Of a DNA stretch of 35,087 bases, positions 1 through 35,087 are shown in pieces. The notes below the pieces were generated by a model that made no database searches, was not told the origin of the DNA, and saw nothing but the letters and a program-made list of their open reading frames with translations. Position 1 is the first letter of the stretch; every line of letters starts with the position of its first letter. This stretch comes from an uncultured Lachnospiraceae bacterium (lineage in GTDB: Bacteria; Bacillota; Clostridia; Lachnospirales; Lachnospiraceae), in contig ONHG01000025.1 in the NCBI GenBank assembly GCA_900317585.1, positions 1-35,087 on the forward strand, read 5' to 3'. The position numbers and the translations under genes are program-made.

Positions 1-192
1 ATCCTCAACATTTTTTATCATCTGCTGATAAGGAATGAGCTTACTCCACTCACAATACTTAGGTTCATAAGTACTGAAGCCTGTCTGCATAATTACATCT
101 TCCTGAATTACACCATCTCTTTTTAGTTCATCTACTTTCTTAATCAGCCTGTTAAAAGGCTGCTCATGAGTTCCAACTGTTACAAAAATCAT
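1..192 (-). CDS. pssE: PssE-like glycosyltransferase (family 28 C-terminal type), partial
   Basis: Only the first 64 codons are inside the window; the gene runs off the left edge. The start is the ATG at 192, and the N-terminus reads MIFVTVGTHEQPFNRLI, the typical opening of PssE/Cps14G-type proteins (known family). PssE normally pairs with the membrane-bound PssD (an Alg13/Alg14-like pair) to add the second sugar of an exopolysaccharide repeat unit to the lipid-linked first sugar on the cytoplasmic face. It follows the pssD remnant by 11 bases, so the two were one transcription unit. Because the partner gene is broken here, this PssE may have no functional partner unless another copy exists elsewhere. 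Confidence 0.82.
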   Translation of the reverse strand, partial: MIFVTVGTHEQPFNRLIKKVDELKRDGVIQEDVIMQTGFSTYEPKYCEWSKLIPYQQMIKNVED

Positions 193-203
193 TATTCTTT
201 CCT

Positions 204-565
204 CTAAAAGATACTTCCCAAATTAATTGCTTTTGGATAGACTTCTTTTTGTTCTTCCCACTGCACAATAAACTTATCAACTATTGGATATACCATTTTT
301 CCAGTCATTGTTGGTTTATCTATACGGTCAAACACTTCTATATAAACCAGTTTAGCTCCGAATATTTTTCCCTGTTTGTCGGATAATAGCACGGATACAT
401 TTTTTCACCTTCAAGAATGCTGCGTGCATCTTCTTTGTCAAAGGTTACCCAAAATCTATCTTTATCTTTCCAGAATGGTTTTAGCATATAAAGATGTGTC
501 AAATGTCCGCCAGATGATCCTACTAAACATATTTTCATATTATCTTTATTGTTTTTTCTTCTCAT
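204..565 (-). pseudogene. pssD: pssD, disrupted by an internal deletion with frameshift
   Basis: The first part (565 down to about 380, preferred ATG at 538) reads MKICLVGSSGGHLTHLYMLK and on through a PTNR motif, a good PssD/Cps14F N-terminus. It then runs into a stop at 338. The C-terminal part appears in another frame (392 to 204), from GKIFGAKLVYIEVFDRIDK to the usual PssD ending INLGSIF. Family members are about 150 residues; here roughly 38 codons are missing between PTNR and GKIFGAK, and the loss is not a multiple of three. The missing stretch normally carries the conserved SSGAAVAVP segment. PssD anchors PssE at the membrane, so loss would block the second step of repeat-unit assembly. 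An assembly error is the alternative. Confidence 0.8.
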
Positions 566-568
566 TTA

Positions 569-2017
569 CTATACAGCTCCATCATTTTTCAAAACACCTA
601 CAAACGTCTTGAATATTATCTTTATGTCCCCCTTAACACTCCACTCCCCAATATACTGGGTATCCAGCTTCACCACTTCCTCAAAGTCCGTGATATTACT
701 TCTGCCACTCACCTGCCACAGTCCGGTCAGTCCCGGCCTGAATGACATTCTGGCTCTGTGGTGAGGCTCATACTTCTCCCACTCATCGAGTGTTGGCGGT
801 CTGGTGCCCACCAGGCTCATATCTCCCACTAGTATATTGAAGAATTGTGGGAATTCATCCAGGCTTGTTTTCCTGATAAACTGCCCGATTCCGGTTTTCT
901 TCTTTCCGTTTGGCAGTACCTTATTGCCTATGATTCTCGGGTCGAAGTCCATCTTGAACATCATTCCGTCGCCCACTTTATTCTGTGCCATAAGCTCTTT
1001 CTTTCGCTCCTCGGCATCCATATACATGCTGCGGAATTTGTACATCTTGAACTTTCTGCCGTTTCTGCCGACTCTCTCCTGCGAGAAGAATATCGGTCCC
1101 GGCGATGCTATGTATATCGCCGGTCCCACAAATATCATGATGATAAGTGTGAACAGACAGCCCACTAGTCCTCCGACTATATCCATGCCTCTCTTTACCA
1201 GAAGTGCGCTGGTATTTGCATAGTTTACGCTTGATGTGACTACCGTATAGTCGCCTATCTTTTCTATCTGCTTGTATCCGCCATGAGCAGTTCCGTTTTT
1301 GGCTATCCCTGTATGCACAGCTATTCCCATCTCAAGGAATATATCTGCCATCTTATCCGGATATTCATCCTCGCTACATGGTGGGATGAGCACCTCATCC
1401 ACCCACTCATTGCACGCATAGTCCACTATGCCATCGTGATTTGCCACTATCGGTATATTGCATATGGTCTTGCCTTTCAGATCTGCATCCAGCGCTGCCG
1501 CTACTATCTTTGTATAGCCTATACAGCTTTTCTCCACTGTGTGCAGTGTATCGCGAAGCATAGCATCAGGCGCTATGACAAACAATGATCTCTTCGATGT
1601 AGCAAAGTCCCTTTTCTTAAGGAAATTCTTCAGCGCCATTCTGCCGATATATGCAATTGTCACATAGATTGGAAACATGATATAAAATGATAATCGCGAG
1701 TATATATCAGCCATCTGTGTGGTGAAGAGGAAAAGCGCTGTCACCAGAAATACAAGCATTGCATGCTTGCAGGTCGATATGAACTCATCCAGATATCCAC
1801 GCTTCAGTACGTTCTTGAATGAGTCTGCCATTATCTCCACAAAGAAATCTATCAGAAGGAAGGCTACCCCGAGTGTACGGTAGTCCTTGTCTACGTATGG
1901 ATTATTAAAACCAAAGCGTATTACATATGAAATAAAAAATGCTATCAATATGCATATGATGTCCAAAAGCATGAAGTCTATATGTTTTGTCCATCCTCTG
2001 CCTTTCTTTCTGTACAT
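569..2017 (-). CDS. Polyprenyl-phosphate sugar phosphotransferase (exopolysaccharide initiation)
   Basis: A 482-residue protein of the WbaP/CpsE type. The N-terminal half has about four or five hydrophobic segments (for example LLDIICILIAFFISYVI near residue 20) and a CoA-binding-like middle. The C-terminal third carries the bacterial sugar transferase signature: GPIFFSQERVGRNGRKFKMYKFRSM, then KTSLDEFPQFFNIL and a GTRPPTLDEW motif, ending with RPGLTGLWQVSGRS. These enzymes move a sugar-1-phosphate from a nucleotide sugar to undecaprenyl phosphate, the first step of repeat-unit synthesis at the membrane. I chose the ATG at 2017 (MYRKKGRGW), with AAGGAG 12 bases upstream. An open frame continues to 2080 but includes a C-rich tract and looks non-coding. 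It is followed directly by pssD and pssE. Confidence 0.88.
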   Translation of the reverse strand: MYRKKGRGWTKHIDFMLLDIICILIAFFISYVIRFGFNNPYVDKDYRTLGVAFLLIDFFVEIMADSFKNVLKRGYLDEFISTCKHAMLVFLVTALFLFTTQMADIYSRLSFYIMFPIYVTIAYIGRMALKNFLKKRDFATSKRSLFVIAPDAMLRDTLHTVEKSCIGYTKIVAAALDADLKGKTICNIPIVANHDGIVDYACNEWVDEVLIPPCSEDEYPDKMADIFLEMGIAVHTGIAKNGTAHGGYKQIEKIGDYTVVTSSVNYANTSALLVKRGMDIVGGLVGCLFTLIIMIFVGPAIYIASPGPIFFSQERVGRNGRKFKMYKFRSMYMDAEERKKELMAQNKVGDGMMFKMDFDPRIIGNKVLPNGKKKTGIGQFIRKTSLDEFPQFFNILVGDMSLVGTRPPTLDEWEKYEPHHRARMSFRPGLTGLWQVSGRSNITDFEEVVKLDTQYIGEWSVKGDIKIIFKTFVGVLKNDGAV

Positions 2018-2343
2018 TCTTTCCAAATTCTCCTTGTGGTATCTTTTATTTTCCTCTATACCTGCTACAGGGGGAGGCACCTTAGTCCCCCCCCCCGAAT
2101 TATTTTAGCCTGTTTTGTTTTTTGTATGTTTATTCGGATTAGCGTATCTTTTTTTGTATCTAATTGGGTTTCTAATGTCTTATTTTCACCTTTTTTTTAT
2201 TTATTGTCAATGAATATTAGGTTTTCTTTATAATTTTTGACACTATTTCTAAATTTTTTCTTCCCCCTCTCTACATGATTATGCACTTTTACACTCTGTC
2301 TACTAAATTTTTCTTTGCAAGCCGTTTAATAACTTTCACTGTT
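2018..2343. other. AT-rich intergenic stretch with a 10-base C run
   Basis: No convincing gene. A run of ten C (2087-2096, G on the transcribed strand) lies 70 bases before the sugar transferase start. A TTGACA in the leftward direction near 2205 could belong to a promoter, but the matching -10 is poor. No clear terminator hairpin is seen after ptuB. Confidence 0.5.
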
Positions 2344-3051
2344 TTAAACTAAAATATTCTTTTTAACATTCCCCTCTTCATCATAACAATTCTTATTTGT
2401 TCCTGCAAAGCCATCAATTAAAGCTAATAATATTTGTGGCTCATTTGCAAAGACTGTCATCCAAACAGAATAAAAGCCATCCCCCAAAGCAGTCATAATA
2501 ATTTGCTTTTTTAAATCTTCTCTATAGCTATCTGGCGCATCTTTCATATGTACCCATCCGTCCAATGACTCCTTTGCTTTATAATAAGCAGTATTTCTTT
2601 CTATAAACCGCCTATCTTTATCCCCTTTACTCAAATCAGGAACATTACCAAGTTTTACTAGCTCATACGTATTGATTGCCTTTTCTTTTAACTCACCTGT
2701 CGGATCTAATTCCATTAAAAGCTGCTCATTTACCTTTGGATAACCATTTTCATATGTGTATGCAATTGCTGTATTATTCACATCAGGCCATAAAAAATCA
2801 TCATCATTTTCAGGAGTTGTGTTAGCTGATTTTCTAGCATTACAATATTTACATCCCAACAGCAAGTTCATCCAATCCGTTATATCTCCGCCCTTTGATT
2901 TTGATACAACATGTTCAACCTCCGGTACATGCTTAATTGGAAATTCACAATATGAACAATAATAACCTATCTTTTCACCTAAATAGGGCAATGCATCCTG
3001 ATATTTTTTTATTGTATTATATGGTGATTCACCTTTATCTACTGGTCTCAT
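2344..3051 (-). CDS. ptuB: HNH endonuclease of a Septu-type defence system (PtuB-like)
   Basis: A 235-residue protein with the HNH arrangement CSYC (residues 33-36), EHVVSKSKGG, NLLLGCKYCNARKS. The two CxxC pairs would hold a structural zinc, and the EH before the VVSKSKGG is the expected nuclease core. This matches the TIGR02646-like family that is the effector in Septu (PtuB) and in some retron systems. The start overlaps the end of the ATPase gene by 17 bases, so the two are translated as a pair. In Septu the ATPase restrains or senses and the HNH protein cuts nucleic acid during phage infection (known family). No reverse transcriptase lies nearby, so a retron is not supported. Confidence 0.85.
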   Translation of the reverse strand: MRPVDKGESPYNTIKKYQDALPYLGEKIGYYCSYCEFPIKHVPEVEHVVSKSKGGDITDWMNLLLGCKYCNARKSANTTPENDDDFLWPDVNNTAIAYTYENGYPKVNEQLLMELDPTGELKEKAINTYELVKLGNVPDLSKGDKDRRFIERNTAYYKAKESLDGWVHMKDAPDSYREDLKKQIIMTALGDGFYSVWMTVFANEPQILLALIDGFAGTNKNCYDEEGNVKKNILV

Positions 3052-4408
3052 TTTTCTTCACTTTCCATGCTTGTTCAGTATATTTTTGATGAACCCACGC
3101 CATATAAGCAGGATTATCACTATATTCCGCCTCTAAATCAGCCAATTCTTTGCCAAGCCTAGCTATATCGTCTTGAGTCTTGGCCTCTTTCAAGGCTGTA
3201 TAATATTTTGAGGCTGCTTCGTATATCTTTCGTTTTCTCTCACTATATTGAGGCAATTCTACGCCCATAACATCTTCAGCTATATCTTCCAATCCTTCTC
3301 CGGAATACTCACTATCTAATGGCTGATCCAAAGTAATAAGCTCTCCCTCATCCAAAGATTGAATAATAAAAGGAGAATGCGTAGCACATATAAACTGTAT
3401 TCTAGGAAATTGTTCTTTCAGAATTCCTATAATACGTTTCTGCCATGTAGGATGCAAACTCAAATCAATTTCATCTATTATAACAATTCCAGGTGTCATT
3501 TTGAGTGCATCACCCTTTAGATAAGGATTCAATATGCACATTCGCGTAGCTATATCAAGTACTATCTTTATTACATTTCTATAACCATCACTCAACAACT
3601 GAAACGGAAGGATTGTTCCATCTGCTGTTTTTAATGCAATAATATCATCCTCATATTTGGTCGAAGATATAATTTCTTCTCCCGGCTTCAATTCATCACA
3701 AAATGCATCATTAACAGCCTTTAAAATTGCCTCATATGCAGGAAATAATTTTCCCCCATTTTCTTCTAGTGAAACAGCTTTAAGAGTATCAATATAACGA
3801 AATGCAATTTCAAGTCCATGTTGTGAATCCAAACAATGATTATATGCGTCAGTCCTACTAAATACACCTTTTATATTTGTTTTCTTATTTCCATCTTTAA
3901 AAAGGCGTGCTGTACTCAAATAAAGCACTAATGGAAGAACCACTTTACTATCCGAGTGATTCGCATTAGATATTTTATTTTCCCATTCAATTACAGCTGG
4001 CTGCATCGGATTAGAACCACCAAATTTAGTTCTTGCATCTTCTTTTAAAATAACTCGTCTAAATTCAATATTGTTCTCTGTATTATTTCCGCCCCACTGC
4101 GCCTTGCAACTTACTTCACACGGATACTGTGCAATTGATCCTGTCGTCAAAATCATACTATCATCTGAAATCAACGTTTTTCTTCTTGCATCGGTTGACT
4201 TTATATTATATACAAACCGTGAAGGTACATAAGTCTTGTAAGCTGCAAGATAAGCTCCCAGCATCACATTAGCAGCCTCCAATACGGAAGTCTTACCAGA
4301 ACCATTTTTCCCAGCAAAAACATTCATTCTTGGATTGAGCACAAATTTTTTATTATCAAATCCTCTATAATTTCTAAGGCCTAACTCTTGAATTTTGAAC
4401 TCACACAT
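3035..4408 (-). CDS. ptuA: AAA family ATPase of a Septu-type defence system (PtuA-like)
   Basis: A 457-residue ATPase of the RecF/SMC-like AAA class. Walker A is at about residues 32-40 (FAGKNGSGKTSV). The signature-like LLSDGYRN lies in the second half, Walker B is GIVIIDEIDLSLHP, and the switch histidine is in CATHSPFI. After an N-terminal LRNYRGF (typical of this class) the central part has no recognised domain. It overlaps ptuB, and the pair stands alone between housekeeping hemZ and the exopolysaccharide genes, which fits a small defence island. The start ATG at 4408 (MCEFKIQEL) has only a weak ribosome site. Length and order ATPase-then-HNH match type I Septu. Confidence 0.85.
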   Translation of the reverse strand: MCEFKIQELGLRNYRGFDNKKFVLNPRMNVFAGKNGSGKTSVLEAANVMLGAYLAAYKTYVPSRFVYNIKSTDARRKTLISDDSMILTTGSIAQYPCEVSCKAQWGGNNTENNIEFRRVILKEDARTKFGGSNPMQPAVIEWENKISNANHSDSKVVLPLVLYLSTARLFKDGNKKTNIKGVFSRTDAYNHCLDSQHGLEIAFRYIDTLKAVSLEENGGKLFPAYEAILKAVNDAFCDELKPGEEIISSTKYEDDIIALKTADGTILPFQLLSDGYRNVIKIVLDIATRMCILNPYLKGDALKMTPGIVIIDEIDLSLHPTWQKRIIGILKEQFPRIQFICATHSPFIIQSLDEGELITLDQPLDSEYSGEGLEDIAEDVMGVELPQYSERKRKIYEAASKYYTALKEAKTQDDIARLGKELADLEAEYSDNPAYMAWVHQKYTEQAWKVKKNETSR

Positions 4409-4424
4409 TTTATCCGCTACCTTT

Positions 4425-4475
4425 AGCCCTTCCTCATTTTATATTAACTATATCATTTTTTTATTATCACAGCAA
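4425..4475 (-). promoter_or_regulatory. Possible promoter for ptuAB
   Basis: On the minus strand a TTGCTG followed by 17 bases and TATAGT lies upstream of ptuA. Both hexamers are imperfect, so this is a weak call. Confidence 0.3.
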
Positions 4476-4504
4476 CCTTTCCGTAACACTACAGAAATTT
4501 TTGA

Positions 4505-4536
4505 TGTATAAATGATGTAAACATCATTTTTTATAC
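4505..4536. repeat. Palindrome between hemZ and ptuA
   Basis: Perfect 9-base arms (aaatgatgt at 4510-4518 and acatcattt at 4521-4529) with a two-base centre, and partly matching outer gtat/atac. On the hemZ strand no good T run follows, so it is a weak terminator at best. It may instead be a regulator site for ptuAB. Confidence 0.45.
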
Positions 4537-4552
4537 ACTTTTCAGGAAATAT

Positions 4553-6124
4553 TTACTTCTCAAACAACCTCTGCTTCCTCTCTATCATCTCATCAATCCT
4601 TGCGATATACTGCCCTACATCCTTGACATTCTCGCATCTGTCGATGCGGTGTGTGCCATCCGGATTTGGTATGGGCCAGACGCGCTTGGTGCTTGCTCCG
4701 GCTCCGCACGCCACGATAGTTTGCTTCTCCTCCATAATCAGTATGTTGTATACGCCTGCCTTGCCCTTTGCCGCATAGCCCACGTTCTCCATATTGCCAG
4801 CCATGCCCTTCTGCCTGTAGAGGTAGTATGGCTCAAGTCCCATCTGTTTACAGTAGGCTGCGCAGAGATCCATATGTTCCTGAGTGTTGACCATCTGCAT
4901 ATCGCTGTAGCGGTCCTTGAAGATGGTGAGTCTTGCAGCTCGCTTTACTGCGAGTGAGTGGATGGTGACGTTGTCAGGTGCCAGCTCCTTTACGAGCTCC
5001 ATTGTATGCCTTACATCATCGAATGTCTCCTCGGGAAGTCCCATAATGAGGTCCATGTTTATGTTGTCAAATCCCAGCTCACGCGCTAGCTTGAAGCTTT
5101 GTATCGTATCGTCTACTGTGTGGTGTCTTCCTATTATATCGAGTGTCTGCTGCTTCATGGTCTGTGGATTTACTGATATACGGCTGATGCCGTTTTTCTT
5201 TAGTGCCATAAGCTTTTCTTTCGTGATGGAGTCCGGTCTGCCTGCCTCCACGGTAAATTCCAGGCAGTCCTTTAAATCAAAGCTGCATTTGATTTTTCTG
5301 ATCAGCCTGTCAAGCTGCGCAGGGCTTAGTGTGGTCGGTGTGCCGCCTCCTACGTAGATGGAGTTTAGCTTCTTGTGGTAGAATTTCTGTGCTGTGTAGT
5401 CTATCTCCTTCTCGAGTGCGTCGAGGTAATCGTCTACGCGGTTTTTCCACACGCCGAGTGGGTATGACGTAAACGAGCAGTATGCACAGGTGCTCGGGCA
5501 GAATGGTATACCTATGTACAGGCTGTAGCCGTTGTCATAGTCCACCTTGTCGAGCAGTGCCTTCTCACGCTTTGCTATGCCTATTGAGAGGTCGATTTTC
5601 TCATCGCTTGCGAGGTAGGTTTCCTTCAGATAGTCGTAGGTTTCCCTATCGCTCATGCCGTCCTCTATGCACTTCATGGCTATCTTGGTCGGTCTGATGC
5701 CTGAGAGTGTGCCCCATGGAAGGCTCTTTCCTGTGCCTTTTTCTATCATGGAATATAGGGCGAGCTTAAGGCGGTTTTTGGTCTCCTTACGGTCTGTGCC
5801 GTCCACGGATATTTTTGTGCAGATACTTTCTCCGGATATTTTAATATCACCTGTCATGGAATTATTTCCACCGGCTCTATTCAGCGTCCACTCCACTGCA
5901 ATTTCATCGCCCACATAGTCTATCTTAAATACCTGTGAGGCATCCGCAAATTCCTTTACGCCATCGTCTGTCATCTCGTGGTGCGTGCAGGCCAGGTTTT
6001 TCCCCTCCACCTCATCAGGTGAGCAGCTATAGTACATATGCACATCTTCCTGCGGGAAGAACTCCTTGAGCAGTGAGTGCACATCATATTCAAAATCCGG
6101 TTTATTAAATACTACTACTATCAT
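4553..6124 (-). CDS. hemZ: Coproporphyrinogen dehydrogenase-like radical SAM protein HemZ
   Basis: A 523-residue protein. The radical SAM cysteines are C209, C213 and C216 in PFCPSTCAYCSF, with the CxxxCxxC spacing that holds the 4Fe-4S cluster. A glycine-rich YVGGGTPT follows, as in the HemN family. An N-terminal stretch of about 190 residues, including SGIRPTKIA, is typical of HemZ rather than HemW. HemZ proteins are annotated as oxygen-independent coproporphyrinogen III oxidases, but the true substrate in gut Clostridia is uncertain. The ATG overlaps the stop of the MBL gene (ATGA), so the two are co-translated. Length agrees with the family. Confidence 0.9.
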   Translation of the reverse strand: MIVVVFNKPDFEYDVHSLLKEFFPQEDVHMYYSCSPDEVEGKNLACTHHEMTDDGVKEFADASQVFKIDYVGDEIAVEWTLNRAGGNNSMTGDIKISGESICTKISVDGTDRKETKNRLKLALYSMIEKGTGKSLPWGTLSGIRPTKIAMKCIEDGMSDRETYDYLKETYLASDEKIDLSIGIAKREKALLDKVDYDNGYSLYIGIPFCPSTCAYCSFTSYPLGVWKNRVDDYLDALEKEIDYTAQKFYHKKLNSIYVGGGTPTTLSPAQLDRLIRKIKCSFDLKDCLEFTVEAGRPDSITKEKLMALKKNGISRISVNPQTMKQQTLDIIGRHHTVDDTIQSFKLARELGFDNINMDLIMGLPEETFDDVRHTMELVKELAPDNVTIHSLAVKRAARLTIFKDRYSDMQMVNTQEHMDLCAAYCKQMGLEPYYLYRQKGMAGNMENVGYAAKGKAGVYNILIMEEKQTIVACGAGASTKRVWPIPNPDGTHRIDRCENVKDVGQYIARIDEMIERKQRLFEK

Positions 6125-6750
6125 AAGTAAGGGTTATACATCCTCTCGTTTTCTATGGTTGTTGTGTCGTTGTGGCCCGGGTACACCTCTGTATGCTCAG
6201 GCAGTGTCATGATTTTTTCCTTCACTGTGCGCACGAGGTCTGACATGCTGCCGCCCTTGAAATCCGTACGTCCGATTGAGCCGCAAAACAGTGAGTCTCC
6301 TGTAAAGATCACGTCCTCATACGGGAAATAATAGCAGCAGCCGCCTGGTGTATGCCCCGGTGTGTGAAGCACTACTATGTGAAAGCCTGCAATATCAAGC
6401 TCCTGCTTATCCTTCAAAAATACATCTGCATAAAAAGTCTTTGACTGGCCCATCATATAGCTGACATTGAGCTGCGGGTCGTCGAGTGTAGCCCTGTCTG
6501 CCTCATGGATATATATCTTGATGCCGTAGCGGTCTGCGAGCGGCTTTGCATCAGTGGCATGGTCAAAGTGTCCATGTGTGAGCAGTATTGCTACAGGCTT
6601 TGCGCCTGACTCATCCACTTTTTTGGCGAGCTGATCGGCACACGCGCCCGGGTCTATTATTATCATTTCCTTTGTCTTTATATTGGTGACAAAGTAGCAG
6701 TTGGTCTGCACCGGTCCCACTACGAAGTGGTCTATCTTCATATTTACCAT
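6121..6750 (-). CDS. MBL-fold metallo-hydrolase (glyoxalase II-like)
   Basis: A 209-residue metallo-beta-lactamase fold protein. The metal site THGHFDH is at residues 58-64, followed by a histidine in HTPGHTPGG, an aspartate in FTGDSLF and a histidine in YPGHND. This set binds two metals and hydrolyses thioesters such as S-lactoylglutathione or similar substrates; the exact substrate is not shown by the sequence. An AAGGAG nine bases before the ATG supports the start. It lies in an apparent leftward run rel, MBL, hemZ, a common order in this group, and overlaps hemZ by four bases. Confidence 0.88.
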   Translation of the reverse strand: MVNMKIDHFVVGPVQTNCYFVTNIKTKEMIIIDPGACADQLAKKVDESGAKPVAILLTHGHFDHATDAKPLADRYGIKIYIHEADRATLDDPQLNVSYMMGQSKTFYADVFLKDKQELDIAGFHIVVLHTPGHTPGGCCYYFPYEDVIFTGDSLFCGSIGRTDFKGGSMSDLVRTVKEKIMTLPEHTEVYPGHNDTTTIENERMYNPYL

Positions 6751-6794
6751 ATGAGTGTACTCCTTATCTGTTATATGTTATGCTTCACGCAAGA

Positions 6795-6817
6795 ACCACC
6801 GGGATTTAGCCGGTGGT
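6795..6817 (-). terminator. Hairpin at the end of rel
   Basis: Perfect 8-base arms (accaccgg / ccggtggt) with the rel stop codon at the stem-loop boundary. The bases after it on the minus strand are TTCTTGCG, a poor T run, so it may only weaken transcription into the MBL gene or protect the 3' end. Confidence 0.4.
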
Positions 6818-9157
6818 CCTCTCTACGTCTATTACACTTTCTATCTGTCTGAGCTTCTCCACGAGAACCTTTATCTGGTCCCTGCCTCTGATATTGAAAA
6901 ATACCTCGATTGTAGCGATGCCCTGCTTGCTGGTCTTGGACTGGATACCACTGATATTGATTTCCTTCTCGGTAAATATCTTTGTGATATCTACGAGCAG
7001 TCCCGGCCTGTCATGACAGAATATCTTTAGGTCTGCCTGATACTCGGCACCGTTGTCCATGAGGGCTGTATCCTGCCACTCTGCTTCTATGAGCCTATCC
7101 TTTTCTATCTTGGACAGATTGATGATATTCACGCAGTCTGTCCTGTGGATGGAAATGCCTCGGCCTCTTGTGACAAAGCCAACGATTTCATCTCCCGGAA
7201 CCGGATTGCAGCACTTCGAGAAGTGTACTGCCACGTCATAGAGTCCGTGTACCACAATGCCGCTCTTTGACTTGTGCTCCGGCTGTATGCCTGCTGCCGC
7301 CTGCTGCTTTTCTGCGATGCTGCCAAGTACATCTGCATCTGTCACCGGCACCACATGATCCTTCTTGTACTCGTCGTACATCCTGTTGACTATCTGGCTC
7401 TCCTTGAGTCCGCCGTGGCCGACGGTTGCAAGGCATGAGTTCCAGTCGTGGAAACCGTATTTGCGGCGTATTTTCTCCTGATACTCAGGCTTGTTTATCT
7501 CAGCAAAGTTGATACCCTTTGCTTTGGCATAGGCTGCTATCAGATCCTTGCCGTGCTGTATATTCTCCTCCTTGAGCTCACTTCTGAACCACTGGTTGAT
7601 CTTGTTCTTGGCCTGTGTGCTCTTTACGATGTTGAGCCAGTCACGGCTTGGTCCCTTGGAGTTCTGTGAGGTGATTATCTCTATCTGGTCACCGTTTTTG
7701 ATGACATAGTCTATCGGCACCAGCTTGCCGTTTACCTTGGCTCCGACCATCTTGTTGCCGACCGCAGAGTGTATGCTGTAGGCAAAGTCTATAGGTGTGG
7801 AGCCCTTTGGCAGGTTCTTTACATCGCCGGACGGTGTGAATGCAAATACATTATCGGAGAATAAATTTAAATCACTCTTTAATAAAGTCATAAACTCCTT
7901 ATTATCCGACATGTCCTGCTGCCACTCGAGTATCTGGCGCAGCCAGCTGAGCTTCTCCTCCTCTGTGACAGTGGTGGTAGTGGCATTGCCGTTGTTTGCT
8001 TCCTTGTACTTCCAGTGCGCTGCGATACCGTACTCAGCTGTACGATGCATCTTATAGGTACGTATCTGTATCTCAAACGGCTGTCCGCTCGGGCCTATGA
8101 GTGTCGTGTGAAGCGACTGGTACATGTTCTGCTTCGGCATGGCAATATAGTCCTTGAATCGGCCCGGTATAGGCTTATACTTCTCATGTATGATACCCAG
8201 CACTGCGTAGCAGTCCGGTATGGTATCCACCAGAATTCTGATGGCAAATAGGTCATATATCTGGTCTATCGTCTTATCCTGATTGACCATCTTCTTATAT
8301 ATGCTGAAGAAATGCTTTGCCCTGCCGTATATCTCTGCCTTGATACCGGCATCTGAAACATACTTCTTGACATCGTTTACCAGGCCCTGGATGTAGGTGT
8401 CTCTCTCTGCTTTTCTGAGGGCTACCTTCTCGACCAGATCGTAGTAGGCATCCGGATAGAGGTACTTCATACAAAGGTCCTCGAGTTCTATCTTTATCTT
8501 GCTGATACCAAGTCGCTGCGCGATAGGACAGTAGATATCCTGTGTCTCTCTGGCGATACGCTGCTGTGCCTCCTTTGACTGGTACTTGAGTGTACGCATA
8601 TTGTGCAGTCTGTCTGCCAGCTTTATGAGGATGACTCTGATATCCTTTGCCATGGCGAGAAACATCTTGCGCAGATTCTCAGCCTGCATCTCAAGCCTGT
8701 CCGCATTCTTGTCCTTCGGATCCTTGGTGCTGTCTGTCAGATGCAGGTGCTTCAACTTCGTGACACCATCCACCAGATGTGCGACATCGTCTCCAAACTC
8801 CGCACGCATCTCATCCATGGTCATGATGGTGTCCTCCAGCACATCATGGAGCAGTCCTGCTGCAATGGTTTCCTTATCCAGCTCGAGCTCGGCGAGTACT
8901 ATGGCAACACACAGCGGATGTATGATATAAGGCTCTCCTGACTTACGTGCCTGACCCTTATGAGCATCATAAGCTACCCTGTAGGCTTTGTCCACAAGGC
9001 TCGTGTCATCCGACGGATGGTACTTTTTGATTTCCTTTTTCAGCTCATCGTAAAGCTCCTCGGGACTCGTAAAATCCTTTGTTCCCCTTATGCCGCTGGT
9101 ATCTGAGCGAAATTTGTCCGCTATTTTTTCTAATTCTTCTGTTGAGTAATCTGCCAA
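6806..9157 (-). CDS. rel: Bifunctional (p)ppGpp synthetase/hydrolase Rel
   Basis: About 783 residues, the normal length for Rel of Firmicutes. Domains in order: HD hydrolase (HPLCVAIVLAELELD, GLLHDVLEDT near residue 105), the synthetase domain (YKKM, DLFAIRILVD, YQSLHTTLIG), TGS (FAFTPSGDVKNLPKGSTPIDFAYSIH), a zinc-finger-like CCNPVPGD, and a C-terminal ACT domain (RPGLLVDITKIF). It makes and degrades the stringent response alarmone at the ribosome. The start is debatable: a GTG at 9166 overlaps the GAGGTGA ribosome site, so I prefer the TTG at 9157, which has that site five bases upstream. Confidence 0.95.
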   Translation of the reverse strand: MADYSTEELEKIADKFRSDTSGIRGTKDFTSPEELYDELKKEIKKYHPSDDTSLVDKAYRVAYDAHKGQARKSGEPYIIHPLCVAIVLAELELDKETIAAGLLHDVLEDTIMTMDEMRAEFGDDVAHLVDGVTKLKHLHLTDSTKDPKDKNADRLEMQAENLRKMFLAMAKDIRVILIKLADRLHNMRTLKYQSKEAQQRIARETQDIYCPIAQRLGISKIKIELEDLCMKYLYPDAYYDLVEKVALRKAERDTYIQGLVNDVKKYVSDAGIKAEIYGRAKHFFSIYKKMVNQDKTIDQIYDLFAIRILVDTIPDCYAVLGIIHEKYKPIPGRFKDYIAMPKQNMYQSLHTTLIGPSGQPFEIQIRTYKMHRTAEYGIAAHWKYKEANNGNATTTTVTEEEKLSWLRQILEWQQDMSDNKEFMTLLKSDLNLFSDNVFAFTPSGDVKNLPKGSTPIDFAYSIHSAVGNKMVGAKVNGKLVPIDYVIKNGDQIEIITSQNSKGPSRDWLNIVKSTQAKNKINQWFRSELKEENIQHGKDLIAAYAKAKGINFAEINKPEYQEKIRRKYGFHDWNSCLATVGHGGLKESQIVNRMYDEYKKDHVVPVTDADVLGSIAEKQQAAAGIQPEHKSKSGIVVHGLYDVAVHFSKCCNPVPGDEIVGFVTRGRGISIHRTDCVNIINLSKIEKDRLIEAEWQDTALMDNGAEYQADLKIFCHDRPGLLVDITKIFTEKEINISGIQSKTSKQGIATIEVFFNIRGRDQIKVLVEKLRQIESVIDVERTTG

Positions 9158-9232
9158 TAGTCTCACCTCGATTGTAGTGTATCTTTAGTAGCCATTATAT
9201 TTTATTTCTTTAAAAATTGCAATCTTATGTTG

Positions 9233-10177
9233 TTAGCCGATAACCATCTTTACTCCGCCATACATGCCGGCTGAGTTGCCGAGTGTGGCAAGCTTGATCT
9301 CTGTCTCGCGGCTTGCATGGAAAGCATACTCTTTATAGTACTTTGCTGCTGTATCTATGATGATATTACCCGCCTTTGAGAGGCCTCCGCCTACAACAAA
9401 TACCTCAGGGTCCATAACGCATGCTACTGCTGCCATTGCCTTGCCGAGAAGCTTCATAGACTGCTCTACTGCTGCAATGCCCGCTGCATCTCCTGCCTTT
9501 GCCGCATCGCATACATCCTTGGCTGTGAAGCCTGCATTTAAATCAAGCTTTGTTGCCACATCCCTGTGTGCTGCAATGTATCTCTCTGCTACTCTTACGA
9601 GTCCGTTTGCTGATGCATACTGCTCTAAGCAGCCCTTCTTGCCGCAGCCACAGCACTCTGACTCATCATCTACCATAGGCATATGTCCTATCTCTCCGCC
9701 TGCTCCGTTTACTCCGGCTACGATTCTGCCTTCGCGGATGATTCCTCCGCCTACGCCTGTGCCGAGTGTGATCATGACTACATCCTGATGACCCTTTCCG
9801 CCACCCTGCCACATCTCACCGAGTGCAGCTACGTTGGCATCGTTTCCAGCCTTTACCTTGATGCCGCCGCACAGCACTGAGAGTGACTGTGCCACGTTGA
9901 ACACGCCCCAGCCGAGGTTGACACATCTTAATACTGTTCCGTCATCCTTTACAGGTCCCGGCACTCCCATGCCTATACCCTCGATGTCCCCCATCTCGAT
10001 GCCATGCTTCTCGTTATTCTCCTTGATGGATGCTGCGATATCAGGCAGGATGAGCTCGCCGGAATTCTCTGTGCGTGTAGGAATCTCCCATGTATCGACA
10101 AGCTTTCCTGTGGTCTCGAAAAAGCCTATCTTTACTGTTGTTCCACCTATATCTACTCCGTATGCATATTGCTTCAT
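9233..10177 (-). CDS. ROK family glucokinase
   Basis: A 314-residue ROK kinase. The phosphate-binding DIGGTTVKIGFF is at the N-terminus, a second ATP loop is LGTGVGGGII, and the zinc-binding CGCGKKGCLEQYAS is clearly present. ROK proteins with a full kinase core and no N-terminal helix-turn-helix are sugar kinases; glucose is the most likely substrate, though ROK kinases vary. The ATG at 10177 is preferred because GGAGG stands eight bases before it; an in-frame TTG at 10192 lacks a site. It stands as its own unit between rel and a glycosyltransferase. Confidence 0.9.
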   Translation of the reverse strand: MKQYAYGVDIGGTTVKIGFFETTGKLVDTWEIPTRTENSGELILPDIAASIKENNEKHGIEMGDIEGIGMGVPGPVKDDGTVLRCVNLGWGVFNVAQSLSVLCGGIKVKAGNDANVAALGEMWQGGGKGHQDVVMITLGTGVGGGIIREGRIVAGVNGAGGEIGHMPMVDDESECCGCGKKGCLEQYASANGLVRVAERYIAAHRDVATKLDLNAGFTAKDVCDAAKAGDAAGIAAVEQSMKLLGKAMAAVACVMDPEVFVVGGGLSKAGNIIIDTAAKYYKEYAFHASRETEIKLATLGNSAGMYGGVKMVIG

Positions 10178-10214
10178 TTTTTCGTCCTCCAAATCGTTAA
10201 ACTATGTTTATATT

Positions 10215-11570
10215 TTATTGCCTAATTGCATATTTTTCAATGTTTTTTACTATTTTTTTAAATCCGTAATTTTGCCTTGAAAGCCTCATAAAAAGTGGCT
10301 TCATAGAAAAGATAAAACTTCTGCGGCTGAAATTATAGTTTATGACCATGAGCACGTCATCCTCATCAACCAGTACATTTCCATCCAGGTCCATCACATA
10401 TGTGGAAAGGCTGAGGTCATCCTGCCTGAAAATACTCTCACAGATGGTGATTGTGGCATCCGGTTGAAAATGTGCTGTACCATATGTTTCGTCAGTATCC
10501 TGCAAACCAACAATGTAAACCCTTTTATCAGGCCACATGACTTTTATTTTTTCTTTGAGTGCATCTGCATATAACGGAAATTCACCTGCTATTATAGCTA
10601 TATCCGACTTATCGCCTATCGCCCTCTCTAGCCCATCATAAGTCAATTCCAGATTAAATATCCTGTCCTCCTTCGCTTTTCCCATAACTTTGTGAAGTGC
10701 ATCATCTAATGCCGCCATAACTGTTTTTGAGCGGTTTTCTTCCCCGCGATATAGACCTGTGTAGTTTATCTCAAATATCGAGCCAAGAAATGTCTCTGCC
10801 ATATCTGAAAGTCTTTCCTCATCAATATGGTCTAAAAAGAACTTGATCCAGTTCCGCCATGCATAGTAGGTTGGAAATGTATTAATATCCTCCTTTTTTG
10901 CCCCCATCGCATGACTTGCCGCTGCAGCACCTACAGATGCAACCTCGTAACCTGCCTCCCTGCACCTGACACACCACTCGGTGTCATCCCAATAGAGGAA
11001 ATTCTCCTCAGGCATGACGCCAATCTGTTCTGCAACCGTACGTCTTATCATGAGCGCGCACGCCGGGACTGCATCAGAATATACCACATCAGGCATTGAA
11101 CCATCCTCTATATGATTTAGATACGTCGAGTCCACGCTGTAATTATCATAATCTATGAACGAGCCATACTGCTGCACATAGTTTTCCTGCCCGGTATGAT
11201 AAATCTTTGCCGCCGCTATGCCTGCCTTCTCATGTGAATCAAGGAAATCCGAAAGTGTTCCTATACAGTTTTCGTCAAGCAGTGCGTCATTGTCTACGCA
11301 CATCAGATACATGTGTCCCTCAGCCATCGCCACGCGAAGCCCTGTATTGAAGCCACCAGAGCCTCCGAGATTTTCACTGTTTTTGATAAGTGTGAGCCTG
11401 TCGCAGCTTCCGTAACACTCTCTTATCAACCTCACCGACTCGTCTGTCGATGCGTTATCCACAACATAGATGTGATAATCCTCATATTTTGATTCAAGAA
11501 CTGACTGTATACAGTCAATAACATCATTTTGTTTATTATAGTTACATATAACAATTCCTATTTTCGCCAT
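10215..11570 (-). CDS. Glycosyltransferase family 2 (rhamnosyltransferase-like)
   Basis: A 451-residue protein. The GT-A fold begins with GIVICNYNKQNDVIDCI, followed by VVDNASTDES, NSENLGGSGGFNTGL and the metal site MCVDNDALL near residue 95. WDDTEWCVRC is a further typical motif of the rhamnosyl/galactofuranosyl-like subgroup. The last 200 residues have no clear domain and no membrane segment. It probably adds a sugar to a cell-surface glycan; donor and acceptor cannot be read from sequence. The ATG at 11570 (MAKIGIV) is preferred over 11582, because the AAAGGA site directly abuts the upstream ATG. Confidence 0.85.
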   Translation of the reverse strand: MAKIGIVICNYNKQNDVIDCIQSVLESKYEDYHIYVVDNASTDESVRLIRECYGSCDRLTLIKNSENLGGSGGFNTGLRVAMAEGHMYLMCVDNDALLDENCIGTLSDFLDSHEKAGIAAAKIYHTGQENYVQQYGSFIDYDNYSVDSTYLNHIEDGSMPDVVYSDAVPACALMIRRTVAEQIGVMPEENFLYWDDTEWCVRCREAGYEVASVGAAAASHAMGAKKEDINTFPTYYAWRNWIKFFLDHIDEERLSDMAETFLGSIFEINYTGLYRGEENRSKTVMAALDDALHKVMGKAKEDRIFNLELTYDGLERAIGDKSDIAIIAGEFPLYADALKEKIKVMWPDKRVYIVGLQDTDETYGTAHFQPDATITICESIFRQDDLSLSTYVMDLDGNVLVDEDDVLMVINYNFSRRSFIFSMKPLFMRLSRQNYGFKKIVKNIEKYAIRQ

Positions 11571-11612
11571 ATTTATGCACATTCCTTTCTATCAGGCAAC
11601 TATTCAGTTCTT

Positions 11613-12380
11613 CTATCTGATTGAAAGAACATACCTATCTAATCCACCGGTATTTCTCTCATTCCCGATTTGTCCGTTTCTGACAAATCCAAGCCTTTTT
11701 GCAAGACGCACCGATGCCACATTTTTCTCATCTATCCGGCAGTAGAGCTCCTCAAAGTCTGTGTTTTTCCGCGCATAGTCTACGATAAAGCGGCACACCT
11801 CCGTGGCATAGCCCAGGTTCTGAAATTCCGGTGCTATCATATAACCCATTTCATTGTGCTCAAGTCCCGCCCGTCCTATCAGCTTCCCTGTTTCCTTTGA
11901 AAACACAAGCCACATGCCATACTCGTAAAAGCCATACATGCTCTCTATGTATGCTTTCTGGTATTCAAGCTCTGTCTCATAGTCATACAGCGGCTCCACA
12001 AAATCTGTCATGCCGGGCTTGTCATAGAGCTCATAGAGCGCCGGAAGGTCTGACAGTGAAAGCTCACGTATCAGGCATCTGTCTGTCTCGCCAATATCCC
12101 ATGGGATATGATTATACCGCCTGCGCACCCGCTCAAGATACTCAATATCAAGCTCTGCAAGGCTTTCCACTGCATAGCGCGTGCCACACTGCGGTTCTCC
12201 TACTGATGCTATGCCGAGTGAGTCAGCTATTTGCTTCTGCTGCCGGTTTGAGACTATCCAGATGCAGTCGGCGGGAGCAGATGTCATCTCTACTGCACGC
12301 CTCCACTGTGGCTTAAATATCTCGTCATGATAGTAAAAAGAGGCAAGTTTTGCGCTTGCCTCATCGATAATTATTATCAT
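11613..12380 (-). CDS. GNAT family N-acetyltransferase with an N-terminal extension
   Basis: A 255-residue protein. Residues about 103-255 form a GNAT domain of the RimJ-like class: CLIRELSLSDLPALYEL, then GRAGLEHNEMGYMIAPEFQNLGYATEVCRFIVDYA (acetyl-CoA loop) and NVASVRLAKRLGFVRNG. The first 100 residues (IIIIDEASAKLA...PADCIWIVSNRQ) are not part of a standard GNAT; they could be a separate small fold that I do not recognise. The ATG begins on the last base of the cyclophilin stop, so it is translated with that gene. Substrate unknown. Confidence 0.8.
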   Translation of the reverse strand: MIIIIDEASAKLASFYYHDEIFKPQWRRAVEMTSAPADCIWIVSNRQQKQIADSLGIASVGEPQCGTRYAVESLAELDIEYLERVRRRYNHIPWDIGETDRCLIRELSLSDLPALYELYDKPGMTDFVEPLYDYETELEYQKAYIESMYGFYEYGMWLVFSKETGKLIGRAGLEHNEMGYMIAPEFQNLGYATEVCRFIVDYARKNTDFEELYCRIDEKNVASVRLAKRLGFVRNGQIGNERNTGGLDRYVLSIR

Positions 12381-12901
12381 TAAACTGTCTCCGGCTCCGG
12401 ATAGTCCACTCCGAAGGTCTCAACTGTAACTGTCTTCATGACCTGGGCCTCAAGTGGTTTGTCCATGTAGTCTGTGCGCACCTCTGCAATCTTGTTTACC
12501 ACATCCATGCCCTCGATTACCTTGCCGAATGCCGCATACTCACCATCGAGATGTGGTGCATCCTGATGCATGATGAAGAACTGGCTGCCTGCTGAGTCAG
12601 GTATCATGGTACGTGCCATTGAAAGTACACCGGCTGTGTGCTTTAAGTCATTTTTGAAGCCATTGTGTGTGAACTCGCCCTTGATTTCATAGCCAGGGCC
12701 GCCTGTGCCGTTTCCGTCCGGATCTCCGCCCTGGAGCATGAAGCCCTTGATTACACGGTGAAAGCATACTCCGTCATAGAAGTTGTGATTGATTAAGCTG
12801 ATAAAGTTGTTTACTGTGTTTGGTGCGATTTCCGGATAAAGCTCCGCCTTGATTACATCGCCGTTTTCCATTGTGATTGTTACGATTGGATTCTGTGCCA
12901 T
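12380..12901 (-). CDS. Cyclophilin-type peptidyl-prolyl cis-trans isomerase
   Basis: A 173-residue cytoplasmic cyclophilin without a signal peptide. Visible motifs are CFHRVIKGFMLQGGDPDGNGTGG (catalytic arginine in FHRV), then GVLSMARTMIPDSAGSQFFI and an AAFGKVIEGMDVV ending. The enzyme speeds proline isomerisation during protein folding. The length matches small bacterial cyclophilins. The gene shares one base with the downstream GNAT start. Confidence 0.93.
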   Translation of the reverse strand: MAQNPIVTITMENGDVIKAELYPEIAPNTVNNFISLINHNFYDGVCFHRVIKGFMLQGGDPDGNGTGGPGYEIKGEFTHNGFKNDLKHTAGVLSMARTMIPDSAGSQFFIMHQDAPHLDGEYAAFGKVIEGMDVVNKIAEVRTDYMDKPLEAQVMKTVTVETFGVDYPEPETV

Positions 12902-13009
12902 TATTTTTCTCTCTTTCTTTTATAATATTATGAGGCCTGGAGAATATCCATTCCTCGCAATTATTAAATATCGACTTAATTTCTACCCGATTGATTTTAC
13001 CTAATTTTA

Positions 13010-14401
13010 CTAACTCAGTGCCTCGACCACCTTCGGAAACTCCATGAAGTGTGATGCCTTCACCAGTATGGTGTCGCCCTTCTTCACATATGAAATGAGC
13101 TCCTGTGTCATAGTCTCCCTATCCTCGAAATAGTGTATGTCTACATCGGATGATTTCTCTGCGGCTCCGGCTGCATATTCCTTTGCCAGCTCTCCTGCGG
13201 CGAATAGTGTGTGGATATTGTTCTCTCCAACTGCTTCTCCAACCTCATAGTGCAGCTTTTTCTCATCGCTTCCAAGCTCGCCCATGTCGCCAAGCACTGC
13301 TATTGTCCTGCCCTTTGCATGCGAAAGCACCTCGATAGAGGATTTCATGGATACAGGATTTGCATTGTAGCAGTCATCTATCACCGTCATGCCGTGTGTT
13401 TTGATGAAATTGGTACGGCCTGCGATTGTCTCTGCTTTCTCGATTCCTGACTTTATCTCAGCTATTGTGAGGCCAAGCTGCAATCCGACAGCAGCTGCCG
13501 CCATGGCATTGTATACATTGTGCTCACCCGGGATGTGGATGTGTGCATCAAACTCGCCCTCTTGTGTGACAAAATGAGCCTTCATGCCGTCGAAGCCTAG
13601 GTTTTCAATATTTGTGGTATATACTGATTTATGAACGCCTGATGCTGATTCCTTGCCATAGTATATGGCAGGCTTTCCATTTACCGTCTGCACTGTGGCC
13701 AGCTTGTCGTCATCTGCATTCAGCACTGCGACCGCATCCGGCATCATATGCTCAAAGCACTCTGTCTTTGCTTTAAACACACCATCCCTGTCGCCCAAAA
13801 ACTCCAGATGGCAGTAGCCGATATTGGTGATGACCATGACATCCGGGCAAGACATAGTAGAAAGTCTGTGCATCTCGCCAAAATCAGATATGCCCATCTC
13901 AAGCACTGCTACCTGATGGCTTTCCCTGATTCCGAAAATGGTGAGTGGCAGGCCTATCTCGTTGTTGAAATTGCCCGCGGTCTTGTGGACGCTGTATTTC
14001 TGCTCAAGGACTGATGATATCATCTCCTTGGTGCTGGTCTTGCCGACACTTCCGGTGATCCCCACCACCTTGATATCAAGGCCTTTTCTGTAAAATGCCG
14101 CGAGCCTTTTCATGGCATCGGTGGTTGATTCAACAAGCACATATGGGCCTGCCGGATCCGTCAGCTCATGCTCAGAGAGCACAATTGCCGCCCCCTGCTC
14201 AAACACAGTCGGAATAAATTTGTGGCCGTCCACCCTTTCTCCCTTTATCGGGATAAAAAGATAGCCCTCCTTCACCTGTCTGCTGTCAATGACGGCGCCG
14301 GTGATTGTCGTATCAAGCTGTGTCTCATCGCCTATGTATGTGCCCCCGCAGGCCTTAGCGATATTTGCAAATGTAAGATTCTTCATGTACTTATCCGACA
14401 T
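13010..14401 (-). CDS. murF: UDP-N-acetylmuramoyl-tripeptide--D-alanyl-D-alanine ligase MurF
   Basis: A 463-residue Mur ligase. The ATP loop VVGITGSVGKTSTKEM is at about residues 113-128, a central AVLEMGISDFGEMHRL fits MurF, and the C-terminal domain has VIDDCYNANPVSMKSSI and AVLGDMGELG. It adds D-Ala-D-Ala to the UDP-MurNAc tripeptide in the cytoplasm, completing the peptidoglycan precursor. The ATG at 14401 follows GAGG by six bases and begins two bases after the ddl stop; the ATG at 14413 would overlap ddl and lacks a site. Adjacent ddl supplies its dipeptide substrate. Confidence 0.95.
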   Translation of the reverse strand: MSDKYMKNLTFANIAKACGGTYIGDETQLDTTITGAVIDSRQVKEGYLFIPIKGERVDGHKFIPTVFEQGAAIVLSEHELTDPAGPYVLVESTTDAMKRLAAFYRKGLDIKVVGITGSVGKTSTKEMISSVLEQKYSVHKTAGNFNNEIGLPLTIFGIRESHQVAVLEMGISDFGEMHRLSTMSCPDVMVITNIGYCHLEFLGDRDGVFKAKTECFEHMMPDAVAVLNADDDKLATVQTVNGKPAIYYGKESASGVHKSVYTTNIENLGFDGMKAHFVTQEGEFDAHIHIPGEHNVYNAMAAAAVGLQLGLTIAEIKSGIEKAETIAGRTNFIKTHGMTVIDDCYNANPVSMKSSIEVLSHAKGRTIAVLGDMGELGSDEKKLHYEVGEAVGENNIHTLFAAGELAKEYAAGAAEKSSDVDIHYFEDRETMTQELISYVKKGDTILVKASHFMEFPKVVEALS

Positions 14402-14402
14402 G

Positions 14403-15458
14403 CTACACCTCATATTTTTTCAAAGATATGTCAATCAGATGCTCACAGAGCTGATTAAAGCTCATACCGATAACCGCTGCCTCCTGTGGCAGAAGACTGG
14501 TCGGAGTCATGCCCGGCAGTGTGTTTGCCTCGAGGCAGAACATCTCATTTTTGTCATTGAGCAAAAAGTCTGAGCGTGAATATGTGTCAAGCCCGATAAC
14601 ACGCGCAACCTCCTCGGCATAGTGCTGCATATCCTTTGTCACCTGCTCAGGAAGCTCGGCCGGACATGTCTCTACTGTACTGCCCGCCTTGTATTTATTC
14701 TTATAATCGTAGAAGCCCTCCTTCGGTGCAATCTCTATAATAGGAAGAGCCCTGCCCTCGATAACGCCGACAGAGAACTCCCTTCCCTGTACAAATTCCT
14801 CGATAACCAGCTCATTTTCCCACTTGAAGGCATCGTCAAGTGCCGCCTTGAACTCTGCCGCATCTCTAACGATAGTGACACCGATGCTTGAGCCACCACA
14901 GCATGGCTTTACCACGCATGGAAGTGTCAGGTCAAGCTTTGTGATATCGTCCTGTCTGGTCGCTCTTGTCATGGAAATACCCTTTGGAGTAGGTATACCG
15001 TTTGCAAGGAAGAACTGCTTTGATGTCTCCTTGTTCATGGCGATGGCTGAGCTTAAATAATCGCTGCCTGTATATTTGACACCGAAGAGGTCAAATGCTG
15101 CCTGTATCTTTCCGTTCTCTCCGTTTTCTCCATGGAGTGCCATGAAAACAATGTCAGCCATCTGACACATTTTGATGACATTTGGTCCGAAGAAGCAAGG
15201 TGACTGGTCCTTTCTGGAAGCCTTTACCTTTGCGAGGTCAGGTGCCTCTGTCGGAATATCACTGACCTGCACGCTTATCTCGTCCGCGCGGTCAAATATA
15301 CCTGTCAGGTCCTCCTCCCTGTCACTATATCCCATAAATACATCCAATAATATAACTTTGTGGCCGTTCTCTTTGAGTGCCTTAGCTACCATGCTTCCTG
15401 TCTTGAAGGAAACATCTCTCTCTGTGCTGAGCCCTCCGGCAAGTACTACGATGTTCAT
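14403..15458 (-). CDS. ddl: D-alanine--D-alanine ligase
   Basis: A 351-residue ATP-grasp enzyme. The N-terminus VVLAGGLSTERDVSFKTG is the typical Ddl opening. ALHGENGENGKIQ, CVVKPCCGGSSIGVTIV (ATP loop), EEFVQGREFSVGV and EANTLPGMTPTSLLP with the metal ligands follow in order. It joins two D-alanines for peptidoglycan. The residue next to the substrate site cannot be judged well enough here to rule a D-lactate enzyme in or out, but the murF linkage fits D-Ala-D-Ala. AGAGGAC lies just before the ATG. Confidence 0.94.
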   Translation of the reverse strand: MNIVVLAGGLSTERDVSFKTGSMVAKALKENGHKVILLDVFMGYSDREEDLTGIFDRADEISVQVSDIPTEAPDLAKVKASRKDQSPCFFGPNVIKMCQMADIVFMALHGENGENGKIQAAFDLFGVKYTGSDYLSSAIAMNKETSKQFFLANGIPTPKGISMTRATRQDDITKLDLTLPCVVKPCCGGSSIGVTIVRDAAEFKAALDDAFKWENELVIEEFVQGREFSVGVIEGRALPIIEIAPKEGFYDYKNKYKAGSTVETCPAELPEQVTKDMQHYAEEVARVIGLDTYSRSDFLLNDKNEMFCLEANTLPGMTPTSLLPQEAAVIGMSFNQLCEHLIDISLKKYEV

Positions 15459-15568
15459 TTTTGTCCTCTTTTCACATTAACTATATTTCTGATAACACTC
15501 CTAAATCCAATCAAATATATCGGCTCCGGTAAGTTATCAATTTCTAAAATTATAACACCATTTATATA

Positions 15569-15602
15569 AAAAAGAAAGACCGGTTAAACCGGTCAAAAAA
15601 GA
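15569..15602 (-). terminator. Rho-independent terminator after the 87-codon gene
   Basis: On the minus strand GACCGG pairs with CCGGTC around a short A/T loop (up to eight paired bases), then TTTCTTTTTT. It lies about 25 bases after the stop of the gene at 15626. Confidence 0.8.
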
Positions 15603-15625
15603 AATTCCCTTATTTTTCATATAAC

Positions 15626-15889
15626 TTATATAACGTCGCGGCTATCCAACAGCATAACCATTCTTACAAAAAGCTTCCGACCCTGTAAATCCTTCTGGTT
15701 CAACGTCTCTCCATACTTAAAAACCAATTGCCGGCACTGCCCTACTGTAAGGTCAGGATTGCCAAACAACAGAATCTTAAGTGCCTCGTTTTCAAGGTAT
15801 TTTTGTACGTTTGATACCTCAGCTAAAATATCTATGATATCTTCGTAATTAATTAGTCCCCTCTGCTCTCGAAATACCGTACTATACAA
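15626..15889 (-). CDS. Small protein of unknown function
   Basis: I do not recognise this 87-residue protein. It looks like real coding sequence: mixed soluble composition, helix-rich (INYEDIIDILAEVSNVQKYLENEALKILL), then DLTVGQCRQLVFKYGETLNQKDLQGRKLF. No membrane segment or signal peptide. It ends before a strong terminator. The start is odd: the only in-frame start is TTG at 15889, 11 bases after AGGAGG, although protein-like sequence (EHKEGYEY) continues upstream of it to a TAA. An ATG in another frame sits three bases after the same AGGAGG. Confidence 0.6.
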   Translation of the reverse strand: MYSTVFREQRGLINYEDIIDILAEVSNVQKYLENEALKILLFGNPDLTVGQCRQLVFKYGETLNQKDLQGRKLFVRMVMLLDSRDVI

Positions 15890-16020
15890 ATATTCATAAC
15901 CCTCCTTGTGCTCATTATTTTGATATTATAATTCTCGAGAACTTCTTTTTTTGCTTTCTTTCCCCTATTGCAAGACTCTTTTTATTGCAATATTATTTTT
16001 CCATATTTTTCGTAAAATTT
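15890..16020 (-). promoter_or_regulatory. Possible promoter and operator for the 87-codon gene
   Basis: On the minus strand a TATAAT (15925-15930) is immediately preceded by the perfect 10-base palindrome TTCTCGAGAA (15932-15941), with AGGAGG following at about 15900. No good -35 is visible. The rest is AT-rich with nothing recognised. Confidence 0.35.
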
Positions 16021-16218
16021 CTAGGTGCGTTTCGCGCCTGTGGATTCTATTATGTTAATTTCTGTAATATTTTTGCAACTTTTTGGTAATTTTTGACATA
16101 TTTCGACAAAAACTATGTATGCATCAGCTTTTTTATGTTTAAATTTGCAGGTTTTACTTACGAAATTTTGGAATGATAATTTCGTACTATTTTTTTCTTT
16201 AATCACTATTCTACTCAT
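16021..16218 (-). CDS. Possible 65-codon ORF overlapping the sigma factor stop
   Basis: ATG at 16218 overlaps the sigma gene end (ATGAGTAG). The product is lysine-rich with several cysteines (SKTCKFKHKKADAYIVF) and no known motif. The upstream AGGA is 13 bases away. The region is very AT-rich, so this may be chance. Confidence 0.2.
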   Translation of the reverse strand: MSRIVIKEKNSTKLSFQNFVSKTCKFKHKKADAYIVFVEICQKLPKSCKNITEINIIESTGAKRT

Positions 16219-18019
16219 AAAAATTAGTAAATCCTGGAATGTCTGTCTTGTCGTATTCATATTCCCAAGAAGTACTGTCTTCATTACGACCTATGCCTAT
16301 ATACATAAGCTGCGTATATTCAGAATCCATTTCACTAAGATTTTTAATCAAAGGGATTTCCTTGAAATTGCCGGTTACAAGAGTATCTATGTCATTATAT
16401 TTCTCATTCCACTGATTTACTACAGTCGGCATAACATCCTTTGCTGTGTCCAGATAATCAATTTCCTCCATGTATTTATCACCATAGCTATTAGCATTGA
16501 GAATATCGGTAACTCCGTTATTATCTATTTTCCAGGCATATGCAACTGCATTTTTATATCCGCCCTCATACCATGTGTATGTGTACATGTCTGTGGAATA
16601 AATATAGAATCCATCTTCTTTGACCTGATATGCAAACTGTACTGTGTCGTTGCACCATCCAAATGGATATGATTTTATTTTTCCATTTGTGACCTCTTCG
16701 ACTGTACCGCTCATTTCATCATAATCATATATCAAAATCTGTGCAGTCATTGTTGTATCATCGTTGTATATTATATTACCAACAAGCATTTCTACAGTGT
16801 CATCGCCATCTACATCTATCATTTTTTTACCGACTAACCCCTGATTTCCTGTTGTATCAATATAATCCTTCGACATATCTTCGTCATCGTCACCCTCATT
16901 AAACGAGTAATTTCTGACAAATGTTTTATCAGCAGTACCAAACTGTGGTACAAGTGTGCTGTCATAATACTCTAATAAAACCTCTTTTACATCGCTTTTG
17001 GTCTCAGACTCTGTCTCCGTTTGTGTTTCTGAAGGAATTTCCGTTGCAGCAACCGGTTTCTTTTCTTGCGTCCGTTTCTCTGAATTGTTCGCATTAGCCA
17101 GTGCAAACGCTCCTCCTGCAATCGCCCCTGCACCAACAACACACGCTGCCACAATTGCTACTGCTTTGTGACTTATAACTGCGGTTTTAGCTCCTGCACT
17201 TTTTACTGCTGATGATTTCGATATATTATTTTTGCCTGCAGAATTTTTCATATCTTCTATTTCATTACCTACACGCTGTGTAACTTCATTTCTCATGCTT
17301 GCTGATACAGAAATTTTCTTTGAATAAAGCATGTATATAAAAAGCAAAAATGGAACAATTCCCATAGAATGAAGGCGCACACCCTCTTTTTTCTCCACCT
17401 CGTATATAGAAGCCTCAAGCTTATTCAATGCCCTGTAAAATTTTGTCTTAACAGTATTCTCTGACACCCCAAGAACATCTGCAATATCCTTAAACGTCAT
17501 ATCACTAAAACAATGCATCATAACTACCTGCTTTTGGTCTTCTTTAAGAGAATTTACAACTCCCAAAAGCATCTGCTGTTTTTCCTTATTTACAAATATA
17601 TCCTCCGGCACTTTTATGCTTATCTGTCCAGACTGATTATCATGCGACTTAGTATAAATCTGTTCTGCCTCTCCCATGTCATCATCATCTGATGTGATAT
17701 AGGTTTCATTTTCAAAACGCTTTGCATTTTTTCTAAAATAATCAACAATTTTATTATTTGCAAGACTCATTATCCACTTATATGTGCTCTGCGGATCTTT
17801 TATAGTTGATATGTATTTATAAACACTTATCATAGTTTCCTGTGCCACATCAACTGCATCTTCTCCCGATATTCCTCTTGTTTGAATAATGGCATTAACA
17901 TGTGGAAACATCATATTGTATATATCATTGTATGCATTTTCATCTCCGGCCTGCATTTTACCGGTTGCTTCTGCCAAAGCACTGTACAATGCAAGCTGTT
18001 CCTGTGTGTACGATTCCAT
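16211..18019 (-). CDS. ECF-like sigma-70 factor fused to a membrane anchor and extracytoplasmic domain
   Basis: A 602-residue fusion. Residues about 20-105 are sigma region 2 (AVDVAQETMISVYKYI, then WIMSLANNKIVDYFRKNAKR). Residues about 148-205 are region 4 with a helix-turn-helix (MTFKDIADVLGVSENTVKTKFYRALNKLE). A short hydrophobic patch lies at 221-232. A strong membrane segment lies at about 286-309 (AVAIVAACVVGAGAIAGGAFA). Then come a Thr/Glu-rich linker (ETQTETESETKS) and a C-terminal domain of about 250 residues containing DVDGDD, an FG-GAP-like calcium-loop pattern. The sigma part would face the cytoplasm and the rest the outside. No anti-sigma gene is adjacent, so the tail may do that job in cis (inference). 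AAGGAG precedes the ATG. Confidence 0.85.
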   Translation of the reverse strand: MESYTQEQLALYSALAEATGKMQAGDENAYNDIYNMMFPHVNAIIQTRGISGEDAVDVAQETMISVYKYISTIKDPQSTYKWIMSLANNKIVDYFRKNAKRFENETYITSDDDDMGEAEQIYTKSHDNQSGQISIKVPEDIFVNKEKQQMLLGVVNSLKEDQKQVVMMHCFSDMTFKDIADVLGVSENTVKTKFYRALNKLEASIYEVEKKEGVRLHSMGIVPFLLFIYMLYSKKISVSASMRNEVTQRVGNEIEDMKNSAGKNNISKSSAVKSAGAKTAVISHKAVAIVAACVVGAGAIAGGAFALANANNSEKRTQEKKPVAATEIPSETQTETESETKSDVKEVLLEYYDSTLVPQFGTADKTFVRNYSFNEGDDDEDMSKDYIDTTGNQGLVGKKMIDVDGDDTVEMLVGNIIYNDDTTMTAQILIYDYDEMSGTVEEVTNGKIKSYPFGWCNDTVQFAYQVKEDGFYIYSTDMYTYTWYEGGYKNAVAYAWKIDNNGVTDILNANSYGDKYMEEIDYLDTAKDVMPTVVNQWNEKYNDIDTLVTGNFKEIPLIKNLSEMDSEYTQLMYIGIGRNEDSTSWEYEYDKTDIPGFTNFYE

Positions 18020-18054
18020 TAAAATCTCCTTTTATCCAACATATTTTCTATTTA

Positions 18055-18087
18055 ATTATACCCTTATCAGAAGATCTGACAAGGGTA
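18055..18087 (-). promoter_or_regulatory. Sigma gene promoter embedded in an inverted repeat
   Basis: On the minus strand TTGTCA (18077-18082), a 16-base spacer and TATAAT (18055-18060) precede the sigma gene. An inverted repeat with 13-base arms matching at 12 positions (18059-18071 and 18075-18087, three-base centre) covers the -35 and the start of the -10. It could be an operator; as a hairpin it lacks a T run. Confidence 0.65.
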
Positions 18088-18125
18088 TTATTGAATGTTT
18101 ATTATGTAGCAAAAATTTACTAGTG

Positions 18126-18464
18126 TTAATTTGTTATATTATTCTTTTTTTCATAATTTTTAATTTTGACAGGATAATATATAAGCGCAATAGGTCCTAC
18201 TATCCAGCCAAATCCAACAACAATACATGCTTTTAATACAATTCCCATAAATCCCCAAGCATAAAACGGAAGCATTGACCAAGCCTGTATATATCCTGAA
18301 CATACAACTACATATAAGATAACCAATCCTATCTTTGCAAAGATATTATCTGTAAACGAACCAATGTAAAGTCCAACTACTACACCAAGAATTGCTCCAA
18401 CTATTAGCTTCTTCTTTACCTTTTCCCATTTTTCCTTATACTCGTAATATTTGTTCTCATCCAT
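18126..18464 (-). CDS. Small membrane protein of unknown function
   Basis: A 112-residue protein. A charged N-terminus (DENKYYEYKEKWEKVKKK) is followed by about four hydrophobic stretches: LIVGAILGVVVGLYIG, IGLVILYVVVCSGYI, AWGFMGIVLKACIVVGFG and WIVGPIALIYYP. The C-terminus is lysine-rich (positive, so probably inside). No known family recognised. AAGGAG before the ATG is strong. Its promoter region carries the 19-bp palindrome also found before the lipoprotein gene, so it is probably controlled with that gene by the divergent XRE regulator. Confidence 0.7.
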   Translation of the reverse strand: MDENKYYEYKEKWEKVKKKLIVGAILGVVVGLYIGSFTDNIFAKIGLVILYVVVCSGYIQAWSMLPFYAWGFMGIVLKACIVVGFGWIVGPIALIYYPVKIKNYEKKNNITN

Positions 18465-18508
18465 CTTTTTGTTCTCCTTTTTCTTTTTTGTTATTAATTT
18501 ACATTTAA

Positions 18509-18527
18509 TAACACTCAGTGAGTGTCA
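18509..18527. promoter_or_regulatory. 19-bp palindromic operator, copy 1
   Basis: TAACACTCAGTGAGTGTCA, nearly symmetric about 18518. It lies one base after a minus-strand TACAAT that would serve the membrane protein gene, and upstream of the XRE gene promoter. It matches copy 2 (20052-20070) at 14 of 19 positions, and all differences are transitions. Confidence 0.6.
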
Positions 18528-18541
18528 TATTGTACTAAATT

Positions 18542-18570
18542 TTATCATAACCTAAATTTAATAGTATAAT
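18542..18570 (+). promoter_or_regulatory. Promoter of the XRE regulator
   Basis: TTATCA (18542-18547), a 17-base spacer and TATAAT (18565-18570), followed by a GAGG ribosome site and the ATG at 18592. Confidence 0.55.
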
Positions 18571-18591
18571 TACTAATTCACGAGGTTAATC

Positions 18592-18837
18592 ATGTACAAA
18601 AATAAATTTGATTCACGAAACAATATAGCCGGCATAAACATCCGAAAGCTTCGTCTTTCTTATAAAGAGCACCTTTCCCAGCGTGCGCTTGCATCAAAGA
18701 TGCAGCTACATGGAATTGATATTGATAAAAATGCTATCCAACGCATTGAGTCAGGTGCCCGCTTTATCACAGATATTGAGTTAAAACAATTTGCTGATTT
18801 TTTTGATACTACTGTTGATGAGTTACTTAAGCTGTAA
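18592..18837 (+). CDS. XRE family helix-turn-helix regulator
   Basis: An 81-residue single-domain DNA-binding protein. The Cro/CI-type fold is clear: GINIRKLRLSYKEHLSQRALASKMQLHGIDIDKNAIQRIESGARFITDIELKQFADFFDTTVDELLKL, in which SQRALASKMQ and NAIQRIESG form the helix-turn-helix pair. No sensor domain. It is the only rightward gene in this part, divergent from the small membrane protein and ending two bases from the convergent lipoprotein gene. The neighbouring 19-bp palindromes are its likely sites (inference), which would make it a local repressor and possibly self-controlling. Confidence 0.88.
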   Translation: MYKNKFDSRNNIAGINIRKLRLSYKEHLSQRALASKMQLHGIDIDKNAIQRIESGARFITDIELKQFADFFDTTVDELLKL

Positions 18838-18839
18838 TT

Positions 18840-20033
18840 TTAAAAAATTTTTTGGCTTGAAATATTATCGGTCGAAATCCATTGTTCTTCCAACATTGCA
18901 TCTACAGAATCATAAAAATCATATGTATAAACTATACTTGCATTGATGTACCCCATATTTGTTTTTTGCGGCATATCCACTTGTGCCATCGTATACTGCC
19001 CACTATCTGATGTTGCATTATATACAACATACAATGTGTATTCATCATCGCTGAAATCTCGTGGTTTCATAAACATCTCATACATTGAGCCAATTGTATA
19101 AGTTTGTCCTGACTTATCTTTATCTATTACTTTCCTTATATCCTCATCAAGTTTTTTCAACATATCATCGGAAATCTGGTTAACGTCAGTAATATATTCT
19201 CCTGTTTTACTTAAATCCCATGTGTATGCCAATCCCTTGCTGTTATCATATGATATCACCTTTCCGCTATTTGAATCGACTGTAAAGTCAAATGTATATC
19301 CACACATTACATCATAGTCAGTCCATCTAGCCTCTTTTATTGTTCCGTCAATTAATTGATAACTCACAACTATGCAATCCTTGTCACCGACTTTTGTTGT
19401 ATTTTCCTTGTAATCATTTACCATATTTTGGAAATCAGATGACTTCATATTTTTTACATCATCATATTTTAATTTCAAAATGTCATCATAACTTCTTCCG
19501 TCTATAAATCTCGAATATGGTTTTGCATCATCCGAAACATTTACTCCAACAATAACTGCATCCGCAAACTTTCCTGTTTCCTTCTTAAGATTTAATGCAT
19601 ATACATCAAAACTCTCTACTGTATCCTTGGCACTGGCAAAAAATGAAATTTCTGCATTCTTTCCACCTTCAACAAGCTTATCTGCATTGTAATCATATTT
19701 CCATTTTATGTTTGACTTTTTTAATTTTTCATCCAATTGAGCTACTGTCATACCGGGATAAACAACTATATCTCCCACCTGAACAGCTCTCGAATCTGCT
19801 CCCAGCTTTTTCCAATCCTTTGACTCTTTATAAGTCTTTTTTAGTGAAAAAATATCTTCTGTTGCTTCCGTATCCGAACTATCCTCATACCCATCATCCA
19901 GATTGGCAAGTGCCTGTTCAAGTTCCTCGGTTGTAATGTCTTCAATTGACTTTTTCTTTTCCTTTCCGCATCCTGCCAGCATTGATGTTGCAAGTACAGC
20001 CACCATAAGTGTTGCAATAATTCGTTTCTTCAT
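18840..20033 (-). CDS. Lipoprotein of unknown function
   Basis: A 397-residue secreted protein. The signal peptide KKRIIATLMVAVLATSMLAGC ends in an LAGC lipobox with C22 as the lipidated residue. An acidic linker (LDDGYEDSSDTEATED) follows. The remainder is soluble and rich in Asp, Lys and Tyr without a recognised domain; KVGDKDCIVVSYQLIDGT and YTFDFTVDSNSGKVISYD suggest beta-sheet repeats. It would sit on the outer face of the membrane. AAGGAG precedes the ATG. Its promoter carries copy 2 of the 19-bp palindrome, so it is probably repressed by the convergent XRE protein. Confidence 0.8.
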   Translation of the reverse strand: MKKRIIATLMVAVLATSMLAGCGKEKKKSIEDITTEELEQALANLDDGYEDSSDTEATEDIFSLKKTYKESKDWKKLGADSRAVQVGDIVVYPGMTVAQLDEKLKKSNIKWKYDYNADKLVEGGKNAEISFFASAKDTVESFDVYALNLKKETGKFADAVIVGVNVSDDAKPYSRFIDGRSYDDILKLKYDDVKNMKSSDFQNMVNDYKENTTKVGDKDCIVVSYQLIDGTIKEARWTDYDVMCGYTFDFTVDSNSGKVISYDNSKGLAYTWDLSKTGEYITDVNQISDDMLKKLDEDIRKVIDKDKSGQTYTIGSMYEMFMKPRDFSDDEYTLYVVYNATSDSGQYTMAQVDMPQKTNMGYINASIVYTYDFYDSVDAMLEEQWISTDNISSQKIF

Positions 20034-20051
20034 AAAGTTCTCCTTTCAATT

Positions 20052-20070
20052 TGACATTTAGTAAATGTCA
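20052..20070. promoter_or_regulatory. 19-bp palindromic operator, copy 2
   Basis: TGACATTTAGTAAATGTCA has perfect 9-base arms around a single central base. It lies at the expected transcription start of the lipoprotein gene, where a bound protein would block transcription. Confidence 0.65.
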
Positions 20071-20077
20071 TATACAT

Positions 20078-20105
20078 ATTATAGTACTTTTTATACATTT
20101 GTCTA
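20078..20105 (-). promoter_or_regulatory. Promoter of the lipoprotein gene
   Basis: On the minus strand TAGACA (20100-20105), a 16-base spacer and TATAAT (20078-20083). Confidence 0.6.
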
Positions 20106-20115
20106 TAGTTTTATT

Positions 20116-20325
20116 TTACTTTCCCAAAATTAGGTCGTTCTTTGTAAAAAAAGTTTCATTTTCGAAACCGAGTTTGTCTAATTTAATATTTCGCCATCTT
20201 CCTTTTACCTTAAAGAAAATGCGATTTCCTATAAGCAAACAATCAAACTCACCTCTTTCTCCCAAATATAATCTACAAGGAATAACAATTAATATTCTTT
20301 GAATATCTCTCTTATTCAACTGCAT
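20116..20325 (-). CDS. Small protein of unknown function, start doubtful
   Basis: A 69-residue product, basic and mixed (RDIQRILIVIPCRLYLGERGEFDC, FFKVKGRWRNIKLDKLGFENETFF). I do not recognise it. The ATG at 20325 has no ribosome site. A good AAGGAG instead serves an ATG at 20341 that opens a nine-codon frame (MRTLSDAVE, stop at 20312) overlapping this one. Either that is a leader peptide that couples translation, or a one-base change has split an originally longer gene. Confidence 0.4.
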   Translation of the reverse strand: MQLNKRDIQRILIVIPCRLYLGERGEFDCLLIGNRIFFKVKGRWRNIKLDKLGFENETFFTKNDLILGK

Positions 20326-20457
20326 CAGATAATGTTCTCATACATATCCACTCCTTATCTTGCTTTATTTCTTTTGTTTACACGGTATAGGTCGGGGAAT
20401 TTCTAAGGATAGTTTCAATTTTTCAAAAAAAGTTTGAAAAAATATTTGAAAATAATT
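20326..20457. other. AT-rich intergenic stretch
   Basis: Holds the ribosome site and nine-codon leader frame of the preceding small gene and A/T runs; nothing else recognised. Confidence 0.4.
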
Positions 20458-20486
20458 TTGACATGATTAGAAATGAATGTTAAAAT
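20458..20486 (+). promoter_or_regulatory. Promoter of the antitoxin-like small RNA
   Basis: Perfect TTGACA (20458-20463), a 17-base spacer and TAAAAT (20481-20486). There is no convincing protein gene downstream, only a compact RNA-sized stretch ending in a terminator. Confidence 0.75.
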
Positions 20487-20491
20487 ATAGA

Positions 20492-20586
20492 TAACAAAAA
20501 GGTGCTACCTATAACAACGGTTCGCCTGATCATTTACTTAGCTAAAATAACCGTTCAGTTTCCAGGCTGGGGCGGTTATTTTTTTG
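20492..20586 (+). ncRNA. Small RNA resembling a type I (Fst/holin-like) antitoxin RNA
   Basis: About 95 bases from the strong promoter to a terminator. The order (GGTGCTACC, then CGGTTCGCCTGAT, then a hairpin with AAATAACCG/CGGTTATTT) is, from memory, the pattern of antitoxin RNAs of small membrane toxins in Firmicutes. The hairpin arms are 20544-20553 and 20573-20582 with a 19-base loop, and seven T follow. The hairpin can also end transcription from the other side, as expected for convergent toxin and antitoxin transcripts. A protein frame at 20502-20717 crosses the terminator and is rejected. Confidence 0.55.
20544..20585 (+). terminator. Terminator of the small RNA, possibly bidirectional
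   Basis: Ten-base arms AAAATAACCG/CGGTTATTTT and a run of seven T (20579-20585). The minus strand shows a TTTT after the other arm. Confidence 0.75.
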
Positions 20587-20662
20587 TGGTCTTACTGCCA
20601 TTGGAACCAATCGCATATCCAAGACCAAATGAGGTTAAACAGAGACTGAGCACTGCACTCAA
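20576..20662 (-). pseudogene. Possible toxin remnant opposite the small RNA
   Basis: On the minus strand a 28-codon frame from a TTG reads LSAVLSLCLTSFGLGYAIG then SNGSKTTKK: one membrane helix and a basic polar tail, the build of Fst or holin-like type I toxins. It ends inside the shared terminator stem, as expected. It lacks an ATG and a ribosome site, and the hpf terminator T run lies at its start, so the front of the gene and its promoter seem to be lost. Confidence 0.35.
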
Positions 20663-20687
20663 AAAAACCGGCAGCCAACGGCTGCCG
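20661..20687 (-). terminator. Terminator of hpf
   Basis: On the minus strand CGGCAGCC, loop GTT, GGCTGCCG, then seven T. It lies about 46 bases after the hpf stop. Confidence 0.9.
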
Positions 20688-20732
20688 ATTTTCGATGAAA
20701 GAAAGGTTAAATTATGATGAAAAACAAGAGTT

Positions 20733-21260
20733 CTAACATTCCGGTTCGATAAGTCCGTATGTATGTCCTTTTCTCTTGTAGACTACATTTACTTCGTCAT
20801 TCTCTGCATTTCTGAATACGAAGAAATCGTGACCTGAGAGCTCCATCTGGATGCATGCATCCTCAGGATACATAGGCTTCATACCAAATCTCTTTGTGCG
20901 GACAATCTTGATTTCCTCGTCATCTGCATCGTCTGCCTCCACGAAATCATCCTGGAATATCGCCGGTGCATACTTCTTTGCGGAAATCTTGGTTCTGTAT
21001 TTGCGAAGCTGTCTCTCGATTACTTCCTCTACGAGGTCAATTGATACGTACATATCATTGCTGACCTGCTCTGAACGGATAACATGTCCCTTTGCCGGGA
21101 TAGTAACCTCGATTTTCTGTCTATCCTTTTCTACGCTGAGCGTAACATATACATCTGTGTCCGGTTTAAAAAACTTCTCCAGCTTTGACAGCTTCTCCTC
21201 TACTGCCTGCTTAAGCCCCTCTGTTAATTCGATGTTTCTTCCTGAAATTGTTATTCTCAT
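20733..21260 (-). CDS. hpf: Long-form ribosome hibernation promoting factor
   Basis: A 175-residue protein. Residues 1-100 form the HPF/YfiA RNA-binding domain (RITISGRNIELTEGLKQAVEEKLSKLEKFF, then VEVTIPAKG-like sheet). After an acidic linker (EADDADDEEIK) the C-terminal domain VRTKRFGMKPMYPEDACIQMEL...FFVFRNAENDEVNVVYKRKGHTYGLIEP is the dimer domain of the long form, which joins two inactive 70S ribosomes into 100S particles. The ATG at 21260 follows AAAGGGG by nine bases; a TTG at 21269 is less likely. A strong terminator ends it, so it is a single-gene unit. Confidence 0.95.
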   Translation of the reverse strand: MRITISGRNIELTEGLKQAVEEKLSKLEKFFKPDTDVYVTLSVEKDRQKIEVTIPAKGHVIRSEQVSNDMYVSIDLVEEVIERQLRKYRTKISAKKYAPAIFQDDFVEADDADDEEIKIVRTKRFGMKPMYPEDACIQMELSGHDFFVFRNAENDEVNVVYKRKGHTYGLIEPEC

Positions 21261-21505
21261 GATGTCCAACCCCTTTGTCGTTTATTTGATACGTTGTCTG
21301 TATCATGTAAATATTATACCATAAATTTCTTTTTCATCAATCATTTTTATGCATTTTATATAAAAAATCAAGATTTTATTTATGATTCAATGCGAAATCA
21401 CTTGATTTCGTTATAATTAGGAATTTCATCAAGATAAAAAATATCAAGTCAGATGATTTTTTATACACTATCGTAGCGTCTCTATACTATCACAGCGCCT
21501 ATGTT

Positions 21506-23569
21506 TTACCCAAGCGCCTCAAGCTGAGAGGAAAGCTCCTCCCACGCCTCCATATCTATAAGGATTTCTTCCTCGAGAGCGTCTATTTCGTTCTGGATTT
21601 CCGTGAGCTTTGAGTAGCTTGACTGATACTCCGGCTTCATAAGCTCAGCCTTGAGCTCATCGAGCTTTGCTTCCTTGACTGCCAGGTCCTCCTCGGCCTT
21701 TTTGACCTTTTTTTGTATCTTTGAGCGTTCCTTGCCCGGGTTGTAGTATGCCTTGCCGGTTGATGAGACAGCCATGCCGCCTGCCTGGGCTGCGCTATTT
21801 GCATTGGTGCTTTCGCCCACATTACCTGCTGCAGCGTTTTGTGACGTGCTCCGGTTTGCATCACTGCCGGTCTGACTGCCGCTGGTCTGACTGCTACCGT
21901 TCTGGCTTATCGCGCCGCCAAATATCGCATTACCTCTGTATACATTTTTGCTCTCCGAAGCCTCCCTGTCGAGCTTTTCCTGATACTGCTCATAGCCAAA
22001 CTGATAGAGATTGGTCGTGCCATCCTCGAACACAAGCAGCTGTGTGGCTACCTTTTTCACAAAATATCTGTCGTGTGATACAAAAATCAGTGTACCCTTG
22101 TAGTCCTTAAGCATGCTCTCTAGCGTTTCCTTGCCTACGATATCCATGTGGTTAGTTGGCTCATCGAGCACGAGCACGTTCGGTCTGGTCTTTAAAATCT
22201 TGCAAAGCGCCAGTCTGACCTTTTCTCCTCCTGAGAGCATATTTACGTTCTTGAACACGTCCTCCCCAGAAAAAAGGAAGGCTCCGAGTGCATTTCTGGC
22301 CTCGGTTTCTGTAAGATTCGGATACTCATCCCAAAAATCATCGAGCACAGTCTTGTTGCTTGTATACATGGCCATCTGCTGGTCGAAATATCCTATCTGC
22401 ACGTTGGTTCCAAAGCGGTACTCGCCTGAAAGTGCAGGGATCTTACCCACGATAGTCTTTAAAAATGTCGATTTTCCAAGTCCGTTTCCGCCGAGTATGC
22501 CAAGCTTTTCGCCTCTTTTCAAATCAAGCGACACTACGGAGAGCGGATGGTCATAGCCGATTGCAAGCTCTGATGTATAAAGCACATCGTTTCCGGTCTC
22601 CTTTTCGGGCTGGAAATTGGCATGGAAGGTCTTGTTGTCGTACTTGTCCGGCGCCTCGATAATCACCATGCGGTCGATAGCCTTCTGCTTTGACTGCGCC
22701 ATGGATGTCTTGGTCGGCTTGCCCTTGAAGCGCGTAACCATACGCTGCAAACGCTCTATCTCCTTCTGCTGGGCGATGTGATCCTTCATCTGCTTGTCGT
22801 AGTTTTCCTTTTTGCGGGCGATAAAATTGGTATAATTGCCCGGATAGCGCCTCGCTGTGCCGTACTCTATCTCGTATACCACATCTACCACATTGTCGAG
22901 AAACATACGGTCATGGGATACGACAACCACTGCCTTCGGGTACGACTTCAGATAGCCCTCAAGCCACTCAATCGTCGTGACATCGAGGTGGTTGGTCGGC
23001 TCGTCCAAAAGCAGTATGTCAGGCTTTGACAAAAGCAGCTTTATGAATGCTATCTTGGTCTGCTGCCCTCCGGAAAAGTCACGGATTGGCTTTTTGCGCT
23101 CATCATCTGAGAAGCCGAACTTGCGGATCATGACCTCATATTCCTTCTCATAATAGTAGCCGCCATCATCCTTGAAGGCTTCCTCCATTGCGGTATATCT
23201 GGCTACCTTTTCATCGGAATAATCATGCTCGAGCTCTGCCGCCGCGCGCGCAAGCTCTGCCTTTCGCTCGTCCATTTTCACGAAGCATTTGCGCACCTCC
23301 TGCTCGAGTGTCACATCAGGATCATCAAACGCAATCTGCTTCAGATACCCTATCTCAGGGTTTCCTGCCTTTGCAATAAAGGCGCTCTCATCGCTGTCGA
23401 GCTTTTCCATCTCAACCTCGCCTGAAATGAGCTTTAAAAGTGTTGTCTTGCCACAGCCGTTTCTGCCGACTATCGCTATCTTTTCTGTGTTTCTGATTTC
23501 AAAATCTATACTATGCAAAATGACGTCGTCGCCAAATGCGACAGCGCCATTACTTATCTGGTAGAGCAT
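21506..23569 (-). CDS. ABC-F family ATPase with a low-complexity linker
   Basis: A 687-residue soluble protein with two ABC cassettes and no membrane segments. The first has VGRNGCGKTTLL, FSGGQQTKIAF and ILLLDEPTNHLD; the second has LGGNGLGKSTFL, LSGGEKVRLAL and VLVLDEPTNHMD. A long lysine/glutamate coiled coil forms the C-terminus. Members act on ribosomes in translation control or antibiotic protection; which role applies is not clear. Before the coiled coil is a stretch of about 60 residues made mostly of Ser, Gly, Gln, Asn, Thr and Ala (for example SQNGSSQTSGSQTGSDANRS), unusual for the family. AAAGGA precedes the ATG. Confidence 0.92.
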   Translation of the reverse strand: MLYQISNGAVAFGDDVILHSIDFEIRNTEKIAIVGRNGCGKTTLLKLISGEVEMEKLDSDESAFIAKAGNPEIGYLKQIAFDDPDVTLEQEVRKCFVKMDERKAELARAAAELEHDYSDEKVARYTAMEEAFKDDGGYYYEKEYEVMIRKFGFSDDERKKPIRDFSGGQQTKIAFIKLLLSKPDILLLDEPTNHLDVTTIEWLEGYLKSYPKAVVVVSHDRMFLDNVVDVVYEIEYGTARRYPGNYTNFIARKKENYDKQMKDHIAQQKEIERLQRMVTRFKGKPTKTSMAQSKQKAIDRMVIIEAPDKYDNKTFHANFQPEKETGNDVLYTSELAIGYDHPLSVVSLDLKRGEKLGILGGNGLGKSTFLKTIVGKIPALSGEYRFGTNVQIGYFDQQMAMYTSNKTVLDDFWDEYPNLTETEARNALGAFLFSGEDVFKNVNMLSGGEKVRLALCKILKTRPNVLVLDEPTNHMDIVGKETLESMLKDYKGTLIFVSHDRYFVKKVATQLLVFEDGTTNLYQFGYEQYQEKLDREASESKNVYRGNAIFGGAISQNGSSQTSGSQTGSDANRSTSQNAAAGNVGESTNANSAAQAGGMAVSSTGKAYYNPGKERSKIQKKVKKAEEDLAVKEAKLDELKAELMKPEYQSSYSKLTEIQNEIDALEEEILIDMEAWEELSSQLEALG

Positions 23570-23599
23570 ATACTATCCTTTCATGCTTATGCCTGCTGC

Positions 23600-24904
23600 T
23601 TAATTGTTAGCCATAATGTAGTTGACAAACTGTGTTGCAGTACGTCCTGAAATACCACCGTGGCTGAGCTCCCACTTGTTTGCCTCCCTGCACAGCTCCT
23701 CGTCTGAAAGTGTGCAGCCGCTCTTTCTCGCAAGCTCTGTTACAATGTTGAAGAACTCCTTCTGCGATGGTTTTGAGTAGCTGATTGTCACACCAAAACG
23801 GTTTACAAGTGACAGCTTCTCCTCAACCGTATCTGAGTGATGCTTGTCATTGCTGTTGTCCTGGTCATTGCGGTCATTCCATGTCTCCTTGATCAGGTGA
23901 CGGCGGTTAGAGGTTGCATAAATCAGTATGTTGTCAGGCTTTGTCTCCACGCCGCCCTCGATAACTGCCTTTAGGAACTTGTACTCAATCTCGTGCTCCT
24001 CGAATGAGAGGTCATCCATATATATGATAAATCTGTAGTTTCTGTTTTTGATTGCTGCGATAATCTTTGACAGATATTTAAACTGATGCTTGTATATCTC
24101 AATCATGCGCAGTCCGTCATCATAATACTGATTGACAATGGCCTTGATGCTTGTTGATTTTCCGGTTCCGCTGTCTCCGAAAAGCAGCACATTGTTGGCC
24201 TTTTTGCCCTGTACAAACGCTTCTGTATTGTCTGTGAGCTTTTTCTTCTGGATTTCATAACCGATCAGGTCATCGAGCATGACCGCATCCATATTGTTGA
24301 TTGGCATGAAGGAGAAGCCTCCGTCCAAATGCTCCTCAATCCTGAATGCCTTATTGAGACCAAACATGCCGACTCCGTATGCCTTGTAAAAGCCTGTTAC
24401 TACATCAAAGAATTCCTGCTCATCCTTAGCTGCCTCAAGCTTCTTGCTCAGCGCCCTTACTTTCTCGCTGACATTGTGATTGTACATAAGGTCCTTTTTC
24501 ACGATAGCCTTATAATTGCTGATCTGTGTGAAGCAGTCGATTCCGAGTGCTGACTCGATTGGCTTGAAATCATAATCGAAAAGCTTCTTAAAAATTCTGA
24601 AATCGTTTGCCACAAGCCCATTTACGCTGCCATCGCTGGCTCCGACCTTCTCACAGGTAATGGAAAACGGATTCTCACTCATCATAAGGAAGAAAGTGAG
24701 ATAGTTGTGCCACAGATTGTCATCAAAGCCATAGTCTGTCGCTACCTTTAAGATTCTCTTGACCTGTGTATTGATGTCGCGCACAAGCTCTGTCTTGTTG
24801 TACTCGCCCACCTCAAACTGCTCAAAGAGCTGTCCCAATTTATAAAGTATCTCGTCCTGAGATAAATCTCCGTACATAAGTAATTTTGATATTTCCTGAT
24901 ACAT
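23600..24904 (-). CDS. DUF815 family AAA ATPase
   Basis: A 434-residue protein. Residues from about 200 on form the DUF815 ATPase: VLLFGDSGTGKSTSIKA (Walker A), FIIYMDDLSFEEHE (Walker B) and IYATSNRRHLIKE (sensor) are all clear, with GISGRTATQFVNYI near the C-terminus. The first 200 residues are helical and specific to the Firmicute branch. The role of DUF815 proteins is not firmly known. AGGAGG precedes the ATG. It follows the two-component pair on the same strand, after a terminator, so it is probably a separate unit with the ABC-F gene 30 bases downstream. Confidence 0.9.
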   Translation of the reverse strand: MYQEISKLLMYGDLSQDEILYKLGQLFEQFEVGEYNKTELVRDINTQVKRILKVATDYGFDDNLWHNYLTFFLMMSENPFSITCEKVGASDGSVNGLVANDFRIFKKLFDYDFKPIESALGIDCFTQISNYKAIVKKDLMYNHNVSEKVRALSKKLEAAKDEQEFFDVVTGFYKAYGVGMFGLNKAFRIEEHLDGGFSFMPINNMDAVMLDDLIGYEIQKKKLTDNTEAFVQGKKANNVLLFGDSGTGKSTSIKAIVNQYYDDGLRMIEIYKHQFKYLSKIIAAIKNRNYRFIIYMDDLSFEEHEIEYKFLKAVIEGGVETKPDNILIYATSNRRHLIKETWNDRNDQDNSNDKHHSDTVEEKLSLVNRFGVTISYSKPSQKEFFNIVTELARKSGCTLSDEELCREANKWELSHGGISGRTATQFVNYIMANN

Positions 24905-25001
24905 GGCTGTTCCTCCTGGTTTTGCCTTGTTTTCGCTGCTAACATATGATTATAAACACTGCGCCACGATTTTGCAAGAGCTTGTGTGCCTCTCTTCACG
25001 T

Positions 25002-25029
25002 AAAAAGGCGGAGCTAAAACTCCACCTTT
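25002..25029 (-). terminator. Terminator of the phoP-phoR pair
   Basis: On the minus strand AAAGGTGGAG and CTCCGCCTTT pair (one G-U) around a loop that holds the kinase stop codon, then TTTTT. Confidence 0.85.
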
Positions 25030-26336
25030 ATTGTTGTGCCACGTCCCACCTCGCTGTCGAGCGTCAGCCCTGCATCATGCAGCTCCACTATATGCTTTAC
25101 TATCGCAAGCCCAAGGCCTGTGCCGCCGGTCTCCTTCGAGCGGCTCTTGTCCACTCTGTAGAAGCGCTCAAAGACGCGCTCCTGCTGGTCCTTTGGGATG
25201 CCTATGCCGTTGTCCTCGACCGTGAGAACTGTCTTTCCACCGAGCTTGTGTACCGTCACATTTACGGTGCCGCCCTCATTGTTGTAGCGGATAGCATTCT
25301 GGCAGAGATTCTCAACGAGCTCCGTGAGAAGCTGCCTGTTGCCTCGTACCATACAGTCAGTGCCGTCAAAATTGAGTGCTACTTTTCTCTGCTCTGCATT
25401 CACCTGTAGATTTTCCATGCAGTCCTTGACCAGACCGTACAGATTAAGCTGTTCAAAGCCCTGCTGCGCCTCGCTGGAATCAAGCTCCGAGAGCTTTATG
25501 ATATCATTGATTAAGGAAAGCAGGCGCTGTGCATTTCTTCTGATTTCAGTGGCAAAATGAATCTGCTGTTTCTTTTCGACCATGCCGTTTTCTATGAGCT
25601 CTGCGTAGCCGGAGATGGCTGTGAGCGGAGTCTTTAGCTCGTGTGACACATTGGCTGTGAAGTCCTGTCTGCTCTTTGCCGCGGCAAGCACGCCCTCATG
25701 CTGTATCCTTATCGCATTCATGAACGGCACGAGTTCCTTGTACTCTGTCTTTTTCTGGATGACAGAGGCCTGCTCAAGGTTGCCCGCGAGTGTCTCGATT
25801 GGCTTCATGAGCTTTCTGGTCAGGCTCTTGGCGAGAACCACACATATTCCTACTATGATAACCGTCACTATAAGCATGGCAGGTATACTGCTTGCAAACA
25901 TGTTCCAGATACTTCTTGCTGCAATAGAAACACGCAGTACCGTTCCATCATTGAGCTTTATGGCATGATAGAAGGTATTGCTGTTCATGGTGGCTGATGT
26001 TCTCACGCTGTCTCCCGTACCTTTATCAAATGCTGATTCAACTTCCGGTCTATCGCCATGATTTTCAAGGTTTTTCACGTCATTTTGATTGTCATACAGC
26101 ACTGTGCCGTCCTTGTCAATCCAGGTGACACGAATCCCCTCCACGTCAATCTGCGGGATTTCATTTATATCCTGTTTTAGTATTCCTGTGCTTTCTATTG
26201 TCTCTGCCATGACCTGCAGGTCTTCCTTTACCTGCTTCTGAAAGAGGTAATAGTTGATTACTGTCATGGAAACCATAGTGGCAATTGCTACAAAAAGTGC
26301 TGTTGCTACCAGATAGTAATTAATCTTCTTTTTCAT
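25014..26336 (-). CDS. phoR: PhoR-like sensor histidine kinase
   Basis: A 440-residue membrane kinase. A first membrane segment (residues about 7-30) is followed by an extracytoplasmic domain of about 125 residues, then a second (MLIVTVIIVGICVVLA). Next come a HAMP-like region, the H box FTANVSHELKTPLTAISGY with the phosphorylated histidine, the N box ENLCQNAIRYNNEGG and the ATP loops DNGIGIPKDQQERVFERFYRVD and GGTGLGLAIVKHIVELH. It would phosphorylate the response regulator encoded 45 bases upstream. Context (Pho-type boxes, phoU, pstB) suggests it senses phosphate status, probably through the Pst-PhoU proteins. Confidence 0.88.
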   Translation of the reverse strand: MKKKINYYLVATALFVAIATMVSMTVINYYLFQKQVKEDLQVMAETIESTGILKQDINEIPQIDVEGIRVTWIDKDGTVLYDNQNDVKNLENHGDRPEVESAFDKGTGDSVRTSATMNSNTFYHAIKLNDGTVLRVSIAARSIWNMFASSIPAMLIVTVIIVGICVVLAKSLTRKLMKPIETLAGNLEQASVIQKKTEYKELVPFMNAIRIQHEGVLAAAKSRQDFTANVSHELKTPLTAISGYAELIENGMVEKKQQIHFATEIRRNAQRLLSLINDIIKLSELDSSEAQQGFEQLNLYGLVKDCMENLQVNAEQRKVALNFDGTDCMVRGNRQLLTELVENLCQNAIRYNNEGGTVNVTVHKLGGKTVLTVEDNGIGIPKDQQERVFERFYRVDKSRSKETGGTGLGLAIVKHIVELHDAGLTLDSEVGRGTTIKVEF

Positions 26337-26381
26337 GCTGTACGCTCCGCTTATGTATATTAGAAATCATTATAACAGCTA

Positions 26382-27050
26382 TTATTCTATAACATAGCCC
26401 ACATTTCTGACTGTCTTTATCCTGCTGCCATAGTCACCCAGCTTGTGGCGGAGTGTCTTTATGTGCATGTCCACTGTACGTGTCTCGCCCTCAAAGTCAG
26501 TATCCCAGACGCTTCTCATGATGACCTCCCTGGTCATGACTATGCCCTGACTGCCCATCAGAAGCCTTAAAAGCTCGTACTCCTTGTATGTAAGGTCAAC
26601 CTGCTCATTGTTCACTGTAACCACATGGCGCTCATGGTCAATCACCAGATCATCCAGCTTTAAAAGCTTCGGCTCCTCCTTCGCTGTTCTCCTGAGCAGT
26701 GCCTTTACTCTTGTGATAAGCTCCATGATTGAGAAAGGCTTTTTGATGTAATCATCTGCGCCTCCGTCAAGCCCTTTTATCATATCCATCTCTGTGGTCT
26801 TGGCTGTGACCATTATAATAGGAATATCCTGTGTAGCCGGACGTTTTCTGAGCTTTCTCACGATATCGTAGCCACTCTCATCCGGAAGCATCACATCAAG
26901 CAGTATGAGGTCCGGTACGAGTTCATCCAGCTTCTTGTAAAATTCCTTTGCGTTTTCAAATGCACTGACGATGTAATTACTGTTTTTTAAAGCAATAGTC
27001 TCTATCTCACGTATGCTCTCGTCGTCCTCTACAATATAAATAAGTGCCAT
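26382..27050 (-). CDS. phoP: PhoP/PhoB-like response regulator
   Basis: A 222-residue OmpR-type regulator. The receiver domain has the acidic pair in IYIVEDDES, the phospho-acceptor aspartate in LILLDVMLPDESG, the conserved VTAK and the lysine in DDYIKKPF. The C-terminal winged helix is complete (LTYKEYELLRLLMGSQGIVMTREVIMRSVW, TVDMHIKTLRHKLGDYGSRIKTVRNVGYVIE). It should bind the TTTTACA-type boxes found before itself and before pstB. The ATG at 27050 follows GGAG by six bases and is preferred to the ATG-like start at 27062. Confidence 0.9.
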   Translation of the reverse strand: MALIYIVEDDESIREIETIALKNSNYIVSAFENAKEFYKKLDELVPDLILLDVMLPDESGYDIVRKLRKRPATQDIPIIMVTAKTTEMDMIKGLDGGADDYIKKPFSIMELITRVKALLRRTAKEEPKLLKLDDLVIDHERHVVTVNNEQVDLTYKEYELLRLLMGSQGIVMTREVIMRSVWDTDFEGETRTVDMHIKTLRHKLGDYGSRIKTVRNVGYVIE

Positions 27051-27106
27051 AGCTTTCTCCATTTCAAAAAATCCTATGTAAAATTTTTACCTGCTTTTTA
27101 CTTTCG

Positions 27107-27161
27107 ATTATACATTACTAATGTAAAACAGACGATGGTTTTATGTAAAATTTATGTAAAA
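27107..27161 (-). promoter_or_regulatory. Pho-type promoter of the two-component pair
   Basis: On the minus strand TATAAT (27107-27112) has no good -35. In its place are four consecutive 11-base units (27151-27161, 27140-27150, 27129-27139, 27118-27128), of which three begin TTTTACAT. The last box starts 16 bases before the TATAAT. The layout fits activation by a PhoP/PhoB-type regulator bound to direct repeats at 11-base steps. Confidence 0.75.
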
Positions 27162-27172
27162 TCCATCGTCTG
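27129..27172. repeat. Inverted repeat enclosing the Pho boxes
   Basis: Perfect 10-base arms CAGACGATGG (27129-27138) and CCATCGTCTG (27163-27172) flank two TTTTACATAAA boxes. On the minus strand the hairpin is followed by TTTT, so it might also end pstB-phoU transcription. Confidence 0.6.
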
Positions 27173-27226
27173 TATCAATTTTGTCTGTATATAACTATGA
27201 TTTAATTTTTCAGTTTAAAGATTAAA

Positions 27227-27877
27227 TCATGATTTGCGAACCTTGTCATCAAGTGCAAACTCAACCCACTCAGCAATATTTGTCGCATGGTCTCCGATAC
27301 GCTCGAAGTATTTTGCAACCATGAGAAGATCCTCTGCCTGCTCACCATCCTCCGGATGCTCCCTGATGAAATCAATAAGCTCAGCCTTTACCTTATCAAA
27401 AAGCTCATCAACCACATCATCCTGCTTCATCACTATGTGAGCCTTGTCATTGTTCTTCTCAACATATGCCTCGATTGCCCTGATAAGCATAAGCATTGTC
27501 TCTGAAGCCATGCTCTTGACATGCTCTATATTGACCCTGTATGGCTTGTCACTGCTCATCAAAATGGTCATCTCGCTGATATCGGCCGCGTGGTCTCCTA
27601 TACGCTCCATATCAGTAACCATCTTCATCGCTGCAGAAATTGTTCTAAGGTCTCTTGCTACAGGCTGCTGCTGCATGAGCAGATTAAAGCACAGGCTCTC
27701 TATCTTTTTCTGCTCTCTGTCTATCTCTGAATCGCCCTCCATGATGGCTTTGGCGCTATCGGCATCCTGATGTATAAATGCCTCGATTGCTTTCTGGATT
27801 GACTCCTCAATCATGCTTCCCATGTGCATCATTTCTTCATTCAGCGTCTTAAGCTGCTCGTCGAATTTCGATCTCAT
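27227..27877 (-). CDS. phoU: Phosphate signalling protein PhoU
   Basis: A 216-residue all-helical protein with the two PhoU repeats: FDEQLKTLNEEMMHMGSMIEESIQKAIEAF, ARDLRTISAAMKMVTDMERIGDHAADIAE-like, and again LLMVAKYFERIGDHATNIAEW. The paired E/D-xxRIGDHA motifs bind metals. PhoU links the phosphate transporter to the PhoR kinase and dampens signalling when phosphate is plentiful. It overlaps the pstB stop by one base and lies upstream of phoP-phoR on the same strand. A 10-base hairpin (27197-27230) overlaps its stop codon but has no T run. Confidence 0.95.
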   Translation of the reverse strand: MRSKFDEQLKTLNEEMMHMGSMIEESIQKAIEAFIHQDADSAKAIMEGDSEIDREQKKIESLCFNLLMQQQPVARDLRTISAAMKMVTDMERIGDHAADISEMTILMSSDKPYRVNIEHVKSMASETMLMLIRAIEAYVEKNNDKAHIVMKQDDVVDELFDKVKAELIDFIREHPEDGEQAEDLLMVAKYFERIGDHATNIAEWVEFALDDKVRKS

Positions 27878-28638
27878 TAACCAAACCTCCCTGTGATGTA
27901 ATCCTCGGTTCTCTTGTCCTGTGGATATGAGAAAATTGTCTTTGTGTCACCAAACTCAACCATATCTCCCACAAGGAAGAAGGCTGTATCGTCTGACACA
28001 CGCACTGCCTGCTGCATGTTATGTGTTACAACCACAACCGTGTACTTTTTCTTTAAATCCTCCATGAGCTCCTCTATCTTTGAAGTAGAGATAGGGTCAA
28101 GCGCTGATGTTGGCTCATCCATCAAAAGCACCTCCGGCTGTACGGCAAGCGCTCTCGCAATACACAGTCTCTGCTGCTGTCCACCCGAAAGTCCCATAGC
28201 AGATTTCTTTAATCTATCTTTAACTTCATTGAATATCGCAGCACCCTGAAGACTTTCCTCAACTATCTGGTCGAGTGTCTTTTTATCCTTGATGCCATGC
28301 ACTCTAGGGCCATATGCGATATTGTCATATATGCTCATCGGGAACGGATTCGGCTGCTGGAAAACCATGCCGACCTTTTTGCGAAGTACGGTTGTATCGA
28401 CTGATGGTGCATATATATTCTCACCATCTATCTCTATGCTTCCCTCGATTCTGACGTTGTCAACCAGATCATTCATTCTGTTGATGCACTTTAAAAATGT
28501 AGACTTACCACATCCTGACGGTCCGATCAGCGCTGTCACACTGTTTTCTTTTATGTCCATATTGACACCATGCAGTGCATGATTCTGGCCATAATACAGA
28601 TTCAGGTCGCGAACCTGAATTTTGATTTTTTTCTCCAT
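27877..28638 (-). CDS. pstB: Phosphate ABC transporter ATPase PstB
   Basis: A 253-residue ATPase. Walker A is [14 protein letters not shown], the Q loop is [15 protein letters not shown] (typical of PstB), the signature is [15 protein letters not shown] and Walker B is [26 protein letters not shown] at the start is also characteristic. It energises phosphate import with the membrane proteins PstA and PstC. Those and PstS are not beside it, which is unusual. The ATG at 28638 follows AGGAG by about six bases; the longer frame to 28686 covers the promoter and is rejected. Confidence 0.95.
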
Positions 28639-28684
28639 TTGTATCTCCTGCAACATGTAATAAATTTCTTGTCTTCGAGAATAC

Positions 28685-28740
28685 ATTATATGGATGCTTT
28701 GTAAAATGCTCTATCAGATGTATGTAAAATCTGTGTCAAA
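28685..28740 (-). promoter_or_regulatory. Pho-type promoter of pstB-phoU
   Basis: On the minus strand TATAAT (28685-28690) is preceded at 16 bases by TTTTACA (28700-28706), then TTTTACA (28723-28729) and TTTGACA (28734-28740). The distance from last box to -10 equals that in the phoP promoter, and the two upper boxes are again 11 bases apart. Confidence 0.75.
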
Positions 28741-28848
28741 TTTTTACATGAATAAATTATTCACACTGTTTGTATTTATTGTTTGTATTTATTATTTGTA
28801 TACACTATTTATATGCTTTATAGTCGGCTTTATTAAAGTATTGTCTGG

Positions 28849-30246
28849 TTAAAGTATTGTATCTTTAATAATTAGTAGCTTTTCCATTATCCTGTCTGCA
28901 TCAATATTTGAATAATTGATAATAAACTGATGCCTGTCTTCCTTTGGCTTACTCAGATTGAAATAGGTAATCGCCTGAAGCTTTATACCTTTTTTCAATA
29001 GCAGCTCTTCAACTGTTTTGTCCGGAAGGTTCGTGTCAAACTGTATGATAAAATGCAGTCCGGAGTCATTTTCTATTACCCTGCATTCCTTTTCAGTGAA
29101 GCAGCCTTTTATGGACGAAAGCACGCTCTGGCGCTTTCTGCCGTAGTGCAGTCTCATCCTGTTTATGTGCTTTTCAAAATAGCCCTCGCTGATAAATCGT
29201 GCCAGCGTATACTGCTCGAAGGTGGATACCGTACATGAGTAAAATGAAAGCCTCCTGTAAAACTCATTTGCCAGATGCTCCGGCAGCACCATGTAGCTGA
29301 TTCGTATGGTGGATGTGAGAGATTTTGAAAATGTATTTATATAGATGACCTTTTCACACGCATCTATCGAGAGGATGGGCGGTATCGGGTGTCCGTTCAT
29401 GCGAAACTCACTGTCATAATCATCCTCTATGATGTATCTGTCGCTGCTCTCGTTGGCCCATGCCAAAAGCTCATAGCGGCGGTTTACAGGCATCGTGATT
29501 CCTGTCGGGAAATGGTGTGTCGGGCTGATATGTGCTATCTGCGCGTTCGCTTTCTTTATAAGCTCCACGCTGATGCCCTGCTCATCCATCTGCACCGGCA
29601 GGCATTTTGCATTGTTGCACTCGTATATCTGGCTGATTTTCTTATAGCCCGGATCCTCCACGCAGTATACCTTGTCCGTACCCAAAAGCTTCACAAGCAG
29701 TCCGTACAGATACTCTGTTCCCGCTCCGACTATTATCTGGTCCGGGTCCACATTCATACCGCGAAACGATGACAGATGGCTTGCTATCGCTTCCCGAAGC
29801 TCTCTCACTCCGCCACACGGCGACACCGACAAAAGCTCCTGCTCCCTAAGGGAAATCGTCTCTCGCATGAGCTTTGCCCATATGGAAAACGGAAAGTTAC
29901 CCGAGTCTGTCCTGTTTGATGAGAAGTCAAATATACTTTCATCCTGCTCAGGTGGCAGCTTTATGCTCAGCTCCTTCTGCACCGGTGCCTTGATTACCCT
30001 GATATCTGACACATCGGCTATGAAATAGCCCCTCTTTGGTCTTGCAAACATATAGCCCTCGCCTATCAACTGGTCATATGCATTTTCAACCGTAATGGTA
30101 CTAATCCCCAGATTCTTGGCGAGGGTACGCTTTGATGGCATTTTCTCCCCGGAGCTTAATTTTCCCTGTGATATATCGTTTTTAATGCACTCATAAAGGC
30201 ATTTGTAGAGTGGTCCGTCTGTTTTTGTGAGGTCGTAGGTCAGCAT
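28849..30246 (-). CDS. pdxR: PdxR-type MocR regulator of B6 synthesis
   Basis: A 465-residue fusion of a GntR winged helix (residues about 10-75: EKMPSKRTLAKNLGISTITVENAYDQLIGEGYMFARPKRGYF) and a class I aminotransferase-like domain (GAGTEYLYGLLVKLL, IEDDYDSEFRMNG, INTFSKSLTSTIRISYMVLP; the lysine in SKSL would hold pyridoxal phosphate). MocR proteins of this kind sense pyridoxal phosphate and activate pdxST while repressing themselves (known in related Firmicutes and Actinobacteria). It is divergent from pdxST, which supports the PdxR call. The ATG at 30246 follows GGTGA; a GTG at 30255 is the alternative. Confidence 0.88.
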   Translation of the reverse strand: MLTYDLTKTDGPLYKCLYECIKNDISQGKLSSGEKMPSKRTLAKNLGISTITVENAYDQLIGEGYMFARPKRGYFIADVSDIRVIKAPVQKELSIKLPPEQDESIFDFSSNRTDSGNFPFSIWAKLMRETISLREQELLSVSPCGGVRELREAIASHLSSFRGMNVDPDQIIVGAGTEYLYGLLVKLLGTDKVYCVEDPGYKKISQIYECNNAKCLPVQMDEQGISVELIKKANAQIAHISPTHHFPTGITMPVNRRYELLAWANESSDRYIIEDDYDSEFRMNGHPIPPILSIDACEKVIYINTFSKSLTSTIRISYMVLPEHLANEFYRRLSFYSCTVSTFEQYTLARFISEGYFEKHINRMRLHYGRKRQSVLSSIKGCFTEKECRVIENDSGLHFIIQFDTNLPDKTVEELLLKKGIKLQAITYFNLSKPKEDRHQFIINYSNIDADRIMEKLLIIKDTIL

Positions 30247-30296
30247 TTGATTCACCGCTTTCTGGCATTTTTATTTTCCTTATTTTGAATATTTTA

Positions 30297-30325
30297 ATAT
30301 TACCAGATGTAGTGTATTATTGCAA
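30297..30325 (-). promoter_or_regulatory. Promoter of pdxR, overlapping a rightward -10
   Basis: On the minus strand TTGCAA (30320-30325), a 17-base spacer and TAATAT (30297-30302). On the plus strand TATTAT (30315-30320), lacking a good -35, could start pdxST when PdxR is bound. The two overlap, so one regulator could control both. Confidence 0.5.
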
Positions 30326-30339
30326 CCATGATATGCGGC

Positions 30340-30622
30340 TGGTGTGAGCAAATACAGCCCGGCGGCGCAGGCGACGTATACACTCTCGTGTTCGCTACGC
30401 TTTGCTGCCAAGATACTGTAAGAATTATGCCTTATAGGTTTTCTATGGCAGACGAAACCGTCGCTACTCGCCCTCCATGGCTCGATAGCTCCTTGCCCCG
30501 GCTTCCATGCCGGTGCATTTCTGGTTTTCTTGGGCATAATTCAACAGTATCTAAGCAGCTCCGCTATGCGCTCTCACGAGAGTGTACTCGCCGCCTGCGC
30601 CACCTAAACATATCTGCTTACG
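30340..30622. repeat. Large imperfect palindromic element in the pdxST leader
   Basis: About 280 bases that fold back on themselves. The best outer block, 30361-30390, pairs with 30575-30604 at 26 of 30 positions. A second block, 30411-30431, pairs with 30533-30552. Weaker pairing with many transitions continues to about 30340 and 30622. The centre holds a smaller hairpin (CCGGC-TTCCAT-GCCGG). GC content is above that of the flanks. Open frames on both strands are by-products of the symmetry. It is probably a REP/MITE-like repeat, or a structured RNA. Confidence 0.7.
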
Positions 30623-30644
30623 CCTGACTACTTTCGTCATATAA

Positions 30645-30686
30645 ATGATTAAAGGGGCAAAATACCTTTTGACCCTCATATCATAT
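30645..30686 (+). repeat. 42-bp palindromic repeat, copy 1 (before pdxS)
   Basis: Matches copy 2 after pdxT at 40 of 42 positions. The core pairs GGGGCAAAA with TTTTGACCC (one G-A mismatch) around four bases. Confidence 0.75.
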
Positions 30687-30734
30687 AAATTGATGCAAAA
30701 ATACAAATGCAAAAAACAAAAGGAGATTTAACAA

Positions 30735-31619
30735 ATGGAGAACAATAAGAATACTCAATACGAACTCAACAAAGGTCTTGCGCAGATGCTAAAAGGCGGT
30801 GTCATCATGGATGTCACGACTCCGGAACAGGCCAGGATTGCCGAGGCTGCCGGTGCATGTGCTGTTATGGCGCTTGAGAGAATCCCTGCTGATATAAGAG
30901 CCGCAGGCGGTGTTTCAAGAATGAGCGATCCTAAGATGATTAAAGGCATTCAGGAAGCTGTCAGCATCCCCGTCATGGCAAAGTGCCGTATCGGTCACTT
31001 CGTGGAGGCTCAGGTGCTCGAGGCTATCGAGATTGACTACATTGACGAGTCTGAGGTGCTTTCACCTGCTGATGATGTGTACCATATCAATAAGAGAGAT
31101 TTCAAGGTGCCTTTCGTATGTGGTGCAAGAGATCTCGGTGAGGCTCTCCGCCGTATCAACGAGGGAGCTTCCATGATCCGTACAAAGGGTGAGCCCGGTA
31201 CAGGTGATATCGTGCAGGCTGTCAGACATATGAGAAAGATGAATTCTGAGATTGCAAAACTTACTTCCATGCGTGAGGACGAGCTTTTCGAGGCAGCTAA
31301 AAATCTTCAGGTGCCTTTCGAGCTGGTCAAGTTTGTTCACGATAACGGCAAGCTTCCTGTTGTAAACTTTGCGGCAGGCGGTGTGGCTACTCCGGCTGAT
31401 GCGGCTCTTATGATGCAACTCGGTGCTGAGGGTGTGTTCGTCGGTTCAGGTATCTTCAAGTCAGGCGATCCTGCCAAGAGAGCTGCCGCTATCGTAAAAG
31501 CTGTGACAAACTTTACTGATGCAAAGCTCATCGCAGAGCTTTCTGAGGATCTCGGTGAGGCTATGGTCGGAATCAACGAAAGCGAGATTAAAATCATCAT
31601 GGAAGAAAGAGGCAAATAA
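30735..31619 (+). CDS. pdxS: Pyridoxal 5'-phosphate synthase lyase subunit PdxS
   Basis: A 294-residue barrel enzyme. The order [56 protein letters not shown] is the standard PdxS N-terminus. [14 protein letters not shown]-like, [23 protein letters not shown] and [31 protein letters not shown] follow. It condenses ribose 5-phosphate, glyceraldehyde 3-phosphate and ammonia into pyridoxal phosphate in a 12+12 complex with PdxT, which provides the ammonia. AGGAG lies before the ATG. The stop and the pdxT start are one base apart. Confidence 0.97.
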
Positions 31620-31620
31620 A

Positions 31621-32211
31621 ATGAAATCAGGACTTAAGATTGGTGTTTTAGCCGTTCAGGGAGCGTTTATTGAGCACAAGCGCATGCTTGAGTCTCTCGG
31701 GTGCGAATGTGTAGAGCTGCGCCAGAAATCAGATATCTGTGACTTAGACGGACTCGTGCTGCCGGGCGGCGAGAGCACTGTGCAGGGCAAGCTGCTCCGT
31801 GAACTTGATATGTTTGATGAGCTTAAAGAAAAAATCACAAACGGACTTCCGGTGCTTGCAACCTGCGCCGGTCTTATCCTTTTAGCTTCACATATCAGCA
31901 ACGATGACAACGTATATTTCGGCACTCTGCCTGTCACTGTTAAAAGAAATGCCTACGGCAGACAGCTTGGAAGCTTTGAGGCCACAGCAAGGTTTGACAA
32001 TAGCTTTGACTTTACCATGACATTTATCAGAGCACCTTACGTGGAAGCTATTGATGCTTCAGCAAAGAATGATGTGCGTGTACTCGCAGAGTATGACGGC
32101 AAAATTGTCGGTGTGCAGTATAAGAACCAGATTGGGCTGGCTTTTCATCCGGAGCTTGATGATGATACACGGATTCATGAGAGGTTTTTGGAGATGATAT
32201 CGGGAAATTAA
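31621..32211 (+). CDS. pdxT: Pyridoxal 5'-phosphate synthase glutaminase subunit PdxT
   Basis: A 196-residue class I glutamine amidotransferase. IGVLAVQGAFIEHKRML and VLPGGESTV are family marks. The nucleophile is C82 in TCAGLILLA, and the other triad members are H176 and E178 in FHPEL. It releases ammonia from glutamine and passes it through a tunnel to PdxS. The ATG at 31621 directly follows the pdxS stop (TAAAATG). An open frame extends back into pdxS but is not used. Confidence 0.97.
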   Translation: MKSGLKIGVLAVQGAFIEHKRMLESLGCECVELRQKSDICDLDGLVLPGGESTVQGKLLRELDMFDELKEKITNGLPVLATCAGLILLASHISNDDNVYFGTLPVTVKRNAYGRQLGSFEATARFDNSFDFTMTFIRAPYVEAIDASAKNDVRVLAEYDGKIVGVQYKNQIGLAFHPELDDDTRIHERFLEMISGN

Positions 32212-32225
32212 ATCACGTCTATATT

Positions 32226-32267
32226 ATGATTAAAGGGTCAAAATATCTTTTGACCCTCATATCATAT
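32226..32267 (+). repeat. 42-bp palindromic repeat, copy 2 (after pdxT)
   Basis: Core GGGTCAAAA-TATC-TTTTGACCC is a perfect 9-base stem. Same orientation as copy 1. It is only 15 bases after the pdxT stop and may also stabilise or end the message. Confidence 0.75.
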
Positions 32268-32382
32268 TATTGAATGGCTATATGTGATATTACACATCTA
32301 ATATGAAACATGTGATATAGAGCATAGATGAAAAGCATAATAATATTACGCTTACACAATTGAAATGTTTGCGTGTAAAGGC

Positions 32383-32406
32383 CGGGGCAGATGCCCCGTA
32401 TTTTTA
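32383..32406 (+). terminator. Terminator after pdxST
   Basis: CGGGGC-AGAT-GCCCCG hairpin followed by TATTTTTAT. The rest of 32268-32503 has no gene. Confidence 0.7.
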
Positions 32407-32452
32407 TACCGACTTTTTGTGGTAAAATATAAAATGCATTTTTTTTAATATA

Positions 32453-32461
32453 TGGTATAAT
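32453..32461 (+). promoter_or_regulatory. Possible extended -10 promoter of the MNT-HEPN pair
   Basis: TGGTATAAT (TGn plus TATAAT) 43 bases before the first ATG. No good -35. Confidence 0.4.
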
Positions 32462-32503
32462 AAAATAGTAGAGTGAAAATTATTTTTTAAGGAGGGGTAG
32501 CAT

Positions 32504-32845
32504 ATGCCAAAAGCTATGTATAATCTGATTGGACAATACATTGAAGAAATCAAAAAAATTTATGGTTCACATGTCAGACAGATTATTTTATATGGTTCGT
32601 ATGCCAGAGGCGATTTCAGACCTGACTCAGATATAGATATTATGATTTTGGTTGATATGTCAGATATTGATCTTAAATCTTATGGTGAGAAGCTTTCCTA
32701 TATGACATATGACTTTAATCTGGATCATGACATTGACATAAAACCAATTGCCAAAAGTGAAGAGATTTTTAATAAGTGGGTAGTAAATTATCCATTTTAT
32801 TCAAATATTCATAAAGAGGGGGTTATACTATATGGAGCCGCATGA
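32504..32845 (+). CDS. mntA: MNT nucleotidyltransferase antitoxin (MntA-like)
   Basis: A 113-residue minimal nucleotidyltransferase. GSYARGDFRPDSDIDIMIL contains the GSX10DXD active-site pattern. The later HDIDIKPI supplies the third acidic residue. In type VII pairs such an enzyme transfers AMP to a tyrosine of the HEPN toxin and silences it (known for MntA/HepT). AGGAGGGG lies before the ATG. It overlaps the HEPN gene by 14 bases, so the two are co-translated with the antitoxin first. Confidence 0.88.
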   Translation: MPKAMYNLIGQYIEEIKKIYGSHVRQIILYGSYARGDFRPDSDIDIMILVDMSDIDLKSYGEKLSYMTYDFNLDHDIDIKPIAKSEEIFNKWVVNYPFYSNIHKEGVILYGAA

Positions 32846-33248
32846 TGTAGAAATTGGTACAAGAAGAGATCTTGTTCTATATAGAATTGAAACCTCAAAG
32901 AATGACTTAAAATCCGCAAAGGTGCTATTGTCTATTGATGATTATAAAGGAGCAAATAACAGAGCCTACTATGCAATTTTTCATGCTATAAATGCAGTAC
33001 ATGCTACTAGTGGAAAAGCATATAAGAGACACAAGGATGCAATAGCTAATTTTAATAAAGACTATGTTAAAACAGAAATTTTTCCCAGAGAAATAGGAAG
33101 AAAAATTGGAATGGCAGAGGAAATTCGTCATGCAAGCGATTATGATGATTTTTATATTGCAAGCAGAGAAGAAGCAGAGCGGCAAATTACAGTTGCAGAA
33201 GAATTTATAAATCTTGTCGAAAAATATTGTGAGAAACAGCTCGATTAA
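32832..33248 (+). CDS. hepT: HEPN domain toxin (HepT-like)
   Basis: A 138-residue helical HEPN protein. NNRAYYAIFHAINAVHA includes the R-X6-H motif of HEPN ribonucleases (arginine in NRAYY, histidine in IFH). The two adjacent tyrosines are candidate targets for AMP transfer by the partner. The remainder (DLKSAKVLLSIDDYKGA, AEEFINLVEKY) matches the common HEPN fold. A GAGGGGG site precedes the ATG. The pair is more AT-rich than the pdx genes on its left, consistent with acquisition by transfer. Confidence 0.87.
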   Translation: MEPHDVEIGTRRDLVLYRIETSKNDLKSAKVLLSIDDYKGANNRAYYAIFHAINAVHATSGKAYKRHKDAIANFNKDYVKTEIFPREIGRKIGMAEEIRHASDYDDFYIASREEAERQITVAEEFINLVEKYCEKQLD

Positions 33249-33274
33249 AATCCGGGGCATCTGCCCCGGATTTT
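33247..33274. terminator. Bidirectional terminator between hepT and the kinase gene
   Basis: Perfect 13-base arms AAAATCCGGGGCA and TGCCCCGGATTTT around two bases. A/T runs on both sides let it stop transcripts from either direction. The GGGGCA..TGCCCC core resembles the hairpin before this gene pair at 32383. Confidence 0.85.
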
Positions 33275-33353
33275 GTTGTTTCTTATGTCTTATAAGTTCA
33301 ATATATAATATGATTAGACGGTCAATAGGTATCATAATATTGTTTTAAAAAGC

Positions 33354-35087
33354 CTAAAACTCCAGAGTCACCTTAAAAAGATCGCCATCCACAGTCAGCT
33401 CCAAAGTACCATTCATGAGCTTCATGAGACTTTCTGCAATAGACAGTCCAAGTCCACTGCCCTCGGTATTTCGCGAGCTGTCTCCTCTGACAAAACGCTC
33501 CTTGAGCTCATCGCTTGAGATATTAAGCGGTGTAGCTGATACATTCTTGAAGGTTATGATGGCTCCGCTGTCCTTTGGAATGATGTCAATGTACACTCTC
33601 GTGCCCGGCTGGGCATATTTGTTGATGTTGTTCATCAGATTATCAAACACTCTCCACAGATGTCGTCCATCTGCCTGAATCATGACAGGTGTAACGTCAT
33701 TTTTGATAATTAAATCAAGATTATTTTTCTCGAATTTTTCTTTGTATTCTCCGGCTACCTGTGACAGCATAACAGCCGCATCCAGTTCCTCAAGTTCTAC
33801 ATTTATGCTGCCGGTAGATGCTTTTGAAGCCTCAAGTAAATCCTGAATTAATTTTTTCAGACGTGATGACTGTCTGTCGAGAACGTCAAGATATTCGCGT
33901 ACCTTCTCGTTATCTATGTCCTCCTTCTGCAACAGGTCCACATAATTGATAATGGAGGTGAGCGGTGTCTTGATATCATGCGACACATTTGTGATTAGCT
34001 CCGTCCTGAAGCGCTCGCTCTTCATTTTTTCAGAGACCGCAGCCTCTATTCCATTGCTCACATTGTTCAAATCCTCTCCATGCTTTCTGAAAAACAGCAT
34101 GAGTCTTGACGTATCAACCGGCTGTGAAAAATCACCGTTTGCTATAGCCTTTGCGGCGCATCTTATCCTGTCATACTGCATGATAAATGCGATAAGCAGT
34201 GCAAGCTCTATAAGCTTTATAATAAATACAAAGCCAATAAGCTCCATGCAAAAGCCTATAAGCTCAAGCAGACATAAAAGGCCGAATGCCAGCATACTGA
34301 TCAAAAACAGCGGTACATTTCTTTCTATCCATGAAAAGCCGTATCTGATTGGAGCAAATACCATTCTGCATAGCTTTTTGACAGGCTTTAAGAAAAATCT
34401 CACAACATAGTAGCACAATGTATGCTTCCAGAACTCATGTGCCCTGATTCTTACGTATGTTGACAGGATTGCTTCAAGCGAAACCATGGTTGCTGCCAGA
34501 CAAATGAGTGCCACCACCGGAAGCTGCTTTATAAGCAAAAAGCATGCCGGAAATACCATAAAGTCTGCAAGCATTGTCACTCCAAGCATCACCTCATACG
34601 GCAGCCTGTCATATAATCGTAATTTAATTTCCTCTGACTCTGCACGTTTTCCGGCAACTGCCAGCAGATATCCCGCTGTAATCACAAAACCAAGTATAAA
34701 TATGACAAACAATACACTCAAATGAGCCTCTGTAAATTCCATGACGTCAAGTATGCTGTCTGCCTGATTGAAGTAATCGCCCTTTTCCTGAAGCTGCTCA
34801 GGCAGCTTTGCATACACATAATAGTACTCAGGCTGCTCTTCCGTTTGGGTGTATGGATAGTACACAATTCCGGTATCCGATATATTAAATGTATCCGGTA
34901 AAAGCTCATAGCTCTCATTCACCTGCTCCACCACTTTTATGATTTCGTAGCGGTCATAATAAATATCCTCATCATAATCGTAGTAAGAGCCGTCACTATC
35001 AAAGCCCGAATTATCGTTATCCCCCAGATTCATGCCACACTTTATATGATTTCCTTTTTCATCGTAGCACTTTACATTTTTCCACTC
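33354..35087 (-). CDS. Sensor histidine kinase, 5' end outside the window
   Basis: The frame is open to the right edge: at least 577 residues, and upstream of the ATG at 35033 it still reads protein-like (CYDEKGNHIKCG). The visible N-terminal part is an acidic, Tyr-rich outer domain (SDGSYYDYDEDIYYDRYE). A membrane segment (LSVLFVIFILGFVITAGYLLAV) and several more follow: six or so in total around residues 100-290. Then come a HAMP-like region, the H box FRTELITNVSHDIKTPLTSIINY, a long dimer helix, and the kinase loops NLMNNINKYAQPG and GSGLGLSIAESLMKLMNG. Its response regulator is presumably beyond the window. The multi-helix core differs from the simple PhoR-like kinase at 25 kb. Confidence 0.9.
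   Translation of the reverse strand, partial: EWKNVKCYDEKGNHIKCGMNLGDNDNSGFDSDGSYYDYDEDIYYDRYEIIKVVEQVNESYELLPDTFNISDTGIVYYPYTQTEEQPEYYYVYAKLPEQLQEKGDYFNQADSILDVMEFTEAHLSVLFVIFILGFVITAGYLLAVAGKRAESEEIKLRLYDRLPYEVMLGVTMLADFMVFPACFLLIKQLPVVALICLAATMVSLEAILSTYVRIRAHEFWKHTLCYYVVRFFLKPVKKLCRMVFAPIRYGFSWIERNVPLFLISMLAFGLLCLLELIGFCMELIGFVFIIKLIELALLIAFIMQYDRIRCAAKAIANGDFSQPVDTSRLMLFFRKHGEDLNNVSNGIEAAVSEKMKSERFRTELITNVSHDIKTPLTSIINYVDLLQKEDIDNEKVREYLDVLDRQSSRLKKLIQDLLEASKASTGSINVELEELDAAVMLSQVAGEYKEKFEKNNLDLIIKNDVTPVMIQADGRHLWRVFDNLMNNINKYAQPGTRVYIDIIPKDSGAIITFKNVSATPLNISSDELKERFVRGDSSRNTEGSGLGLSIAESLMKLMNGTLELTVDGDLFKVTLEF

Follow-up and report, generated by a model that had tools for sequence, protein, structure and literature searches.

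Palindrome in the probable pdxST leader

The locus raises the question of what a palindrome of ∼280 bp is doing in the probable 5′ leader of the B6 synthesis genes pdxST. A preliminary description, made from the sequence alone, had considered it to be either a mobile non-coding repeat or a structured RNA that now controls B6 synthesis. The explanation that we favour, at somewhat better than even confidence, is that the palindrome is a repeat enclosing a possibly CsrA-binding RNA, that its arms are kept matched by exchange at the level of DNA, and that the copy at pdxST is an antisense passenger. The window (the whole stretch of 35 087 nucleotides that was analysed) has the following features around the palindrome:

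28849–30255, minus strand: pdxR, MocR-like regulator (NF052282)
30262–30320, plus strand: pdx operator/promoter-like block with a TATTAT box at 30315–30320 (alignment with nine relatives; promoter function presumed)
30341–30624, no strand assigned: the palindromic repeat in full, with RNA core and both outer arms (inverted repeat and folding)
30341–30396, no strand assigned: outer arm, 3′ side of the RNA strand (inverted repeat; inner edge is the RF01731 edge)
30397–30566, minus strand: TwoAYGGAY RNA core, RF01731 (Rfam match, 135.5 bits)
30473–30478, minus strand: hexaloop AUGGAG of apical hairpin 2, C-G closed (sequence; family pattern)
30503–30508, minus strand: hexaloop AUGGAA of apical hairpin 1, C-G closed, CsrA-type (sequence; family pattern)
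30567–30624, no strand assigned: outer arm, 5′ side of the RNA strand (inverted repeat; inner edge is the RF01731 edge)
30651–30682, no strand assigned: second short palindromic repeat, also at 32232–32263 behind pdxT (24 genome matches)
30720–30725, plus strand: AAGGAG, presumed pdxS ribosome site (sequence)
30735–31619, plus strand: pdxS (NCBIfam NF003215)
31519–32211, plus strand: ORF holding pdxT, true start probably ATG at 31621 (TIGR03800 over residues 40–225)

Identity of the palindrome

The palindrome is real, and the borders first proposed for it (30340–30622) were good to within a few bases. An inverted-repeat search of the window returned arms at 30341–30390 and 30575–30624 (50 nt, 74 % complementary). 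The region 30330–30640 was folded to −141.8 kcal mol−1 on the plus strand (z −10.5) and to −154.7 kcal mol−1 on the minus strand (z −10.1); none of 100 dinucleotide shuffles was as low in either case. When all Rfam families were run against the window at their curated thresholds, the sole match was RF01731 (TwoAYGGAY) on the minus strand, from 30566 to 30397 (135.5 bits, gathering threshold 43, model positions 1–168). By this match, the palindrome belongs to a described RNA family, so far unexplained in function, and its RNA strand runs opposite to pdxST. The copy scores above the gathering threshold over the full model and has both apical hairpins; its A-Y-G-G-A loops are AUGGAA and AUGGAG, with A or G as the sixth base and not the pyrimidine of the name.

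TwoAYGGAY was first listed in 2010 (PMC2864571), where its table row, in the accessible part of that source, reads y, n, n, under a second column whose legend begins with "cis". Rfam labels the family Cis-reg. This label, which is not part of the model, does not apply here: the pdx copy is antisense to pdxST, and all four gene arrangements occur among TwoAYGGAY copies (crude ORF calls). The Rfam entry shares with the pdx copy the two GGA hexaloop hairpins; it differs in being a 168 nt model, whereas the match in this genome is the tip of a dispersed palindrome of ∼280 bp with hypervariable arms, which takes either orientation to its neighbouring genes and has its core inverted in some copies. 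An older TwoAYGGAY model had a further, poorly conserved external stem, according to the available text of PMC4333381.

Copies and distribution

A search for further copies, as the preliminary description had suggested, found 33 RF01731 matches in this genome (G000, 86.6 % complete) and 49 in the related genome G015 (one contig of 3 449 685 bp). By using the window copy as a blastn query, 38 matches were obtained in G000, including the copy itself and two matches to its own opposite arm. RF01731 matches occurred in at least 30 of 145 relatives and in at least 27 of 293 class-wide genomes, with G000 included in both counts, stricter filters applied and at most 17 or 9 candidates, respectively, scored per genome; 9 of the 27 class-draw genomes had no match above the Rfam threshold.

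Among the matches listed, copies whose starts lie within ∼750 bp of each other formed eight independent close pairs, at loci L111, L113, L171, L178, L179, L180, L153 and L157; all are divergent, with the RNA strands pointing apart. Two other close sets were among the matches listed: three tandem copies in G015, and a tandem pair in G332, both scores of which lie below the Rfam threshold. Some spacers between close copies hold repeated sequence resembling left ends. A phage origin was rejected, no phage record having matched a 212-base DNA query, as was a plasmid origin, one 252 kb Agathobacter rectalis plasmid having matched the same query in four places.

Strand bias of mismatches

Mismatches were sorted, as read on the RNA strand, into G-U and A-C, a count that separates RNA-like selection from strand-neutral upkeep. 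The core helices gave a G-U to A-C ratio of 48:12 (39:6 plus 9:6 in two alignments) and the apical hairpins 25:2, with pairs partly shared with the core-helix count and 51 of 246 hairpins not located. The outer arms, from isolated mismatches only, gave 53:45 (34:19 in G000/G015, 19:26 elsewhere). The difference from the arms was significant for the core (p 0.001) and for the hairpins (p 0.0002). Core mismatches are thus G-U-biased on one strand, which is RNA-like, and arm mismatches are strand-neutral, which is DNA-like. In cruder counts the basal core stem showed no strand bias (83:82), and the arms stood at 134:104; in the isolated-mismatch count the basal core stem gave 4:2. The aligned counts are preferred; the core columns in them were picked by RNAalifold, which may slightly favour G-U. 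Orthologous copies of G000 and G015 were counted once for the core-helix and isolated-mismatch tallies, and were both counted for arm identity, gene arrangement and the cruder mismatch, hairpin and hexaloop tallies. Seven copies from G122, which belongs to another family of the order, and six broken G015 copies were excluded from the mismatch and hexaloop counts.

For the pdx copy, many transitions that keep G-U pairing had been claimed. The claim depends on the strand: on the minus (TwoAYGGAY) strand, the mismatches within 70 nt either side of the RNA core comprise 8 G-U against 3 A-C, with 13 others.

Outer arms

In 76 G000/G015 copies (82 less the six G015 copies broken by an intron or insert), the 45 nt flanking the core on each side were compared as inverted repeats. 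Within a copy, the left arm agreed with the reverse-complemented right arm at a mean of 37.0 of 45 bases (range 28–42), compared with 16.8 of 45 for arms of different copies and 16.6 of 45 for shuffled arms. A local alignment over 70 nt was stricter: 24 or more arm bases matched in 71 of 76 G000/G015 copies and in 43 of 47 copies of other genomes; of the seven copies in G122, none reached this number. The pdx copy has arms among the worst matched (29 of 45). A loose arm consensus exists inside one genome; between genomes the arms are unrelated by eye. RF01731 is therefore the tip of a palindrome of ∼280 bp, the arms of which pair within a copy and differ between copies.

Among 24 ortholog pairs of G000 and G015, both arms had changed to a new pair in 37 of 1105 columns. 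A single ortholog pair with wholly different arms (C16_94699/2999324) supplied 21 of these 37; after its removal, 16 double-change columns stood against ∼6 expected by our own arithmetic, which counts any two-sided change and assumes independence. One-sided changes that make or break a pair numbered 108 and were more frequent than compensated ones. Compensated arm changes are also visible by eye in an ortholog pair of G060 and G075.

Hexaloops and CsrA

CsrA binding has been proposed for TwoAYGGAY, reportedly by Gardner and Eldai. Two ANGGAN hexaloops on at least three pairs, with loop starts 28–30 nt apart, were present in 91 of 123 cores, and the closing pair was C-G in all 182 of these loops, i.e. 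they have the form C[ANGGAN]G. On the complementary strand, no core out of 123 had two hexaloops and two had one; among shuffled cores none had two and eight had one. The remaining 32 cores lack two intact hexaloops. In G093, which has CsrA, the loop of hairpin 1 is devoid of GGA in five of seven copies, as is that of hairpin 2 in four of these five. The pdx copy has two C-G-closed GGA hexaloops, as expected by sequence of a CsrA-binding decoy.

Hexaloops of the type CANGGANG are high-affinity targets of CsrA/RsmE, with an optimal spacing of 18 nt, in the accessible portion of PMC4894983. The ANGGAN loop and spacings above 18 nt are reviewed in the available part of PMC7652899, with which the TwoAYGGAY cores are consistent; the same portion describes most selected hairpins as having at most four pairs, fewer than the TwoAYGGAY hairpins. 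The proposal that TwoAYGGAY binds CsrA is made in the accessible text of PMC4333381.

Two CsrA (PF02599) matches were found in G000. CsrA was present in 52 of 55 family-positive and in 48 of 65 negative genomes (Fisher p 0.003, uncorrected for kinship, the genomes not being independent). The negatives are not a random set: they comprise 48 genomes without RF01731 among the matches listed, which were presumably searched in full, and 17 of the 20 listed class-draw negatives, the other three having been in the first CsrA set already. Two family-positive genomes, each more than 90 % complete, had no CsrA match: G297, the listed RF01731 matches of which are below the threshold, and G418. CsrA is common in the group regardless of TwoAYGGAY.

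CsrB, RsmZ and their relatives are decoy RNAs that bind CsrA/RsmA. TwoAYGGAY resembles them in its C-G-closed GGA hexaloops, in a spacing compatible with a CsrA dimer and in the presence of a CsrA gene in nearly all family-positive genomes tested; it differs in that those decoys are one RNA with many sites, whereas TwoAYGGAY occurs as many dispersed copies with two putative sites each. As judged from these motifs, a decoy that binds CsrA would be the likeliest role of the core.

Mobility and a group II intron

The notion of a mobile non-coding repeat held in part: the element is dispersed, with its 33 copies in G000 and its absence from 16 of 18 pdxS loci, but the comparisons did not demonstrate active transposition. 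Neither the four G000/G015 sites compared in detail nor the nine stretches covering the ten unmatched copies searched contained a clean empty site showing a target duplication. Of the four sites, one is a bare hairpin left after core loss, one a partial deletion, and two contain remnant pieces or other sequence; some of the six other unmatched copies were without a full counterpart in the stretches. The site differences between G000 and G015 resemble deletion, core loss or replacement of the element.

Two sites may be described individually. At C15 of G000 (L135, ∼4450–4530) there is a bare two-arm hairpin where G015 has a full element at the same site. Copy C16:94699 of G000 and copy 2999324 of G015 occupy the same site and have similar ends, with different arms and core, a difference attributable to re-insertion or to replacement by another copy.

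A group II intron of 1905 bp is inserted in four G015 copies (L189, L190, L191 and L192; 98.5–100 % alike), each time at one core position, on the antisense strand, ∼12 bases past the complement of hairpin 1. The one intron copy tested has a reverse transcriptase domain, and Rfam group II domains are present in all three that were searched. Two G000 counterparts of intron-bearing copies were identified, both intron-free. Since the intron has repeatedly entered a single core position, the element DNA is suggested to form hairpins. A DNA stem-loop is the target of group IIC introns, one of them from E. rectale, according to the available part of PMC10190682, and the G015 intron is probably of this class. 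Two further G015 copies (2039595 and 2042526, L126) have a similar insert of ∼120 nt inside apical hairpin 1.

REP/BIME and ERIC elements are short intergenic palindromes in tens of copies. TwoAYGGAY elements share these properties and differ in being longer, in having an RNA-like conserved core and in having arms of no fixed sequence. A plain REP/MITE-like mobile DNA, that is, a non-autonomous transposon moved in trans whose core structure is needed as single-stranded DNA, would account for the high and patchy copy number, for the similar end sequences outside the arms of many copies, for arms that are alike inside genomes and not across genomes, and for the divergent gene arrangement being the rarest (11 of 76; crude ORF calls, element-overlapping ORFs set aside). 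We consider it unlikely, while giving it more weight than any other alternative: at the G000/G015 sites compared, neither a target duplication nor a clean empty site was found, and the core mismatches are G-U-biased on one strand, a pattern that G-T pairing in single-stranded DNA could, however, mimic.

Inversion of the core in place

The favoured explanation, a possible CsrA-binding RNA in a repeat with arms matched at the DNA level, draws on a comparison of orthologous copies. Counterparts were assigned from flanking matches of 150 bases or more, and 26 of the 33 G000 copies had one in G015. Twenty of these have the same orientation, 16 by both flanks and four by one. In the other six, the core is inverted between flanks of 930 bp that match on both sides at 85–99 %. 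Aligned in their own orientation, the inverted cores are identical at 157–168 of 167–170 positions; with the flanks kept in register, they agree in 96–113 of 177–185 alignment columns. For four of the six, the 30 bases beside the arms clearly track the flanks; the exceptions are C31 and one side of C44, where these bases align poorly either way and the inversion rests on the longer flanks. The core has thus been inverted in place in one genome pair, G000/G015. The longest exact inverted repeat is 13–23 bp in five of the six inverted G000 copies and 51 bp in C31. As exact repeats of at most 23 bp are presumably too short to mislead a usual assembler, five of the six are unlikely to be assembly errors; C31 is doubtful. 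No inversion was seen in two further genome pairs with partial copy lists, G071/G004 (one ortholog, by one flank) and G060/G075 (one full ortholog).

The following course of events would fit. The 5′ leader of pdxST probably acquired a repeat bearing TwoAYGGAY before G000 and G015 diverged. The inner ∼170 nt of the repeat would be a structured RNA, specific to one strand, with two hairpins that end in GGA hexaloops, most plausibly a CsrA decoy, and its outer arms, mostly some 25–60 bp, DNA without a fixed sequence. The arms may stay matched through arm-to-arm exchange in hairpin or cruciform DNA, by template switching or recombination, and the same exchange would occasionally flip the core. Template switching between inverted repeats leads to arm homogenisation and spacer inversion, the two features met here, according to the accessible part of PMC8604942; the yeast coding cases described in that part involve spacer changes of 2–5 bases, compared with a core of ∼170 bp inverted in six copies here. 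Template switching can also create and maintain RNA hairpins, by the title of PMC8794818. Ordinary recombination between the arms would give a pattern similar to that of template switching. In the one literature collection searched, no report of such arms or inversions was found for TwoAYGGAY or for the rectale palindromic repeats.

TwoAYGGAY has been without an assigned function since its listing in 2010; its place at the tip of a palindrome, the flip and the split in strand bias give it a testable anatomy and a candidate role as a CsrA decoy. The arms are a natural example of long stems that are seemingly kept paired at the DNA level, and caution is therefore needed in taking covariation as proof of selection on RNA.

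The inversions could instead be the work of an inverton, in which a site-specific recombinase acting at the core edges, and not arm-to-arm exchange, turns the core. The near identity of most inverted cores (157–168 of 167–170 positions) agrees with this mechanism, which is nevertheless improbable, as core edges and arms differ between genera and the six neighbouring ORFs scanned include no recombinase.

Setting at pdxST

At pdxST, the favoured reading is that of an antisense passenger. The window was aligned with nine pdx leaders, which we chose from 16 pdxS loci without the element; all share a conserved block at ∼30262–30320 that ends in a TATTAT/TATAAT-like box. This promoter-like block upstream upholds the placement, made in the preliminary description, of the element between the pdxR/pdxST promoter zone and pdxS. 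The element starts 21 bases past the TATTAT box and ends 96 bases ahead of the ribosome site; in most of the nine leaders the pdxS ribosome site is within tens of bases of the box, two leaders being longer. Because the element sits between the promoter-like block and the ribosome site, the pdxST transcript, with promoter and start site as the alignment suggests them, probably includes the complement of TwoAYGGAY, a large hairpin without GGA loops.

In a draw of 60 genomes of the genus, 18 (G000 among them) had a pdxS match. Comparison of the pdxR–pdxS intervals, also proposed at the outset, found RF01731 at pdxRS in two of these 18 loci, in G000 and in G015, with the same orientation in both; no match was found in the other 16. 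Among these 16, the G025 locus starts inside pdxS, that of G032 reaches ∼260 bases upstream of it, and in several the upstream genes are others, with no divergent pdxR there. The idea of a structured RNA controlling B6 synthesis is not supported: the conserved RNA is antisense to pdxST, copies occur beside other genes in all four orientations, and the pdx copy is known from two close genomes only. A B6 riboswitch or pdx-specific leader was dropped because the RNA is on the opposite strand and was found in two of 18 pdxS loci.

A broader version, in which the hairpin is a cis-acting leader RNA that tunes translation or mRNA stability of pdxST and is kept for that, has slender prospects. It would suit the position of the element, which has a conserved promoter-like block before it and the ribosome site after it, and the copy of the same orientation in G015. 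It has to contend with an mRNA that carries the complement of the conserved RNA, with the occurrence at two of 18 loci, with arms matched worse than those of most copies and a ribosome site 96 bases downstream, and with a scan of the pdx element that gave nothing clear against shuffles (promoter-like sites 2 versus 1.1, terminator-like sites 2 versus 0.6). The pdxST copy is probably an antisense passenger, incidental to the pdx genes. The hairpin in the pdxST mRNA would probably be tolerated; an effect on pdxST expression is possible, at most a general one on mRNA stability.

There is also a small chance that TwoAYGGAY repeats are self-matching invertible cassettes throughout the genome, in which the arms keep one another alike and a flip sets which strand an adjacent promoter transcribes, the CsrA-binding one or its silent complement. 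In that case a population would comprise numerous combinations of CsrA decoys, spread over different leaders and 3′ ends, and two CsrA sites would enter the leader for B6 synthesis if the pdxST copy flipped.

Other features near pdxST

The second short palindromic repeat flanks pdxST; its 32-base pattern had 24 matches in the genome at no more than three mismatches, compared with none for the reversed control. Further downstream, an ORF at 32504–32845 matches an MntA-like nucleotidyltransferase antitoxin at 39.2 bits, below the curated cut-off of 60, and is followed by a small ORF at 32832–33248 with no NCBIfam match. By sequence, the two together resemble a type VII toxin–antitoxin pair.
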